From the NCBI RefSeq assembly GCF_020783315.1, contig NZ_CP086063.1, positions 434,001 through 498,000 of the forward strand: DNA of 64,000 nucleotides, written 5' to 3'. A program made the position numbers and the translations under genes. The notes beneath the pieces were generated by a model. That model was not told the DNA's origin and searched no databases. It saw only the letters and a list, made by a program, of their open reading frames with translations. Shown in pieces: positions 1-64,000 of this stretch (position 1 is the stretch's first letter; each line of letters opens with the position of its first letter). The DNA comes from Ferruginibacter lapsinanis. GTDB taxonomy: Bacteria; Bacteroidota; Bacteroidia; Chitinophagales; Chitinophagaceae.

Positions 1-114
1 TGAATACGGGTTATTTCCCTTGTCTTTAAACTGAATAATATAACGACTGTATTGAGCAAAAGCACTTGCCACAATCAAAAATAACAGTAAAAAAGAAAGC
101 AAAAATTTCTTCAT
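1..114 (-). CDS. Secreted protein, N-terminal fragment (possible S8 subtilase)
   Basis: An ATG at 114-112 on the minus strand opens 38 codons that run off the left edge. The first ~20 residues are a clear signal peptide (MKKF, then a Leu/Phe-rich core ending ASAFA before Gln). The mature start reads QYSRYIIQFKDKGNNPYS. A YIIxFKDKxxNPYS-like start recalls the prodomain of Bacteroidota S8 subtilisin-like proteases carrying T9SS tails, but 18 mature residues cannot prove this. The protein is exported. The family is inference only. Confidence 0.55.
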   Translation of the reverse strand, partial: MKKFLLSFLLLFLIVASAFAQYSRYIIQFKDKGNNPYS

Positions 115-168
115 CGTATTTAATAAAACAGTCAATAACAACTATTTGAACATGAAGAAGAATACAGC

Positions 169-906
169 TTAGTTATGATCGATCATTGTGAGTGTTATTC
201 CATAACCTAATGCATAGCCAGTACCGCCTATAGTAGTTGGAGGCTGATATTCTCTGTGTAAAAAATTTTTGTATACCAGCCCTATATTCTTAGCATATTT
301 TTCTACCCCTATGTTCAATTCGCTATAGCTAAGTACATTTGAGGGATCTCCTACTATTTCGTTTCGTTGATTTACGGTAATAGTGCTATCCAATGTGATA
401 GCTCCCAGTGTAAGCGGTTCATTAATATTCTCGTAGGTGTACTCCCAATCATCCAAATATTTAACTTCAGAATCTGCAGAATAAGTATCTATAAAAACAT
501 TGCCTTTCCATGAAAAATCACTTCTTATAGGCTGCTTTAGTTTTATGAAACGCATATTGTTTTCAACAAATTCAAGAGATGAGGTGGTGTTGACCATCAA
601 AAATGAATTATCAGGTTGCCAACTGTCGGCAGCAGTTTTTCTTATATATCGAAAAACACGGTATGCCGGTCTGTTTAAATTATCTGTAATGGCTGCATCA
701 ACCTGGAATTTTACCTGATACTTAATAACAGTATCTTTCGTACCAAAGTTGATAAATTTAGTAGAGTCGAGATTATAAACAATGTACTTCCCTACTATAG
801 TAGGATTATATTCATTTAAATCAGCTGAGCTAAACGTATCGGTTTTAGTGCAACTGCTAAAAAAAACTGTTGTTACAATGCCAATTAAAAAAAAGTATTT
901 CTTCAT
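169..906 (-). CDS. Hypothetical lipoprotein, 245 aa
   Basis: The N-terminus MKKYFFLIGIVTTVFFSSC is a type II signal peptide with the lipobox cysteine near residue 19, so the product should be a membrane-anchored lipoprotein. The rest is mixed beta-rich sequence with no domain I recognise. It lies between a truncated secreted protein and mnmA, all on the minus strand, with only ~20 bp to mnmA, so a shared transcript is possible. Real gene because of the coherent signal peptide and length. Function unknown. Confidence 0.75.
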   Translation of the reverse strand: MKKYFFLIGIVTTVFFSSCTKTDTFSSADLNEYNPTIVGKYIVYNLDSTKFINFGTKDTVIKYQVKFQVDAAITDNLNRPAYRVFRYIRKTAADSWQPDNSFLMVNTTSSLEFVENNMRFIKLKQPIRSDFSWKGNVFIDTYSADSEVKYLDDWEYTYENINEPLTLGAITLDSTITVNQRNEIVGDPSNVLSYSELNIGVEKYAKNIGLVYKNFLHREYQPPTTIGGTGYALGYGITLTMIDHN

Positions 907-926
907 AAAAAGGAAAGATACATATT

Positions 927-2042
927 TTACCCTAAATGCTGCTCTACCCGTTGAATAATTCCGCCACCGATAACATCATCGCCTTCATAAAAAACAGCAC
1001 TCTGTCCGGGTGCGATTCCTTTTACATCTTCATAAAAACGTACACTAACGCCATTGGGTGTTGCAAATAAATTACTAAGTGCTCCTTTGTCTTTATATCG
1101 TATTTTAGTTAATACTTCCATTCCATCGGATATGCCATCATATTTTATCCAGTTAATTTTGGCAACCTTCATTTCACTTCCTTTCAGGTCTTCTTCTTCA
1201 CCCAAAACCACAGTGTTTGTATCAGGGTCAATCGCTGTTACAAAAGCGGGTTTCCCCAATGCTATGTCCAGGCCTTTACGTTGACCAATTGTATAAAAAG
1301 GATATCCTTTGTGTTTACCCAGGATATTCCCTTTAGTATCAACAAAATTTCCGCCATCTACTCTTTCTTCTAATCCTTCTACACGACGTTTTAAAAATCC
1401 ACGATAATCATTATCAGGAACAAAACAGATCTCATAGCTCTCATTTTTTTTAGCCAGTTCCGGATAACCGAAATCATGTGCCATTTGACGGATAGCTGTT
1501 TTATGATAAGTACCCAATGGCAATAACGTACGACTTAACAGATCTTGTTGCAAGCCCCAAAGTACATAGCTCTGATCCTTGGTTTCGTCTATGCCTTTAC
1601 GGATAAAATATCTTCCATTATTATGTTGATGTATTTGTGCATAGTGGCCTGTTGCAATAAAATCGCAACCTAAGGCGTCGGCTCTTTTGAGCAGTGCTCT
1701 CCACTTGATGTGCGTATTGCACATTACACAAGGATTAGGAGTACGGCCTGCCAGATATTCTTCTACAAAATTATCAATCACAAAATCTCCGAACTCATCT
1801 CTTATATCTAAAATATAGTGAGGAAACCCATGCTCAACAGCTGCGGCTCTTGCATCATTAAATGAATCAATATTACAGCAGCCTGTTTCTTTATTACTCT
1901 TTGTGCCACCGCTGCTTGCATAATCCCAGGTTTTCATGGTAATGCCTACAACCTCATACCCTTCTTTATGCAACATGAGAGCTGCTACAGTACTATCAAT
2001 ACCGCCGCTCATTGCCATCAAAACTTTACCTTTCTTATTCAT
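927..2042 (-). CDS. mnmA: tRNA-specific 2-thiouridylase MnmA
   Basis: A cytoplasmic enzyme that installs the 2-thio group on U34 of tRNA-Lys/Glu/Gln, taking sulfur from a persulfide relay. The 371-aa length is normal. An N-terminal PP-loop SGGIDS at residues 12-17 binds ATP. It reads Ile where Val is usual. The two catalytic cysteines are visible: Cys108 in NPCVMCN and Cys206 in SYEICFVPD. TGHYA and GQRKGL motifs of the family are present. The ATG at 2042 sits directly at the PP-loop domain, so the start is secure. Confidence 0.97.
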   Translation of the reverse strand: MNKKGKVLMAMSGGIDSTVAALMLHKEGYEVVGITMKTWDYASSGGTKSNKETGCCNIDSFNDARAAAVEHGFPHYILDIRDEFGDFVIDNFVEEYLAGRTPNPCVMCNTHIKWRALLKRADALGCDFIATGHYAQIHQHNNGRYFIRKGIDETKDQSYVLWGLQQDLLSRTLLPLGTYHKTAIRQMAHDFGYPELAKKNESYEICFVPDNDYRGFLKRRVEGLEERVDGGNFVDTKGNILGKHKGYPFYTIGQRKGLDIALGKPAFVTAIDPDTNTVVLGEEEDLKGSEMKVAKINWIKYDGISDGMEVLTKIRYKDKGALSNLFATPNGVSVRFYEDVKGIAPGQSAVFYEGDDVIGGGIIQRVEQHLG

Positions 2043-2113
2043 ATCGAAATTTGTCGATGCAAAGATACAGTAGTAGGCTTTGTCTGCAATAAATCATTGC
2101 CAAAACAATGACT

Positions 2114-3514
2114 TTATTGAATGATCAGATTACCTGAAATCACAAATTTCTTATCTTTTTTAACTGTAAGCCGGGCTCCTGTAGAAATATGCTGTACACC
2201 GGGAAGAAGGCATTGACCATTCGTAACAGGGTCAATTACAATGGCTTCGCATTTAGGGAGTGTATCAGGTGGAATCTTATTAGCTTCCCAATTTGCGGCT
2301 ACATTCCAATCCCCATCTCCAATAAAAGTATATGTAGTAATTGGGAATTCCATTGCAGAAGCAGCCATTAACAAACCACAATACCCGTGCGGATGTTGTG
2401 TGGAAACAGGCGGCGAAGGACAATTCACAGGTAAATATGGCGAGCTTACATAAGCTGTATAATTATTTTGCACACTCATTGCAGGGGCAAAAGATGTTAT
2501 CTGTGGCCTGCCATCAGTGTAAGTTGCAATTTTTGTTTTTAACCCTTCCCAGCCTTTTCTGCAAACAGATAAATAGCTTGTATCAATCCATTCATTATCC
2601 ACTGCTTTTTTCAAGGCATAGATTAACATCCCACTGCCGGAGCTTTCCAAATAATTTCCCGCTGAATCTTTTTTATCCATTACCTGGTACCATAAACCTG
2701 AGGCCGGGTCTTGTGTATTCTTTATACCTATCGCCAAACTATCTAATAGATCTCTCATCTTTTTATAATCCTGATGAGTAGATGGCAGGTATTGCAGAAT
2801 ATCTACAATCGCCATTGCGTACCAACCCATTGCCCTGCTCCATACTTCACTTGATGCTCCTGTAACCGGATCTGACCAGGTGGATGAATGATAATAATTC
2901 CAGGCATGTTTTGCCAGGTGCAAACTGCTGTCATATGTATGTGATGCCAGTAATAATGTTTGTCGGCACGCTGTATTCATTGCGGAATCATCTTTGAACA
3001 TCTGCCCGTATTTTGCCAAGAAGGGATGTGCCATGTAAATACCATCCAGCATCATTATATTATCGTAGCCGATGTTCTTATGCCAAAAGCCACCATCAGG
3101 TGTTTTGGCAAAATTAGTTGTCGCCAGTATATAATTCCGGATATTAGTGGCGGCTGTTTTGTATCTGGTAAGTCCTGTTTCCTGGTATAAAAAGAGACAC
3201 AAAATCCCGGGATGGATCTTGTCTAAAGTTGGTGCCAATCCTGTAATAGCACCGGCGCCATTCACATAGGCATCAACATATGTCTTTATATATTTAAGAT
3301 AATTAGTATCCCTGGTGTTGGCATATACTTTTTCTATTCCATGCAATACAATACTATTGGAGTATTCCCACTGTTTGTTCGTCATGCTATTGATCGTGGG
3401 GGTATATCTGGTCAGTATAGCATCTGAAAATTTCACAGACCATGTATTGGATTGGGCAACCAAATGAAAAGAGAATAGACAAAATAAGCTTACCGTTAAA
3501 GTAAAATTCTTCAT
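2114..3514 (-). CDS. GH88/GH105-type unsaturated glucuronyl hydrolase with C-terminal module
   Basis: A secreted 466-aa protein whose signal peptide ends HLVAQ. Residues ~30-385 have the alpha6/alpha6-barrel pattern of family GH88/GH105 (YteR/RhiN-like unsaturated rhamnogalacturonyl or glucuronyl hydrolases), most clearly WSRAMGWYAMAIVDIL. These enzymes remove the unsaturated uronic acid left by polysaccharide lyases. Residues ~395-466 (GDGDWNVAANWEANKIPP onward) form an extra beta-rich tail seen in many Bacteroidota surface proteins. No SusCD pair or lyase lies nearby, so it is not part of a visible polysaccharide utilization locus. The exact substrate cannot be read from the sequence. Confidence 0.85.
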   Translation of the reverse strand: MKNFTLTVSLFCLFSFHLVAQSNTWSVKFSDAILTRYTPTINSMTNKQWEYSNSIVLHGIEKVYANTRDTNYLKYIKTYVDAYVNGAGAITGLAPTLDKIHPGILCLFLYQETGLTRYKTAATNIRNYILATTNFAKTPDGGFWHKNIGYDNIMMLDGIYMAHPFLAKYGQMFKDDSAMNTACRQTLLLASHTYDSSLHLAKHAWNYYHSSTWSDPVTGASSEVWSRAMGWYAMAIVDILQYLPSTHQDYKKMRDLLDSLAIGIKNTQDPASGLWYQVMDKKDSAGNYLESSGSGMLIYALKKAVDNEWIDTSYLSVCRKGWEGLKTKIATYTDGRPQITSFAPAMSVQNNYTAYVSSPYLPVNCPSPPVSTQHPHGYCGLLMAASAMEFPITTYTFIGDGDWNVAANWEANKIPPDTLPKCEAIVIDPVTNGQCLLPGVQHISTGARLTVKKDKKFVISGNLIIQ

Positions 3515-3590
3515 ATGCTTACTAAAGGTAACTGCGAAAAAAAATATCCCGAAAAAATATGATGCAATCGTTATCGGTTATTCCTTAAAT

Positions 3591-3620
3591 AAAAGGTCCC
3601 GGATTGATCCGGGACCTTTT
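3591..3620 (-). terminator. Rho-independent terminator of the DUF1573 pair
   Basis: A perfect 13-bp inverted repeat (AAAAGGTCCCGGA / TCCGGGACCTTTT) with a TTGA loop, immediately 3' of the minus-strand DUF1573 genes. The A/T edges supply a T-run on either strand. Confidence 0.9.
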
Positions 3621-3662
3621 ATTTAATATTTTGTTCAAGTGCACTACTTCTAGTGCCATGAA

Positions 3663-4151
3663 TTAACTTTTCTTAGTTTTCTTTTTAGTTTTAGTTACCT
3701 TTTTTGCAGGAGCAGGAACTACCTTGTTTTCAACCGGAGCTACTTTCACTTTAGCAGCATTTTCAGCTTCCCATTTTGCATAGTCGTCTGCACTCAATAC
3801 ATCACCTGTAAGTGTAATGCTTTTAACTTCATCAACACCAGCAAATTTTACTGTTAAATGTTTTTCGAAATGACCAGCGTTAGCTGCATTGTAAGTTGCG
3901 TCAATAGTACCTGTTTTACCTACAGGAATAGGTGATTTTGTAAAATCAGAGATTGTACATCCACATGTAGGATTTGCTTGCTCTATAATTAGCGGAGTTG
4001 TACCAATATTAGTAACAACAAAAGTTCCTTTGGTTGGATTACCTTGCTTAATTTTTCCCAAATCAATTGTTTCTGTAGCAAACTTTGCTGTTTGAGCAAA
4101 CGTTAAGATACTTAAAGAAACTAATGCCAATGATAATACGATTTTTTTCAT
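3663..4151 (-). CDS. DUF1573 domain protein, exported
   Basis: 162 aa with a signal peptide ending LTFAQ. A DUF1573 Ig-like domain (residues ~22-120) carries the family hallmarks FDxGxIKQGNP, NxGxxPLIIEQANPTCGCTISDF and KxLTVKF. The C-terminus is a Lys/Pro/Ala-rich tail (KKVTKTKKKTKKS). DUF1573 proteins are abundant in Bacteroidota and are presumed periplasmic or surface proteins. Their role is unknown. The upstream neighbour is a paralogue 32 bp away on the same strand, so the pair is probably a tandem duplication in one operon. A terminator follows. Confidence 0.88.
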   Translation of the reverse strand: MKKIVLSLALVSLSILTFAQTAKFATETIDLGKIKQGNPTKGTFVVTNIGTTPLIIEQANPTCGCTISDFTKSPIPVGKTGTIDATYNAANAGHFEKHLTVKFAGVDEVKSITLTGDVLSADDYAKWEAENAAKVKVAPVENKVVPAPAKKVTKTKKKTKKS

Positions 4152-4183
4152 TTTATTCTGTTTATGTTTTTATGTAATTGTTT

Positions 4184-4621
4184 TTATAAATCCTTTAAAC
4201 TAGCGGCTTCTTTATTTTCAGGAGCCGAGGTGCCCGGAGTTGCCCATACATCACCTTTAATTATAATCTGTTTTTTTTGATTGTTGTTATACACTACTGT
4301 AATGGTCTTCTCAAATTTTCCACTCACACCTGCATTAAACCCAACAGTTATTGCAGTTTGTTCACCCGGGCCCTGTACTTTTTCTCTCTCCCATTCAGGA
4401 GTAGTACAACCACAACTTGCTTCTATATTTACAATTCGTAAAGAATCCTGACCATTATTGACTACTTCAAATACATGCGTTACAGGCTTTCCTTGAGGAA
4501 TTCTTCCAAAATCAAACTGTGTTTCTTTAAGCCCCAACACATCACCTTTAGCAAGCCCGGTTTGTGCATTTGCCGTAAGCATCACTATACCTGAAAAAAT
4601 AAAAACTGCCAGTTTTTTCAT
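4184..4621 (-). CDS. DUF1573 domain protein, exported (paralogue)
   Basis: 145 aa from the ATG at 4621. A TTG two codons upstream (4627) is possible but less likely, because the Lys-Lys signal peptide begins at this Met. The signal peptide ends TANAQ. The DUF1573 core is seen in TQFDFGRIPQGKPVTHVFEVVNNG, EASCGCTTPEW and GFNAGVSGKFEKTITV. It shares domain architecture with the next gene downstream but lacks the Lys-rich tail. Function unknown. Probably exported to the periplasm or surface. Confidence 0.87.
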   Translation of the reverse strand: MKKLAVFIFSGIVMLTANAQTGLAKGDVLGLKETQFDFGRIPQGKPVTHVFEVVNNGQDSLRIVNIEASCGCTTPEWEREKVQGPGEQTAITVGFNAGVSGKFEKTITVVYNNNQKKQIIIKGDVWATPGTSAPENKEAASLKDL

Positions 4622-4737
4622 TCGCAAAATTATTCGATTGTCTTTTCAAAGATACTAAAAGCAATAAATAAAGAATATTTTATCAGGGGGTTAGGATTTT
4701 ATTAACAATCTTAACAGTAATATTTTACATTTGTACC

Positions 4738-7113
4738 ATGGATAATGCCATTACAAATGATATTGCTTTACAGGAGAAACTGAGTTTTGATAATTTCAGA
4801 ATGGCAGTGCTTCAAGACTATCGTTTTGTATGCAACAGCCGTGAAACTAGTTTATTGGGAAGAAAGGAAGTATTGACAGGCAAGGCTAAATTTGGCATTT
4901 TTGGCGATGGCAAAGAAGTGGCACAGGTAGCTGTTGCTAAATTTTTCAAACCCGGCGATTTCAGATCGGGTTATTACAGAGATCAAACCTTTATGTTTGC
5001 TGCAGGATTAGCCAGCATCGAAGAGTATTTTTCTCAATTATTTGCCGATCCGGTGCATGATGTGTTTAGTGGTGGCAGGCAGATGAACGCTCACTTTGCT
5101 ACCAAAATGGTAGACGAAAACGGAGAATGGCTTGACCTGGCAAACAGAAAGAACACTACCAGTGATATCCCTCCTACTGCTTCGCAAATGCCCAGGGGAT
5201 TTGGTTTGGCTTTCGCTTCTAAAGCTTTCAGAGAAATTCCCGAATTAAAAGATCTTACGCACTTAAGTAACAATGGCAATGAAGTTTGCTTTTGTACAAT
5301 TGGTGATGCATCTACAAGCGAAGGGCATTTTTGGGAAACCATTAATGCAGCCGGCGTGTTACAAGTGCCATTAGCTGTTTTTGTATGGGATGATGGGTAT
5401 GGTATTTCTGTGCCAACAAAATTACAAACTACCAAAGGCTCTATATCTGCAGCCCTATCCGGTTTTCAAAAGAAAGAAGGAACCAACGGTGTGGATATTT
5501 ACAAAATAAAAGGCTGGGATTATGCCGGTATGTGTGAAGTACTGGAAACAGCGATCCAAAAAATAAGAGACACACATACTCCTGCAGTTTTTCATGTTCA
5601 GGAACTGACTCAACCACAGGGACACTCCACTTCAGGTAGTCATGAACGTTATAAAACACCCGAAAGATTAGCATGGGAAAAAGAATGGGATTGTGTAAAA
5701 CAAATGCGCAACTGGATCATTACAAATGAACTGGCAAGTGAAGAAGAATTAACCGACATTGAACTGGAGGCAAAAAATCATGTTAAGGAAAGTAAACAAA
5801 GAGCCTGGGAAAAATATATCAATCCAATAAAAGAAGAACTGGCAATTGCTGTTAATTTGATCAATGCTGTTGCTGATAATAACGAAGAACTGGTAAAACT
5901 AACAGCCGAGCTTTCAGGAAATAGAGAGCCTGTTAGAAAAGATATTTTAAAAGCATTGTCAAACGCATTGGATATTATTCCGAGAGAAGTGAATACGGAT
6001 GCTATTAAAAGTTTTTATGCTGAACTGAAAAATAAATGTTCGAAATTTTATAGTACTCAATTATATAATGAAGGGGCAAAATCTGCGCTTAAAGTAAATA
6101 ATATCAGTCCTTACTACGACGAAGAAAGTCGTATGGTAAATGGATACGAAGTATTGAATAATTATTTTGACCAGCTATTTGCTGCTAATAAAAAAGTGAT
6201 CGCATTTGGTGAAGATGTTGGTAAGATCGGTGATGTGAACCAGGGCTTTAATGGCTTACAAAACAAACATGGCGACAAACGGATCTTTGATACCGGCATC
6301 AGAGAATTGACCATTATGGGACAGGGGATCGGATTGGCTATGCGTGGGCTTCGTCCTATTGCAGAAGTACAATACCTGGATTACTTATTATATGGCTTAC
6401 AACAATTAAGTGACGATGTTAGCACGATACATTACAGAACAGCCGGTTTACAAAGTTGCCCTGTGATCATTCGTACACGTGGGCACAGACTGGAGGGCAT
6501 CTGGCACAGCGGCTCTCCTATGGGTATGATCATACATGCTTTAAGAGGAATGTATGTATGCGTACCACGTAATATGGTGCAGGCTGTTGGAATGTACAAT
6601 ACTTTATTGCAAAGCAATGACCCTGCATTGATGATAGAATGTTTGAATGGCTACAGAATAAAAGAAAAACTACCTGCTAATCTTTTAGCATATACTACGC
6701 CGTTAGGTATACCTGAGATATTAAAAGAAGGAACGGATATTACACTGGTGTCTTACGGAGCCACGCTGCGTATCGTATCTGAAGCAGCGGAATACCTGGA
6801 AAAACTTCAGATCAGTTGCGAAGTGATCGATGTGCAAACCTTATTGCCTTTTGATATCAATCATATCATTGTAGAATCTCTCAAAAAGACCAGCCGTATC
6901 ATTTTCGTTGATGAAGATGTTCCGGGGGGTGCTGCCGGCTATATGTTCAACAAAGTAATGGAAGAACAAAAAGGCTATAAATATCTTGACGTTGCTCCCA
7001 GAACAATTACGTCAAAAGCCCACCGACCAGCCTATGGCAGTGATGGCGATTATTTCAGCAAACCTAATATGGAAGATGTGGTAGCCGCTGTGAAGGAGAT
7101 GATGGCGGAGTGA
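4738..7113 (+). CDS. 2-oxoacid dehydrogenase E1, fused alpha and beta subunits
   Basis: A 791-aa single polypeptide. An E1-alpha half (~residues 15-370) has the TPP-binding segment GDASTSEGHFWETINAAG at ~188. An E1-beta half (~440-791) has GEDVGKIGDV, FDTGIRELTIMGQGIGLAMRGLRPIAEVQYLDY and the C-terminal transketolase domain. It would decarboxylate a 2-oxoacid (branched-chain 2-oxoacid or pyruvate class) with thiamine diphosphate and pass the acyl group to a lipoyl E2. Such alpha-beta fusions are common in Bacteroidota. No E2 or E3 gene is adjacent, so the substrate is not set by context. The stop is followed within 6 bp by a heptad repeat array. Confidence 0.93.
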   Translation: MDNAITNDIALQEKLSFDNFRMAVLQDYRFVCNSRETSLLGRKEVLTGKAKFGIFGDGKEVAQVAVAKFFKPGDFRSGYYRDQTFMFAAGLASIEEYFSQLFADPVHDVFSGGRQMNAHFATKMVDENGEWLDLANRKNTTSDIPPTASQMPRGFGLAFASKAFREIPELKDLTHLSNNGNEVCFCTIGDASTSEGHFWETINAAGVLQVPLAVFVWDDGYGISVPTKLQTTKGSISAALSGFQKKEGTNGVDIYKIKGWDYAGMCEVLETAIQKIRDTHTPAVFHVQELTQPQGHSTSGSHERYKTPERLAWEKEWDCVKQMRNWIITNELASEEELTDIELEAKNHVKESKQRAWEKYINPIKEELAIAVNLINAVADNNEELVKLTAELSGNREPVRKDILKALSNALDIIPREVNTDAIKSFYAELKNKCSKFYSTQLYNEGAKSALKVNNISPYYDEESRMVNGYEVLNNYFDQLFAANKKVIAFGEDVGKIGDVNQGFNGLQNKHGDKRIFDTGIRELTIMGQGIGLAMRGLRPIAEVQYLDYLLYGLQQLSDDVSTIHYRTAGLQSCPVIIRTRGHRLEGIWHSGSPMGMIIHALRGMYVCVPRNMVQAVGMYNTLLQSNDPALMIECLNGYRIKEKLPANLLAYTTPLGIPEILKEGTDITLVSYGATLRIVSEAAEYLEKLQISCEVIDVQTLLPFDINHIIVESLKKTSRIIFVDEDVPGGAAGYMFNKVMEEQKGYKYLDVAPRTITSKAHRPAYGSDGDYFSKPNMEDVVAAVKEMMAE

Positions 7114-7119
7114 TGAAGG

Positions 7120-7271
7120 GCAATGAGCAATAGGCAATAGGCAATGGGCAATAGGCAATGAGCAATGAGCAATGGGCAATGGGCAATGAGCAATGGGCAA
7201 TGAGCAATGAGCAATGGGCAATGAGCAATAGGCAATGGGCAATGAGCAATGGGCAATGGGCAATAAGCAAT
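7120..7271. repeat. Heptad tandem array, GCAATRR type (left array)
   Basis: About 21.7 consecutive 7-bp units of the form GCAATGA, GCAATGG, GCAATAG or GCAATAA, with no spacers. Only positions 6-7 vary. The array starts 6 bp after the E1 stop codon and ends 10 bp before the four-helix-bundle gene. Its reverse complement matches units in the array on the other side of that gene. Every frame is free of stops over most of its length, so long artefactual reading frames appear here. Confidence 0.95.
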
Positions 7272-7281
7272 CCGATATTCG

Positions 7282-7647
7282 ATGGGAGTAATGAATTTTA
7301 AACAAACGAAAGTTTATATACTTGCCTTTGAACAGGCAATGGAGATATTTCATCTTTCTAAAAATTTGCCGAAAGATGAAACCTATTCACTAACCGATCA
7401 AATCAGACGTTCGTCCAGAAGTGTTTGTGCAAATATTGCCGAAGCATACCGAAAGAAAAGATATCCTGCTAATTTTATCTCCAAGGCTACTGATTGTGAT
7501 GCTGAAAATACAGAGACCGGTGTCTGGTTAGATTTCTCTTTAGAATGTAAATACATTGATGCAGAAAAACATTGTTCACTTGTTTCAAGAAATGCAGAAA
7601 TAGGCAGATTATTAAGCCATATGATAAATAACCCCGAAAAATATTAA
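7282..7647 (+). CDS. Four-helix-bundle protein (TIGR02436 / 23S rRNA intervening-sequence protein family)
   Basis: 121 aa. The pattern FKQTKVYILAFEQAMEIFHLSKNLPKDETYSLTDQIRRSSRSVCANIAEAYRKKRYPANFISKATDCDAENTETGVWLDFSLECKY matches the small four-helix-bundle family first noted in intervening sequences of 23S rRNA genes. The invariant-looking core is LTDQIRRSSRSVCANIAE. Family function is not established. Relatives act as accessory nucleic-acid-binding proteins, for example the Avd protein of diversity-generating retroelements. No reverse transcriptase or variable repeat lies nearby. ATGs at 7282 and 7291 are both plausible. The gene sits exactly between two inverted heptad arrays. Confidence 0.9.
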   Translation: MGVMNFKQTKVYILAFEQAMEIFHLSKNLPKDETYSLTDQIRRSSRSVCANIAEAYRKKRYPANFISKATDCDAENTETGVWLDFSLECKYIDAEKHCSLVSRNAEIGRLLSHMINNPEKY

Positions 7648-7663
7648 TTTAGTACCCACAAAT

Positions 7664-7796
7664 TTGCATTTTGCATATTGCATATTGCATATTGCATATT
7701 GCATATTGCATTTTGCATTTTGCATTTTGCATTTTGCATATTGCTCATTGCATATTGCTCATTGCTTATTGCTCATTACTAATTGCCCATTGCTTA
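7664..7796. repeat. Heptad tandem array, TTGCAWW/TTGCYYA type (right array, inverted)
   Basis: Nineteen contiguous 7-bp units: TTGCATT, TTGCATA, then TTGCTCA, TTGCTTA and TTGCCCA toward the right. Read on the minus strand the right-hand units are TGAGCAA, TGGGCAA and TAAGCAA, the same words as the left array, so the two arrays are in inverted orientation around the four-helix-bundle gene. The A of the last unit is the first base of the phzF start codon. Confidence 0.95.
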
Positions 7797-8590
7797 TGAC
7801 GTTATATCAAATCGACGCATTCACCAGTAAATTATTCGGCGGAAACCCCGCTGCTGTTATACCATTAGAAAAATGGCTGGACACCGAATTAATGCAAACA
7901 ATTGCACTGGAAAATAATTTAAGCGAAACCGTATTTATCGTTCCTTCCGCTTCTGCCGATGCAGATTATGAAATAAGATGGTTTACTCCTGAGATAGAGA
8001 TCAATCTGTGTGGCCATGCTACATTGGCAAGTGCCTATGTGCTGTTCAATATTCTTTCTTTTAACAAACCTGAGATACGCTTCAGTTCTAAAAGTGGTAT
8101 ACTAAAAGTTACCAGGCAAAACGACCTGATCATTATGGATTTCCCTAGCTGGAAACCGGAACGTTTTGATGCCTATGATGCAGAACTGTTACCAACTATT
8201 TTAGGTGGTGCAGAAATTATAGGTGTATATAAAAACAGAGATTATTTAGTTGAGCTACAAGATGAAGCTGCTGTAAAAAACTGTATCCCGGATTTTACAT
8301 TGATGAAAAAACATTTTGATAAGATGATCATTACTGCACCGGGTAAGTCAGTAGATTTTGTATCAAGATTTTTTGCGCCGGGTGCAGGCATTGATGAAGA
8401 TCCTGTTACCGGATCAGCTCACTCTCAGTTGATCCCTTTCTGGAGTGAAAAATTACATAAATCAACAATGCATGCCTTGCAATTATCAAAACGTGGCGGT
8501 GAAATATGGTGTGAGCAGGTTTCTCCCGAAAGAGTGACAATGAGCGGCAAGTGTGTGTACTATATGAAAGGTGAGATCAGTTTATCTTAA
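7796..8590 (+). CDS. PhzF family isomerase/epimerase
   Basis: 264 aa from the ATG at 7796. The frame is open upstream to 7664 only because the heptad array has no stops, and that extension (repeats of CILHFAY type) is not protein-like. PhzF hallmarks: YQIDAFTSKLFGGNPAAV, the catalytic Glu44 in NLSETVF, RWFTPEIEINLCGHATLASAYVLF at ~61-84 and DEDPVTGSAHSQLIPFW at ~200. The fold is a diaminopimelate-epimerase-like hotdog pair catalysing proton-transfer isomerisation. No phenazine genes are present and the physiological substrate is unknown. Confidence 0.93.
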   Translation: MTLYQIDAFTSKLFGGNPAAVIPLEKWLDTELMQTIALENNLSETVFIVPSASADADYEIRWFTPEIEINLCGHATLASAYVLFNILSFNKPEIRFSSKSGILKVTRQNDLIIMDFPSWKPERFDAYDAELLPTILGGAEIIGVYKNRDYLVELQDEAAVKNCIPDFTLMKKHFDKMIITAPGKSVDFVSRFFAPGAGIDEDPVTGSAHSQLIPFWSEKLHKSTMHALQLSKRGGEIWCEQVSPERVTMSGKCVYYMKGEISLS

Positions 8591-8607
8591 GTGATCAATA
8601 CTAAAAT

Positions 8608-8644
8608 AAAAAACAGCATCTTCTGATAGAAGATGCTGTTTTTT
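8608..8644. terminator. Bidirectional terminator between phzF-like gene and yebC
   Basis: A perfect 17-bp inverted repeat (AAAAAACAGCATCTTCT, loop GAT, then its complement) between two convergent genes. The A-run and T-run at the ends make it functional on both strands. Confidence 0.92.
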
Positions 8645-8664
8645 TATAAAGACAAAATCCTTGA

Positions 8665-9375
8665 TTATTTCAGATTGTGATACACTTTCTGCACATCTTC
8701 ATCCTGCTCTAATTTATCCACTAATTTCAACACATCATTTGCTGCCTCTTCATCCAGCTCGGTCAAATTCATTGGTATACGGGTAAGTTCAGCCGTGATC
8801 ACTTCTATCTTTTTTTCTTCCAGCGCCTTGGCCATATGCCCGAATTCTGAAAAGGCCGTACGGATAATAATATTCCCTTCGCTATCTTCTCCTATTTCTT
8901 CTAAACCATAATCTATTAGTTCTAATTCAAGATCATCAACATTCAATCCGGTATTCTTTACTTTAAATTCACCCATACGAGTAAAAGTAAAAGCAACACT
9001 ACCACTTGTACCCAATGATCCGCCACTTTTAGTAAAATGCATACGCACATTCGCCACCGTTCTGGTAGGATTATCTGTTGCTGTTTCTACCAATACTGCT
9101 ACACCATGTGGCGCATATCCTTCGTAAACTACTTCATCATAATTGCTGGTATCTTTACCCATCGCTCTCTTAATAGCTGCTTCCACCCTATCTTTTGGCA
9201 TATTACAAGCCTTCGCATTCAGGTAGCATCTACGTAGTGCAGGATTACTATCAGGATCCGGTCCTCCGGCTTTAACAGCAATATTGATCTCTTTACCGAT
9301 ACGGGTAAAGTCTTTCGCCATTTTATCCCAACGTGCAAACATGGCACCTTTTCTTACTTCAAATATTCTTCCCAT
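8665..9375 (-). CDS. YebC/PmpR family protein
   Basis: 236 aa, the usual family length. Starts [30 protein letters not shown], continues with [58 protein letters not shown] and [20 protein letters not shown]. These cover the three YebC domains. Members act as transcriptional regulators or, from more recent work, as factors relieving ribosome stalling. Which applies here cannot be read from the sequence. The gene converges with the phzF-like gene at a shared terminator. Confidence 0.95.
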
Positions 9376-9522
9376 AATTTTAATCGTTAAAAACGTTTAA
9401 GGTTTAATACGTTTTAAGGTTATTTATTCCGTAACCAACTGCCTTCACTCTACTATTTGTGAATCGTTGCCGGGATGCAAATTTAGGGAAAATCATCTTG
9501 CCTGAAAAGAACATATAATCTG

Positions 9523-9734
9523 AGTAGTGGGTCGGTTTTAAAATATATTATAATGTAGAATTACCAATGTTCAGTTTACAGTAGTACAAAAGTTTAATCA
9601 GGGAACCATCCCCAAAACGGGATGTAATCGTTTTGGGGCGGCTTTTTTGGTTACTTTTTTTCCGCAAAAAAAGTAACAGAAGAGCTGTTACCTTAAAACT
9701 GTTTTCATTATAATTTTCAAACTGACCCACTACT
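9523..9734. mobile_element. MITE-like non-autonomous element with 22-bp terminal inverted repeats
   Basis: The ends are inverted repeats beginning AGTAGTGGGTC. Over 22 bp the two ends differ at only two positions (left GTCGGTTTT, right GTCAGTTTG). The 212-bp interior has no convincing gene but contains two hairpins: 9610-9638 (CCCCAAAACG/CGTTTTGGGG) and 9650-9677 (perfect 12-bp stem, loop CCGC). No unambiguous target-site duplication is visible. It lies in the 410-bp gap between yebC and the ABC ATPase. It could be a MITE or an internally deleted insertion sequence. Confidence 0.7.
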
Positions 9735-9785
9735 TATATGAAAAACTTCCTACTCTTTATCAGATGATTAGTAATTTTAAGCAGT

Positions 9786-11468
9786 ATGACCGAACCTGTT
9801 TTACAAGTAGAGAATATATCTATCAGCTTTTCTGCTGATGGCAATACCACCAATGCCGTAAAAGATATTTCGTTTTTGGTAGAACCGGCACAAACAGTTG
9901 CCATCGTTGGAGAATCGGGTTCGGGAAAATCGGTGACTGCTTTATCAATAATGCAATTGTTGCCCAAACAAAGCACTCTATCCGGCAACATCTTATTTGC
10001 CGGTAAAAATTTAGCTCAGTTATCTCCCAAAGAAATCAACACGATCAGAGGTAAAGATATCGGTATGATCTTTCAGGAACCGATGACCTCCTTAAACCCC
10101 GTATTTACCTGCGGCTACCAGGTGATGGAAGCCATTCAATTACACCAGCAGCTATCTGCCAAAGAAGCAAAAAAGAAAACCATTGAATTGTTTGAAAAAG
10201 TAAAGTTACCTGATCCTGCTGCTATCATTGACCGATACCCTCATCAACTGAGTGGCGGACAAAAGCAACGGGTAATGATAGCGATGGCAATCAGTTGCAA
10301 TCCTTCGTTGCTGATAGCTGATGAGCCTACCACTGCTTTGGATGTAACCGTACAAAAAACAATTCTTGACTTAATAAAAGAATTACAGCAACAAAATGGC
10401 ATGTCTGTTATTATCATCACACATGATCTCGGACTGGTTGCCGATGTTGCAGACAAGATCATTGTCATGCATAAAGGACAGATCGTTGAACAGGCAAATG
10501 CAAAAAATATCCTGACCGATCCACAACATCCTTACACAAAAGCCTTACTGGCATGCAGGCCCGGATTGCATCCTAAAGGAGAACGGCTGCCTTTGATCAG
10601 TGATTTCCTTGAAACTGATCCTTCTTCTCTTAAACAACAAAAAGAACACGCCGCCATCAATACAACCTCCAATGAAATAGTGTTGAAAGTGGAACATGTA
10701 AAAGTGTATTATCCGGGTAAGAGAACATTGTTTGGAAAAACGCCTGAACCTTTTAAGGCTGTAGATGATGTATCGTTTACCGTTAGTAAAGGTGAGATCG
10801 TGGGCCTGGTTGGTGAAAGCGGTTGCGGCAAGACCACATTAGGCAGGGCCATTTTACACCTGCAGCAGGTTACTTCCGGGAGTATACTACTACAGGAGAA
10901 AAATTTATCTCATTTACCCAAAACAGCATTAAGAAATTTACGCAAAGACGTGCAGATAGTTTTTCAGGACCCATATGGTTCTTTAAACCCACGGCTTACC
11001 ATTGGTGAAGCGATACTTGAACCGATGACAGTTCACTCACTTTTAGCCAACAACAAACAGCGAAAAGAAAAAGTGATCGAATTACTGGAAAAGGTAGATC
11101 TGGATGCCGGTTTCTATGATCGCTATCCCCATCAGTTCAGCGGCGGGCAAAGACAGCGTATCTGTATTGCTAGGGCATTGGCACTTAACCCCTCTTTTTT
11201 AGTGTTTGATGAAAGCGTGAGTGCGCTGGATGTAAGCGTACAGGCACAGGTACTCAATCTGATCAACGACCTGAAACAGGAATTCCAATTTACGGGGATC
11301 TTTATATCGCATGATCTTGCAGTGGTACGCTATATCAGCAACCGCATACTGGTAATGAACCGGGGTAAGATCATAGAAGAAGGAGATGCAGACCAGGTGT
11401 ACTTTTCCCCAAAAATGGACTACACAAAAAAATTGATCGATTCTATCCTGGGGAAGAACATTGTCTGA
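9786..11468 (+). CDS. Dipeptide/oligopeptide-type ABC transporter ATPase, two NBDs fused
   Basis: 560 aa with two complete ABC nucleotide-binding domains. NBD1 has Walker A GESGSGKS (residues 42-49) and signature LSGGQKQR followed by Walker B LLIADEPTTALD. NBD2 (~residue 295 on) has Walker A GESGCGKTT, signature FSGGQRQR and LVFDESVSALD. An oligopeptide-family C-terminal segment follows NBD1 (DPQHPYTKALLACRPG). This is the DppD-DppF/GsiA arrangement, energising peptide import with separate permeases. None are adjacent here. The ATG at 9786 lies 51 bp after the MITE-like element. Confidence 0.94.
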   Translation: MTEPVLQVENISISFSADGNTTNAVKDISFLVEPAQTVAIVGESGSGKSVTALSIMQLLPKQSTLSGNILFAGKNLAQLSPKEINTIRGKDIGMIFQEPMTSLNPVFTCGYQVMEAIQLHQQLSAKEAKKKTIELFEKVKLPDPAAIIDRYPHQLSGGQKQRVMIAMAISCNPSLLIADEPTTALDVTVQKTILDLIKELQQQNGMSVIIITHDLGLVADVADKIIVMHKGQIVEQANAKNILTDPQHPYTKALLACRPGLHPKGERLPLISDFLETDPSSLKQQKEHAAINTTSNEIVLKVEHVKVYYPGKRTLFGKTPEPFKAVDDVSFTVSKGEIVGLVGESGCGKTTLGRAILHLQQVTSGSILLQEKNLSHLPKTALRNLRKDVQIVFQDPYGSLNPRLTIGEAILEPMTVHSLLANNKQRKEKVIELLEKVDLDAGFYDRYPHQFSGGQRQRICIARALALNPSFLVFDESVSALDVSVQAQVLNLINDLKQEFQFTGIFISHDLAVVRYISNRILVMNRGKIIEEGDADQVYFSPKMDYTKKLIDSILGKNIV

Positions 11469-11717
11469 ATCAGAATTTCCGGCATTTGAAGATGTGCAGG
11501 ATCAGACAATAAATATTGAGAAGTGTTTCGAAATGGCAGAAGCTGATCCCGAAAATCGATCAATCCTGAAAATCCTTATTCAGACAAGTGAAAAAGTACT
11601 ACCTTTGCAGTCTTAAAATCATGCCGTAACATGATAAGCGCCTTTTAAACAGGCTACTATCTCTGTAAACTCTACAGTACAAGGTCTGATTATCATTAAA
11701 AAAATTTATTGATACAC

Positions 11718-12767
11718 ATGAAATTATCACAGTTTAGATTCGACCTCCCACTTAATCTGATTGCCCAAAACCCCACCAAAAGAAGAGAAGACAGCCGAAT
11801 GATGGTGGTGAACCGTAAAACCGGCAACATCGAAAACCGCAATTTCAGAGACATCATCGAGTATTTTGATGATAAAGATGTGATGGTAGTTAACAACACT
11901 AAAGTTTTTCCTGCCCGTATGTACGGACGTAAAGAAAAGACCGGTGCTAAAATTGAAGTTTTTTTATTAAGAGAATTAAACAAGCCAAACCGTTTATGGG
12001 ATGTGATCGTTGATCCTGCCCGTAAGATCCGTGTGGGCAACAAATTATATTTTGGAGAAAATGATGAACTGGTTGCTGAAGTAATTGACAACACCACCAG
12101 CCGTGGCCGTACTATCCGTTTCTTATGGGAAGATACGGAAGAGTCTTTCAGAAAGATGCTTGATTTTATGGGAGAAACCCCACTGCCAAAATACATCAAA
12201 CGCAAACCGGACGAAGAAGATAAAGAACGTTACCAAACCGTTTATGCAAAGCATGAAGGCGCTGTTGCAGCACCTACTGCAGGCTTACACTTTAGCAAGG
12301 AGTTGATCAAACGCCTTGAAATTAAAGGTATCCGTTTTGCAGAAGTTACTTTACATACAGGGCTTGGCACTTTCAGACCTATTGAAGTGGAAGACCTGAG
12401 CAAACATAAAATGGATGCTGAATATTACGGCATTGATGAAACTGCCTGCAAAATTGTAAATAAAGCTAAAGAAGATGGAAGAAGGATCTGCTCTGTTGGT
12501 ACTACCACTATGAGAGCGATGGAATCATCTTTCACTGCACAAAAATTATTGAAACCTTCTGAAGGATGGACCAATATGTTCATTCATCCTCCATATAATT
12601 TTTCAATTGCAGATTCATTGGTTACCAATTTCCATTTACCAAAAACAAGTCTATTAATTATGACCTGTGCTTTTGCAGGATACGACCTGGTAATGGAAGC
12701 TTACAAAAAAGCCATTAAAGATAAATACCGTTTCTTCAGTTATGGAGATGCGTTATTGATCATCTAA
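11718..12767 (+). CDS. queA: tRNA preQ1(34) S-adenosylmethionine ribosyltransferase-isomerase QueA
   Basis: Transfers and isomerises the ribosyl part of SAM onto preQ1 at tRNA position 34, making epoxyqueuosine. 349 aa from the ATG at 11718. An in-frame TTG at 11709 would add three residues but is the weaker start. Family motifs: [87 protein letters not shown] and [19 protein letters not shown]. No other queuosine gene is in the window. The 249 bp upstream hold no gene I accept. Confidence 0.97.
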
Positions 12768-13094
12768 TTATTTTTTCTTTTTAGATACAAGATCATAAGA
12801 TTCATCAACCAGCTCCAGCAGCTGGTTGTTTTTTATTGTGCCATCAACGATAACAGTATTCCAGTGTTTTTTATTCATGTGAAAACCGGGCTGCACACAA
12901 TCGTACTGTTCTCTTAATTCGATGGCATGATCGGGATCGCATTTGGCATTGAACTGTAGTTGCTCCGTATCTAACGGCACTAATAAAAACATTTTACCAT
13001 TCACCTTAAATACAACTACAGCATCTCCAAAGGGGAATCCTTCTGTAACATTTGGTTTTTGTAACACATAGTCTCTGAGTGTTTCGATATTCAT
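12768..13094 (-). CDS. MmcQ/YjbR family DNA-binding protein
   Basis: 108 aa from the ATG at 13094 (MNIETLRDYVLQKPNVTEGFPFGDAVVVFKV). The frame is open another 30 codons upstream, but that part is not conserved-looking and the MmcQ domain starts here. Motifs typical of the family: EGFPFGDAVVVFKVNGKMFLLV, FNAKCDPDHAIELREQY and PGFHMNKKHWNTVIVDG. The CyaY-like fold is described as double-wing DNA-binding, with unknown cellular role. Its stop codon abuts the queA stop (convergent, no gap). Confidence 0.9.
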   Translation of the reverse strand: MNIETLRDYVLQKPNVTEGFPFGDAVVVFKVNGKMFLLVPLDTEQLQFNAKCDPDHAIELREQYDCVQPGFHMNKKHWNTVIVDGTIKNNQLLELVDESYDLVSKKKK

Positions 13095-13220
13095 TAGAAT
13101 GTATTTTCTATTTGAATATACAATTTTTATTGCCCCGTACCCCACGGTTGGTATCCGCTCTAACGGAGTATAAAAAAAAGACAAGCCCTGACCGAATAAT
13201 TTTTTTAGTAGCCGGTCGGT

Positions 13221-13440
13221 GAAGGCTTCGGTATGATACCGAAAGCCTGCCGGAAGTCTGGGGAAGGCTTCGGTATCATACCGAAAGCTTGCCGGAAGTC
13301 TGGGGAAGGCTTCGGTATGATACCGAAAGCTTGCCGGAAGTCCGGGGAAGGTTTCGGGAACACCCGACGGGCTGCCGGAAGCCTGGGGAAGCTTTCGGGA
13401 TTACCCGACGGGCTGCCGGAGGTCTGGGGAAGCTTTCGGG
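13221..13440. repeat. Minisatellite: five 41-42-bp tandem units with palindromic core
   Basis: Unit starts fall at 13221, 13263, 13305, 13347 and 13388, with a partial sixth at 13429. The first three units are 42 bp and the last two 41 bp. Each begins GAAGGYTTCGG or GAAGCTTTCGG and ends GCCGGAAGYCTGGG or a close variant. The first three contain the palindrome TTCGGTATGATACCGAA or its variant. The GC content is far above the surroundings. Both strands lack stops here, so spurious overlapping reading frames with 14-residue periodicity arise. I do not call a gene. Confidence 0.92.
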
Positions 13441-13660
13441 CAAATAAAATGGCAGTGTAGTGGGAAAATAACATCTTAAACAACAGCTTTTTACCTAGCT
13501 GGTGGAAAATTGAAGTTTTTGAGTGATTTTAAGGAAAGGAAAATTGTATTGGCGCAATAACAATACAAAAACTATACTACTAAACCGTTGGTTTTCAATG
13601 GTGACTTTTTTTACGGATAGCGTGTGATATCAAATATATTTGTGTTAGCAGCAACATAAA

Positions 13661-14224
13661 ATGACAGTTCCTAAATATTTAATTCTTTTATTGACAGTTT
13701 TATTTTCTTCGTGTGGCAACAATTCGACACACACCAGCGAGGCAAACACTCTTGACACAAGTAAGTCGGTTGACACAGGAAAACAAATTGCCAATTCGAA
13801 ACCAGTAGACACAGCTCTTCTTAAAATTTGGTCTGCATTTCAACAGGCAGTTTCGACAAATAATATTTCGCAATTCAGACAACTTTCACTTGACAGTTTA
13901 TACTCTTGCGACACAACTTTGAGCACAACTAAATTTATTAAAAACTGCTACAAAGAAATTTTTGACACTTTACTTTTGAGAAAGATTACAATCCCGACAG
14001 AAATTAATCAGCTTGACAAAGAAATGGAACTTGGATACTTTACTAAATCTGTACCTAATAAAGCTGACTTTACTGGTGACGCTATTACGTTGAAACAATT
14101 TCAAGTAGTTAAAGAATTTACACCTGACGGAGCTTGGACAATGACATTTGATTTTATCAAGACGAAAGAAGGTTATAGATTTTTTGGTTGTGACTCTTAC
14201 GGTGGACCAATATGCTGCCGCTAA
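13661..14224 (+). CDS. Cassette 1: hypothetical lipoprotein, 187 aa
   Basis: MTVPKYLILLLTVLFSSC is a type II signal peptide with a lipobox Cys near residue 18, so a lipoprotein is expected. The mature part begins with a Ser/Thr/Asp-rich linker. It ends with FIKTKEGYRFFGCDSYGGPICCR, resembling the end of a small NTF2-like or DUF-type fold, but I do not recognise the family. The gene starts 17 bp after the cassette edge GTTAGCAGC. Its stop codon TAA lies inside the 3' signature GCCGCTAAC. This gene-to-site packing is cassette-like. Confidence 0.8.
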   Translation: MTVPKYLILLLTVLFSSCGNNSTHTSEANTLDTSKSVDTGKQIANSKPVDTALLKIWSAFQQAVSTNNISQFRQLSLDSLYSCDTTLSTTKFIKNCYKEIFDTLLLRKITIPTEINQLDKEMELGYFTKSVPNKADFTGDAITLKQFQVVKEFTPDGAWTMTFDFIKTKEGYRFFGCDSYGGPICCR

Positions 14225-14415
14225 CATTGGGTTTCGTGCAAGTTGGGCATGACCAGCAAACATCAACTAATTGCAAATCCAAGTTGTGGTTCGGGCTGGA
14301 CAAACAGCTTTCAACTTTAGTTCTTAAATTCGACTTTATATTTTCAATCAGCAGCGGTTTTAGGCGGACGGAATACTAATTCCCAACCTGCATAAAGCCC
14401 TGCCCGTTGTACGCC
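14214..14415. repeat. attC-like site 1
   Basis: Left edge GCCGCTAAC then ATTGGG and TTTCGTGCAAGTTGGG. Right arm CCCAACCTGCATAAAG, CCCTGCCC and GTTGTACGCC. Left and right arms pair as an imperfect ~30-bp stem around a ~130-nt interior. The left AAC edge pairs with the 5' edge of the lipoprotein cassette at 13644 (10 of 12 positions). The right GTT edge begins the next cassette. Confidence 0.75.
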
Positions 14416-14423
14416 ACTTTAAT

Positions 14424-15128
14424 ATGACCCGTCTACTAATCATACTATTTTTTTTGACTGCATTGTTTGACACTTCCTTTGGACAAAAACCGAAGGCGAA
14501 AAAACCAAATGTATCTGCAACTACCAAAACTGTTGACACCACACAAAACCCAATCAAAGACACTGCATTTTTAAACCATTTTGTAAGATTTTATGCAGAC
14601 AGTATTTTGACAATTGTTGACAGTTTATCGAATGACACAAATTTTTTAAAATCAATTGGTGACACTTCTATATTTGGGTACGGGAAATTTGCAAAGCCTG
14701 AACATAAAATTCGTTTTCCTGCAAGACCTTTAGGGTGGACAAGTGATTTTGAGCAAATTTTTACAAGTGACCAAATCTTTGAGTTGGACTCAATAATTAG
14801 CGGGTTTGAAAAGGAAACAAAAAACGAAATCGCAATTGTAACAATTGACAGTTCGAGTACAACAAAAGAAGAGTTTGACAACTTAATATTGACAATTTCA
14901 AATAATTGGGGCGTTGGTAAAAAAAGTTTGAATAATGGAATTACAATTGGCATAAGCACAGGACTTAGAAAAATTAGAATTTGCAACGGCTATGGAATTG
15001 AAGTAAAGTTGACAGACGCGGAAACAAAAAAAATAATTGACGACATTATACTTCCCGAATTTAAGAAAGGGAATTATTTTGTAGGGACAAAAAACGGACT
15101 ATTGACTTTAATGCAAAAAGTCCGTTAA
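14424..15128 (+). CDS. Cassette 2: TPM-domain protein, exported
   Basis: 234 aa with a signal peptide ending TSFGQ. Residues ~110-234 (GWTSDFEQIFTSDQIFELDSIISGFEKETKNEIAIVTIDS, NNWGVGKKSLNNGITIGIS, KIRICNGYGIEVKLTDAETKKIIDDIILPEFKKGNY) match the TPM domain (PF04536), known from YgcG/Psb32-type proteins. The usual C-terminal membrane helix is absent, so it is probably periplasmic or surface soluble. Starts 18 bp after the cassette edge and stops 6 bp before the next site. Function unknown. Confidence 0.85.
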   Translation: MTRLLIILFFLTALFDTSFGQKPKAKKPNVSATTKTVDTTQNPIKDTAFLNHFVRFYADSILTIVDSLSNDTNFLKSIGDTSIFGYGKFAKPEHKIRFPARPLGWTSDFEQIFTSDQIFELDSIISGFEKETKNEIAIVTIDSSSTTKEEFDNLILTISNNWGVGKKSLNNGITIGISTGLRKIRICNGYGIEVKLTDAETKKIIDDIILPEFKKGNYFVGTKNGLLTLMQKVR

Positions 15129-15134
15129 CAAAGC

Positions 15135-15334
15135 GGCGTACAACATTGGGTTTTGTGCAAGTTGGGTTCGACCAGCAAACATCAGCCAGTTGCAAATCCA
15201 AGCTGTAGTTTGGGCTGGACAATCAACTTTCAACTTTAGTTCTTAAATTCAACATTATATTTTCAATCAGCAGCGGTTGTGGGCAGACGGAATTCTAATT
15301 CCCAACCTGCATAAAGCCCTGCTCGTTATGGGCA
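15135..15334. repeat. attC-like site 2
   Basis: Left edge GGCGTACAAC is the exact reverse complement of GTTGTACGCC at 14406-14415, the 5' edge of the same cassette. The left arm continues ATTGGG and TTTTGTGCAAGTTGGG. The right arm is CCCAACCTGCATAAAG, CCCTGCTC and GTTATGGGC. Most of the interior is close in sequence to site 1, including TTTAGTTCTTAAATTC and TATTTTCAATCAGCAGCGG. Confidence 0.78.
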
Positions 15335-15348
15335 ATTATTATTGAGCT

Positions 15349-16176
15349 ATGCCATCCAAAATAACAAATAGACATGGAAAGGAATTCCTTAAATCCACCA
15401 GAATAAATCTTGCGGAGCGGGTTGCATACATGTGTAGTAATCCCTATTGTAGGAAATTAACTATTAAGCCCAGTTCTGACAAAAATATTGCAATCAAATC
15501 GGGAAAAGCTTCACACATTATTTCTGCTTCGCCAAACGGACCTCGTGCAGACGATACAAAATCCCCTCACTTTATTCGGTCTTTTGACAATGGCATTTGG
15601 TTATGTGACAAGTGTGCAAGAGAAGTAGACGACAATCAAAGTATTTATAAAAAGGAAGAATTAATTAAATGGAAATTCGATGCAGAGACTTATGTTGAAA
15701 GTTTGGTAACACAAGACACTCGACTTAGACAGTTAAGGCTTTTAATTCAAAATTATTTAAGCGCCTTACGTATATTGTCTGCGCTACCATCTAAACTTGA
15801 TCAAACTTTTGAAAACCCTAATGGTAACAATATTAATCTTACAAGACTTTTTATGGAACTTGAACTAGTGTTGTTCGATAACAAATTTTTGGAAGAAGCA
15901 AATCGTATTAATTCAATCATCAAAGATCTCGATAAAAATGTATGCCCTTTTGTACATTCAAACAAATCAGAATACTCTGTCAACATTTCGAACTGGAAAA
16001 ACCTTGCAGTAAAAATTTTAATGGTTGACATAATGCGATTTACAGCAGAATCTTATTCAAGATATTTGCAGCAAGAAACTGAAATGGTTAATGATGTGTT
16101 GGACAGTTTGAAAGCAAAAAGCATTGTACCTACTGAATTACCTTTAAAAGAAACTTATATAGCAACATATATATAA
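15349..16176 (+). CDS. Cassette 3: HNH-like nuclease-domain protein
   Basis: 275 aa. Residues ~22-115 fit a zinc-containing HNH/His-Me finger domain: RVAYMCSNPYCRKLTI (CxxxxC knuckle), GKASHIISASPNGPRADD with the candidate catalytic His in SHI, then DNGIWLCDKCAREVDDN, where the CDKC replaces the usual CxxH pair. This AHI-GPR-NGIWLC arrangement is common in proteins of bacterial defence loci. The C-terminal ~150 residues are helical and unrecognised. Cytoplasmic, no signal peptide. It stops 2 bp before its attC-like site. A role as nuclease or defence effector is inference. Confidence 0.8.
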   Translation: MPSKITNRHGKEFLKSTRINLAERVAYMCSNPYCRKLTIKPSSDKNIAIKSGKASHIISASPNGPRADDTKSPHFIRSFDNGIWLCDKCAREVDDNQSIYKKEELIKWKFDAETYVESLVTQDTRLRQLRLLIQNYLSALRILSALPSKLDQTFENPNGNNINLTRLFMELELVLFDNKFLEEANRINSIIKDLDKNVCPFVHSNKSEYSVNISNWKNLAVKILMVDIMRFTAESYSRYLQQETEMVNDVLDSLKAKSIVPTELPLKETYIATYI

Positions 16177-16178
16177 CT

Positions 16179-16380
16179 GCCCATAACAAACGGTTTTGTG
16201 CAATTGGGGCTTGACGGAAGTTCAATCGGCTGCAATACAGATCCAGTCTGCATATCCGGCAGACGGAATGCTGTTGATTAGTAGTTTTTAATTTCAATAT
16301 TTTGTTAGTAATTTAGCTTCAGTACTGGGCGGACAGTTGGTCAATTCCCCAACTGCACAAAGCCTCGGTCGTTGTGTGCT
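16179..16380. repeat. attC-like site 3
   Basis: Left edge GCCCATAAC is the exact reverse complement of GTTATGGGC at 15325-15333. The left arm TTTTGTGCAATTGGGG pairs with the right arm CCCCAACTGCACAAAG. The right edge is GTTGTGTGCT. The arm sequence differs from sites 1, 2 and 5, but differences on one side are matched on the other (GTTGGG/CCCAAC becomes TTGGGG/CCCCAA). The interior is largely unrelated to sites 1 and 2. Confidence 0.75.
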
Positions 16381-16404
16381 ATGCTCTGACAAACCTCAAA
16401 CCTT

Positions 16405-16908
16405 ATGGCAATTTTTGAAAATAATCCTGACCAATGGCAAAGACTTGACTGGCTAATTTTACAAAATGGCTGGACAAGTTTATACTGGCACCAGAGTGTT
16501 TTAAACAATGACATTGACTGGTTTAAAAACGAAAAGTATAACATCATTGATTTTGACTGCCAAAATTGGACAGACACAGATCAAATACATAAAGACATTA
16601 AAAAGGAACTTGTTTTTCCAGACTATTACGGCGAAAATTTCAATGTCTTAAATGATTGCCTATCCAACCTCGAAATTACCGACACAGGACTTGTAATTGT
16701 GTTTCGGCATTTTCAAATTGTTAACACGGATATTGCTCATGGATTGCTTGACATTTTTGCTCGTAATTCAAGGCTACATAATTTGTTTGGTCAACGCCTT
16801 TTGACACTTGTGCAAGTTGACAACCCAAATTATCAAATTGATCCAGTAGGTTCAAGTCCGGTTTTATGGAATGGTGCAGAATGGTTAGACTCAAAAAGAG
16901 GTTTATAA
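16405..16908 (+). CDS. Cassette 4: barstar-family (ribonuclease inhibitor) protein
   Basis: 167 aa. The central segment IIDFDCQNWTDTDQIHKDIKKELVFPDYYGENFNVLNDCLSNLEI carries the barstar hallmark (phi-D-x2, then FPxYYGxNxxxLxDCL). Barstar binds and inactivates barnase-type RNases in the cytoplasm. It is longer than classical barstar (~90 aa), with an N-terminal extension and a C-terminal tail. No RNase toxin gene is adjacent, so it is an orphan immunity gene. The ATG at 16405 is 34 bp after the cassette edge, the second longest leader in the array. Confidence 0.88.
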   Translation: MAIFENNPDQWQRLDWLILQNGWTSLYWHQSVLNNDIDWFKNEKYNIIDFDCQNWTDTDQIHKDIKKELVFPDYYGENFNVLNDCLSNLEITDTGLVIVFRHFQIVNTDIAHGLLDIFARNSRLHNLFGQRLLTLVQVDNPNYQIDPVGSSPVLWNGAEWLDSKRGL

Positions 16909-16929
16909 TAAGAATCCGTTTGACAGATT

Positions 16930-17137
16930 AGCACGGCACACAACATTGGTATTGCCAATAGTGGGGCTTGACATTGGAGCAATCAGCAGCGGTAATTCTG
17001 TTGTACTGTAGTTCGGGGCTCGACGAATAAAGCCCAGCTTTAGTTCTTAATATTTAACTTTATCAAAAGCCAGGCAGTAGTTCCGGCGGACGGATTTCTA
17101 ATTCCCCACCATCGGCAATACCTGCCCGTTGGTAGCA
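16930..17137. repeat. attC-like site 4
   Basis: Left edge GGCACACAAC matches the reverse complement of GTTGTGTGCT at 16371-16380 in 9 of 10 bases. The left arm ATTGGTATTGCC and AATAGTGGGGCTTGAC pairs with the right arm CCCCACCATCGGCAATACC. The right edge is GTTGGTAGCA. The arms are almost unrelated to the other sites in sequence yet keep pairing, which is covariation. The interior retains CTTTAGTTCTTAA and GGCGGACGGATTTCTAATTCC. Confidence 0.75.
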
Positions 17138-17153
17138 ACTTTACAGACACACT

Positions 17154-17795
17154 ATGACTGCACAAGAGCGTAAGGAAAAAACAGAAGCTTATTTAAAAGA
17201 ACTTGATATTCCATTCAACTTTGGGCTTCCGCCAATTGAAGAAGAAAGTGAAGCTATTATTCGGACTGCTGCAGATATTGCAAAAAGAGTTTTTATTTTA
17301 GTTTACTTAGGTGTCTATGCCGAAGATGGTGATAAAGAAGAAATAATAGAATTTTTCAAATCAGAAGGACTTTGGGATTCAGTTTCTGAATACGAAAAAA
17401 AACTACTGTCGAAAAAGAAATTAACAGAGAAAGATAAAATCGATATTTCGTGGCAGTCAGAGGGAATTTATCTAATGCTTTGGGCTATAAATAAAATAGA
17501 TCATTTAGGTTTACCAATTGACCAATGTAATATTGGCGAAATGCTTGACTTATTGCCAAATGCTTTTGACTCGACTAAAGACTTTATACAAAATGCTACG
17601 GTTAGACCAACCGCAGAAATATTAGACAAATCTGACTTGATTTATAGGCTACATTGGGCCGCAAGAGAGGCTGATTCAAAAGATGAAGATATTCCAGGAA
17701 ACATTGATATTGGAATTATACAAAAGTGGCATTATGCAATAAACTGGATTACATACTATGACGAAAATTGGGACGACATTCTAACCGACACTTAA
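17154..17795 (+). CDS. Cassette 5: DUF4272 domain protein
   Basis: 213 aa, cytoplasmic. TAQERKEKTEAYLKELDIPFNFGLPPIEEESEAIIRTAADIAKRVFILVYLGVYAEDGD followed by ISWQSEGIYLMLWAINKIDHLGLP, then ATVRPTAEILDKSDLIYRLHWAAREAD is the typical DUF4272 order. Family function is unknown, though it recurs in polymorphic-toxin and accessory neighbourhoods. It starts 26 bp after GTTGGTAGCA and stops 6 bp before TGCTACCAAC, which fits the single-gene cassette pattern. Confidence 0.88.
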   Translation: MTAQERKEKTEAYLKELDIPFNFGLPPIEEESEAIIRTAADIAKRVFILVYLGVYAEDGDKEEIIEFFKSEGLWDSVSEYEKKLLSKKKLTEKDKIDISWQSEGIYLMLWAINKIDHLGLPIDQCNIGEMLDLLPNAFDSTKDFIQNATVRPTAEILDKSDLIYRLHWAAREADSKDEDIPGNIDIGIIQKWHYAINWITYYDENWDDILTDT

Positions 17796-17801
17796 AAAAA
17801 G

Positions 17802-18004
17802 TGCTACCAACATTGGGGTTTTATGCAAGTTGGGCTTGACCTTGTGACATCAGCTAATTGCAAATCCCAGCTTCAGTCCTAGCAGACGAATATCTATCAA
17901 CTTTTGTACATAACTTCATCAACATATTTTCAATTGGTAGCGGTTGTGGGCAGACGTAATACTAATTCCCAACCTGCATAAAGCCCTGCCCGTTGACCAC
18001 TCAC
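17802..18004. repeat. attC-like site 5
   Basis: Left edge TGCTACCAAC is the exact reverse complement of GTTGGTAGCA at 17128-17137. The left arm GGGGTTTTATGCAAGTTGGG pairs with the right arm CCCAACCTGCATAAAG. The right edge is GTTGACCACTCAC. The reverse complement of this last signature is not found downstream of the following amidohydrolase gene, so the next unit lacks an intact 3' site. Confidence 0.75.
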
Positions 18005-18035
18005 TAACTCAACTTTATCAACTAAAACTGCGATA

Positions 18036-19475
18036 ATGAAAAAATCTTTGCTTGCATTAGTACTCCTTCCATTCTTCGCCACGAATGTTTTTTCTCAATT
18101 AAAATTCAGCGACGAAACAAAAAAATATATTGAGTATAGCGACTCCGTTATCGCATTCAAAAATGCTTTATTGATTGATGGAACTGGCAATGCTGCCAAA
18201 TCACATCAAACAGTTATCATTGTTAATGGTAAGATCAATTGGATAGGCGATGATGTCAATGCCATTATTCCAAAAGTTGCAAATACAATTGACCTGAATG
18301 GAAAAGCCTTAATGCCCGGCTTAGTTATGCTGCATGAACACATGTATATATCAGCCCCTTCCATGGAAACCAGGCAATATTTTGTACATCAATTGCCGGC
18401 AACTTTTCCACGCCTCTATTTGGCAGCAGGCGCAACCACCATACGCACGGCCGGAAATATTGAACCCTACTCTGATATAAATCTTAAGAAAGATATTGAT
18501 GCAGGTAAAATACCCGGGCCATCAATAGAAGCAACTGCTCCTTATATGGAAGGAAACCAATCACCCATACAGCAGATGAACAGATTGGATAAGCCGGCAG
18601 ATGCTGTATCGTTTGTAAACTATTGGGCTGACCAGGGCTTTACTTCTTTCAAGGGGTATATGTTTATTGACAAACCTACTTTAAGGGCTGCCATTGAAGC
18701 AGCACACAAAAGAAAGCTAAAGGTTACTGCTCATTTGTGTGCAGTCACTTATCGGGAAGCTGCCGAAATGGGTATTGACCAATTAGAACACGGTTTTTTT
18801 GCCAGTACGGATTTTGTAACAGACAAAAAAGAGAATCAATGTCCTGCTAATGCAGATGAGGTAATTGCGAATCTCAATGTTGAGAGCGACAGCGTAAAAA
18901 ATCTGCTGCAGTTATTAGTCGATAAAAAAGTTATTATAACATCTACCCTGGCTGTGTTTGAAGGATTTACTACCACACAACCTGCGCCAACAGCAGAACT
19001 ATTAAATTATTTTTCACCAGATAGCAGAGATTTCTATTTAAAATTATTTGCACGGATAAAATCCGGCAAAGCACCCAGTGACGATGACAGAGCGTTTGTA
19101 AATAATGCAAAAATGGAAAAACTATTTTACACTATGGGAGGCTTACTTACCGTAGGCACAGACCCAACAGGAAACGGCGGCACTATTGCAGGGTTTGGTA
19201 ATTGGCGAGCCATAGAATTACTGGTAGAGTCAGATGGTTTTACTCCACTGGAAGCCATAAAAATAGCAACACTAAACGGGGCAATTGCATTAGGCTTCAA
19301 CAAAAATATAGGCACGATTGAAACAGGTAAAAACGCTGACCTGTTAATTATTGACGGAGACCCATCAAAAAACATCAGTGACATTCGTAAAGTGCAGTTT
19401 GTTTTTAAAAAAGGAGTGGGTTACAACTCAAGAAAATTGTTTGAATCTGTAAAGGGGAAAGTGGGTTTTAATTGA
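18036..19475 (+). CDS. Secreted amidohydrolase family protein
   Basis: 479 aa with a signal peptide ending ATNVFSQ. Amidohydrolase-fold metal ligands can be assigned: HEH in VMLHEHMYIS at ~100, the candidate carboxylated Lys in SFKGYM, His in VTAHLCAV, His in QLEHGFF and Asp in GTDPTGNGG. The C-terminal ATLNGAIALGFNKNIGTIETGKNADLLIIDGDP returns to the small beta domain. Related proteins include imidazolonepropionase-like and prolidase-like enzymes. The substrate is unknown. It follows attC-like site 5 by 31 bp but is larger and more housekeeping-like than the cassette genes, so it may be native sequence at the array edge. Confidence 0.88.
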   Translation: MKKSLLALVLLPFFATNVFSQLKFSDETKKYIEYSDSVIAFKNALLIDGTGNAAKSHQTVIIVNGKINWIGDDVNAIIPKVANTIDLNGKALMPGLVMLHEHMYISAPSMETRQYFVHQLPATFPRLYLAAGATTIRTAGNIEPYSDINLKKDIDAGKIPGPSIEATAPYMEGNQSPIQQMNRLDKPADAVSFVNYWADQGFTSFKGYMFIDKPTLRAAIEAAHKRKLKVTAHLCAVTYREAAEMGIDQLEHGFFASTDFVTDKKENQCPANADEVIANLNVESDSVKNLLQLLVDKKVIITSTLAVFEGFTTTQPAPTAELLNYFSPDSRDFYLKLFARIKSGKAPSDDDRAFVNNAKMEKLFYTMGGLLTVGTDPTGNGGTIAGFGNWRAIELLVESDGFTPLEAIKIATLNGAIALGFNKNIGTIETGKNADLLIIDGDPSKNISDIRKVQFVFKKGVGYNSRKLFESVKGKVGFN

Positions 19476-19498
19476 TGTAATGCACTGCTGAATCGTAT

Positions 19499-19534
19499 TG
19501 CTCCTTGGTCGGTGTCTCCGCCGACCAAGGAGCA
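19499..19534. terminator. Strong hairpin after amidohydrolase gene
   Basis: TGCTCCTTGGTCGG and CCGACCAAGGAGCA form a perfect 14-bp stem around an 8-nt loop. It lies 23 bp after the amidohydrolase stop and is followed by a T-rich stretch a few bases on, so it may terminate transcription. It occupies the place where the left arm of the sixth attC-like site would be expected. Confidence 0.6.
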
Positions 19535-19570
19535 TAATTCCATTTGTTTTTTTGTTATTATCTTCATCTT

Positions 19571-19650
19571 CATATTTTCACCGCAGCAATGGTTCCGGGC
19601 TGAACACTAAATAAATACCAGCACAGCAGCAAGTTCTGTCCGTTGGGAAA
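19571..19650. repeat. Degenerate right half of an attC-like site (site 6)
   Basis: TATTTTCACCGCAGCAATGG, then CAGCAAGTTCTGTCC and GTTGGGAAAT resemble the right half of sites 1, 2 and 5 (TATTTTCAATCAGCAGCGG, then CCCTGCCC and GTTG). No left arm is recognisable. It ends 19 bp before the DUF389 gene, which therefore sits like a cassette gene. I infer decay or partial replacement. The call is tentative. Confidence 0.4.
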
Positions 19651-19668
19651 TTAAATATATAAAGAGAT

Positions 19669-20976
19669 ATGAGTACACTTTTAAATACCCTTTTTAACCT
19701 CCACAACGGCGAGGATGATAAACAAAAAACATTAGAAAGTGTAAAAAGTAATATTACATTTACTGGTGCTAATCTTTGGATTTTGGCTTGTGCTATTTTA
19801 GTGGCGTCTGTTGGACTAAATGTTAACTCAACTGCCGTTATTATTGGCGCAATGCTTATCTCTCCTTTAATGGGACCAATTGTGGCATCTGGTTTTGCTT
19901 TAGGCATGTATGATTTTGACCTTTTAAAAAGATCATTAAGAAACTTGTTTATTGCTACGCTTGCAGGATTGCTTGTTTCCTCTATATATTTTTTTATCAG
20001 TCCTTTCAAAGAAGTTCAGTCGGAAATATTAGCAAGAACTTCTCCAAATATTTATGACATTCTTATTGCATTCTTTGGCGGGCTTGTTGGGGTTATTGCA
20101 GTTACAAGAGTAGAAAAAGGAAATCCAATTCCAGGTGTAGCTATTGCTACTGCCTTAATGCCGCCACTTTGTACAGCAGGTTATGGATTGGCAACAGGTA
20201 ATTTCAAATTTTTTTTTGGTGCTATTTTTCTTTACGGCATCAATTGTGTTTTTATCTGCATTGCCACATATAGTATTGTAAAATTCTTAAAATATCCTGC
20301 CAAAGAAGAAGTAGACAAAAAGCATCAAAAGCAGGTAAGATACGGTATTAGCTTTGTTGTGATCCTCATGCTGTTGCCAAGTATTTATTTTGCATACAAG
20401 CTATTTGTAGAACAACAATACCAGCAATCTGTAAATAATTTTATTGAGCGGGAATTTATCGACAAAGGCAATACTATTGTTTACAAAAAAACAAATTACA
20501 ACAGCAGGCCAAAAACAATTGAATTAGCATTTTTATCAAAGCGGTTTACTAAAGAAGAAATTGACAGTTTAAATACCAAGTTATATGCCATGAGCATTCC
20601 TACAACAAAACTCCTAATAAGGCAAGACAGTGCCGACAGAATCCAATTGTTAAGAAATAATATTTTAAATGAAATCAAAAACAAGGATATAATTGTTGAT
20701 GAAAAAGACAAAAAGATTCAAGCGTTAGAAAACGAGATTACCAAAAACACATTTGACGGCAAACAGATATTACAGGAAACGAAAATAATTTTCCCCACCA
20801 TTCAATCACTATCCATTTCAAATAATACATTCTATTATAGTAACGACAGCACGAACAATTCTACTATATTTATTTATCAGGCACAGAACGAACTTACCAA
20901 TGATGATAAAACAAAGTTTGAGAATTGGTTAAAAAAACGCTTATCATTGGAGAAAATAGAACTGATTAAAAAATAA
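19669..20976 (+). CDS. DUF389 (TIGR00341-type) membrane protein
   Basis: 435 aa. Residues ~35-210 hold about six membrane segments with the DUF389 pattern NLWILACAILVASVGLNVNSTAVIIGAMLISPLMGPIVASGFALGMYD, RTSPNIYDILIAFFGGLVGVIAVTR and GVAIATALMPPLCTAGYGLATGNF. One further helix at ~225-245 is followed by a long polar C-terminal region (~190 aa) with coiled-coil potential. Function unknown. It is 3 bp upstream of an antiporter gene, implying one transcript and perhaps a shared ion or pH role. Confidence 0.9.
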   Translation: MSTLLNTLFNLHNGEDDKQKTLESVKSNITFTGANLWILACAILVASVGLNVNSTAVIIGAMLISPLMGPIVASGFALGMYDFDLLKRSLRNLFIATLAGLLVSSIYFFISPFKEVQSEILARTSPNIYDILIAFFGGLVGVIAVTRVEKGNPIPGVAIATALMPPLCTAGYGLATGNFKFFFGAIFLYGINCVFICIATYSIVKFLKYPAKEEVDKKHQKQVRYGISFVVILMLLPSIYFAYKLFVEQQYQQSVNNFIEREFIDKGNTIVYKKTNYNSRPKTIELAFLSKRFTKEEIDSLNTKLYAMSIPTTKLLIRQDSADRIQLLRNNILNEIKNKDIIVDEKDKKIQALENEITKNTFDGKQILQETKIIFPTIQSLSISNNTFYYSNDSTNNSTIFIYQAQNELTNDDKTKFENWLKKRLSLEKIELIKK

Positions 20977-20979
20977 ATT

Positions 20980-22212
20980 GTGAGTATACACATTATCTTA
21001 ACCATACTTATAGGCATTTCAGCAGCATTTGCATACATCAATTACAAGTACCTTAAAATGCCCTTTGTAATAGGACTCTTTTTTCTTTCCACTATTATTT
21101 CTATGCTCGTTTTTATAAGTAAGTTTTGGTTTGTTCAACCTTTTACTGATTTAAAAGCGATCGTTCAACAGACTGATATTAGCAAGTTCATTCTTGAAAT
21201 AATGTTGGGATTTTTACTTTTTGCAGGTTCATTACATACCGATTGGAGCAATGTAAAAAAGCATCTTAAACAAATCGCCTTATTTGCAATCGGAGGTGTT
21301 ATTCTTTCCACGATTATTATTGCCGCATTTGTGTATGGTATTTGTAATTTATTGCATATTGAAATTGACTTTATTTATTGTTTATTATTTGGAGCTTTAA
21401 TTTCACCAACCGACCCTATTGCAGTTTTAGGAATATTGACAAAAGCAAATGTTCCTAAAAAAATCGAATCGATAATAGTAGGTGAATCTTTATTTAATGA
21501 CGGTATTGGCGTAGTAATTTTTATTGCGCTACTTGAGACACTTCATTCAGGAAGTTCAGCAATAAATTATTCTCATTTTGGTTTACTTTTTTTACAAGAG
21601 GCTGTGGGAGGAATTATTTTTGGGCTTGTATTTGGCTTTGCACTTCATAAACTTTTAAAATCTATTGACCATTATGAAACAGAAGTTCTGCTAACAATTG
21701 CTTTTGTAATGGTAGGATACAACCTTTGTTTGTTTTTACATCTTTCGGGAGCATTGGCTATGGTAGTTATGGGGCTATTAGTTGGCAACTATAAACAAGA
21801 TAGAGCAATGAGTGACCAGACACAAGAATACGTTCATAAGTTTTGGGAACTTATAGACGTTATATTAAATGCAGTTTTGTTTATTATTATTGCTTTGGTT
21901 TTAATTGTCATAGATTTTAAAATGAACTATTTCCTTTTGGGCTTAGTATCTGTTTTCGTTGTAATGCTTTCACGAATTATTGTTGTTTATCTGCCAAAAT
22001 TTTTACTTCCTAAGACAATTGACCTGAATAAAAGGGAATCTAAGATCATTGTATGGGGTGGTCTTCGTGGAGGACTTTCCATTGCACTAGTTTTATCATT
22101 ACCAGACAGTGAGGCGAAAAATATTTTATTAATATCAACATACATTTGTGTCTTGTTCAGTATTTTAGTTCAGGGCTTGACCATTGGAAAATTGGCAAAG
22201 CATTTAGGTTGA
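20980..22212 (+). CDS. CPA1/NhaP-type sodium(cation):proton antiporter
   Basis: 410 aa with ~12 predicted membrane segments. Signature elements of the CPA1 exchangers: FGALISPTDPIAVLGIL with the TDP-containing discontinuous helix, GESLFNDGIGVVIFIAL (the ND pair of the ion-binding site) and WGGLRGGLSIALVLSLP. The start is GTG at 20980, three bases after the DUF389 stop, so translation is likely coupled. There is no cytoplasmic C-terminal domain. The ion (Na+ or K+) is not readable from sequence. Confidence 0.92.
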   Translation: MSIHIILTILIGISAAFAYINYKYLKMPFVIGLFFLSTIISMLVFISKFWFVQPFTDLKAIVQQTDISKFILEIMLGFLLFAGSLHTDWSNVKKHLKQIALFAIGGVILSTIIIAAFVYGICNLLHIEIDFIYCLLFGALISPTDPIAVLGILTKANVPKKIESIIVGESLFNDGIGVVIFIALLETLHSGSSAINYSHFGLLFLQEAVGGIIFGLVFGFALHKLLKSIDHYETEVLLTIAFVMVGYNLCLFLHLSGALAMVVMGLLVGNYKQDRAMSDQTQEYVHKFWELIDVILNAVLFIIIALVLIVIDFKMNYFLLGLVSVFVVMLSRIIVVYLPKFLLPKTIDLNKRESKIIVWGGLRGGLSIALVLSLPDSEAKNILLISTYICVLFSILVQGLTIGKLAKHLG

Positions 22213-22331
22213 TGAATATACATGCTTACAAAGTCTTTCCGTTCCTCATAATCAGTTATCTTTTATACCAATATCCTTTTTTTATCAGTAATTTTATCGC
22301 TTCAAGCCATAACTGAAAACCTTTACTCATA

Positions 22332-23099
22332 ATGCTGAAAGAAATCATTATAGCCATACAATCTTATTTACAGGCTCACCGGTTTATTGTAAAACACCGA
22401 TTGTGGAAATGGATATTAATACCCGGACTGATCTATTCTATCATGTTTTGCGTGGGCATCTATCTGTTCTGGCATAGCAGCGGGCAGGCAATAGATTATA
22501 TGCTGTCGGCATCGGGTGCAAAAAAATGGATGGTTGCCATGGAAGAAAGCTGGCTTAAATTTTTATTCATCTTTGGCCAGATCGTTTTACAGATCGTATT
22601 AATGTTATTGTATTTCTCTCTGTTCAAATATTTATTCCTCATTATCGGCTCTCCGCTTTTTGCTTATTTAAGTGAAAAAACAGAAGCTATCATCGAAGGA
22701 AAAGATTTTCCTTTCAGTTTTAGTCAGCTGTTAAAAGATATTCTACGAGGCATCAGGCTGGCAATGAGAAATGCACTTTGGCAAACGGTCTATACGGTAT
22801 CTATTCTTATACTTTCTTTTATTCCCTTGCTAGGATGGTTTACTCCGCTGATCGCTATTTTAATAGAATGTTATTACCTCGGTTTTTCAATGCTGGATTA
22901 CAGCTGCGAAAGAAATAAGCTAACCACTTCTCAAAGCATTGCATTCATCGGGCAACACAAAGGGTTGGCTATTGGCAACGGCATTGTATTTTACCTGATG
23001 CACCTGGTGGCAATAGTTGGTTGGATATTAGCCCCCAGCTATGCTGTGATTGCGGCTACACTTAGTTTATACAATGCAGAAAAAAAATCAATTTCATGA
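22332..23099 (+). CDS. EI24 domain-containing membrane protein
   Basis: 255 aa, four to six membrane helices. The EI24/CysZ-like pattern is visible in FLIIGSPLFAYLSEKTEAIIEGKDFPFSFSQLLKDILRGIRLAMRNALWQ and ILIECYYLGFSMLDYSCERNKLTTSQSIAFIGQHKGLAIGNGIVFYLMHLVAIVGWILAPSYAVIAATL. The family is linked to sulfate uptake in CysZ, but here the substrate is unknown. Its TGA overlaps the ATG of the next gene (ATGA, 4 bp), so the two are translationally coupled. Confidence 0.87.
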   Translation: MLKEIIIAIQSYLQAHRFIVKHRLWKWILIPGLIYSIMFCVGIYLFWHSSGQAIDYMLSASGAKKWMVAMEESWLKFLFIFGQIVLQIVLMLLYFSLFKYLFLIIGSPLFAYLSEKTEAIIEGKDFPFSFSQLLKDILRGIRLAMRNALWQTVYTVSILILSFIPLLGWFTPLIAILIECYYLGFSMLDYSCERNKLTTSQSIAFIGQHKGLAIGNGIVFYLMHLVAIVGWILAPSYAVIAATLSLYNAEKKSIS

Positions 23100-23797
23100 G
23101 ACCTACCGTATACTTAGTTCCTTGTGTTTTGGATGAATCGGCCACTCAAACTATTCCTTTATATATCATTGATGCGGTAAAAGATTGCAAAGTGATTTTT
23201 GCAGAAAATGAAAGAACGGCAAGACGATTTTTAAAAAGTATCTGTAAGGAAATTGTTATAGACGATTATGAATGGTTCACTATTCATAAAGCAGAGGAAG
23301 AACAGATCAATCATTTTAAACAAAAGATAAAAGAAGAGAAAAATATTGCGATCATCAGCGAAGCCGGTTGTCCGGGTGTTGCTGATCCGGGGCAGATATT
23401 GGTGGAAGTAGCACACCAGCAAAATGCCATTGTAAAACCATTGGTAGGACCAAGTTCTATCTTGCTGGCCCTGATGGCAAGCGGCATGAACGGGCAGCAA
23501 TTTAATTTTGTTGGTTATCTGCCTATAGATAACCACGAAAGAATAAAAGCACTGAAGGAATTGGAAATATATTCTGAGAAAAAGAAGAGTACACAGATCT
23601 TTATTGAAACACCTTATCGCAACAACCAGTTACTGGAAACTATTTTTAAAACCTGCAAGCCCTCCACTAAGATCTGTATTGCTGCTGAGCTGACAGGTAC
23701 GAACGAATTTGTACAAACAAAAACCATCAGCGATTGGAGAAAAGAAAAAACCGACTTTCATAAAAAGCCGGTCATATTTTTATTGTATGCTGGTTAA
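23096..23797 (+). CDS. RsmI-like SAM-dependent methyltransferase
   Basis: 233 aa, tetrapyrrole-methylase fold as in RsmI, which 2'-O-methylates C1402 of 16S rRNA. Motifs: YIIDAVKDCKVIFAENERTARRFLK, NIAIISEAGCPGVADPG (SAM-loop motif), KPLVGPSSILLALMASGMNGQQFNFVGYLP and IFIETPYRN. It is shorter than canonical RsmI (~280 aa) and lacks its C-terminal extension, so it belongs to the shorter Bacteroidota branch. Whether the target is the same is uncertain. ATG overlaps the stop of the EI24 gene. Confidence 0.88.
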   Translation: MRPTVYLVPCVLDESATQTIPLYIIDAVKDCKVIFAENERTARRFLKSICKEIVIDDYEWFTIHKAEEEQINHFKQKIKEEKNIAIISEAGCPGVADPGQILVEVAHQQNAIVKPLVGPSSILLALMASGMNGQQFNFVGYLPIDNHERIKALKELEIYSEKKKSTQIFIETPYRNNQLLETIFKTCKPSTKICIAAELTGTNEFVQTKTISDWRKEKTDFHKKPVIFLLYAG

Positions 23798-23802
23798 TCT
23801 TT

Positions 23803-24234
23803 TTAGCGATCAATATCTTTCATCAAAATTATTTTATCTACAACGTATACGCTATATCCTCTCCACGGAATAGTGCCTTTATACTCCTTATAATGCAGGT
23901 CGAAATATTTGCCGCTGTTATTCATCAATAAATTGGCAATGCTGTCATTGGTCACAGAAAATTCAAACTCGTACGATTGTACTGTACCGGCTGCTTTTGA
24001 ACGAAAACCGGATTGGATCAATTTTCCTTCATAGGTTTTAAAGATATTTCCTTTCTTCACCACATAGTTTAGTTCACCCGACTTCACTCCTTCTCCAAAT
24101 ACATAAAAATATTTCCACCAGAAAAACAATGCGCCTATCATAAATGCGATAAAAACTACCCAGCGCAAAAATCTTTTAAAAGCACCTGCTCTTTTGGGTG
24201 CAATCGGTTGTGTTATCTGTTGTATCTCAGCCAT
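23803..24234 (-). CDS. Conserved hypothetical protein with one membrane helix
   Basis: 143 aa. A hydrophobic segment at ~22-45 (WVVFIAFMIGALFFWWKYFYVFGEG) anchors the protein. The rest (VKSGELNYVVKKGNIFKTYEGKLIQSG onward) looks like a small beta domain that would face the periplasm. The high conservation expected from such an ordered sequence suggests a core Bacteroidota gene, but I do not know its function. It converges with the RsmI-like gene (5 bp apart). Confidence 0.75.
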   Translation of the reverse strand: MAEIQQITQPIAPKRAGAFKRFLRWVVFIAFMIGALFFWWKYFYVFGEGVKSGELNYVVKKGNIFKTYEGKLIQSGFRSKAAGTVQSYEFEFSVTNDSIANLLMNNSGKYFDLHYKEYKGTIPWRGYSVYVVDKIILMKDIDR

Positions 24235-24355
24235 GGTATTTTTTATTGCAAGGTAAATATATTATTTGTTAAACTTATATATAGAATTGCCGTTTATCAA
24301 TGTATAAAATATATACCTAATAAAGTGGTAAATTGCATCTCACAAAATACTGAAT

Positions 24356-25498
24356 ATGAATATTGCGATTGTTTGTTACCCTACATTTGGCGGTAGTGGT
24401 GTATTGGCTACAGAATTAGGAAAAGCGCTGGCAGATAAAGGACACAGCATACATTTTATTACCTACCAACAACCGGTAAGATTGAGCGGTTTTCATGCTA
24501 ATATTTTTTACCACGAGGTAAGAGTACCCACTTATCCGTTATTTGATTTTCCTCCTTATGAAACGGCTTTGTCCAGCATGATGGTAGATGTGATCAACAA
24601 TCACAACATTGAATTATTGCATGTACATTATGCCATCCCTCATGCATCGGCAGCCTATATGGCAAAACAGATCTTAAAGAAAGAAGGCAAGAATATTCCG
24701 GTGATCACTACACTGCATGGCACTGATATTACGTTGGTGGGCAGAGATAAAACCTATAGCCCTGTTGTTACATTTTCGATGAATGAAAGTGACGCATTGA
24801 CGGCAGTATCGGATAACTTAAGAGATGAGACCTATAAGAATTTTGTGATCGAAAAAAATATTGAGGTCATTCACAATTTTGTAGACGTAGATCGTTTTCA
24901 CAGAAAACCGGTAGATGCTTTTAAAAAATTAATTTCTCCTAATGGCGAAAAAATAATTGTACACGCCAGTAATTTCAGAAAAGTAAAACGGGTAGATGAT
25001 GTTGTAAAAGCATTTATGCTGATCAACAAACAATTGCCTTCTAAATTATTATTATTGGGTGATGGCCCCGAAAGGCCATATGTAGAAAGCATTTGCAGAG
25101 ATTGCGTATCGGCAGAAAATATTAAATTTTTAGGTAAGCAGGAACAAATGGAAGATATCTTGCCAATTGCAGATCTGTTTTTATTGACCAGTGAATACGA
25201 AAGTTTCGGGCTGGCTGCATTAGAAGCAATGGCAGCAGAAGTACCGGTGATATCAACCAATGCCGGTGGTTTACCCGAAATAATTATTAATGGTTACAGT
25301 GGTTATATGAGTAACGTGGGTGATATCGAAGATATGAGCAAAAATGCGCTGCTTATTTTTAAAGATGAAGCTACTACTAATCAGTTTAAAGCAAATGCAT
25401 TGGCGCAAGCTAAGAAATTTGATATTGTAAATATTGTGCCGCAGTATGAGCAACTGTATGAAAGAGTGCTTGCGGAAAGTATGCTACCTTCTTCTTAA
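24356..25498 (+). CDS. bshA: N-acetyl-alpha-D-glucosaminyl L-malate synthase BshA
   Basis: The first enzyme of bacillithiol synthesis, joining UDP-GlcNAc and L-malate in the cytoplasm. 380 aa, GT4 glycosyltransferase. MNIAIVCYPTFGGSGVLATELGKALADKGHSIHFITYQQPVRL is the BshA N-terminus. LHVHYAIPHASAAYMAKQIL, TTLHGTDITLVGRD, HNFVDVDRF and the GT4 motif ESFGLAALEAMAAEVPVISTNAGGLPEII follow. bshB and bshC are not in the window. Its 3' end overlaps the convergent EnvC-like gene by 15 bp. Confidence 0.95.
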   Translation: MNIAIVCYPTFGGSGVLATELGKALADKGHSIHFITYQQPVRLSGFHANIFYHEVRVPTYPLFDFPPYETALSSMMVDVINNHNIELLHVHYAIPHASAAYMAKQILKKEGKNIPVITTLHGTDITLVGRDKTYSPVVTFSMNESDALTAVSDNLRDETYKNFVIEKNIEVIHNFVDVDRFHRKPVDAFKKLISPNGEKIIVHASNFRKVKRVDDVVKAFMLINKQLPSKLLLLGDGPERPYVESICRDCVSAENIKFLGKQEQMEDILPIADLFLLTSEYESFGLAALEAMAAEVPVISTNAGGLPEIIINGYSGYMSNVGDIEDMSKNALLIFKDEATTNQFKANALAQAKKFDIVNIVPQYEQLYERVLAESMLPSS

Positions 25499-26815
25499 CC
25501 AGCTTTCCGGATTCATATTGCTGCTTTCAGTACTGGTGATGAGATCTATTGATCCAACCCCTTCGTCATTTGCTGCAACACGACCAATGGTTTGCCCGGT
25601 ATGTACTGACTGACCTCTTGATAAATTTACACCTGATAAATTACTGTATGTACTAAAGTAACGACCATGCTTGATGATAACCACCTGCATATTATCAATA
25701 TTACTTACAGATGACACCTCTCCATCAAAAATCGCTTTTACAGGACTGCCAATATCACTACCAATGGTAATACCGGGGTTATCAATTGTAACACCAATAT
25801 CTAATTTTTGTGTGCCGTATTTTACCATCACATACCCTCTTTCCACCGGCCATGGAAGTGAGCCTTTATTATTTTCAAAACTTGTATTCAGGGTCACCAA
25901 TTCAGGCGATGACAACAACACACTCTCAGGTTTTTTTACAACCGCTTTAGGTTTAACAACAGGCGCCGTAACAGGTTTTGCTGTTGGATTAGCTGCCGCT
26001 TTAGATTTAGCCAATGCTTCTTCTTTTTTAATCCTATCCGCTTCTGCCTTGGCTTCTGCTTTGGCTTTAGCAATAGCCTCATCTCTTGCTCTTTTAATAG
26101 CAACCGCAATAGCAGCACTTACTTTGGCCATTTGTTTTTTTGCTGCAGCAATATGATTATCCAGTTCTTTTCCTTGCGCCTTTAATTTTGATACAACCTG
26201 GTTCTTCTCTTCCTGTTGCTGTGCCAACAGATCCAACTCTTTACTCTGCACCTGCAGCGTTTCACTTTTTCTTATTTTAGTACCGTTCAGATCCTGAACA
26301 CGTCCGTGTAATAATTGTTGTGTACGCAAAATGTTTTCACCCTGCATTTCTCTGTATGCCCTATAGCTCTTTAGATAGGTGATGCGTTTGATCGCATCAT
26401 TAAAACTTGAGGCAGAAAAAATGAAATTTAAAAAATCAGAATTGCTTCTGTTCTTGTATGCATACACCATACTTTTGGCATACTCTCTTTTCAATGTATC
26501 CAGCAATAAGGAAAGTTTATTGATATCTCTTTGAGAGCGATATATATTGTTATCAAGTATATTGATATCACGATTGATGTTCTCGATGACATTACCCTGC
26601 AGATCGAGTTTACGATTGATCAATGCCAGATCTGCCAAACTTAATTTAGTGACTTTTTTGTTTTTATCCCGTAGTTGTTGGGTTTGTTCTATCTCTTTTT
26701 TTATCTCCTGTCTTTGTCTTTCCAGCTCTAGTTGTTCTTTTGTTTTAGGAGGCTGTGCAGCACTGTTAAAGGCCGTTAGTACAATTATTAATATCGGTAT
26801 AATGAATTTTAACAT
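25484..26815 (-). CDS. EnvC-like M23/LytM protein with degenerate active site
   Basis: 443 aa with a signal peptide ending AFNSAAQ. A long coiled coil covers ~25-250, an Ala/Lys-rich linker ~240-310 and a LytM (M23) domain ~330-443. The zinc ligands of active M23 peptidases are not visible: the HxxxD stretch reads LDIGVTIDN, the LHxH motif reads IDLITST and the Tyr-x-His loop reads STYSNLS. This is the EnvC situation, in which the domain activates an amidase rather than cutting itself. A role in cell separation is inferred. It overlaps bshA tail to tail by 15 bp. Confidence 0.88.
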   Translation of the reverse strand: MLKFIIPILIIVLTAFNSAAQPPKTKEQLELERQRQEIKKEIEQTQQLRDKNKKVTKLSLADLALINRKLDLQGNVIENINRDINILDNNIYRSQRDINKLSLLLDTLKREYAKSMVYAYKNRSNSDFLNFIFSASSFNDAIKRITYLKSYRAYREMQGENILRTQQLLHGRVQDLNGTKIRKSETLQVQSKELDLLAQQQEEKNQVVSKLKAQGKELDNHIAAAKKQMAKVSAAIAVAIKRARDEAIAKAKAEAKAEADRIKKEEALAKSKAAANPTAKPVTAPVVKPKAVVKKPESVLLSSPELVTLNTSFENNKGSLPWPVERGYVMVKYGTQKLDIGVTIDNPGITIGSDIGSPVKAIFDGEVSSVSNIDNMQVVIIKHGRYFSTYSNLSGVNLSRGQSVHTGQTIGRVAANDEGVGSIDLITSTESSNMNPESWLRRR

Positions 26816-26909
26816 TGATAATTTTTAGGGGTCTGACCAAAAATACTATCTCAACACCTATAAAAGGTAAAGTAATAACTAACACACTGTGTATAATTGC
26901 AAACTACAA

Positions 26910-27728
26910 TTATTTTCGCTTATAACTTTTGGGGATATTAAATGAAACTGACAAATCTTTGTTAAACTCATATTGCTTATAGTTCAACCGGATATCAAGT
27001 CTGTTCTTTTCAGAAACAGTGATCTCTCTAAAGGTAGAAAAGTTTACCCCTGTCTTATTTTCATAATCATCATACGTAATATCAGCTGTACGATTTTTAG
27101 TGATGTCGATGTCATCCAGTTTGCTGTGCAACAAAGTACCGTTATTATCCAGCGTTAGTAAATGCTTGAAAAATTTCCCTGCTGATGCCAGCAAGATCCT
27201 GTCTTCTGTTTTTCTGTAAGAAACGACACTATCATGCATGAATACGGGATTGCCTACTAACAGATCCTGCAATGTTTCAAAATCAAAAGGCAATTGTGTT
27301 ATTTCCTGCAGATAATCCAGGGATCTTAGTTGTACTTCCTTATTTATTTTATCAACTAAAAAAACACTGTCTTTATTTATAAGTATCCTGAAAGCTTCAA
27401 TATTAAAAATAGTAGCATACATCGATACCCAAACCACGCTGTCTTTTATAATATGAACATAAGCCGTAACGTTAGGTTGCTTTCCTTTACTATCTTCATA
27501 TTCTACTTTTACTTTTGCAGCAAACGTCTTAAAGTCGATATACTTGCTTTTAAGTGTGTCAATTGTTTTCTTTATTAATAGAACTGAATCTGCAGCAGAT
27601 TGATTTGTTACCACAATAGCAGTAGTATCCTTTTTGCTCATAGCAGTCTGTATTTTTTTTGTAGATCTGCAGCTGGCAAAAAATATTCCTGCAACAATTA
27701 TTAAGAATACTAAAATTTTATTTTTCAT
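26910..27728 (-). CDS. DUF4292 lipoprotein
   Basis: 272 aa. MKNKILVFLIIVAGIFFASC is a type II signal peptide. The remainder fits DUF4292: IDFKTFAAKVKVEYEDSKGKQPNVTAYVHIIKDSVVWVSM, IFNIEAFRILINKDSVFLVDKINKE and LPFDFETLQDLLVGNPV. This resembles LolA/LolB-like lipoprotein-carrier folds, which is inference. It sits between dut and the EnvC-like gene on the minus strand, an order I associate with Bacteroidota. Confidence 0.87.
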   Translation of the reverse strand: MKNKILVFLIIVAGIFFASCRSTKKIQTAMSKKDTTAIVVTNQSAADSVLLIKKTIDTLKSKYIDFKTFAAKVKVEYEDSKGKQPNVTAYVHIIKDSVVWVSMYATIFNIEAFRILINKDSVFLVDKINKEVQLRSLDYLQEITQLPFDFETLQDLLVGNPVFMHDSVVSYRKTEDRILLASAGKFFKHLLTLDNNGTLLHSKLDDIDITKNRTADITYDDYENKTGVNFSTFREITVSEKNRLDIRLNYKQYEFNKDLSVSFNIPKSYKRK

Positions 27729-27750
27729 TTATTTTAAATTAAATAGGATA

Positions 27751-28194
27751 TTAACTTTTGCCTGTATGTCCAAAACCTCCGGCACCTCTTATGCTCTCTC
27801 CTAATTGTTCTACAGGGATCAATGCTGCATCTTCTGTTTTACTAAATACCATTTGGGCAATACGATCTCCGTGATTGATCACCTGTTCTTCCTTACCAAG
27901 ATTTATCAGGATCACTTTAATCTCACCTCTGTAATCACTATCAATTGTTCCGGGAGTATTCAAACAGGTAATTCCCTGTTTAACAGCTAAGCCGCTCCTC
28001 GGTCTTATTTGTGCTTCGTACCCTTCGGGTAACTCAATAAATAATCCGGTAGGAACCAGGTAACGTTCCAGCGATTGTAGCGTAACAGGCTGCTCCAGGT
28101 TTGCTCTTATATCCATACCCGCTGCTCCGGCGGTAGCATAAGCAGGCAAAGGATTCGTTGATTTATTGACAATATTTACGGGAATAGTTGGCAT
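27751..28194 (-). CDS. dut: Deoxyuridine 5'-triphosphate nucleotidohydrolase (dUTPase)
   Basis: Hydrolyses dUTP to dUMP, which prevents uracil incorporation and supplies thymidylate synthesis. 147 aa, the normal trimeric dUTPase size. The five family motifs are present: [46 protein letters not shown] and the C-terminal glycine-rich [12 protein letters not shown]. The gene is 22 bp upstream of the DUF4292 lipoprotein gene and probably cotranscribed with it. Confidence 0.97.
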
Positions 28195-28254
28195 GGCTGC
28201 AAAGGTAATGATGTAGTTAAGATTTAGTTCAGTATAAAATATTTTAACAAGCTG

Positions 28255-28734
28255 CTATATTTTTTGTAACAATATGGAAGCATAGGCTACCAGCCCTTCT
28301 TCTCTGCCAACAAACCCCATTTTTTCGGTGGTGGTGGCTTTAATAGAAACATCAGTTACTTTTAATGAAAGGATATCTGCTATTGTTTGTTGCATTGCAG
28401 GAATATAGTTTTTTATTTTAGGTGCCTGCAGGCAAAGTGAGCTATCAATATTTATGATCTTATATCCTTCTTTGGAGATCAACTCAAAACTTTTTTGTAA
28501 TAATATTTTACTGTCGATATTTTTCAATGCTGCATCTGTATCCGGAAAATGAACACCAATATCACCTAAACATGCGGCTCCCAACATAGCATCGCATATA
28601 GCATGCAACAAAACATCAGCATCACTATGACCCAAGGCCCCTTTAGTATGAGGTATCAATACACCTCCTAACCAAAACTCCCTGTCTGTTACCAATTGAT
28701 GAAAATCTATTCCAAAGCCTATTCTTATATTCAT
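28255..28734 (-). CDS. ispF: 2-C-methyl-D-erythritol 2,4-cyclodiphosphate synthase IspF
   Basis: MEP-pathway enzyme forming the cyclic diphosphate on the way to isoprenoids. 159 aa. Visible motifs: GIDFHQL (metal-binding DxH), HTKGALGHSDADVLLHAICDAMLGAACLGDIG (second metal-binding His, HSDADV) and ATTTEKMGFVGREEGLVAYA. The gene lies between dut and porV, all on the minus strand. Other MEP genes are not in the window. Confidence 0.97.
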   Translation of the reverse strand: MNIRIGFGIDFHQLVTDREFWLGGVLIPHTKGALGHSDADVLLHAICDAMLGAACLGDIGVHFPDTDAALKNIDSKILLQKSFELISKEGYKIINIDSSLCLQAPKIKNYIPAMQQTIADILSLKVTDVSIKATTTEKMGFVGREEGLVAYASILLQKI

Positions 28735-28797
28735 TATAAATGCTGTTTAATAAAGATTATCTGCAAATGTATGTATTGCGATGAATCTATGCATAGA

Positions 28798-28826
28798 AAA
28801 AGGGATTGAAACGATCAATCCCTTTT
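28798..28826 (-). terminator. Terminator of porV
   Basis: AAAAGGGATTGA and TCAATCCCTTTT form a perfect 12-bp stem with an AACGA loop, 20 bp after the porV stop on the minus strand. Confidence 0.9.
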
Positions 28827-28845
28827 ATAAATATTGTTGGGTTAC

Positions 28846-30042
28846 TTATTTTGTTGTCGTTGGCGTAGTAGTTGATCCTGCTGTTCCATCAAAATCAAAA
28901 ACTAAGCTAAATCTCAATGTATTAGATAAAGGATTACGATTAGTACCGTTACCAGAAGGTAATAGATAAGAGAAATTTAATCCGAAGTTGTTATATTTTA
29001 ATCCTGCGCCAAGTGAAAAGTATTTACGGTTCCCTTTGGTTGGGTGCTCGTAAAAATATCCGCCACGTAAAGCAAATTGATTATTATACCAATATTCGGC
29101 TCCTGCAGAAATTTGAAACTCTCTTAATTCTTCTTTAAATCCACCCGGAGCATCGCCAAACGATTTGAACCAGCTACTTACCACACCTTGTGTTCTGTAT
29201 TTTTCCAAGTTAGCTTGATCTGTTTCTTCAACACCTGTAGCAACCGGAGGTGTTGGCACTAACAATTTATGTACATCCAGAGCAAAAGTCAATTTATTTG
29301 CTTCATCCATTACTTTAGTATACGCTACTCCCAATCCTAAATTGGCAGGGATGTAATCTTTTTGCGATGCGTCATTTGTATACGCAATCTTAGAACCTAA
29401 ATTGGTTAAAGCAATTCCATAATTCAATCCTTCTCCATTATCTTTTACTCCGGTATGGAATAAACTAAGGTCGCCGGCAACAGAGCTACCTGGTTTGTAA
29501 GAAGTACCGCTATTATTAGGATCACCACTTGCCAATCTTGAATTGATATATCTTAACGCTATCCCGATACCGAGTTTAGAAGACAATTTTCTTGAATAAC
29601 CTGCATCGATAGAAAATTCTCTCGGACGGAATGAGCCTAATTCATTACCCAAAAAATCAGTAAACTGTATATTACCTAAATTAAAGTAGCGAATGGAAGC
29701 AGTTACAGCCTGCATTTCGTCGAGCTTATAGTACCCTCCTGCTGTTATCAGGTTTACATCATTTAATCCCAGGTCTTTCAACCATGGTGTATAAGTTAAG
29801 CAAATCCCTGCCTGACTTGTATTAAAGGGGGTTTTAGCCAAATTCCAAAAACCGGAACTGGCATCAGGTGTGGTAGCAACACCAACATCACCCATACCGC
29901 CACTACGGGCATCGGGAGAAATTCTTAAAAATGGAACTGCGGAGGTAACAACATTAATCTGATCAGCTTCCTGTGCATTTACAATACCTGCTATACTAAC
30001 CAACAACAATAAACCTGTTAGTTTCAATTTTGCTCTTTTCAT
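28846..30042 (-). CDS. porV: Type IX secretion outer-membrane protein PorV (LptO)
   Basis: A FadL-like outer-membrane beta-barrel of 398 aa that escorts T9SS cargo and partners PorU in the attachment complex. The signal peptide ends GIVNAQ. The N-terminal hallmark is AVPFLRISPDARSGGMGDVGVATTPDASSGFWNLAKTPF. The chain ends in alternating beta strands (NTLRFSLVFDFDG) followed by a Thr-rich tail. It is divergent from gldJ, a pairing also known from Flavobacterium. The porU that lies with them there is absent here. Confidence 0.93.
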   Translation of the reverse strand: MKRAKLKLTGLLLLVSIAGIVNAQEADQINVVTSAVPFLRISPDARSGGMGDVGVATTPDASSGFWNLAKTPFNTSQAGICLTYTPWLKDLGLNDVNLITAGGYYKLDEMQAVTASIRYFNLGNIQFTDFLGNELGSFRPREFSIDAGYSRKLSSKLGIGIALRYINSRLASGDPNNSGTSYKPGSSVAGDLSLFHTGVKDNGEGLNYGIALTNLGSKIAYTNDASQKDYIPANLGLGVAYTKVMDEANKLTFALDVHKLLVPTPPVATGVEETDQANLEKYRTQGVVSSWFKSFGDAPGGFKEELREFQISAGAEYWYNNQFALRGGYFYEHPTKGNRKYFSLGAGLKYNNFGLNFSYLLPSGNGTNRNPLSNTLRFSLVFDFDGTAGSTTTPTTTK

Positions 30043-30494
30043 GCGTATTTTTTTGTCTTAAATTAAGGGTAGACATACACTCAATAGATAAATATTTTTT
30101 GTTGGTTATATTAGTTTTGATAAAAAAGGCAAATAAAACGGACAAACAAGATATAACTATTTGCCCGATAAACCCTTATTCAATCATTTAATTTTTCAAA
30201 AATAGCCGAAATATCTTTTATTTCAAAAAATAAATGTGTATTTTTTACACATCTGTTTTTTATTTGATAATCATGTATATAACGTCAATTATTATTCTAT
30301 ATTGCTTTTTTACTAATATTTAGACCGAAAAAAGAGCCGAATAGTTGCTTTGGATAAACATTTACAATTTTGTGTTAAAATATCGTTTGCATAAATAAAA
30401 AATAGCCGTTTTGCCTAATTTCACGTAAAAGATTTATATTCGCAACTGTAAAATTTTAAATACAATATTTTATAAACCATTGCGTTAAGCAATA
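30043..30494. promoter_or_regulatory. Divergent intergenic region porV/gldJ, 452 bp
   Basis: An AT-rich spacer with no gene on either strand. By position it must carry the promoters of both porV (minus) and gldJ (plus). I cannot place Bacteroidota -33/-7 boxes with confidence. Confidence 0.5.
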
Positions 30495-32084
30495 ATGGCA
30501 AAACGAATGCACATGCAAAAATTATTTTCCGTTAAAACTCTGTTGATTGTGGGTGTAGCTGCAATCGGGTTAAGTTCTTGTAAAGGCCTGTTTGGTAAGA
30601 AGAAAGAGAAATCTTCTGTTACCGGATGGAGCTATGATGACAAAAACAGAGGTAATTACCACGTATCAAAAATTAAATACCCTAAAGCCGGTCCAGGCTT
30701 AGTGTTTGTACAGGGTGGTACGTTTGTTATGGGGGCAAAAGATGAAGATGTTATGGGTGATTGGAATAATGTTCCCCGCCGTATCACTATTCCTTCATTT
30801 TTTATTGATGAAACTGAGGTAGCTAACGTTCATTACCGTGAGTATATTTATTGGTTAGAGAATACATTTGATAATGACTCTACCATAATGAAAAAAGCTT
30901 TACCTGATACGCTTTGCTGGCGTGAAGAATTGGCTTACAATGAGCCATACGTTGAGTACTATTTCAGGTATCCTTCTTACAATTATTATCCTGTAGTTGG
31001 TGTTAACTGGCGTCAGGCTCATGACTTTGCTGTTTGGAGAACAGACAGAGTAAATGAATTAAAATTGGTAGAAAAAGGTTTCCTTAAAAAAGAAGCTATC
31101 AAAAAAGAAATGAATAAAGGTGGTACAGGTGGTGAAGGTGGTTCTACTTTCAATACTGAAACATATTTATTAAGCCCGGATCTTATCCAAAACAAAGGAA
31201 AAGGCAGAGCAGTTGGTAGAGATGTAAATAATAAGCCTCGTACTACTGTTAAAATGGAAGATGGTATCTTAAATATGGGATATCGTTTACCAACTGAGGC
31301 TGAGTGGGAATATGCTGCTTACGGTATGATTGCTCAAAACCCTAATCCTCGTAAAAAAGAAAGTAAAAGTGGTGAAGAGTTATTATCTAATCAACAAATT
31401 TATTCATGGAGTAAAAATCCAAATGGTTTAAGAGATAACCGCAGAGGAAGCTGGCAAGGTAAATTCTTAGCTAACTTCAAACGTGGTAGTGGAGATAATA
31501 TGGGTGTTGCCGGTGGTTTGAATGACCGTTCTGCAATTCCGGGTAATATCAAAGCATTCTATCCAAATGCCTTTGGTTTGTACAACATGAGTGGTAACGT
31601 TAGTGAGTGGGTACAAGATGTGTATCGTCCATTAACGCCTTCAGATGCAGAAGATTTCAACTACTTCCGTGGTAATAAATTCCAAAATTATTACAAAGAA
31701 AATGGTGCTTACAAAAGAGACAGTTTAGGTCTTTTGAAAAAAGTTGACGTTAGTGATGAAGAATCTAAAAACAGAAGAAACTATCAACATAACAATGCTT
31801 TAGGATTTATGGATGGTGATTCATTAAGCGGATCTTTCTATCAATATGGTGTTACCACATTGATCAGCGATAGTTCAAGAGTATTTAAAGGTGGTAGCTG
31901 GAATGACAGAGCGTATTGGTTATCACCAGGTGCTCGTAGATTCTTAGAAGAATATCAATCTTCAAGCACTATTGGTTTCCGTTGTGCACAAACTTACTTA
32001 GGTCCGCCGGAAGGTGCAGGATTTAAAGAAGGTAATATCTTCGGTAAACGTAGACAAACAAGTAAAAGAAAAACAAAATACTAA
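30495..32084 (+). CDS. gldJ: Gliding motility lipoprotein GldJ
   Basis: A 529-aa lipoprotein (lipobox AIGLSSC, Cys near residue 29) with an FGE-sulfatase-like C-type-lectin fold, required with GldK for T9SS and gliding. GldJ rather than GldK is indicated by VTGWSYDDKNRGNYHV, DEDVMGDWNNVPRR near the start, the insert GGSTFNTETYLLSPDL, GYRLPTEAEWEYAAYG, GNVSEWVQDVYRPL and the C-terminal GFRCAQTYLG followed by a Lys/Arg tail. The neighbours porV and murF match the Flavobacterium gldJ context, and gldL/M/N are not next to it. A terminator follows. It lacks a nearby porU. Confidence 0.9.
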   Translation: MAKRMHMQKLFSVKTLLIVGVAAIGLSSCKGLFGKKKEKSSVTGWSYDDKNRGNYHVSKIKYPKAGPGLVFVQGGTFVMGAKDEDVMGDWNNVPRRITIPSFFIDETEVANVHYREYIYWLENTFDNDSTIMKKALPDTLCWREELAYNEPYVEYYFRYPSYNYYPVVGVNWRQAHDFAVWRTDRVNELKLVEKGFLKKEAIKKEMNKGGTGGEGGSTFNTETYLLSPDLIQNKGKGRAVGRDVNNKPRTTVKMEDGILNMGYRLPTEAEWEYAAYGMIAQNPNPRKKESKSGEELLSNQQIYSWSKNPNGLRDNRRGSWQGKFLANFKRGSGDNMGVAGGLNDRSAIPGNIKAFYPNAFGLYNMSGNVSEWVQDVYRPLTPSDAEDFNYFRGNKFQNYYKENGAYKRDSLGLLKKVDVSDEESKNRRNYQHNNALGFMDGDSLSGSFYQYGVTTLISDSSRVFKGGSWNDRAYWLSPGARRFLEEYQSSSTIGFRCAQTYLGPPEGAGFKEGNIFGKRRQTSKRKTKY

Positions 32085-32100
32085 GTAATAAACTCTTTAT

Positions 32101-32133
32101 AAAAAACCCTTCAATCTTATTGAAGGGTTTTTT
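32101..32133 (+). terminator. Terminator of gldJ
   Basis: A perfect 15-bp stem (AAAAAACCCTTCAAT and complement) with a CTT loop and a T-run, 17 bp after the gldJ stop. It separates gldJ from murF. Confidence 0.92.
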
Positions 32134-32172
32134 ATTTATACAATATTCTACTTTCTATACTATTTTTGATAC

Positions 32173-33453
32173 ATGCAAATAGAAGCACTTTACAAAATAT
32201 TTATTGAGTACCCTTCAATACAAACTGATACGAGAAAATTACAACAGGGAGATCTGTTTTTTGCTTTAAAGGGAGATAACTTTAACGGTAACCTTTTTGC
32301 TAAGCAGGCACTTGCTTCAGGTGCAGCCTATGCCATCATCGATGAACCTGTTGATGATACCGATCCAAGATTGATCAAAACAGACAATGTATTGGCAACA
32401 CTTCAGGCGCTGGCAAAACATCACAGAGTGCAATTCAAAATCCCGTTTATTGCTATTACCGGAAGCAATGGAAAAACGACTACAAAAGAATTGGTACATG
32501 AGGTCCTGTCTACTACTTATAAAACATATACCACCAAAGGAAATTTAAATAATCATATTGGTATCCCTCTTACAATATTATCGGTAAAAAAAGATGCAGA
32601 GATCGCAGTAATAGAAATGGGAGCTAATCATCAAAAAGAAATTGAAGCGTATTGTACATATACATTGCCTACACATGGCATCATAACTAATTGCGGCAAA
32701 GCACACCTGGAAGGATTTGGAGGAATTGAAGGAGTTAAAAAAGGAAAGGGCGAGCTATTTGATTATTTAAGAAAAACGAATGGCACAGCTTTTATCATGA
32801 ATGATTATGACTATCTCATTGAAATGAGTAAAGGGATAAAGGAGATAAAAACATATGGTACCAAGGATGCAGATCTGGTAGGTACGGTAAATGAAAGCAA
32901 TAAATTTTTGGAGGTTTCTATTAAGAAAGGAAGTGATATAAAAAATATACAAACAAACTTAGTGGGTGAGTACAACTTACCAAATGTGTTATTAGCCATT
33001 TTACTCGGAGAGTATTTTAAAGTGCCTGATACTAAGATAAAATCGGCATTGGAAAATTATATCCCTTCTAACAGCCGATCTCAATTAATTGAAAAAGATA
33101 GCAACAAAATTATATTGGATGCCTATAATGCTAATCCCACAAGCATGAAAGCTGCCATTGAAAATTTTGCCAAAATGCAGGGAAGTGATAAAGTGTTGAT
33201 ATTAGGAGGCATGATGGAATTAGGTGAAGAAAGTATTGCCGAACATAAATCTATTGCAGCACTAATAGATACCTACAAATGGAAAAGTGTGGTACTTGTT
33301 GGCGGAGACTTCAATAAGATAGATCATCATTATATAAATCTTGCTAACTCTACCGAAGCCAAGACCTGGTTACAACAACAGCATTTTGCCAATACAGCTA
33401 TGCTTATAAAAGGATCAAGGAGTATGCAAATGGAAAAAGTGTTAGAGCCATAA
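32173..33453 (+). CDS. murF: UDP-N-acetylmuramoyl-tripeptide--D-alanyl-D-alanine ligase MurF
   Basis: The last cytoplasmic peptidoglycan ligase, adding D-Ala-D-Ala to UDP-MurNAc-tripeptide using ATP. 426 aa. Mur ligase P-loop GSNGKTTT (residues 97-104), IEMGANHQKEIEAYCTYTLPTHGIITNCGKAHLEGFGG, and the C-terminal DAYNANPTSMKAAIENF and LGGMMELGEESIAEH are diagnostic. The synteny porV-gldJ-murF fits known gliding Bacteroidota. It converges with the next gene (7 bp apart). Confidence 0.96.
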   Translation: MQIEALYKIFIEYPSIQTDTRKLQQGDLFFALKGDNFNGNLFAKQALASGAAYAIIDEPVDDTDPRLIKTDNVLATLQALAKHHRVQFKIPFIAITGSNGKTTTKELVHEVLSTTYKTYTTKGNLNNHIGIPLTILSVKKDAEIAVIEMGANHQKEIEAYCTYTLPTHGIITNCGKAHLEGFGGIEGVKKGKGELFDYLRKTNGTAFIMNDYDYLIEMSKGIKEIKTYGTKDADLVGTVNESNKFLEVSIKKGSDIKNIQTNLVGEYNLPNVLLAILLGEYFKVPDTKIKSALENYIPSNSRSQLIEKDSNKIILDAYNANPTSMKAAIENFAKMQGSDKVLILGGMMELGEESIAEHKSIAALIDTYKWKSVVLVGGDFNKIDHHYINLANSTEAKTWLQQQHFANTAMLIKGSRSMQMEKVLEP

Positions 33454-33460
33454 GCCGCCT

Positions 33461-34837
33461 TTATTCTTTTGGTTTTCGCCTGAATATAATGGCTGCATTG
33501 GATTTCAGATCGGCTGAAAATCTTACTTCGTATACCAACTCTCCATCCCATACTACCAATAAGCCGGTATTAGGCGGTATACTACCCAGATTCTCTGCAT
33601 ACATCACCATGGTTAAAGAGTCTGGTGTGTCTTTATCAATATAAATTGTTTTTCGATTAGGCTTCGTTGTTAGTCCTACTTTAGAAAAAATAACTTTACC
33701 GTTCATTAATACACTTACAGTATCTCCATCAACTTCGCCATTATCATACAATGTAAGCGTTAAACTATCAGACTGATATTCTACGGTTTGAATAGTAGAT
33801 GTCTTTCTACTAGATACTTCAACTGCCCCGGTTTTAGCGGATGGTAATACTGCAGCAACCACAGGTGTTTCTTTTTTAACAACAGGTGGCGGAGGTGGCG
33901 CCTGTACGACCGTTTCTTTTTTAGGTAGAGGTACTTTTGCTGCTACCGGTTGAGGCTTCGGTGCTGCTACTACCTCTTTCTTTGGAGGAGGTGGCGGTAA
34001 TTTCTTTTCTACAGAAGGTTTAACTGCAACAGTTGGCACTTCTTTTTTAACAACAGGTTCTGGTTTCTTCTCAACTACAGGTTTAACAACAACCGGAGGT
34101 GTTATTTTTTTCTCCACTACAGCAATCTCCACTTTAGGTTCTTCTGTAATCACCGGAGGCTTAACAATAACTGCCGGTGATTTTCTTGCCACAGCAATTT
34201 CCTTTGCCTTTGCTTTTATTAATGCCGAATTGATTGTTAGTTTTTTGAATTGTACTGCAGGAAGTTTTGCAAGCGTTTCAGGTTCAGGTTCTTTTTTATT
34301 AAATGACAAATCTTTGGTTAGATCGAGTTCCTGCAGTTTTTTATAAATAGCAGCCTCTTCAAAATCGTACTCCTTTAATAACTTAATCGCCCCTGTAGTA
34401 AATGCTCCCGCTTTCTTTTTAACAGATTTCCATATTCCGTTTATTTGCTCTGCGCTGGAAAAAGCCGCAGCATAAGTAAGGTTAGCATTTTGATTATTCA
34501 AAATGATACTATCTCCTGATAACAAAGCAAATTCCTCAAATGCTATATTACCTTTTCGGTAATTGACCTTGATCTTCTTTAGATAGCTTATAGGTTTCCC
34601 TTTATCAGTATAGGTGAGATATACGTATCCCCTGAAAAAATCAGGGTTACCGGTAATGACAATTTCTACAGGAGAATTTGTTTTTGTACTATCATCAAAG
34701 ATGCTCCCTTTCCAAACACCGGTTATCTCCTGAGCAGACAAACAAAAAGAAGACAATAAAAAAAGACATGAATGGAGAATGATGATATGTATTCTCCATT
34801 TATTACTAATAAATTTAAAAAGACCCACTAGACTCAA
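33461..34837 (-). CDS. Secreted protein with Pro/Lys/Val-rich spacer
   Basis: 458 aa. There is no ATG before the signal peptide (IHIIILHSCLFLLSSFCLSAQ), so the start must be TTG (34837) or GTG (34828). An N-terminal lipocalin-like block (~40-150, ITGVWKGSIFDDS, GIWKSVKKKAG) is followed by a ~150-residue low-complexity spacer of KPVVEKKPEPVVKKE-type repeats. A C-terminal beta domain (~355-458, YQSDSLTLTLYDNGEVDGDTVSVLMNGKVIFS) follows. A spacer of this kind often spans the periplasm as in TonB-like proteins, but here the protein has a cleavable signal. Function unknown. Confidence 0.75.
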   Translation of the reverse strand: MSLVGLFKFISNKWRIHIIILHSCLFLLSSFCLSAQEITGVWKGSIFDDSTKTNSPVEIVITGNPDFFRGYVYLTYTDKGKPISYLKKIKVNYRKGNIAFEEFALLSGDSIILNNQNANLTYAAAFSSAEQINGIWKSVKKKAGAFTTGAIKLLKEYDFEEAAIYKKLQELDLTKDLSFNKKEPEPETLAKLPAVQFKKLTINSALIKAKAKEIAVARKSPAVIVKPPVITEEPKVEIAVVEKKITPPVVVKPVVEKKPEPVVKKEVPTVAVKPSVEKKLPPPPPKKEVVAAPKPQPVAAKVPLPKKETVVQAPPPPPVVKKETPVVAAVLPSAKTGAVEVSSRKTSTIQTVEYQSDSLTLTLYDNGEVDGDTVSVLMNGKVIFSKVGLTTKPNRKTIYIDKDTPDSLTMVMYAENLGSIPPNTGLLVVWDGELVYEVRFSADLKSNAAIIFRRKPKE

Positions 34838-34842
34838 GTATA

Positions 34843-36078
34843 TTATTTTTTTAGTATCCCTAATACAGTGCCATATAAGACTTCTGTACCTAATGCCAGA
34901 TCTTCGTATGATGAATACTCCAGCGGATTATGGCTTATTCCATCTTTGCAACGAACAAATATCATTCCATAATCACATACATAAGAAAGTGTCAATGCAT
35001 CATGAAACGGTCCGCTCATTAGTTCAGGAGCATCCAGATTAAGCTTGGTACATTCATCTTTTATGATCGCTTTTATCCAATCGGCACAATAACGTGGTTC
35101 GCTATTGGTATCTTCGGATATAGTGTAAGTTAATTTATGTTTTTGAGTAATGGCCTCAATTTTATCCATTAATTGCTTTTCATAGCGATGTCTTCTATCC
35201 AGATCAATATCTCTCAGGTCTAGGGTCAATGTAACTTCTTCAGGAATAATATTTCTAGAGGCAGGAAAAACATTCAATGTACCAACAGTACCAACAGTTG
35301 GCGCTCCTGGGATCTGCGTGGCAATTTCATTCAAGGCAATAATAACTTCTGCTGCGCCTACCAAAGCATCTTTACGCATGTGCATAGGAACTGAGCCAGC
35401 GTGGCCCGCCATTCCTTTTAATTTCAATGTTTGCCACAAAGGGCCAGAGATACCTGATACAATGCCGATTGGTTTATTAGCTACATCTAATACAGGTCCT
35501 TGTTCAATATGCAATTCTAAAAAACAAAAAATACTACCGGGTTTATATTCATCTTCCTTTGATCTGGAAACATCACAACCAAAATCTATCAATGCTTGTC
35601 TTCTGCTAATGCCATCTTTATCTTTCCTTTCTATATCCTCTGGATCCAATCTTCCGGTGATTCCTTTAGAACCATATAACCCTTTATTAAAACGCCAACC
35701 TTCTTCATCTGCAAAAGAAACGACTTCAATGCTTCTTTCAGGAATGATATTATTTTCAGATAAAGTTTTTACAACTTCGATGGCACATAATACACCTGCC
35801 ACTCCATCGAATCTTCCGCCATAAGGTTGTGAATCAAGATGTGACCCCATCATTAAAACAGGTAGTTCCGGATTCTTTCCTTCTAATCTTCCTATAAGGT
35901 TTCCGAAATTATCGATACGTGTTTTCATGCCGGCTTCTTCCATCCATGAAGCGGCGATTTTAAATCCTTCTTTTTCTGTTGGAGAATGAGCCGGACGATT
36001 AGTGCCGGTTTCACCGATCTTACCTATTTTACTCATTGCCTCAAAATGCTGCTGGAGGCGGGTGGGGTTAATTTTCAT
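34843..36078 (-). CDS. M20-family N-carbamoyl amino acid amidohydrolase (hydantoinase/carbamoylase family)
   Basis: 411 aa. M20 zinc-hydrolase motifs: GSHLDSQPYGGRFDGVAGVLCAIEVV, FADEEGWRFNKGLYGSKGITG, LELHIEQGPVLD and GHAGSVPMHMRKDA. The family includes allantoate amidohydrolase, beta-ureidopropionase and N-carbamoyl-L-amino acid hydrolase. Its place at the 3' end of a pyrimidine degradation operon points to N-carbamoyl-beta-alanine hydrolysis. A nitrilase-type enzyme in the same operon could do this too, so which is active is open. A dispersed repeat copy lies between this gene and preA. Confidence 0.9.
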   Translation of the reverse strand: MKINPTRLQQHFEAMSKIGKIGETGTNRPAHSPTEKEGFKIAASWMEEAGMKTRIDNFGNLIGRLEGKNPELPVLMMGSHLDSQPYGGRFDGVAGVLCAIEVVKTLSENNIIPERSIEVVSFADEEGWRFNKGLYGSKGITGRLDPEDIERKDKDGISRRQALIDFGCDVSRSKEDEYKPGSIFCFLELHIEQGPVLDVANKPIGIVSGISGPLWQTLKLKGMAGHAGSVPMHMRKDALVGAAEVIIALNEIATQIPGAPTVGTVGTLNVFPASRNIIPEEVTLTLDLRDIDLDRRHRYEKQLMDKIEAITQKHKLTYTISEDTNSEPRYCADWIKAIIKDECTKLNLDAPELMSGPFHDALTLSYVCDYGMIFVRCKDGISHNPLEYSSYEDLALGTEVLYGTVLGILKK

Positions 36079-36136
36079 AATGCTTATTTTTAAAAAGGTC
36101 GACCTACTTTTGATGAGGGTCGACCTTAAGAGAAAA

Positions 36137-36205
36137 GTTCAATATTGGTATGCCGTACAAGTGAGTGACACAACGATGTTTAATAGTAGCACTACAGCTT
36201 GTTAC
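36137..36205. repeat. Dispersed intergenic repeat, copy 1
   Basis: Begins GTTCAATATTGGTATGC, continues GTACAAGTGAGTGACACAAC and ends TTTAATAGTAGCACTACAGC. Its first 42 bp recur at 44862-44903 with one mismatch. The GTACAAG to AGCTTG part is a diverged version of the copies at 39867 and 53585. Confidence 0.88.
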
Positions 36206-36213
36206 AAAAAATA

Positions 36214-37482
36214 TTAATGATCATTTAAAGGACGACCTTCTGCCTGCCACATTTTCCAGTTCACGTAATCCGGTGCTACTCTATGTTCTACCATGGTGAT
36301 ACAATCATCAACTGGGCACATTAACTGGCAAAGATTACAACCAACACATTCTTCTTCTTTGATAGTGTATTTATTATAAGGCTTGCCAAATTCTAAATTG
36401 ATAGATTGATGAGATGTGTCTTCGCAAGCGATGTAACACAAACCGCAATGAATACATTTATCCTGGTTGATATTGGCAATGTGGTGATAGTTGATATCAA
36501 GATCTTCCCAATGCGTAATTTTTTCAACTGATTTTCCGATGAAGTCATCCAATTTTTTGTAGCCTTTTTCATCCATCCAGTTATTCAACCCTTCGCACAT
36601 ATCTTCTACAATTCTAAAACCATGTTTCATTGCAGCTGTACATACCTGTACGTTAGATGCACCTAATAGCATAAATTCCACCGCATCTTTCCATGTACTA
36701 ACGCCACCTATACCCGAAATAGGCACTTTAGATGTAACCGGATCTTGACTGATAGTAGTCAACATTTTCAATGCAATTGGTTTTACTGCAGGACCGCAAT
36801 AACCGCCAAAAACTGACTTGCCCGCTACATAAGGGTTTGGCACAAGTGTATCCAGGTTAATTCCGGTAACAGATTGTATAGTATTGATCAAAGACAATGC
36901 ATTACTACCTGCCTGCACACATTTAATTCCTGTAGGTACTGGAGAGTGCACGTTTGGTGTAAGTTTGGTAATAACCGGAATGGTTGCTTTTTCCATCACC
37001 CATTCTACTACCATGCCGGCAATTTCAGGATCTTGTCCTACAGCCGCACCCATACCACGTTCTGTCATACCATGAGGGCATCCGAAGTTCAATTCAAAAC
37101 CCATGGCGCCGGCATCTTCGCATTTCTTAATTAATTCATGCCATGCTTCACGGTTGTTATCCGCCATGAGAGAAACGATCATTGCTCTGTCGGGAAACAT
37201 TTTTACAACCTCAGTAATTTCTCTAAGATTTATTTCCAAAGGTCGATCACTGATCAACTCAATATTATTGAAACCCATTACTCTTCCGCCGTTAAAATTA
37301 ACTGCAGAGTAACGTGAAGAAACATTCTTTACTTGGCTACCCAATGTTTTCCAAACTACGCCACCCCAGCCTGCTTCAAAAGCACGAACTACATTTATTT
37401 TTTTATCTGTTGGTGGTGCACTCGCTAACCAAAATGGATTAGGAGATTTGATACCGAGGAAATTTGATGATATATCTGCCAT
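36214..37482 (-). CDS. preA: NAD-dependent dihydropyrimidine dehydrogenase subunit PreA
   Basis: Catalytic FMN subunit that reduces uracil/thymine to the dihydro forms. 422 aa. The N-terminal dihydroorotate-dehydrogenase-like barrel shows FGCPHGMTERGMGAAVGQ (catalytic Cys), TKLTPNV and GIGGVSTWKDAVEFMLLGA. The C-terminal part has two 4Fe-4S motifs, CIHCGLCYIAC and CVGCNLCQLMC. Functions as a complex with PreT, encoded just upstream on the same strand. Confidence 0.95.
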   Translation of the reverse strand: MADISSNFLGIKSPNPFWLASAPPTDKKINVVRAFEAGWGGVVWKTLGSQVKNVSSRYSAVNFNGGRVMGFNNIELISDRPLEINLREITEVVKMFPDRAMIVSLMADNNREAWHELIKKCEDAGAMGFELNFGCPHGMTERGMGAAVGQDPEIAGMVVEWVMEKATIPVITKLTPNVHSPVPTGIKCVQAGSNALSLINTIQSVTGINLDTLVPNPYVAGKSVFGGYCGPAVKPIALKMLTTISQDPVTSKVPISGIGGVSTWKDAVEFMLLGASNVQVCTAAMKHGFRIVEDMCEGLNNWMDEKGYKKLDDFIGKSVEKITHWEDLDINYHHIANINQDKCIHCGLCYIACEDTSHQSINLEFGKPYNKYTIKEEECVGCNLCQLMCPVDDCITMVEHRVAPDYVNWKMWQAEGRPLNDH

Positions 37483-37494
37483 AAATTAATATTT

Positions 37495-37616
37495 GCCCCT
37501 ATCCCCTAACGGGGAACTAGAGTGTTAAAGTTTTTAGTTTATTATTTTCATCTAAATTTTAAAATATTTAAATAAAATTATTCTCTATGAATAAATCCCC
37601 TTTAGGGGATGAGGGC
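37495..37616. repeat. Inverted pair of GCCCYTATCCCCTAAMGGGGA-type repeats
   Basis: GCCCCTATCCCCTAACGGGG at 37495 and, in opposite orientation, TCCCCTTTAGGGGATGAGGG at 37596 bracket the preT-preA gap. A third, related copy (TTTAGGGGACAGGGG) lies at 45000-45014. Such short palindromic words occur widely between genes in Bacteroidota. The right copy ends on the preT stop codon. Could form a hairpin in the mRNA between the two genes. Confidence 0.7.
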
Positions 37617-38956
37617 TATAACCCAAGATGTTTAATGATCGCTGCTGCACCATCTTTACCCGCTTGAACCGCATCCACCACTTCTTTACCACCGTTGACA
37701 CAATCACCACCTGCAAATACACCGGCAACGCTTGACACAGCTTTATCACTTACAGTTACTTTACCTCCTTTATTATCAATGCCACTAGATTTTATCAATT
37801 CTTCAAAAGGCATTTGACCTGCAGCTTTAATCACCATATCAACAGCTAAAGAAAAAGTTTCTCCGGTATCAACAGGGCTTCTTCTGCCGCTTGCATCAGG
37901 TTCTCCTAATTTCATTACACTGCAAACAATTTCATTTACTTTTCCGTCGCCTTTGATTTCTTTAGGAGCTGCTAACCAGATCACCTGGCAGCCATCTAAT
38001 TTCGCAATATCCAATTCAACATCAGTACAAGGTTTTTCAGCTTCGGTACGACGATATAACATGGTTACTTCTTTCGCACCTAAACGTTTTGCTTGTGTTG
38101 CAGCATCAATTGCCGTCATACCCATACCAATTACTGCTACTTTATCTCCCACAGGAATTTTGCTGTAATCATTGCTACGCAGATTGTAGATGAATGAAAT
38201 AGCATCTTCAACGCCTTCTAAATGCTCTCCGGGGATTTCTAATTGACGAGCCAACCCCACACCAATCGCCAAATACACTGCATCGTATTGTTTTTGCAGA
38301 TCAGCTAATTGAATATCTTTTCCTAATTCTTGTTTATATTTTATTTCAATTCCACCGATGCCTAAGATGTAGTCTACTTCTTCTTCACAAAATCCCGGTG
38401 TTACTTTATAAGCAGCAATACCGTAGGTCATCAACCCGCCGCCTTTTGCTTCTTTTTCATAAACAGTTACGTCTATGCCTTCACGTGATAATACATGAGC
38501 ACAGCTCAAGCCTGCAGGACCAGCTCCTATCACCGCAACTTTTTTACCATTGCTTGGTTTGCGATCAAATAACTGCCAGTTATTTTTCATAGCAATTTCT
38601 GTACTGTAACGTTGCAGTTTAGCAATCGGTATAACAGCTTCGTGTTCTACAAAATTATACACACAAGCACCTTCGCATAATTTTTCTACGGGGCAGACTT
38701 TACTGCAGCTTGCTCCCATAATATTGCTCGACAAAATTGTATGCGCTGAACCCTTAATATTTTCAGTTGTTATCTGCTTGATAAATTTAGGAACATTGAT
38801 TCCTGTCGGACAACTTTTTGTACATGGTGCATCGTAGCAAAATAAGCAACGGTTAGCATCTACTAATGCAGCAGTGTATGAATCAAACGGCGGATGAATG
38901 TCGCTGAAATTCTCTGCATACTGCTCGGGTGTTAAACGGTTGTTTTTAATTGACAT
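37616..38956 (-). CDS. preT: NAD(P)-dependent dihydropyrimidine dehydrogenase subunit PreT
   Basis: Flavin/Fe-S subunit that passes electrons from NAD(P)H to PreA. 446 aa. An N-terminal cysteine cluster CLFCYDAPCTKSCPTGINVPKFI and CSKVCPVEKLCEGACV bind 4Fe-4S clusters, as in glutamate synthase small subunit. Then comes the FAD site GAGPAGLSCAHVLSREG, followed by NAD site VIGMGMTAIDAATQAKRLGA and a C-terminal GGDCVNGGKEVVDAV. 133 bp separate it from preA. Confidence 0.95.
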   Translation of the reverse strand: MSIKNNRLTPEQYAENFSDIHPPFDSYTAALVDANRCLFCYDAPCTKSCPTGINVPKFIKQITTENIKGSAHTILSSNIMGASCSKVCPVEKLCEGACVYNFVEHEAVIPIAKLQRYSTEIAMKNNWQLFDRKPSNGKKVAVIGAGPAGLSCAHVLSREGIDVTVYEKEAKGGGLMTYGIAAYKVTPGFCEEEVDYILGIGGIEIKYKQELGKDIQLADLQKQYDAVYLAIGVGLARQLEIPGEHLEGVEDAISFIYNLRSNDYSKIPVGDKVAVIGMGMTAIDAATQAKRLGAKEVTMLYRRTEAEKPCTDVELDIAKLDGCQVIWLAAPKEIKGDGKVNEIVCSVMKLGEPDASGRRSPVDTGETFSLAVDMVIKAAGQMPFEELIKSSGIDNKGGKVTVSDKAVSSVAGVFAGGDCVNGGKEVVDAVQAGKDGAAAIIKHLGL

Positions 38957-38983
38957 ATAATTGATTTGATAGTAAGTTAATTT

Positions 38984-39850
38984 TTATAGCTCAGTAATTT
39001 TTCCATAAGTCTCGGGCCTTCTGTCTCTGAAGAACTGCCATTTGCTTCTAACCTGTTCTATCAGATCAAGATCAAATTCTGCAACGATCAATTCATCTTT
39101 ATCTTCCGATCCGCAGGCAATAATTTCTCCAAGCGGATTTACAAAATACGAATTCCCGTAAAACTTTCCGTGATTCCACGGAGCTTCTGTACCAACACGA
39201 TTGATGCATCCCCAGAAATTGCCATTAGCCACTGCATGTGCAGGCTGCTCTAACTTCCACAAATATTGCGATTGACCAACTGTTGTTGCAGAAGGATTGT
39301 AAACGATCTCTGCGCCATTCAAACCTAAACATCTTGCACCATCCGGGAAGTGCCGATCATAACAAATATACACACCAACTTTTGCATACTTCGTTTGAAA
39401 AACAGGATAACCTAAGTTGCCCGGTTTGAAGAAAAATTTCTCCCAGAAACCACCGGTATGGGGTATGTGATTTTTTCTATACTTGCCTAAATAAGTTCCA
39501 TCAGCATCGATCACCGCAGCAGAATTATACAACACACCTGCTTGTTCTTTTTCATAGATCGGAACAATGATCACCATGTTATATTTCTTTGCATATTCCT
39601 GCATACGCTCTGTTGTAGGCCCCGGAATAGTTTCAGCGCTTGCATACCATTTTGCATCTTGTCCCGGACAGAAATACGGTGTATTGAAAATTTCCTGGAA
39701 ACAAAGAATTTGAACCCCTTGTCTGCCGGCTTCTTCAATCAATGGAATATGTTTTTGCACCATTGCTTCCATGATCTCAGGAATAGTTCCTTCCCCTTCT
39801 GTTTTAGCAAGGCTCATTTGAATAAGACCTGATTTAATAATTCTTGGCAT
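38984..39850 (-). CDS. Nitrilase-superfamily beta-ureidopropionase / N-carbamoyl amidase
   Basis: 288 aa. Carbon-nitrogen hydrolase with the Glu-Lys-Cys triad in FQEIFNTPYF (Glu), KYRKNHIPH (Lys) and VGVYICYDRHFPDGAR (Cys). The RHFPDGAR and NRVGTE features match eukaryotic-type beta-ureidopropionase and N-carbamoylputrescine amidase. Between hydA and preT in a pyrimidine catabolic operon it most likely converts N-carbamoyl-beta-alanine to beta-alanine, CO2 and NH3. Confidence 0.92.
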   Translation of the reverse strand: MPRIIKSGLIQMSLAKTEGEGTIPEIMEAMVQKHIPLIEEAGRQGVQILCFQEIFNTPYFCPGQDAKWYASAETIPGPTTERMQEYAKKYNMVIIVPIYEKEQAGVLYNSAAVIDADGTYLGKYRKNHIPHTGGFWEKFFFKPGNLGYPVFQTKYAKVGVYICYDRHFPDGARCLGLNGAEIVYNPSATTVGQSQYLWKLEQPAHAVANGNFWGCINRVGTEAPWNHGKFYGNSYFVNPLGEIIACGSEDKDELIVAEFDLDLIEQVRSKWQFFRDRRPETYGKITEL

Positions 39851-39866
39851 AATTATTTTATTTTAT

Positions 39867-39918
39867 GTACTAAGCTTTTGTACTACTATTAAGCTTCATT
39901 GGCGTCGCACTCTTGTAC
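39867..39918. repeat. Dispersed intergenic repeat, copy 2 (reverse orientation)
   Basis: On the minus strand it reads GTACAAGAGTGCGACGCC, then GAAGCTTAATAGTAGTAC and AAAAGCTTAGTAC, starting and ending in GTAC. It matches the copy at 53585-53632 at about 44 of 47 positions. It lies between the nitrilase gene and the TMEM175 gene. Confidence 0.85.
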
Positions 39919-39934
39919 ATTTATTTTCTATTCA

Positions 39935-40519
39935 TCATTTTTTCTCTATCACTTTAGCAATACTACTTTCTGGTATCAGCCACATGATCGAAACAGTTAA
40001 AAATAAACATCCTGATATCACCGGATTCACATACAATGCAATCGGAATTGCAAGCGTGTAAAGAACTATTGATGCAAACGCTTTAAACTTTCTTCTACCT
40101 AAAGTCGGTTTAAACTCAGGCGATTCATCATAATGCTTAATTATCTGCTTTTCTAATATCGTATACGAAGCACCACAAAGCAAAGCAAGTACAGCATAAG
40201 TCGCAACCGTAATTCTTTCAAAATGATTCTCTCCCATCCATGCTGTTGCAAAAGGGATCAACGACAACCAAAACAACAAATTCATATTAGACCAAATGAT
40301 ACCCGGCGTTACTCTCTTTACCGTGTGAACCAAATGATGATGGTTTCCCCAATAAATTGCAACAAATAAAAAACTTAAAGCATAACAAATAAACTTCGGC
40401 ACCAATGGTTTTATCTCAACCCAACTTGTCCCTTCCGGTGCCCTCATTTCCAACACCATTATCGTGATAATGATCGCTATTACTCCATCGCTGAATGCTT
40501 CTAATCTTGTTTTATTCAT
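39935..40519 (-). CDS. TMEM175-family (DUF1211) potassium-channel-like membrane protein
   Basis: 194 aa with six predicted helices. The family signature RLEAFSDGVIAIIITIMVLEM (FSDGVxAI in the first helix) is intact, followed by FVAIYWGNHHHLVH. One repeat per chain, as in bacterial TMEM175, which assembles as a tetramer and leaks K+. It sits inside the pyrimidine operon, though no metabolic link is obvious. Confidence 0.88.
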   Translation of the reverse strand: MNKTRLEAFSDGVIAIIITIMVLEMRAPEGTSWVEIKPLVPKFICYALSFLFVAIYWGNHHHLVHTVKRVTPGIIWSNMNLLFWLSLIPFATAWMGENHFERITVATYAVLALLCGASYTILEKQIIKHYDESPEFKPTLGRRKFKAFASIVLYTLAIPIALYVNPVISGCLFLTVSIMWLIPESSIAKVIEKK

Positions 40520-40536
40520 CTGCTCTCGATTTGGAG

Positions 40537-40622
40537 ATTTGATGATTTGGAGATTTGGAAATGGCTTTCAACTTATGAAGTTCCACTCATCTTCAAATCC
40601 CCAAATTTTCAAATCATCAAAT
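40537..40622. repeat. Inverted ATTTGATGATTTG-word repeat between hydA and TMEM175 gene
   Basis: ATTTGATGATTTGGAGATTT at 40537 and its inverted counterpart at 40601-40622 pair at 20 of 22 positions. Each arm is built from degenerate GATTTG words. The right arm contains the hydA stop codon. Confidence 0.75.
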
Positions 40623-41996
40623 TATTTGACTTACTTTATTACGTTTTATAAATTGTCCGTATCCTTTTGGAACTTTACAATCATTATTATCGATCGCAAC
40701 CTGTCCTCTTAATAGAACAGTTTTTACTTTACCTGTTAATTCCCATCCTTCATAACCACTGTAATCAACATTCATGTGATGCGTTTTAGCAGACAGTGTA
40801 TGTTTTTCTTTAGGATCAAAAATCACAATATCCGCATCACTACCAATTGCAATAGTTCCTTTACGAGGGAACATGCCAAATATTTTTGCAGCGTTTGTTG
40901 ATGCAACTTCTACATATTTATTCAAAGTGATTTTTCCTTTTGCAACACCTTCACTGAATAATAATTCCATTCTGTTTTCTATGGCAGGATGACCGTTTGG
41001 TATTTTACTAAAGTCATCTTTACCCATTAATTTCTGTTCCCACATAAACGGACAGTGATCTGTAGCAACAACATTCACAATTCCCTGGTTAATGCCCGCC
41101 CATAATGTAGCCTGATCTTTCTTCTCTCTTAATGGCGGACTCATTACCCATTTAGCACCATCTTCCTGTTCGTATAATGAAGCATCAATAATTAAATATT
41201 GAATACAAGTTTCTACAAACATTTTCTGATTACGCTTAGTTGCATTACGTACTGCGTTCAATGCTCCTTCGCAAGTCAAATGCACTATATAACCCGGACA
41301 ACCGGTATAACTTGCCATATCCACAAAACGTTCGCTTGCTTCTGCTTCTGTTATTTCCGGTTGAGATAAATAATGATATAACGGAGACAATTTACCTTCG
41401 CTTCTGTGTTTCTGAACAAGGTAATCGATCATGTCTCCATTGGTAGCATGAACATTAATTAAACCGCCATTCTTTTTCACTTCCTCCATCAAACCGATCA
41501 TCTGTCTGTCATCGATCATCAACGCACCTTTATACGCCATAAAGGTTTTGAAAGAGGTAATGCCATGTTGTTCGATGAAGGTTTTTATTTCTTTTTTTGT
41601 TTCGTCATTAAAATCAGTCACCGCCATATGAAAACTATAATCACCTACAGCAGTACCATTGGCTCTGCCATTCCAATCATCTAATGCTGACTGTAAGCTT
41701 TTACCTTGTGTTTGTAAAATGAAATCAATAACGGTAGTTGTACCTCCGTACAATGCAGCCCTTGTTCCTGTTTCATAACTATCGCTGCTGAATGTACCCA
41801 TGAAAGGCATATCCAGATGCACATGTGGATCAATACCACCGGGCATAACTAATTTGCCTGTCGCATCAATTTCTTTATCGGCCTTAACAGATAAATTTTT
41901 GCCAATAGCAGAAATGGTTTCTCCTTCTATGAAAATATCAGCTACATAATTATCTGTAGCTGTAATAATATTTCCGTTTTTTATTAAGATACTCAT
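40617..41996 (-). CDS. hydA: Dihydropyrimidinase (D-hydantoinase)
   Basis: Opens dihydrouracil/dihydrothymine to the N-carbamoyl-beta-amino acid. 459 aa. Zinc ligands HVHL in GGIDPHVHLDMPF, the carbamylated Lys in SFKTFMAYKGAL, and His in NVHATNGD, YIVHLTCEGAL and ATDHCPF are all visible. It is 5 bp downstream of the NCS1 transporter gene on the minus strand, so the two are cotranscribed. Confidence 0.95.
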   Translation of the reverse strand: MSILIKNGNIITATDNYVADIFIEGETISAIGKNLSVKADKEIDATGKLVMPGGIDPHVHLDMPFMGTFSSDSYETGTRAALYGGTTTVIDFILQTQGKSLQSALDDWNGRANGTAVGDYSFHMAVTDFNDETKKEIKTFIEQHGITSFKTFMAYKGALMIDDRQMIGLMEEVKKNGGLINVHATNGDMIDYLVQKHRSEGKLSPLYHYLSQPEITEAEASERFVDMASYTGCPGYIVHLTCEGALNAVRNATKRNQKMFVETCIQYLIIDASLYEQEDGAKWVMSPPLREKKDQATLWAGINQGIVNVVATDHCPFMWEQKLMGKDDFSKIPNGHPAIENRMELLFSEGVAKGKITLNKYVEVASTNAAKIFGMFPRKGTIAIGSDADIVIFDPKEKHTLSAKTHHMNVDYSGYEGWELTGKVKTVLLRGQVAIDNNDCKVPKGYGQFIKRNKVSQII

Positions 41997-42001
41997 GTAA
42001 T

Positions 42002-43444
42002 TTATTTTTTCTTCATCAACAATAAATATACGACACCACTAACAAAAAAACCAACAAACCATGCATAACTATATAAATGTGATATCCACTCTGGAAATGC
42101 TGTTGCAGATATAACTTTTATTTGCAATAAAAAGCCGGGTACATTCGGTAATATCCCTGCTAGTAAAGCAATCACTGCATTTCTGTTAAACCCATTTGAA
42201 AAACTGTATTGGCCTTTTGGGTTATACAGATCAGCTACATTTAATTGCTGCTTTTTTACAAAATAATAATCAGAAATCATGATACCACCTATCGGACCCA
42301 ATAAACTGGAATATCCAACAAGCCATGTAAAAATATATCCGCTTGGATCTTCTGCCAGCTTCCATGGAAAGATAAGCAAGCCTATGATACCCGTAATAAA
42401 TCCACCAACTTTAAAATTAATTTTTGATGGGGCTAGATTAGCAAAATCATTTGCAGGACTAACAATATTTGCAGCAATATTTGTTGCTAATGTAGATATT
42501 GCTATGGCTATCATCGCAAAGCTTACGATCACCTTACTATCAAATTTCCCTGCTAATACAACAGGATCCCAAATAGTAGTTCCAAATACAATTGTTGTAG
42601 CAGATGTTACCACAACTCCAACAAAAGCAAAGAAGGTCATAGAAGTTGGCAAGCCCAATGCTTGTCCGTTAATTTGCGCCTTTTGACTTTTTGCATAACG
42701 AGTAAAATCCGGAATGTTTAAAGAGAGCGTTGCCCAAAAACCAACCATCCCTGTTAATGCAGGAAAAAAGAATTTAAAGAAAGAGCCCGTATCTGCAAAT
42801 TTTGAAGGCTGACTTAAAATTGCTCCCAGTCCATCTGCTGCCGAAATGGCCCATAACAATAATGCTAAAGCAGCTAATGGTAAAAAGAATGCTTTGAATA
42901 CAAGTAATTTCCTGATGCTTTCTACCCCAAGATAAACCACCAGCATATTCAATAACCAGAAAGCAAAAAAACAAGCAAAAGGAATTATATCCGGCAAGAT
43001 ACCTGTAACTAATGTTTCTGACATGGAAGGAAACCAAACCCTTATCAGGTAATAAACAGCTTTACCACCGATCCATGTTTGAATACCAAACCAGCCACAT
43101 GCAACAATCGCTCTTAGTATTGCAGGAATATTTGCACCACTTGTTCCAAAACTTGCTCTTGCCAAAACAGGAAATGGTATTCCGTATTTAGCACCTGCAT
43201 GACCGTTTAAGATCATGGGAATTAAAACGATCGTATTTGCAATGAAAATTGTGAGGATGGATTGCCACCAATTCATTCCCCCTTCGATCAGAGAACTGGC
43301 CAACATATAAGTTGGGATACATAAGCTCATGCTTATCCATAACGCCGCATAATTCCACGTACCCCATTTACGCTGGTTGGGTAAAACAGGTGCCAGGTCT
43401 TCGTTGTACAACGAAGAAGACGTTATGTTTGTGTTCTCCTGCAT
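42002..43444 (-). CDS. NCS1-family nucleobase:cation symporter
   Basis: 480 aa, ~12 helices. NCS1 hallmarks: NQRKWGTWNYAALWISMSLCIPTYMLASSLIEGGMNWWQSI at the N-terminus, FPVLARASFGTSGANIPAILRAIVACGWFGIQTWIGG, WATLSLNIPDFTRYAKSQ and GPIGGIMISDYYFVKKQQL. Within this operon uracil, thymine or dihydropyrimidine/hydantoin import is the likely job. The exact ligand is inferred from context only. Confidence 0.93.
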   Translation of the reverse strand: MQENTNITSSSLYNEDLAPVLPNQRKWGTWNYAALWISMSLCIPTYMLASSLIEGGMNWWQSILTIFIANTIVLIPMILNGHAGAKYGIPFPVLARASFGTSGANIPAILRAIVACGWFGIQTWIGGKAVYYLIRVWFPSMSETLVTGILPDIIPFACFFAFWLLNMLVVYLGVESIRKLLVFKAFFLPLAALALLLWAISAADGLGAILSQPSKFADTGSFFKFFFPALTGMVGFWATLSLNIPDFTRYAKSQKAQINGQALGLPTSMTFFAFVGVVVTSATTIVFGTTIWDPVVLAGKFDSKVIVSFAMIAIAISTLATNIAANIVSPANDFANLAPSKINFKVGGFITGIIGLLIFPWKLAEDPSGYIFTWLVGYSSLLGPIGGIMISDYYFVKKQQLNVADLYNPKGQYSFSNGFNRNAVIALLAGILPNVPGFLLQIKVISATAFPEWISHLYSYAWFVGFFVSGVVYLLLMKKK

Positions 43445-43488
43445 TAAGTTTTTTGGTAATGAAAAAATTAAATTACAATTTATTGAAT

Positions 43489-44832
43489 TTAATTCACATG
43501 TTCATCTGCAATTGCAATTGCTTCAGAAATTATTGCTAACCCTTCATCAATTTGCTCTTTAGTAACGGTCAACGGTGGCGCACAAAATATGAAGCCCCAA
43601 CGTACAAACGTATACATGCCTAACTCTTTAATTTTTGCAGCTACTTTATTCATCACCGCCATCTCATCAGGCTTTGCATTGAATGGAGCCATTGGTTCTT
43701 TGGTTGTTCTGTTCTTCACTAATTCAATACAACCTAATAATCCTGTATTTCTAAAATCGCCTATTGAAGGATGTTTTGCTTTTAATTTTTCAACCTGCTG
43801 CTCCATGTATTTACCCATGTTTCTTGCATTTTCTATCAGGTTATCTTCTTCGTAAATTTTTAGAGTTTCTAATGCAGCAGCACAACAAACAGGGTGTGCA
43901 GAATACGTTAAACCTAATGCTAACATTTGATCATCATACTTAGCAGCAATTTTATCGCTTACCTGTAAACAACCGAATGGCAAATAACCGCAGGTCATTC
44001 CTTTCGCCATTGCGATCATATCCGGAACAATTCCGTGATTTTGGAAACCGAACCATTGCCCTGTTCTGCCAAAGCCACTCATCACTTCATCCATGATCAT
44101 TAAGATACCATTCTTTTGTGTGATTTCTCTTACCGCTTTTAAATATCCTTTGGGATACTGCAGACAACCTGATGTTCCTGATTCGCCTTCTAACACAACA
44201 GCAGCAATATTTCCTGGCCCTTCATAAGCAACCATGCGTTCAAATTGTGCAACAGCTTCTTTCAATAAATTTTCTTCACCATACTCCCAACGATATAAAT
44301 TAGGCAGATCAAAATGTACAAAATTTGGCGCTTGTTGAGAATCAACAGGTAATTTACGAGGATCGCCTCCTGCGGAAATAACACCCATTGTAGCTCCATG
44401 ATAAGATTGATAACGGGTTAATATTTTATGTTTGCCCGTGTATAGTCTTGCTAATTTAATTCCGTTTTCTATTGATGTCGCTCCACATAAAGTAAAGAAA
44501 GATTTATTCAGATCACCCGGACAGATCTCTGCTAATTTCTTTCCTAATTCTCCACGAACTTTTGTAACACACGATGGTGTAACATAAGAAACCTCTTGCA
44601 TTTGCCTTACAACGGCTTCGGTTATACGCTGATTACCATGACCAATATTCATGTTGATCAATCCGCTGGAAAAATCGATATACTTTTTTCCATCGTAATC
44701 ATATAAATAAACGCCTTCTGCCCTTTCAACTGCAATGGGGCTATGGCCTTTTTGTTTGCTCCAGCTAAACAATGTATAGTCCATACTGTTTTGAACTATT
44801 TCTGCTGCTTCTGATAATGTTTGAGTACTCAT
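43489..44832 (-). CDS. Class III aminotransferase (beta-alanine:pyruvate type)
   Basis: 447 aa from the ATG at 44832 (MSTQTLSEAAEIVQNSMDYTLFSWSKQ). The reading frame is open 34 codons further to a TTG, but that stretch translates a dispersed DNA repeat and is not protein. Motifs: YDYDGKKYIDFSSGLINMNIGHG, the PLP Asp in MIMDEVMSGFGRTGQWFG and the PLP Lys in MIAMAKGMTCGYLPFG. In this pathway it would convert beta-alanine to malonate semialdehyde (or 3-aminoisobutyrate to methylmalonate semialdehyde). Confidence 0.92.
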   Translation of the reverse strand: MSTQTLSEAAEIVQNSMDYTLFSWSKQKGHSPIAVERAEGVYLYDYDGKKYIDFSSGLINMNIGHGNQRITEAVVRQMQEVSYVTPSCVTKVRGELGKKLAEICPGDLNKSFFTLCGATSIENGIKLARLYTGKHKILTRYQSYHGATMGVISAGGDPRKLPVDSQQAPNFVHFDLPNLYRWEYGEENLLKEAVAQFERMVAYEGPGNIAAVVLEGESGTSGCLQYPKGYLKAVREITQKNGILMIMDEVMSGFGRTGQWFGFQNHGIVPDMIAMAKGMTCGYLPFGCLQVSDKIAAKYDDQMLALGLTYSAHPVCCAAALETLKIYEEDNLIENARNMGKYMEQQVEKLKAKHPSIGDFRNTGLLGCIELVKNRTTKEPMAPFNAKPDEMAVMNKVAAKIKELGMYTFVRWGFIFCAPPLTVTKEQIDEGLAIISEAIAIADEHVN

Positions 44833-44861
44833 GTTACTAGTTATTATGTTACAAGTTATTT

Positions 44862-44910
44862 GTTCAATATTGGTATGCGGTACAAGTGAGTGACACAACG
44901 ATGATGCCAT
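44862..44910. repeat. Dispersed intergenic repeat, copy 3 (short)
   Basis: A 42-bp stretch from GTTCAATATTGGTATGC to GACACAACGATG differs from 36137-36178 at one base. The remaining right half of the longer copies is missing here. It lies in the 5' leader of the aminotransferase gene. Confidence 0.88.
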
Positions 44911-45014
44911 GAAAAACAAATGCTCGTCACCCAAAAATCACACGCTTACAATTTTTATTCTAATTCGATTCTTGAATAAACTAAAGACCTATGTTCCCAT
45001 TTAGGGGACAGGGG

Positions 45015-46472
45015 TTAACTCATCCAGTTCACCCCAGCTTCAGCACTCCATTTCGTAGTTGATTTTTTCAACTTGGTCCAGAATTCGATAGAACTTTTAC
45101 CCGTGATATCACCTACGCCAAATTTACTTTCATTCCATCCACCAAAACTAAATGGCTCACGAGGAACAGGCACGCCCACGTTCACACCGATCATACCAGC
45201 ACTGGCGTTATCAATGATATATCTTGCAGCACCTCCATTTTGAGTGAACACACTTGCTGCATTTCCGTAAGGGTTTGCATTTTCAATGGCAAGGGCTTCA
45301 TCAATTGTATTGGTACGCATGATAGAAATTACCGGCCCGAAAATTTCTTCTTTAGCCACACTCATTTCCGGTGTTACATGATCGATTACTGTTGGACCAA
45401 CATACGTTCCTTTTTCTTTTCCTTCAACGACTACTTTTCTGCCATCTACTAAAATTTTTGCTCCTTGCTTTTCAGCATCAGCAATGTATTGTTCAATTCT
45501 GTCTTTCGATTCTTTATTGATAACCGCTCCTAAGTTTTTACCCGGAATAATTTTCAATGCTTCTTCACAAATTCTGCTTATCACCGCATCCACATTACCT
45601 ACTCCGATCATAGCACTTGCTGCCATACAACGTTGGCCAGCACAGCCACTCATACTTGCTACTACATTACTTGCAGTCATATCAACCTTTGCATCTGGTA
45701 AAACCATCAAGTGATTTTTTGCACCACCTAATGCTAAACAGCGTTTATAGTTAGACGTTGCTCTTTGATAAACAATTTTGGCAATTTTTGTACTGCCTAC
45801 AAATGATACTGCTTCAATATCGGGATGATCGCAGATTGCATTCACAATTTCAACATCACCATTTACAATATTGAAAACGCCATCAGGTAAGCCTGCTTCT
45901 TTCAATAACTCTGCTATTCTTACACAACTTAAAGGCACTTTTTCTGAAGGTTTCATGATCATACAATTACCTAATGCAATAGCGTTGGGTAATGTCCAGT
46001 TAGGAACCATACTAGGGAAGTTAAAAGGAACAATAGAAGCAACAACCCCTAAAGGCACATGTTCTGTCCTGCATTCCACGCCACGACTCACTTCCAAGAC
46101 TTCGCCAGTTACTAATTGAGGCAATGAAGTTGCAAATTCAGTCAATTCGATACATTTTTCTATCTCTGCGACAGACTCTCCATATGTTTTTCCATTTTCT
46201 TCACTGCATAATTCTGCCAGCTCTTTGAGGTTTTTTTCTAACAAAGTTTTGTACCTGAAAAACACTTGCACTCTTTCTTTGATCGGCGTTTTACTCCAGG
46301 CCGGAAATGCAGCCTTGGCGGCCATCACAGCATCATTTAAGTCTTTAGCTGAGCTCATCGGTACAGTAGATAACAACGTGCCATCAATAGGAGAAATCAC
46401 ATCTAATTTTTTATCTGTGCTTACTTTTGTTATCTTTCCGCCTATAAAATTTTGAATTGCCGGGTATTTCAT
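45015..46472 (-). CDS. mmsA: CoA-acylating (methyl)malonate-semialdehyde dehydrogenase MmsA
   Basis: Oxidises malonate or methylmalonate semialdehyde to acetyl- or propionyl-CoA. 485 aa, aldehyde dehydrogenase superfamily. MmsA features: IGGKITKVSTDKKLDVISPIDGTLLSTVP, FNFPSMVPNWTLPNAIALGNCMIMKPSEKVPLS, GGAKNHLMVLPDA and the catalytic Cys in SGCAGQRCMAAS. It is the first gene after the divergent Lrp-type regulator, completing the route from uracil to central metabolism. Confidence 0.94.
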   Translation of the reverse strand: MKYPAIQNFIGGKITKVSTDKKLDVISPIDGTLLSTVPMSSAKDLNDAVMAAKAAFPAWSKTPIKERVQVFFRYKTLLEKNLKELAELCSEENGKTYGESVAEIEKCIELTEFATSLPQLVTGEVLEVSRGVECRTEHVPLGVVASIVPFNFPSMVPNWTLPNAIALGNCMIMKPSEKVPLSCVRIAELLKEAGLPDGVFNIVNGDVEIVNAICDHPDIEAVSFVGSTKIAKIVYQRATSNYKRCLALGGAKNHLMVLPDAKVDMTASNVVASMSGCAGQRCMAASAMIGVGNVDAVISRICEEALKIIPGKNLGAVINKESKDRIEQYIADAEKQGAKILVDGRKVVVEGKEKGTYVGPTVIDHVTPEMSVAKEEIFGPVISIMRTNTIDEALAIENANPYGNAASVFTQNGGAARYIIDNASAGMIGVNVGVPVPREPFSFGGWNESKFGVGDITGKSSIEFWTKLKKSTTKWSAEAGVNWMS

Positions 46473-46598
46473 TTTTTAGTGTTTTTATAAAATATAAATA
46501 ATGTAGAATTTTTCTAACAAAATAAAAATAATACATTTTTTTTATAAATATTAGCAATTTTTTCATTTTTTAATAATTTTTTTTACCTTACACTTATT
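46473..46598. promoter_or_regulatory. Divergent promoter region mmsA/Lrp-type regulator
   Basis: A 126-bp, extremely AT-rich spacer between mmsA (minus) and the regulator gene (plus). By position it should hold both promoters and any Lrp-type operator. No clear palindrome is seen. Confidence 0.5.
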
Positions 46599-47072
46599 AT
46601 GGAAAAAAATGACACACTTAAATTAGACGATCTTGACTTTGCTATTCTGTCTTATTTACAGCAGGATGGGAGGATGTCTTTTACTGTAATTGCAGAAAAA
46701 TTAAAAGTTTCTATTGGTACTATACGTACCAGGTTTAACAAACTAATTGAAGATGGCACCATTAACATCGTTGGTAGAGTTAACCCCGAAAAGGTTGGTT
46801 TTCATGCATATGCACATATTGCCGTATTTGTAAGACCGGCCAGCTTAAATGAAAAAGTTGCCCAAAAAATATTAAAAATGCCTGAGGTTAGCTTTTTGGC
46901 AATGACATCTGGAGATTATGACTTAGAAGTGGATGTAATGTGCCGGGATAACGACCACCTGGTTCAATTTATTGATGAACTGGCTAAAATTGATGGTGTA
47001 CATCAAACAAAAACAACCATGTACTTTAAAGTATTCAAATATGCTCAGCCGGATTTGGATCTGTTAAAATAA
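46599..47072 (+). CDS. Lrp/AsnC family transcriptional regulator
   Basis: 157 aa. An N-terminal winged HTH (LDDLDFAILSYLQQDGRMSFTVIAEKLKVSIGTIRTRFNKLIEDGTI) is followed by a RAM/AsnC ligand domain (FLAMTSGDYDLEVDVMCRDNDHLVQFIDELAKIDGVHQTKTTMYFKVFKYA). Divergent from mmsA, so it most likely controls the pyrimidine degradation operon, perhaps responding to beta-alanine or a related amino acid. That ligand is inference. Confidence 0.92.
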   Translation: MEKNDTLKLDDLDFAILSYLQQDGRMSFTVIAEKLKVSIGTIRTRFNKLIEDGTINIVGRVNPEKVGFHAYAHIAVFVRPASLNEKVAQKILKMPEVSFLAMTSGDYDLEVDVMCRDNDHLVQFIDELAKIDGVHQTKTTMYFKVFKYAQPDLDLLK

Positions 47073-47095
47073 CTCCTGCCCAAATATTAAAATAT

Positions 47096-47133
47096 AAAAT
47101 ATGAAACCCTGCAATTGCAGGGTTTCATATTTT
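47096..47133 (+). terminator. Terminator after Lrp-type regulator
   Basis: A perfect 38-bp palindrome (19-bp arms, AAAATATGAAACCCTGCAA and its complement), 23 bp after the stop codon. Confidence 0.92.
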
Positions 47134-47369
47134 AACCATGTGTTTGTTATCCGAAATAGTTTATGATACCCTAATAGCAAAATGCTCTACATGTTACTAT
47201 CTATCAACATTTTATACAAAAAAATCTTACCACTATTTTTCAACCTGTGAAATTGAAAATAAATTTATTGATTGGCACACAATACTGACAGAAAGATTTC
47301 GTTCTAAATTGTTATATAGTACACAATAGTTGTATTAATATCCAATATCACGTACCAAAAAACAAAACT

Positions 47370-47537
47370 ATGGAAAACTTAAAACAAGAGGTTTTTACAA
47401 CCTTTAGAAAACACCCTGTCTTATCAGCAATCAGCCTGATAGGTTCAGTCTACATCTTTACTTTAATTGCCCTGGCAATAGTTGTAACGATATCTCCGGA
47501 AAGCCAGATAGGCGCTATGGTAGAAAATCTTTTTTAA
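47370..47537 (+). CDS. Small membrane protein, 55 aa
   Basis: An ATG at 47370 opens 55 codons: a charged N-terminus MENLKQEVFTTFRKHPVLSA, one strong membrane helix (ISLIGSVYIFTLIALAIVVTI) and a short tail ending TAA. It is bounded by a terminator on each side and preceded by ~230 bp without a convincing gene, so it seems to be an independent unit. No family recognised. Confidence 0.6.
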   Translation: MENLKQEVFTTFRKHPVLSAISLIGSVYIFTLIALAIVVTISPESQIGAMVENLF

Positions 47538-47551
47538 AAATAAAATACTGT

Positions 47552-47585
47552 ATAAAATAGCCCTGCAATAGCAGGGCTATTTTAT
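47552..47585. terminator. Bidirectional terminator
   Basis: A 15-bp stem (ATAAAATAGCCCTGC and complement) with an AATA loop. It lies between the small membrane protein gene (plus) and the end of the giant secreted protein gene (minus), with T-runs available to both. Confidence 0.9.
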
Positions 47586-47647
47586 TTTCTTCATTGCATT
47601 TCATAAAAGATTGCTCCTGTAAACAAGAACCATACAATTGCTCTAAA

Positions 47648-50600
47648 TTATTCTACAAGTAGTTTTATAACTTCTTTAGTTCCGTTAGGGGACCGCACTT
47701 CCAGATGGTACAATCCATTAACTAACGTAGCAGGCAAAGCGATAACTTCTGTACTGTTACCTCCATTATACACTATCTGCTTCTTTTGTATCAGTTGCCC
47801 ATTTGCATTGATCAGCTTTATTAAATAAGTGCCCCTATCCTTATCATTAAACTGCAGATCATATCTTCCGTTTTGCACAAGATTACACGCTATAGTTATG
47901 GAAGGCACATCCTTACCATTGATCACTTTAACTATAGAAGTGTATATTGACTCTCCTGAAATATTCAAACTTTTAATTCTGTAATAATTAACACCAGGTG
48001 AAGAAGATGCATCTAACCAAGTATAATTGATTGTTTCGTTGCTAATACCTTTTGCTGTTACGTTGCCTACTGATCTGAAGTTGATACCATCTGAAGATCT
48101 TTCAATATTATAACTACTAATACCATTTTCGGCTGTTACAGCCCACGCAATGTTCATACCTCTGCTTTGTTGTGAAACTTCCAGTTTTATGAAAGATACA
48201 GGGACTGTATTTGCTGCTTTGAATACTACTCTGAACCTGTCAGTAAATGTTGCCTTATTTGCAGCGTTCACTGAAAAAACTATTGAACTGGTGGTATTCA
48301 GATCTATAGGTTTAGTAGTAGACAAATAATTGTCTTCCAGAAACGCAAGCATTCCATTCGAATTCATTGTAATTGGCGTAAACTCCAGTTTATAGTTCAT
48401 TGTTTTCAAACCTGTTAATCTGAAGAAAATTGAATCTTTATCTGTAATCTCTTTTCTTCTTTCTATTGCCAATATTTTATTTTCTCTAACTAAACCAATA
48501 CCTTCTCCAAAATTTGTCACTTTTATAGCATCATTCCCATCTACACCATTCGAATAAATATTATTATATGCAACTGTATTCCCATCTGCCAGGTTTGCCA
48601 TCGTTCCATTGATCGCATAAAGATTTGTCTTAAAATAGGCAGTAGTTGATTGAGGACGGAAACCTAACGAAATAGAATTCCCCACACTATCTGACTTGCA
48701 TGCCTCTGTTAGTTGCAAACTTCCACTTCCGGTGGCGTGTACAATAAAAGCCATACCTGATTTGATCTTTGTATTTGGTGCATTTGTATAACTTCCTCCG
48801 GATGGATTAGGTAACCAGTCTGGTGCACTGAAGGTCACAAACGCTCCTAATCCATATGATCCGTAAATCAATGGATCCCATACATAGTATGTATTGTCTA
48901 TTCCACCGTTTTTGATTATACCAGTAAAATCAATTTCAGATGCATAGATATTGCCTACTAATGCTGAAGCCCCGGCTGCAAGATTTATTGCTGTTTGTGT
49001 TCCCTGATACAATGGTCCTTTAGTACGTAAAGTTGTTGCTTTTGATCCTGTAATAAATGCTGCAGTATCAACTGTTCTGTCTCCTCTTATATACAGCATC
49101 CATCCGGATGTTGTTGCCACAGGAGTTGTTGTGGTATTATTTGTTACACCCGGCCATGTTGGAGAACCTCCGGGATTATACCTTAGTAAGGAGTTTCCGT
49201 AAGTTTGAGCATCATACCCATCTGCAACAGCTGTAGTTGTATTGGCTGTGATCCTTGTACCGTAACCCGGAGCCGGATCTGCTTCATATGTTGCAGCATT
49301 CTCCTGCCAGGAAGCATGTATTGACTGAGCTCCCTGAGTTGGTATAGCAAGCATACGCCAACCCCTGTTTGAATTCTGAGGTATATATCTTTCTACTTCA
49401 ACCTTACCATCAATAATTCCAGGGGAAATTCCTACTCTTGCCGTTCCATTTGTATCCGATTTCAATGTAAGAAAATCATTGGTTGTAAAAGTAGCTCCAC
49501 TTCCAACAGTTATTGATCCGGGATCAGCTCCTGCTGTTATAGCTAATACATTCCCCAAACTTATATTCCGGTTTATTACCAGATCGTGTAAAACATGCCC
49601 TCCGGCACCTGTAAAATTCAATGTAAATGGCGTCCCGGAAGCTATGACTATATCTGATGCTGATGATCCAATGAATGTAGGTGTAGTTCCACTTACATTT
49701 CCGGTAATTGTAAGTTCAGTATTATTCAAATTTATTATCGACCCAGTTCCGAAACCAATATTATTCAATGATACATCATTGCTTAATGTCAATGTCTTTC
49801 CTGAATTAATTGATATATCCGCCCCGTTTGAAGGAACAATACCACAATTCCAGTTAACCACATTATTGAAATTGTTATCATTAGCAGCACCTGTCCAAAC
49901 ATATCCGCCACTGCAAGTAATAGTTAATGTTCCATCTGCAAAACTGAATTGATAATTGGATGCAGACAATGTCCCCAATGACGCAGTAATAGGGTATGTG
50001 CCTAATGGACTGAACGTTGTAGCTGTTGTGGTTAATTGTGGTGCACCGGTTATGCCACTCGTACCTAAATTCTCTCCATTCACAAAATTGTTGTAAGATG
50101 CAGTAAATGTGGGGTTGGCGGCTCCATAAGTTTTGCTCTTATCATCTGCAGTCACAATAACCGTTGCTTTACTAACTGTATAGACAAGTATCGCATTACC
50201 TGTTCCACTTGCATTTGTTGCAGATATCGTGATGTTATATACACCAGCTCCTGTAGTTGCATTTACAGTGATCAACCCCGAGGATATGTTTACTGACATT
50301 CCAGTTGGCAAACTTGTGGCATTATAACCTGTTGGGATATTCGTTGCCGTTATCTGGTAGGAAGATGCGGTACCGTAAGTATTCCCTGCAATGAGTGTGC
50401 TGTTGATAACGGGAGGAGGAGTGGGCACTACCTCTCCACTGACGATCACTGCTCCTGGGGCATAGCCTGAAAAATTGACCTTGTTCAATTGTGTTGATAG
50501 TAATCCTCCCGATCCAACAAAAACTCTACCTCCGGTACCGGAAGAGCCTCCAGTACCTATCCATCCGGTTATTGCCAGCGTTGTACCTGCCCATGTAACG

Positions 50601-52798
50601 GCACTACTGTTAGAGAAAGTAACAGAATGGACATTATTGCCTAAATCGATGGTTGAGGAAGCATCCAGTTTTAAAGTAGATGAACTAGTAAACGTTCTGC
50701 CTGAAGTAATATTTACCGTAGACAATTTCCCTCCGTTTAAGATTATCTGTGAAGCAAATGTTGCATTCGCAGAAGGATTCAATCTTATTTCACCAGCATT
50801 AATGGTTGTTGTACCTGTGTAGTTATTATTAGATGCCGAAAACATCATACTACTACCAGAACCAGATTTTATTATGCCCCCCAAACCACTGATAGGTCCA
50901 CTTATTATAAGATCATTTGTTGTACCTGCATTATCTGCAATTGTAAACGTTCTGTCTGATCCACCTAGTGCAAGAAAAGATGCGATACTTGCTCCTGTAG
51001 TTCCTGTAGCGATATCATTTATGGTCACGTTTCCCCCGAGAGTTAATGTTCCCGAACCTGTTATTGAAGCCCCTGATATAGCTCCACTTTCCATTACCAG
51101 ACTTGTTGGTGAACCAAGATTAAATGATGCCAATGCAAGTGTTGATCCAGCCCTGATCGTTAGGATGCCATTAACGGTTAGACTACTAGTAAGAGTGGCT
51201 CCATTTACATCATTTAGTTCAAGATTAGTAAAACTGCCTGCACCTGATAATGTGTGTGAAGCACTGCCTCCATTGAGATACATTTTTCCTGAACCGGTAT
51301 GTGCAACATTATTTGAAATAGCCCCTTTAACAGTAAGTGTAAATCCACCGTCGGCTAATCCGCCTCCACTGGTGGTAAGGTCTTTATTAACCGTGGTAAT
51401 GTTTCCAAGCGTCTTGGTTCCTGCCCCGGAAGTTGTAAGAAAAGCATAGTCAGTTCTGGCTGTTATTGCCTGAGGACTGGCCGAGGTATATTCTACAGTC
51501 GAATTGGTACCGAGTGTTATGCCTGGCGAATTGGTTGAACTGATTGCAGTACCTGCTGCACCTGAAAACCCCGCTGTATTTGCAGTTTTAAAGATGCCGT
51601 TAATAGTAATCGCCCCGCTTGCACCTCCCCAGACTATCGAGGTTGTTCCAGCATTCATTGTAGAACCGACCGATACAGTAATAGCATCAGAAGCTCCTCT
51701 TGCAATAGCCAGATTATTTGTTGTCAATAAACTTCCACTGTTTTCATCACCGACATAAATATCTCTGGTAACATTTGTTGCAGATACTGCCGCCCCTAAA
51801 GTCACACCTGTTGTGGCATTCGTATTATTTATCTTAAGGTCATTATAAATCACTGAACTAACCCCAATAGGAATAGTGATGGCTGATGATCCATCAAAAT
51901 TAACTATACTGGTAGTGCCTGGAGTTAAAGTCCCAATAGAAAGGCTTGGAAAAGTTATATTGCCACCAATTTTCATTGTGCCTGCACCCCCGCTCATATC
52001 TACTATTGCACTTGCCGCCGTTGTGCCTGCAACAGAAAGACTATACCGGAGGTCTCCGGTAATATCTAATAAACCCGTAGTGATCACAATTTTAGCAACA
52101 CGATTAGACTGATTCCCTGTTGAAGAAGATGCCAGCAAAACATTTCCTCCAATTGTTGCCGTGCCGCCGTTAATATTCCATACAATTGTTGCTCCCGCAG
52201 ATGGAGCTGTTAGAGTTACATCATTTGTAACATTTAACGCATTGGTTCCGCTAAGTGTAAGTGTATTCGCAGTATTATCCCTTACCCACATAACAGAATT
52301 TACTGTAGCACTAGAAACATTAAGGGTTACTGTAACCGCAGCCAATGCAGCATTACCAATTTGTACATCATCGGAAGCCGTTGGTACTGTCTCTACACCA
52401 TAAGCAAGAGTAGTTGCGGCAGTGATTGAATTAGCGACTAAAATTAAATGTGTATTATCTGTTATCGTAGCAACTGTTCCTAACAAACCCCCGGCATCAA
52501 GCGCTAAAACATCGCCAATTGTAACTTGTGTTGTAAATGATGTACCGGATCCCGTTATGTTCTTACTATTAGTTGCAGCAGTAACAGTTCCTGTGAGAGC
52601 TTTAACCCATGTAGCTGCCGTATTCCAGTTAGCTGCCCCCGTAACTCGTGTTTTTATTGTTTGCCCATGAAGAGTTGCAGTTGCACAAATCAGAAATAAT
52701 AATTTGAAGGCGACTTTATAAAATTTATGTAAAAAAATTTCTTGATAGCAGTTCGTTAGGCAAGTACTAGCTATTTCAATTAAGGCAAACTTCTTCAT
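47648..52798 (-). CDS. Giant secreted beta-rich protein with MBG domain and T9SS-type C-terminus, 1716 aa
   Basis: The signal peptide lies at ~29-46 (VAFKLLFLICATATLHGQ) after an unusual polar start. Order: a parallel-beta/filamentous N-terminal region to ~850 with autotransporter-like repeats (SGSGSSMMFSASNNNYTGTTTINAGEIRLN). Then a VYTVSKATVIVTADDKSKTYGAANP MBG-type domain (~945-1035), a middle region, and a fibronectin-like block near the C-terminus. Last comes a T9SS-type sorting domain (~1640-1716) ending NGLYHLEVRSPNGTKEVIKLLVE. It should be secreted through the PorV-dependent route and attached to the surface. Long antisense frames over this gene are GC-bias shadows. Ligand or function unknown. 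Confidence 0.9.
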   Translation of the reverse strand: MKKFALIEIASTCLTNCYQEIFLHKFYKVAFKLLFLICATATLHGQTIKTRVTGAANWNTAATWVKALTGTVTAATNSKNITGSGTSFTTQVTIGDVLALDAGGLLGTVATITDNTHLILVANSITAATTLAYGVETVPTASDDVQIGNAALAAVTVTLNVSSATVNSVMWVRDNTANTLTLSGTNALNVTNDVTLTAPSAGATIVWNINGGTATIGGNVLLASSSTGNQSNRVAKIVITTGLLDITGDLRYSLSVAGTTAASAIVDMSGGAGTMKIGGNITFPSLSIGTLTPGTTSIVNFDGSSAITIPIGVSSVIYNDLKINNTNATTGVTLGAAVSATNVTRDIYVGDENSGSLLTTNNLAIARGASDAITVSVGSTMNAGTTSIVWGGASGAITINGIFKTANTAGFSGAAGTAISSTNSPGITLGTNSTVEYTSASPQAITARTDYAFLTTSGAGTKTLGNITTVNKDLTTSGGGLADGGFTLTVKGAISNNVAHTGSGKMYLNGGSASHTLSGAGSFTNLELNDVNGATLTSSLTVNGILTIRAGSTLALASFNLGSPTSLVMESGAISGASITGSGTLTLGGNVTINDIATGTTGASIASFLALGGSDRTFTIADNAGTTNDLIISGPISGLGGIIKSGSGSSMMFSASNNNYTGTTTINAGEIRLNPSANATFASQIILNGGKLSTVNITSGRTFTSSSTLKLDASSTIDLGNNVHSVTFSNSSAVTWAGTTLAITGWIGTGGSSGTGGRVFVGSGGLLSTQLNKVNFSGYAPGAVIVSGEVVPTPPPVINSTLIAGNTYGTASSYQITATNIPTGYNATSLPTGMSVNISSGLITVNATTGAGVYNITISATNASGTGNAILVYTVSKATVIVTADDKSKTYGAANPTFTASYNNFVNGENLGTSGITGAPQLTTTATTFSPLGTYPITASLGTLSASNYQFSFADGTLTITCSGGYVWTGAANDNNFNNVVNWNCGIVPSNGADISINSGKTLTLSNDVSLNNIGFGTGSIINLNNTELTITGNVSGTTPTFIGSSASDIVIASGTPFTLNFTGAGGHVLHDLVINRNISLGNVLAITAGADPGSITVGSGATFTTNDFLTLKSDTNGTARVGISPGIIDGKVEVERYIPQNSNRGWRMLAIPTQGAQSIHASWQENAATYEADPAPGYGTRITANTTTAVADGYDAQTYGNSLLRYNPGGSPTWPGVTNNTTTTPVATTSGWMLYIRGDRTVDTAAFITGSKATTLRTKGPLYQGTQTAINLAAGASALVGNIYASEIDFTGIIKNGGIDNTYYVWDPLIYGSYGLGAFVTFSAPDWLPNPSGGSYTNAPNTKIKSGMAFIVHATGSGSLQLTEACKSDSVGNSISLGFRPQSTTAYFKTNLYAINGTMANLADGNTVAYNNIYSNGVDGNDAIKVTNFGEGIGLVRENKILAIERRKEITDKDSIFFRLTGLKTMNYKLEFTPITMNSNGMLAFLEDNYLSTTKPIDLNTTSSIVFSVNAANKATFTDRFRVVFKAANTVPVSFIKLEVSQQSRGMNIAWAVTAENGISSYNIERSSDGINFRSVGNVTAKGISNETINYTWLDASSSPGVNYYRIKSLNISGESIYTSIVKVINGKDVPSITIACNLVQNGRYDLQFNDKDRGTYLIKLINANGQLIQKKQIVYNGGNSTEVIALPATLVNGLYHLEVRSPNGTKEVIKLLVE

Positions 52799-53187
52799 AA
52801 TATTTTATTTTAAGATCATAAAATACTACAGGTCCTAAACTTGTAGATAAAGACTCAAAGAAGATAGAATCGTTAACAACAAATAAACTTAGTTCATAAG
52901 TTCATATACCAATAACTCTAGTAATAATGTGTTTTAGACGGAAGTGGAGTTAGATTGTCCACAGGAATTTCGGACAAATTTCAAGCAATAATAATATATG
53001 AATACAAGTATAGCATTCAGCACGGAATGTTTTCTTACATAAAGGAAATACAATTTTTATAAAAATGCAAGCATTTTTTAATTGTTTTATCAATGAACAG
53101 AAATGACTAATACTAAGCCGGGGTGATATACATAGCTGTATAATTAATGTTATTCGTATAGATTTTGACGTATAAAGACAATAAAAA
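52799..53187. other. Intergenic, no gene seen
   Basis: About 390 bp between the giant secreted protein gene and the tRNA pair. I see no coding capacity with a proper start, no repeat and no tRNA. It must include the promoter of the giant gene. Confidence 0.6.
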
Positions 53188-53215
53188 AGCCTCTCTGAAA
53201 TTAATCAAAGAGGCT
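53188..53215 (-). terminator. Terminator downstream of tRNA-Pro
   Basis: AGCCTCT and AGAGGCT pair around a 14-nt loop. On the minus strand the stem is followed by a T-run. It lies 5 bp beyond the 3' end of tRNA-Pro. Confidence 0.7.
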
Positions 53216-53219
53216 CTTG

Positions 53220-53294
53220 TCGGGATGGCAAGATTCGAACTTGCGACCTCCTGGTCCCAAACCAGGCGCGATAACCGGGCTACGCTACATCCCG
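53220..53294 (-). tRNA. tRNA-Pro(TGG)
   Basis: On the minus strand the acceptor stem CGGGATG pairs with CATCCCG, discriminator A. The anticodon arm CCTGG-TTTGGGA-CCAGG presents TGG. The T arm contains GTTCGAATC. CCA is not encoded. About 70 bp separate it from tRNA-Ser on the same strand, so they probably form one transcript. Confidence 0.96.
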
Positions 53295-53365
53295 AACTGT
53301 AAACACTTATTTGTTGAGGTTTATTGGGAACACCAAAACAATGTAATAAACTATAAGAACTTAGT

Positions 53366-53455
<90 letters not shown>

Positions 53456-53584
53456 TAACCTGCCCCTTGCTTAACTAAGGGGTTGCAAAAATACTAATCG
53501 GAAATGTAATACCCAAAACTAAATGCAAAATATGTGTAAATAATTTTAAGGTCTGCCGAAAGCCTTGCTGATTAAGGAACAGAT

Positions 53585-53632
53585 GTACAAGTGTGCGACG
53601 CCTGTGAAGCTTAATAGTAGTACAAAAGCTTG
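53585..53632. repeat. Dispersed intergenic repeat, copy 4
   Basis: GTACAAGTGTGCGACGCC, then GAAGCTTAATAGTAGTAC and AAAAGCTTG. Nearly identical to the reverse complement of 39867-39918. It lies between the tRNA-Ser gene and the dnaA terminator, 14 kb from the other copies. Confidence 0.85.
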
Positions 53633-53643
53633 GTTCAAAAAAA

Positions 53644-53670
53644 ATCCATCCTGCCGGTGGCAGGATGGAT
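53644..53670 (-). terminator. Terminator of dnaA
   Basis: ATCCATCCTGCC and its complement form a 12-bp stem with a GGT loop, followed on the minus strand by an A/T-rich run, 20 bp after the dnaA stop. Confidence 0.88.
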
Positions 53671-53690
53671 CAATTATTTTTAAAGAAGGC

Positions 53691-55127
53691 CTACATGGCT
53701 GCTAACTGCACTTTTTGCTGCAACTCAACCACACTTTCTTTGAATAGTGTATCTGTATCCATCAGATCCTTTACTGTTTGACAACTATGTATTACAGTAG
53801 TATGATCCCGTCCGCCGAAATGCTCTCCTATTGTTTTAAGCGAATTTTTTGTAAATGATTTGGCTAGGAACATGGTGATCTGACGAGCCTGCACAATTTC
53901 ACGCTTACGTGTTTTTTGTAACAGCTTGTCATAAGGCACATCAAAGTAATCGCATACCATTTTTTGAATGGCATCGATGGTAATTTCTTTACTGGAAGAT
54001 TTTACAAAATTGCGTAATACTTTTTTTGCCAATTCGAGATCAATTTCTCTTTTATTCAGCGAAGATTGTGCCAATAATGATATTAATGCTCCTTCTAATT
54101 CTCTTACGTTACTGTTAATATTGTAAGCAATATACTTAACTACTTCTTTTGGCATTTCCAATCCGTCACTCTTCATTTTTCTATCCAAAATATCAATTTT
54201 GGTTTCATAATCCGGAGCCTGCAGATCAGCACTTAACCCCCAACGGAAACGACTTAACAACCTTTCCTGTACACCTTCCAGATCTTTTGGTGGTTTATCA
54301 CTGGTAAGTATCAATTGTTTTCCGCTTTGGTGTAAATGATTGAATATTGAGAAGAAAGCATCTTGTGATTTTTCTGCTCTGTTAAAAAATTGCACATCAT
54401 CAATGATCAATACATCTATCATTTGATAAAAATGAATAAAATCGTTGATAGCGCCATTACGTCCGTGATCGATAAACTGATTGATGAATTTTTCTGAACT
54501 TACATATAATACAACCTTATTATTATGCAGGCGTTTTACCTCATTCCCGATTGCCTGTGCCAGATGGGTTTTTCCAAGCCCCACACCGCCATAAATCACC
54601 AATGGATTAAAGGAAGTACCTCCCGGTTTTTCTGCTACCGTTTTGCCGGCTCTACGAGCTACACGGTTACAGTCACCTTCGATAAAACTATCAAAAGTAT
54701 ATGCATGATTCAACTGAGGGTCGATCTGCATTTTTTTAAGACCCGGTATTACAAACGGGTTCTTAACTGGGTTATTAATTACTAACGGGAAATCCATTTC
54801 GTTATTTGAATATGATTTATATCCCTGTTGTCCGGGAACATCCATTGTTAATGGTTTATTTTTACTGTTACCGCTATCTACCATGATACGATATTCCAGT
54901 CTTGCCTCTTTTCCTAACTCTCTTTTTAATGTTTTAGCCAATAAACTAATATAGTGTTCTTCCAGGTATTCAAAAAAGAATTGACTGGGAACCTGAATCG
55001 TTAAAACTTTATCTTTTAATGCTACCGGTTTAATCGGTTCGAACCAAGTTTTAAAATGTTGCCACTCTACTATGTCTTTGATTATATCCAAACAGTTAGC
55101 CCATACCTTATCAAAAACTTTATCCAT
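53691..55127 (-). CDS. dnaA: Chromosomal replication initiator protein DnaA
   Basis: 478 aa. Domain I starts MDKVFDKVWANCLDIIKDIVEWQHFKTWFEPIKPVAL. The AAA+ domain has Walker A GGVGLGKTHLAQAIG, Walker B VLIIDDVQFF and sensor LTSDKPPKDLEGVQERLLSRFRWGLSADLQAPD. Domain IV ends with the DnaA-box binding signature GGRDHTTVIHSC. It binds oriC and opens the duplex. No DnaA-box cluster is visible next to the gene, and neither dnaN nor other usual oriC neighbours are here, so the origin need not be adjacent. Confidence 0.97.
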   Translation of the reverse strand: MDKVFDKVWANCLDIIKDIVEWQHFKTWFEPIKPVALKDKVLTIQVPSQFFFEYLEEHYISLLAKTLKRELGKEARLEYRIMVDSGNSKNKPLTMDVPGQQGYKSYSNNEMDFPLVINNPVKNPFVIPGLKKMQIDPQLNHAYTFDSFIEGDCNRVARRAGKTVAEKPGGTSFNPLVIYGGVGLGKTHLAQAIGNEVKRLHNNKVVLYVSSEKFINQFIDHGRNGAINDFIHFYQMIDVLIIDDVQFFNRAEKSQDAFFSIFNHLHQSGKQLILTSDKPPKDLEGVQERLLSRFRWGLSADLQAPDYETKIDILDRKMKSDGLEMPKEVVKYIAYNINSNVRELEGALISLLAQSSLNKREIDLELAKKVLRNFVKSSSKEITIDAIQKMVCDYFDVPYDKLLQKTRKREIVQARQITMFLAKSFTKNSLKTIGEHFGGRDHTTVIHSCQTVKDLMDTDTLFKESVVELQQKVQLAAM

Positions 55128-55233
55128 TATTCCTTAAGCAGTTTATATATTGAGTAAAATTATTCCGAATAATTGCCAACAAATTATCAGCAGGACAGCG
55201 AATATCAAGATAAATTGTTGAAAAAAAAATTTT

Positions 55234-56163
55234 TTATTCTCTTGTTTTTTTACTTACCACCACAGTATGGGATTTTTGTAAATTTTTCTTTTTGAATTTT
55301 GAAAATTCAAAATCCAGCCTTCCTAATACAATGCCCGCCCAGCCTACCTGATTCACTAAAACGTCACTTCCGTTTTTATTTGTGTACGTTACAGGAGCAT
55401 CTAAGAAAGTATGTGTGTGTCCTCCAATGATTAAATCAATATTCGCCGTTTCTTTGGCAAAAACTATGTCACTTATTTTATTATCAGAATACTTATACCC
55501 AAGATGACTTAAACATATTACCATATCGCAGCCTTTTTCTCTCTTCAACATATCTGCAATCCGATTTGCATTTTCGATCGGGTCTAAATATTTAGTGTTG
55601 CCATATAATGCATCGGGAACTAATCCTTTCATTTCAATTCCCACTCCGGTGACCCCAATTTTAAGTTTCCCTTTTTTGAATATTTTATATGGTTGCGATT
55701 TAAACTCCATCGGCGTGTTAGTGAAATCATAATTACATAGTACGATTGGGAAATTTGCATGATGTAATTGTGTGGCAAAATCTTCCATTCCGGCATCAAA
55801 ATCATGATTACCCATTGTGGCTGCATCATACCCCATTAAAGCCATTGCTTTTATCTCCGGCTCTCCCTTATAGAGGTTAAAATAGGGTGTTCCCTGGAAA
55901 ATATCACCGGCATCGAGCAGTAAAACATGCTCTTCTTCGCTACGTATTTGCTTAATGATCTCTGCTCTTGCTTCTACCCCACCCAGCCCCTGATTCTTAC
56001 CTCCATCCATAGGAAAGGGCTCTAAACGGCTATGTACGTCATTTGTATGGAGTATGGTAAGCTTTCTGACTTCGCTCAATTCTTCTGCCAATACCGACCT
56101 GCTGCCTAATAAAGCACCGGTTGCTAATAAAGATTGGGTAATAAATTTTCTTCTACTCTGCAT
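55234..56163 (-). CDS. UshA-like metallophosphatase (5'-nucleotidase N-terminal domain)
   Basis: 309 aa with a Tat-type signal (SRRKFITQSLLATGALLGS). Calcineurin-like phosphatase metal motifs: LHTNDVHSRLEP (DxH), LLDAGDIFQGTP (GD), TMGNHDFDAGM (GNHD), VICLSHLGYKYSD and GGHTHTF. It holds only the catalytic half of a 5'-nucleotidase. The other half is the next gene upstream, overlapping by 11 bp. Together they would dephosphorylate nucleotides in the periplasm. Confidence 0.93.
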   Translation of the reverse strand: MQSRRKFITQSLLATGALLGSRSVLAEELSEVRKLTILHTNDVHSRLEPFPMDGGKNQGLGGVEARAEIIKQIRSEEEHVLLLDAGDIFQGTPYFNLYKGEPEIKAMALMGYDAATMGNHDFDAGMEDFATQLHHANFPIVLCNYDFTNTPMEFKSQPYKIFKKGKLKIGVTGVGIEMKGLVPDALYGNTKYLDPIENANRIADMLKREKGCDMVICLSHLGYKYSDNKISDIVFAKETANIDLIIGGHTHTFLDAPVTYTNKNGSDVLVNQVGWAGIVLGRLDFEFSKFKKKNLQKSHTVVVSKKTRE

Positions 56164-56902
56164 TGGATACCCTGTTTTCTAGTTTAGAAATAATTTGTTT
56201 TCCCTGGCTGTTTAATCTGGCGAAATACTCCATAACAGCGTCTCTGTACAAGTAACCATTATTCATTTGGGGAATAGTTTTCAACATTTCGCAATCATCT
56301 CCGCCATTGGCAATATAATCTACTAATGCAATCGTATAAGTAGTGGACTCATTCAATGCCACCCCACCTATTTTAATATTGATCGCTTTTTTATCTTTTA
56401 TCTGGTAGCTCATTCCTGCACATGGCCAACCTCCTCTGGATGCCGCATTATCCAACACTTGCTGTAAAACCGCCCCTGTTAACTGTTGCAGCACCAGGAT
56501 ATTATCAAAAGGCGCTATTTCATATACTTTACCCCTGGTTATATTGCCTTGTGACACGATTGGTAATCTAATTGCTCCATAATTAAGAAATGCTGCATCA
56601 ACCGGCATTTGATATTTTTCTTTTGCCATTTGAAGCATTGCATCTGTTAACACATTGTTTAATGTTCCTTCGGGAGATTTTTTTTCCAGTGTCATTCCTG
56701 CAACTGCGATCAGATCATTCATCTTAGCATTGACATTATCAGAATATGGCTTTAGTAAAGTTGATAATTCATTAGAAGGCTTTGCCTCCTGTTTGATTCG
56801 GTAATCTTTGTATTGAACTGTCTGTGCCTGGTAAACAGGATCGCAGGCTGTAAACAGAGCGGCTATCGCAAAAAGATAAAAACTATAGAATATTGTACGC
56901 AT
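56153..56902 (-). CDS. 5'-nucleotidase C-terminal domain lipoprotein
   Basis: 249 aa from the ATG at 56902 (MRTIFYSFYLFAIAALFTAC), chosen because a type II signal peptide begins there and 12 further codons upstream do not fit. The body matches the 5'-nucleotidase C-terminal substrate-binding domain: PEGTLNNVLTDAMLQMA, DAAFLNYGAIRLPIVSQGNITRGKVYEIAPFDNILVLQQLTGAVLQQVLDNAA and YTIALVDYIANGGDDCEML. It overlaps the metallophosphatase gene by 11 bp, so both are coupled products of one transcript. Confidence 0.92.
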   Translation of the reverse strand: MRTIFYSFYLFAIAALFTACDPVYQAQTVQYKDYRIKQEAKPSNELSTLLKPYSDNVNAKMNDLIAVAGMTLEKKSPEGTLNNVLTDAMLQMAKEKYQMPVDAAFLNYGAIRLPIVSQGNITRGKVYEIAPFDNILVLQQLTGAVLQQVLDNAASRGGWPCAGMSYQIKDKKAINIKIGGVALNESTTYTIALVDYIANGGDDCEMLKTIPQMNNGYLYRDAVMEYFARLNSQGKQIISKLENRVSNAE

Positions 56903-57017
56903 GAAAATGAACTTAAATGAGTAAGGGAAGGTAGGCATATTTTAAAGAAACTAATATAAAAAAGAGATAAAATTTTTAGAATAAATAAGTTTACTTTTGA
57001 CGACATAAATAACAACA

Positions 57018-57419
57018 ATGAGCTACGAATTAACAGGCAAACTAGTTGCCAAATTTGATACGGTACAACGTAAAGAAACTTTTAAAACAAGAGAGTTTGT
57101 GGTTGAAAAAACAGATGAGATCGGAGGAAGAACCATCAGCAATTTTATCAAGTTTCAATCTGTGCAGGATAAAACCACCATTATTGACAAAGTGAATGTT
57201 GGTGACGATATAAAAGTTCATTTTAACATTAAAGGAACCAAATGGGAAAAAGATGGTAAGATAAACTACATTACCAATTTAGATGCATGGAGAATAGAAC
57301 AGATCTTGCAAGGTGGTGCAGCATCTCCAAAAGAAACAGCTATCGACAACGATTACCTGGAACCATTGGATACATTCACTGCATCTTCACCTGATGCGAT
57401 AGATGACCTGCCATTTTAA
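57018..57419 (+). CDS. DUF3127 domain protein
   Basis: 133 aa. MSYELTGKLVAKFDTVQRKETFKTREFVVEKTDEIGGRTISNFIKFQSVQDKTTIIDKVNVGDDIKVHFNIKGTKWEKDGKINYITNLDAWRIEQI is the DUF3127 core, OB-fold-like and common in Bacteroidota. The acidic tail ending DAIDDLPF resembles the C-terminal tip of single-stranded DNA-binding proteins (SSB ends DDxPF), which suggests protein partners of that type. That is inference. Confidence 0.9.
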   Translation: MSYELTGKLVAKFDTVQRKETFKTREFVVEKTDEIGGRTISNFIKFQSVQDKTTIIDKVNVGDDIKVHFNIKGTKWEKDGKINYITNLDAWRIEQILQGGAASPKETAIDNDYLEPLDTFTASSPDAIDDLPF

Positions 57420-57507
57420 GACGCCACTCCTCCACGACGGAGAAATTTGGAGTTTAACTATTTGTAAGCAACAATAAAATTTCCGGGATAATTATCCGGC
57501 ATTGAAT

Positions 57508-59076
57508 ATGCAACAAAAAATCTCTTTAAAAACACTTCCTTCAGAAGCTGCAGACGATTCTATAATAAAACGACTGATCGCAAACAGCTGCAGTAAAAAA
57601 GTATCTTCCGTTTCAGGATATACCATTACAAAAAGATCTATTGATGCCAGGGCAAAGACCATCTGGGTAAATCTTACTGTAAATGCTTTTATTGATGAAC
57701 CTTATCATCACAGAGAAATTCAAACTTTTACTTTTAATGACATACGTAACGCACCAAAAAGAGTCATTATCATCGGTGCCGGACCAGCCGGGCTATTTGC
57801 TGCATTGCAATTGATAGAAACAGGCATTAAACCCATTATTTTAGAAAGAGGAAAAGATGTAAGAGCACGACGCAGAGATCTAGCTGCTTTGAATAAAGAA
57901 GGAATTGTTAATCCTGAGAGTAATTATTGTTTTGGTGAAGGTGGTGCCGGAACATACAGTGATGGTAAACTATACACTCGTAGTAATAAAAGAGGAGATA
58001 TTGACAGAATATTGAATCTGTTTGTACATTTCGGCGCTGAGGAAAAAATTTTATACGAAGCTCATCCACATATCGGTACCAATAAATTACCGCACATCAT
58101 AACTGAAATGCGTAAACGAATTTTAGACTGTGGCGGCGAGTTTTTATTTGAAAAAAAAGTAGTTGATTTCGAAATAACCAACGAAAAAATAAAAGCAGTA
58201 AAAACAGCGGATGGGAATACTTTTACAGCAGATGCTTTTATTCTTGCTACAGGGCACTCCGCAAGAGATATTTTTGAGTTGCTGCACACCAAGAATATTT
58301 TAATTGAAGCAAAACCTTTTGCATTAGGAGTAAGAGTAGAACATCCGCAACAATTAATTGACAGTGTTCAATATCATTGTGATGCAAGAGGAGAATTTTT
58401 ACCTCCTGCATCTTACAGTCTGGTGCAACAAGTTAATAACAGAGGTGTGTTTTCTTTTTGTATGTGCCCCGGCGGTATCATTGCTCCAGCAGCAACAACT
58501 TCGGGTGAATTGGTGGTAAATGGATGGAGCCCATCTAAAAGAAATAACCCATATGCAAATAGCGGAATGGTAGTACAGATAGAGTTGAGTGATGTGATCA
58601 AGAATGAAAAAATGAAAGGGGATGCTTTAGCTATGATGCGCTTTCAGCAGATGGTAGAACAAAAAAGTTTTAATGCCGGCGGAGGAAAGTTTGTAGCACC
58701 TGCACAACGTATGGTCGATTTTTCTAACAAAAAAATATCTGCAGACTTACCTGATTGTTCTTATCAACCGGGACTCAATTCTGTACAATTAAATGAAGTA
58801 TTACCTGATTTTGTTTACAGTGCTTTAGCAAAGGGGTTTGTTGAATTTGGTAAAAAGATGAAGGGTTATTTTACCAATGATGCAGTTGTGGTAGCAACTG
58901 AAAGTCGCACCTCTTCGCCTGTCCGTATTCCGAGAGATGCAGGAAATTTACACCACCCTCAAATAAAAAATTTATACCCTTGTGCAGAAGGTGCAGGGTA
59001 TGCAGGAGGTATTGTAAGTGCTGCAATGGATGGAGAAAGAGTGGCGAAGCAAATTGCCGGCTTGCTGATGTGCTGA
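57508..59076 (+). CDS. NAD(P)/FAD-dependent oxidoreductase (FAD-dependent protein C family)
   Basis: 522 aa from the ATG at 57508 (a TTG two codons upstream is weaker). A ~90-residue N-terminal domain (SGYTITKRSIDARAKTIWVNLTVNAFI) precedes the FAD Rossmann motif VIIIGAGPAGLFAALQLIETGIKPIILERG. ESNYCFGEGGAGTYSDGKLYTRS, LATGHSARDIFELL, PFALGVRVEHPQQLID and the C-terminal YPCAEGAGYAGGIVSAAMDG complete the family pattern. The substrate is not known. Confidence 0.93.
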   Translation: MQQKISLKTLPSEAADDSIIKRLIANSCSKKVSSVSGYTITKRSIDARAKTIWVNLTVNAFIDEPYHHREIQTFTFNDIRNAPKRVIIIGAGPAGLFAALQLIETGIKPIILERGKDVRARRRDLAALNKEGIVNPESNYCFGEGGAGTYSDGKLYTRSNKRGDIDRILNLFVHFGAEEKILYEAHPHIGTNKLPHIITEMRKRILDCGGEFLFEKKVVDFEITNEKIKAVKTADGNTFTADAFILATGHSARDIFELLHTKNILIEAKPFALGVRVEHPQQLIDSVQYHCDARGEFLPPASYSLVQQVNNRGVFSFCMCPGGIIAPAATTSGELVVNGWSPSKRNNPYANSGMVVQIELSDVIKNEKMKGDALAMMRFQQMVEQKSFNAGGGKFVAPAQRMVDFSNKKISADLPDCSYQPGLNSVQLNEVLPDFVYSALAKGFVEFGKKMKGYFTNDAVVVATESRTSSPVRIPRDAGNLHHPQIKNLYPCAEGAGYAGGIVSAAMDGERVAKQIAGLLMC

Positions 59077-59155
59077 TTTGGAGATATAATTACCGCTTAT
59101 ATAATCTATCATTTTTGCTTTAGGCTAAACAATATTTTTGCTTAACTTTTTTCTT

Positions 59156-60076
59156 ATGAACTTATTAGAATTACACGATCTCAGAAAGTATTTTGCAACA
59201 CAAAAAGCTGTTGATGATATCAGCTTCAATATTGAGCAAGGAAATATTTTTGGTCTACTTGGCCCAAATGGTGCCGGCAAAACAACATTGCTGCGAATGA
59301 TCACAGGCATATTCTATCCCGATAGCGGTGAGATCATTTTCAACGGAAAAAAATTTGACCCCAGTAATGATGCTGCACTGATTGGCTATATGCCCGAGGA
59401 AAGAGGTTTATATAAAAAAATGAAAATTGGTGAGCAGGCATTGTACCTGGCCAGGTTAAAAGGTTTAAGCAAAGCCGATGCCATGCAAAAACTCAAAATA
59501 TGGTTTGAAAAATTTGAGATGCAAAGCTGGTGGAATAAAAAAGTAGAAGACCTTAGCAAAGGGATGAGTCAGAAATTGCAATTTGTAACAACTGTATTGC
59601 ATGAACCAAAATTGATCATACTGGATGAACCCTTCAGTGGCTTAGACCCTGTCAATGCTAACCTGATAAAGGATGAAATATTTAATCTTGCAAAAAATGG
59701 CTGCACCGTAATTTTCAGTACACATCGAATGGAGCAGGTAGAAGAGATTTGTAACCATATTGTATTAGTGAATAAAGGACACAAAATTTTAGATGGCACA
59801 GTGTCCGACGTAAAAGATCAATTCAAAGAAAATATTTACCAGATCAACGCCACCACTTCCGCAGAACATTTATTTACATCCTTGTTTGAAGTAGTAAAAC
59901 ATCAACCCGATCAATTATTAATAAAGTTGCAACCCGATGTTTCAACAAATGATGTTTTAAAACACTTTATCAGTCAACATATCAATATTCATTCATTTCA
60001 CGAAGTATTGCCTTCTTTAAATGACATCTTCATCAAGTTGGTAGAAGGGTCGCCTGAAGCAAGGCAATTCATTTAA
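59156..60076 (+). CDS. ABC transporter ATP-binding protein (NatA-like)
   Basis: 306 aa from the ATG at 59156. An in-frame TTG 18 bp earlier is possible. Walker A GPNGAGKTT, Q-loop MPEERGLYKKM, signature LSKGMSQKLQ and Walker B LIILDEPFSGLDP are all present, followed by a ~90-aa C-terminal domain (DLYK-less DUF4162-type). The downstream gene encodes its NatB-like permease. Exporter of Na+ or another ion or small molecule. The ligand is unknown. Confidence 0.93.
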   Translation: MNLLELHDLRKYFATQKAVDDISFNIEQGNIFGLLGPNGAGKTTLLRMITGIFYPDSGEIIFNGKKFDPSNDAALIGYMPEERGLYKKMKIGEQALYLARLKGLSKADAMQKLKIWFEKFEMQSWWNKKVEDLSKGMSQKLQFVTTVLHEPKLIILDEPFSGLDPVNANLIKDEIFNLAKNGCTVIFSTHRMEQVEEICNHIVLVNKGHKILDGTVSDVKDQFKENIYQINATTSAEHLFTSLFEVVKHQPDQLLIKLQPDVSTNDVLKHFISQHINIHSFHEVLPSLNDIFIKLVEGSPEARQFI

Positions 60077-60169
60077 TTACGATTTTTGATTTACGATTTA
60101 CGAATGTGTTATTATTGTTGATCTGTTTTTTTTCGCTTAGGATTTTTTTAAATATATACAATTAATATT

Positions 60170-61507
60170 ATGAGCAAAACCTGGCTAATCATACAAAGAG
60201 AATATATTACACGGGTAAGAAATAAAACATTTTTGTTATCAACCTTCCTGTTGCCATTGGTGATCGTATTATTTATCGCCGGAACAATTTTTATTTCTGC
60301 AAAAGGCTCTTCTGGGAAATGCCTGGTAGCATTCAATGATGAGACAGGAGTGTTTAAAAACAAATTGAAAAACAAAGCTGACCAATCGGTTACTTTTATT
60401 TACACCTCAGATACAGCTTTTGATGCTTTGTTGAACAAAGAATATGATGCTTACATACATGTAAAAGATCTGCAAAAAAAATCTCCAGGCACAATCTCCA
60501 TTGAAGTAAAAAAACAGATCAGTACAGAAGCAGAAGACTATATCAGAAACCAGATGAACCTGGTTTTAGAAAATAAAATGCTGCAGGAAAATTTCCAATT
60601 ACCACTTACAGCATTAGACTCTATGCGTAACAGCGCAAAAAACATTGACCTGATACAATCAAAGGATGAAGGGAAAGGCAAACAACAAATATATTCAGGA
60701 CTAACATCAGCTATCGGCTTCTTTTGTGGTATATTAATTTACATTACGATGCTGATATATGGCACTCAGGTGATGCGTGGGGTGATGGAAGAAAAAACAA
60801 ATCGTATTGCAGAAGTTATAGTAAGTTCTGTAAAACCATTTCAGTTAATGATGGGTAAAATAATTGGCATTGGTGCCGTAGGACTAACACAGTTCTTACT
60901 TTGGGTCATTTTAGTTGCAGGTATTTTTTCTGTTGCGCAGATATTTATACCACACGATATCATGCTGCAGGTACAACAACTGCAAAGCAATCCCGGAATA
61001 CAGAGTAATAGTGCTATGCAGATCAGCGAAGCTGCAAAGAATATTGCTGAAGCAAAAGATGCTTTGAATTCTATTAACTGGCCGCTGATACTAGGATGTT
61101 TTCTGTTTTTCTTTTTAGGAGGTTATCTATTTTATTCATCGTTATTTGCGGCAGTAGGTAGTGTTATCAATGAAGATCCGCAAGAAGCCCAGTCATTAAT
61201 ATTACCCATCACCATGCCGATCATTTTTGGATTTATTATTATGACGCAGGCTGCTCAAAACCCCAATACCTCACTGGCATTTTGGGGAAGTATGATACCA
61301 TTCACTTCGCCTATTGTAATGATGGGCCGCATACCGGCCCCCGGCGCAGTTCCCTGGTGGGAGCTAGGTTTATCGATGTTGCTGTTGGTGTCGGGTTTTT
61401 TAATAACTACCTGGCTGGCAGCCAAGATATATCACACCGGCATATTGATGTACGGCAAAAAAGGTTCGTGGAAAGAAATGTTTAAATGGGCTTTCAGAAG
61501 ATCTTAG
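60170..61507 (+). CDS. ABC-2 type transporter permease (NatB-like)
   Basis: 445 aa. The first helix is at ~25-45, followed by a ~130-residue extracytoplasmic domain. Then come five or so helices from ~180 (GFFCGILIYITMLIYGTQVMRGVMEEKTNRIAEVIVSSVKPFQLMMGKIIGIGAVGLTQFLLW). The EEKTNRIxEVIVSSVxPxQLMxGKIxGxGxVGLTQ stretch is the NatB/ABC-2 hallmark. It forms a pair with the ATPase 93 bp upstream. Confidence 0.93.
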   Translation: MSKTWLIIQREYITRVRNKTFLLSTFLLPLVIVLFIAGTIFISAKGSSGKCLVAFNDETGVFKNKLKNKADQSVTFIYTSDTAFDALLNKEYDAYIHVKDLQKKSPGTISIEVKKQISTEAEDYIRNQMNLVLENKMLQENFQLPLTALDSMRNSAKNIDLIQSKDEGKGKQQIYSGLTSAIGFFCGILIYITMLIYGTQVMRGVMEEKTNRIAEVIVSSVKPFQLMMGKIIGIGAVGLTQFLLWVILVAGIFSVAQIFIPHDIMLQVQQLQSNPGIQSNSAMQISEAAKNIAEAKDALNSINWPLILGCFLFFFLGGYLFYSSLFAAVGSVINEDPQEAQSLILPITMPIIFGFIIMTQAAQNPNTSLAFWGSMIPFTSPIVMMGRIPAPGAVPWWELGLSMLLLVSGFLITTWLAAKIYHTGILMYGKKGSWKEMFKWAFRRS

Positions 61508-62521
61508 TTAAGCAGCAGTGCCAAAAACAGAACGATGTATCTCTGCCTTTACATATTTATACAACAACCCACTAACAGAAAAAACAGCAGCTAATATTGC
61601 ACCTAATATAAAACCAAGGATGGCCCAAACAATTTCTGATTTTTTATCAACTGCGAAAGGGGGATCAGGCTTATCCAAAGTTGCAATAATCGGAGTAACT
61701 TTTTGTAACCGCCAAAGCGCCTCATCCCTGTTGCTGATAGCAGCATTTCTTTGTGCTTTGATTCTTTCTTTATCTTCTGTCAGATTTTCTTTTGGTAATG
61801 AATATTCCAATCTATCAGGGGTAAAAAATGTAGAGTTCTGCATTCCTATGGCTCTTTTATCATAAATACCTACAACGCCATTTAAAGAATCTATTTTTTT
61901 TACAATAAAATCATAATCTGCAGAAGCTTTTTGTATTCTCAGGTTGATATAAAACTGAGATATTTTAGAAATAAGTACTTCGGTAACCGGTTTCACCAGA
62001 CTTTCATCTGTGCTGGTAAAATTTAATTCAAGTACACCGTTCTTATTAATTTTTGCGTCGATCGCATTTTTCAACATACTTCCTCCTACAGTTGCCAACG
62101 ATACACTATCTGTAGGGACATTAGATTTTGAACTAAACAAACCACTCTGTTTATTTTTCTCATTGATCAATAACTCTGCAATAGTTCTATTATCTCTATT
62201 TGGCAACCTTGTTGAAGCTACAGCTTCTCTAACGTTTCGGCTTAATGCCAATTCAATAATATTGATCGAGGCATCACTACTGAAACTTTGTGCTGAACCA
62301 TTCATTCCTAAAAGACTGCTAAGACCACCTCCCGAAAGAGCCGATTCGGTTGGATTAGTCAGTGGAAATACAGATGCCTTTGAGGTGTATGATGGCTTTG
62401 AGGTATAGGCATAAAAGAAAAGCAAAACAGCAAAAATACCTGCAGTTAGTAAAATCAGCATTTTAGACTTGCCGAGTCTGATAAATAAAGCTCTTGTTAG
62501 TTCTGCTGTATCCACGATCAA
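61508..62521 (-). CDS. Wzz-like polysaccharide chain-length/co-polymerase protein
   Basis: 337 aa. Helix one (MLILLTAGIFAVLLFFYAY) and helix two near the C-terminus (IVWAILGFILGAILAAVFSVSGLLYKYV) enclose a periplasmic domain with coiled-coil character, the Wzz topology. There is no C-terminal BY-kinase domain. The start is probably TTG at 62521, three bases after the stop of the SLBB gene, implying coupling. Acts with the neighbouring exporter in exopolysaccharide or capsule assembly. Confidence 0.88.
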   Translation of the reverse strand: MIVDTAELTRALFIRLGKSKMLILLTAGIFAVLLFFYAYTSKPSYTSKASVFPLTNPTESALSGGGLSSLLGMNGSAQSFSSDASINIIELALSRNVREAVASTRLPNRDNRTIAELLINEKNKQSGLFSSKSNVPTDSVSLATVGGSMLKNAIDAKINKNGVLELNFTSTDESLVKPVTEVLISKISQFYINLRIQKASADYDFIVKKIDSLNGVVGIYDKRAIGMQNSTFFTPDRLEYSLPKENLTEDKERIKAQRNAAISNRDEALWRLQKVTPIIATLDKPDPPFAVDKKSEIVWAILGFILGAILAAVFSVSGLLYKYVKAEIHRSVFGTAA

Positions 62522-62524
62522 TAT

Positions 62525-64000
62525 TTAAAGATTTCGAATAATTATTGCACCGATGATAATTGGAATGCTGGCTGTTATTGATTGTACGATCACATTTCCA
62601 AAATCTTTGCCCTCTTGTTTTTCAGGCACTGTTATGGTGCTTCCTTCTTTTACTTTAGGATAAAAGTGCATGAAGAAGAAGTTCCTTGTCCTTCTGCTTT
62701 TTCCATTGGCATAGGTAACATAAATCCTTTTACGCCAAGGTTTCACACCAAACCCTCCCGCTTTGTCGATATAGTACATCAGTCGATTGTACTCCTTATC
62801 AAAAGTTATCTTTACAGGCGACTGTACACGGCCTTGTATTGTTACAAAAGGATTTACTTCCGGTATGTAGATGATATCTCTTTCCTGAAGCACAATATCA
62901 TACTTTGTATTTTTTTCTTGTAATGCTTTTTCAAGATCGATGCTAACAGGCTTATCCGCACTATTAGATACAGGATTACCCGCTGCATCAACAGAAGGGG
63001 CAGCTTGATTTACTCTGTAAGGATCTTTTTTGTTCCGAATCAAAACTGCACCGGTCAGATCTGCATTATCCAAAACCCCTCCGGCCCTTTGTATATATGA
63101 CGACAGTTTTTCATCTTTACTCAAACGAGGATAATTACCCGGATATTTAACGAGGCCCTCTATAGTTACATTTTGCTGTAATTGAAATGTTGGATTTTTT
63201 CTTACAAAAACCTGGTCATAAGGTTTCAGCAAAACCTTTGATGCCACTGAATCAAGTTCAAGATTTTGTAAGACTGAATACGACTTAATAACTGTTTGAG
63301 TTGGTTTAAGTCCTTTTTGTGCAGAGTCCATGTCAACAATACTTGATATTTCCAATCTTCCGAATTCTGCTGAAGACTTTAACCCGCCGGATAAGTAGAT
63401 CAGGTCCTGCAATGTCATGCCTCCGTATCTTTTGAGTTTTCCAGGTTTACGAACTTCTCCGGAGATCTCTACAAATTGTTGTTCACCAAACTCTGCATTC
63501 GAAAACAATTGTATCATATCATTTGGCTCCAACAAAACATTATCAACACCAGAACCATTTTCAATGTCTCTTAAACTGATCTCAATTTTATCTGCCTTAA
63601 GATTGGTTGAATCGGCTCCTTTTCTAAATATATATGCCCTTGGCAGATAAGTATTTCTTGTAATTCCTCCTGCACGGTTGATAACATCAAACAGACGGTC
63701 ATTCTTTTTTATTTCATATAAGCCCGGATAAGATACTTCACCGGTTACTTCTACTTTATTAATAATCCCCGGATTGATCAAATTTACTTTCACCACATCC
63801 CCATCTTTCAGTAAATAATCAGCCTTATTTTGTTTTAGGATGGCCGTGGCATTTACATCATATATCACCTGCTTCTCATCATCGGTTCTCACTACTTTCA
63901 CATCAGATGAATATGCATCTGGTGTAAATCCTCCTGCAAAACTTATTAATGCTTTTATCCCTTCATCCTTTTTCAGTTGATAATACATAGGGCGTTTAAA
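62525..64000 (-). CDS. Multi-SLBB-domain polysaccharide export protein (5' end outside window)
   Basis: The frame stays open through 64000, where KRPMYYQLKKDEGIKALISFAGG is already inside an SLBB domain, so the protein extends beyond the window. Four further SLBB repeats are visible: VEVTGEVSYPGLYEIKKNDRLFDVINRAGG, VEISGEVRKPGKLKRYGGMTLQDLIYLSGG, VTIEGLVKYPGNYPRLSKDEKLSSYIQRAGG and VTIQGRVQSPVKI. A C-terminal membrane helix (IVQSITASIPIIIGAIIIRNL) ends it. Wza-like outer-membrane export channel. Proteins with this many SLBB repeats are typical of Bacteroidota. Confidence 0.92.
   Translation of the reverse strand, partial: FKRPMYYQLKKDEGIKALISFAGGFTPDAYSSDVKVVRTDDEKQVIYDVNATAILKQNKADYLLKDGDVVKVNLINPGIINKVEVTGEVSYPGLYEIKKNDRLFDVINRAGGITRNTYLPRAYIFRKGADSTNLKADKIEISLRDIENGSGVDNVLLEPNDMIQLFSNAEFGEQQFVEISGEVRKPGKLKRYGGMTLQDLIYLSGGLKSSAEFGRLEISSIVDMDSAQKGLKPTQTVIKSYSVLQNLELDSVASKVLLKPYDQVFVRKNPTFQLQQNVTIEGLVKYPGNYPRLSKDEKLSSYIQRAGGVLDNADLTGAVLIRNKKDPYRVNQAAPSVDAAGNPVSNSADKPVSIDLEKALQEKNTKYDIVLQERDIIYIPEVNPFVTIQGRVQSPVKITFDKEYNRLMYYIDKAGGFGVKPWRKRIYVTYANGKSRRTRNFFFMHFYPKVKEGSTITVPEKQEGKDFGNVIVQSITASIPIIIGAIIIRNL

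What the first reader, a model, noticed from the sequence alone, without database searches (positions are those of the whole stretch)
13644..18004. Integron-like gene-cassette array built on unusual long attC-like sites
Seen in sequence: five intact ~200-bp imperfect palindromes separate single plus-strand genes. Each of the first five units carries a private signature: its first 9-10 bases (GTT...) are the reverse complement of the last bases before its own palindrome (...AAC). Three pairs are exact (GTTGTACGCC/GGCGTACAAC, GTTATGGGC/GCCCATAAC, GTTGGTAGCA/TGCTACCAAC) and two have one or two mismatches. That is how a cassette's edge re-forms R'/R'' in its circular form in integrons. Known: canonical attC sites are shorter (about 57-141 bp) with RYYYAAC/GTTRRRY cores. 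Inference: these sites are a divergent attC class, or belong to another folded-single-strand recombinase system. This is my strongest candidate for an undescribed system.
Basis: partly seen in the sequence, partly recalled or inferred. Interest (0 to 1): 0.93.

Follow-up and report, generated by a model that had tools for sequence, protein, structure and literature searches.

The report
Integron-like cassette system of Bacteroidota
In a Bacteroidota genome, five neighbouring single genes each carry matching end tags and are separated by hairpin-like repeats, and related genomes have the same kind of gene chain right behind one recombinase gene, so this is likely a gene-capture system that works like an integron but uses a different recombinase.

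Summary
Window 13644-18004 carries five units with five full-length ~200-bp imperfect palindromes. Each unit's first 10 bases match the reverse complement of its own last 10 (48 of 50 bases; best of 120 pairings). In 76 cassettes from same-genus genomes the tags match 6.30 of 7 variable bases, against 3.46 for mismatched partners (0 of 10,000 permutations). The hairpin arms covary strongly over 87 sites.

The missing recombinase is in relatives: a ~400-aa tyrosine recombinase upstream, on the same strand. In 13 of 13 loci with a readable first site, the first cassette's tag matches its own end at 9-10 of 10 bases; in 12 it begins 113-388 bp after the recombinase stop. The leader left of the window array matches two other array leaders in this genome, and all diverge at GTT; it is likely an attI whose recombinase was lost (a truncated remnant sits elsewhere). 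Flavobacterium enshiense, Algibacter, Seonamhaeicola, Rufibacter and a Chryseobacterium plasmid show the same layout.

The recombinase lacks the ~40-residue IntI insertion, falls outside the IntI clade and below the IntI cut-off; the core is GTTRNNNG, not GTTRRRY. Verdict: a new variant of the integron principle, not IntI-type. Folded single-strand recombination is inferred, not shown.

The parts
13218..13444 (+). tandem ~42-nt repeats just left of the leader; the same kind of repeat stands left of two other leaders in this genome
13453..13643 (+). attI-like leader: 95% and 92% identical to leaders of two other arrays in the genome; the copies diverge at, or within 3 bases after, the GTT of the first cassette
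   Evidence: resembles (by eye) the stretch between recombinase stop and first cassette in L105
13635..13642 (+). TATATTTG, fits the Bacteroidota -7 promoter pattern TAnnTTTG (pattern recalled), ending 1 nt before the first GTT; would serve as a cassette promoter (inferred)
   Evidence: sequence; a TATA-like stretch is the consensus of the last bases of 33 leaders
13645..14406 (+). cassette 1 (G|TT to G|TT), ORF 13661-14224, 187 aa, no Pfam family
14216..14415 (+). attC-like site 1 (R'' to R')
14407..15325 (+). cassette 2, ORF 14424-15128, TPM domain protein
15135..15334 (+). attC-like site 2
15326..16371 (+). cassette 3, ORF 15349-16176, 275 aa, no Pfam family
16178..16380 (+). attC-like site 3
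16372..17128 (+). cassette 4, ORF 16405-16908, Barstar domain
16935..17137 (+). attC-like site 4
17129..17992 (+). cassette 5, ORF 17154-17795, DUF4272
17802..18001 (+). attC-like site 5
17993..19642 (+). sixth unit, decayed: amidohydrolase gene 18036-19475; the left part of its site, with the right tag, is missing
19541..19644 (+). right half of a sixth attC-like site (model positions 93-193)

Best explanation
The window holds a leader followed by five single-gene cassettes with attC-like sites, and this array likely arose by an integron-type reaction of a Bacteroidota tyrosine recombinase that is not IntI. Shown: the private tag pairs, the covarying hairpin arms, the recombinase-leader-cassette order in relatives, and divergence at GTT between related platforms. 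Inferred: one strand of the site folds into a hairpin; the recombinase recognises its paired arms, the unpaired spacer and the conserved A.C mismatches; it exchanges strands at G|TT in R'; the excised cassette circle rejoins its own R' and R''; and insertion takes place at the double-stranded leader (attI), where a promoter would read the newest cassette. In this genome the array is an orphan: leaders remain at several places, but only a truncated remnant of the recombinase was found.
For: Private tags: 48 of 50 in the window; 76 cassettes at 6.30/7 versus 3.46/7, 0 of 10,000 permutations. Arms: 87 sites, 89.6% of cells paired versus 66.9% shuffled, 326 double-changed cells versus 106, covariation score 0.529 versus 0.135 shuffled and at most 0.076 when slid. 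Conserved asymmetry: A opposite C inside the L stem in 85 of 87 sites; left-tag position 11 is A in 76 of 76, opposite C in 55 of 76. Recombinase linkage: of 23 recombinase loci, 15 had a downstream site match and 13 a readable first site; in 13 of 13 the first cassette's left tag matches its own right tag at 9 or 10 of 10 (no shuffle control there). With control: exact first-cassette tags with A.C at position 11 in 8 of 26 testable phylum-wide loci (shuffles 0.0), 14 of 64 named loci (0.2), 7 of 19 genus loci (0.0), 0 of 15 canonical IntI loci. Breakpoint: two species share 1,532 bp of recombinase plus leader at 95.3% identity, and the match ends at the GTT of different first cassettes. Named arrays. 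Own-genome remnant. Fold: Foldseek's top PDB match is the integron integrase 2a3v.
Confidence: 0.88

Rival explanations
1. A canonical integron (IntI) array, or a CALIN, with unusually long attC sites.
For: Same logic of tags, arms and array; C-terminal SPLxxL aligned with IntI4; Foldseek top hit IntI4. Canonical IntI occurs elsewhere in the phylum draw (105 of 395 genomes over the cut-off). The IntI insertion is said to be not fully conserved in the integron-like subgroup (PMC8138268, passage).
Against: 0 of 93 genus genomes exceed the IntI model cut-off. The array recombinases lack about 40 residues that IntI has between the KxxKDR and HxxRH motifs: 58-62 in 18 of 18 versus 100 in the 3 of 19 IntI rows that the motif search could measure, and 13 profile positions versus 56 residues in 2a3v. 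Outside the IntI clade. Only 11 of 76 left tags fit GTTRRRY.
Confidence: 0.07
2. Immobile intergenic hairpins (terminators, REP-like repeats) that happen to stand between genes.
For: They sit between co-oriented genes after stop codons; the window array itself has no intact recombinase nearby.
Against: Private tags match across a gene and not across the hairpin (6.30/7 versus 3.73/7 within a site); linked recombinase and leader; platforms that diverge at GTT.
Confidence: 0.02
3. A cassette system related to the rAID immunity-gene clusters of Bacteroidales rather than to integrons; the recombinase moves double-stranded units.
For: A cluster that looks like rAID (L259, label mine) has a homologous recombinase upstream of co-oriented immunity-type genes and repeated short intergenic motifs; some window cargo (Barstar) is immunity-like (likeness recalled).
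Against: No exact private tags were found in L259, and its motifs are about 46 nt with another core. It may be a cousin, not an alternative mechanism.
Confidence: 0.03

Closest known systems
Integrons (IntI, attI, attC; e.g. Vibrio cholerae superintegron)
   Same: Single-gene co-oriented cassettes; site of R''-spacer-L''...L'-spacer-R' design; own R'/R'' pairing that can extend to 9-11 nt (PMC2727003, passages read); primary site next to a tyrosine recombinase; strand-asymmetric stem.
   Different: Recombinase lacks the IntI insertion and lies outside the IntI clade; core GTTRNNNG; conserved A.C mismatches where attC has bulged extrahelical bases; recombinase transcribed toward the array with the leader after its stop codon.
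Treponema integrons with intI transcribed toward the cassettes (PMC3607928, passages read)
   Same: Integrase on the same strand as the cassettes.
   Different: Treponema uses IntI; here a non-IntI recombinase.
rAID clusters of gut Bacteroidales (PMC12247911, passages read)
   Same: Tyrosine recombinase upstream of co-oriented short genes with conserved intergenic motifs.
   Different: Described as immunity-gene arrays; no attI/attC anatomy in the passages read; no exact private tags in the one rAID-like cluster examined (L259).
Xer/XerA recombinases (4a8e, 5hxy)
   Same: Close sequence and fold match; no IntI insertion.
   Different: Act on a double-stranded dif-type site; not linked to cassette arrays (both recalled).

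Membership tests
Integron (IntI-type) | Integrase over the TIGR02249 (integrase_gron) cut-off | tested here: not met
   0 of 93 genus genomes; three array recombinases scanned whole (L058, L062, L096) score 162, 184 and 181 bits against a 265-bit cut-off
Integron (IntI-type) | IntI-specific insertion in the catalytic domain | tested here: not met
   58-62 aa between motifs in 18 of 18 array recombinases versus 100 in the 3 of 19 IntI rows measurable; 13 positions versus 56 residues against 2a3v; no helix between residues 263 and 280 of the model
Integron (IntI-type) | Integrase falls in the IntI clade | tested here: not met
   105-row quick tree; IntI plus array recombinases as one exclusive clade rejected, p-AU 4e-8; some rows labelled 'other' may also be array-linked
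Integron (IntI-type) | attC core GTTRRRY / RYYYAAC | tested here: not met
   11 of 76 left tags fit; GTTRNNNG in 73 of 76
Integron (IntI-type) | Imperfect-palindrome sites whose R' and R'' come from the same cassette and are complementary | tested here: met
Integron (IntI-type) | attI next to the integrase, first cassette starts there | tested here: met
   in relatives; in the window only the leader remains
Integron (IntI-type) | Extrahelical bases that set strand choice | tested here: inconclusive
   a conserved A.C mismatch in 85 of 87 sites in place of a bulge; its effect on strand choice is untested
Integron (IntI-type) | Recombination of one folded strand | not testable with these tools
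   needs a bench assay
rAID cluster | Recombinase upstream of co-oriented immunity genes with conserved intergenic motifs | tested here: inconclusive
   architecture alike; the rAID-like L259 has no exact private tags

The most novel reading that the evidence does not exclude
The integron was invented more than once: a XerA-like recombinase lineage in Bacteroidota built its own attI, folded attC-like sites with A.C mismatch polarity and long cassette arrays, independently of IntI, and it is a major unrecognised route of gene exchange in that phylum.
Probability: 0.45. Interest if true: 0.96.

Novelty: new variant of a known kind. Interest (0 to 1): 0.88.

Why it matters
Integrons are counted as rare in Bacteroidetes: IntegronFinder 2.0 reports In0 elements from the earlier study and one complete integron, in Salinibacter ruber (PMC9024848, passages read). 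Here a family search finds matching recombinases in 114 of 395 genomes drawn across the phylum (not all are shown to have arrays), and one contig of a same-genus genome gave 31 distinct cassettes. If the mechanism holds, a large pool of mobile single genes has been missed by IntI-based tools, and the IntI-specific insertion, described as essential for integron function though not fully conserved (PMC8138268, passages read), would not be needed for cassette capture from hairpins. That is directly testable.

Tried and rejected
Whole-site DNA folding gave no signal. The Rfam search of the window gave only two tRNAs. No IntI over the cut-off in the host genome. Near-identical cassettes in two contexts were sought and not found among the fetched array loci; only sites, platforms and a short repeated stretch in L062 recur. 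A rAID-like cluster was tested for the same tags without success. The chain detectors miss L127, whose array was read by eye and then by script. The first chain element listed for Seonamhaeicola (L145) has a 6/10 tag and is not counted. No covariance model was built and IntegronFinder was not available. Rows dropped: only cassettes with both a GTT and an AAC located were counted; 88 site references were listed and 87 aligned, one about 30 nt longer left out. In one search, loci with under 700 bp after the recombinase stop, or without a recombinase frame, were left out (80 to 64, 30 to 26, 30 to 19, 20 to 15). In the tree, two very long rows were removed before the AU test. Literature: ten searches; in their listings and the passages read I saw no description of this system; preprints and subscription papers are mostly not in that library.
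Full report
What is in the window. Between 13644 and 17992, five plus-strand genes (no Pfam family, TPM domain, no Pfam family, Barstar, DUF4272) stand in units of 757-1046 bp, each ending in a site of about 200 bp. Each unit begins GTT plus seven private bases whose reverse complement ends the same unit's gene part just before its site. The five own pairs score 9, 10, 10, 9 and 10 of 10, the unique best of all 120 pairings (48; next 44). A sixth unit with an amidohydrolase gene ends in the right half of a site at 19541-19644.

The leader. Left of the first GTT lies a ~190-bp stretch that recurs twice in the 3.455-Mb genome at 95% and 92% identity, with weaker copies elsewhere. Each of the two strong copies stands before another array: one with a site 88% identical to window site 2 (L015), one with two cassettes read by eye (L055). 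Two weaker copies (L065, L066) also end in GTT followed by a fitting tag, and two full sites follow the L065 copy. The three strong copies stop matching at GTT, or three bases later where two first tags happen to share them. This is what an attI would look like with different first cassettes in it.

Statistics on many sites. A profile built from six sites and iterated found 140 full-length matches in the fetched loci, some counted twice because loci overlap. Among 76 cassettes (74 distinct) with both edges located, the seven variable tag positions match 6.30 on average, against 3.46 for tags of different cassettes and 3.73 for the two tags in one site; none of 10,000 permutations came near (479 observed, 310 best). 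So the tags belong to the cassette, not to the site. Position 11 of the left tag is A in 76 of 76, and the opposite base is C in 55 of 76. In the stem between the two arms, 87 aligned sites pair in 89.6% of cells, with 326 double changes against 106 in shuffles, while slid partners pair in at most 55% and covary little. One position inside the stem is an A opposite C in 85 of 87. Conserved unpaired positions in an otherwise covarying stem are the kind of mark that gives a folded strand its polarity in attC sites (PMC2727003, passages read); here they are 1x1 mismatches and not bulges. Energy folding of one whole site as DNA gave no excess stability, which counts against a stable fold of the full 200 nt on its own.

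The recombinase. Searching 93 genus genomes with the integron-integrase model gave no hit over its cut-off, but in a number of them sub-threshold tyrosine recombinases lay on the same contig a few kb from site matches. Of 23 recombinase loci examined, 15 had a site match downstream on the same strand and 13 a readable first site; 8 had none, several of them at contig ends. In all 13 the first cassette's left tag was found by its match (9 or 10 of 10) to its own right tag, 113-388 bp after the recombinase stop in 12 of them; in L119 the distance is 1,786 bp from the first recombinase, and a second recombinase gene ends about 115 bp before it. Two species whose recombinases are 97% identical (L058, L108) share 1,532 bp at 95.3% identity through recombinase and leader, and the match ends at the GTT of different first cassettes. 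In a wider test that demands an exact 10/10 first-cassette tag and the A.C mismatch, 8 of 26 loci drawn across the phylum pass (0.0 expected from shuffles), 14 of 64 named loci (0.2), 7 of 19 genus loci (0.0) and 0 of 15 canonical IntI loci. One recombinase near sites (L063) points the other way.

Named cases. Flavobacterium enshiense DK69 has the recombinase, a leader and eleven cassettes with tags matching 9 or 10 of 10; AAC-to-GTT distances are 120-156 bp. Algibacter onchidii, Seonamhaeicola aphaedonensis, Rufibacter sp. SYSU D00344 (57-bp sites), a Sphingobacteriales MAG and Bacteroidetes GWF2_41_31 have chains of the same kind; shuffled loci gave at most two linked sites. A Chryseobacterium plasmid has, behind a recombinase annotated 'site-specific tyrosine recombinase/integron integrase', an exact pair with the A.C mark; the scan there listed four exact pairs in all and had no shuffle control. 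The family search found matches in 114 of 395 genomes across the phylum; not all of these are shown to have arrays.

State of the window's own array. The genome has only a truncated piece of the recombinase (123 query residues aligned, 52% identical), plus XerC- and XerD-like genes and two other integrase-like frames. The window array is thus an orphan and may now be silent or served in trans. Across 88 genus genomes, sites and recombinase co-occur more than expected (27 both, 10 recombinase only, 18 sites only, 33 neither; p 5.8e-4), with many exceptions that fit loss or the limited reach of a one-site BLAST search.

That the host is a Bacteroidota is inferred from type IX secretion signal domains in its proteins and from the named relatives of the recombinase.

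Noticed in passing
L257 (plasmid pHH1107, FJ012881.1) 5049-7120: A shorter recombinase of the same family (48% identity over 169-406 of the L105 protein) stands directly before tet(X3), and a stretch like a left site arm follows the gene; the two tags do not match each other exactly. The same level of recombinase match is listed on some two dozen Acinetobacter plasmids among the 40 rows shown, but the neighbourhood was checked in this one record only. Described only.
   Followed up: partly
window 13218-13444; L015 9960-10210; L055: Tandem ~42-nt repeats left of three leaders in this genome; role unknown.
   Followed up: no
leaders in L141, L145, L155, L170, L203, L278: Several attI-like leaders hold an inverted repeat of roughly 17-24 bp ending about 5-12 bp before GTT (read by eye), a possible double-stranded recombinase binding site.
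   Followed up: no
L259 (Parabacteroides distasonis plasmid) 7268-12355: rAID-like immunity cluster with repeated ~46-nt motifs between genes behind a homologous recombinase; may be a cousin system with another core.
   Followed up: partly
phylum draw: Canonical IntI over the model cut-off in 105 of 395 genomes drawn across the phylum, more than the literature count for Bacteroidetes suggests; of the listed genomes with a match only one (G052, same order) lies inside the window's class.
   Followed up: no
L157 (Spirochaetota MAG): Recombinase with an exact first-cassette tag pair and the A.C mark in a record named as outside Bacteroidota; a mis-binned contig is possible.
   Followed up: no
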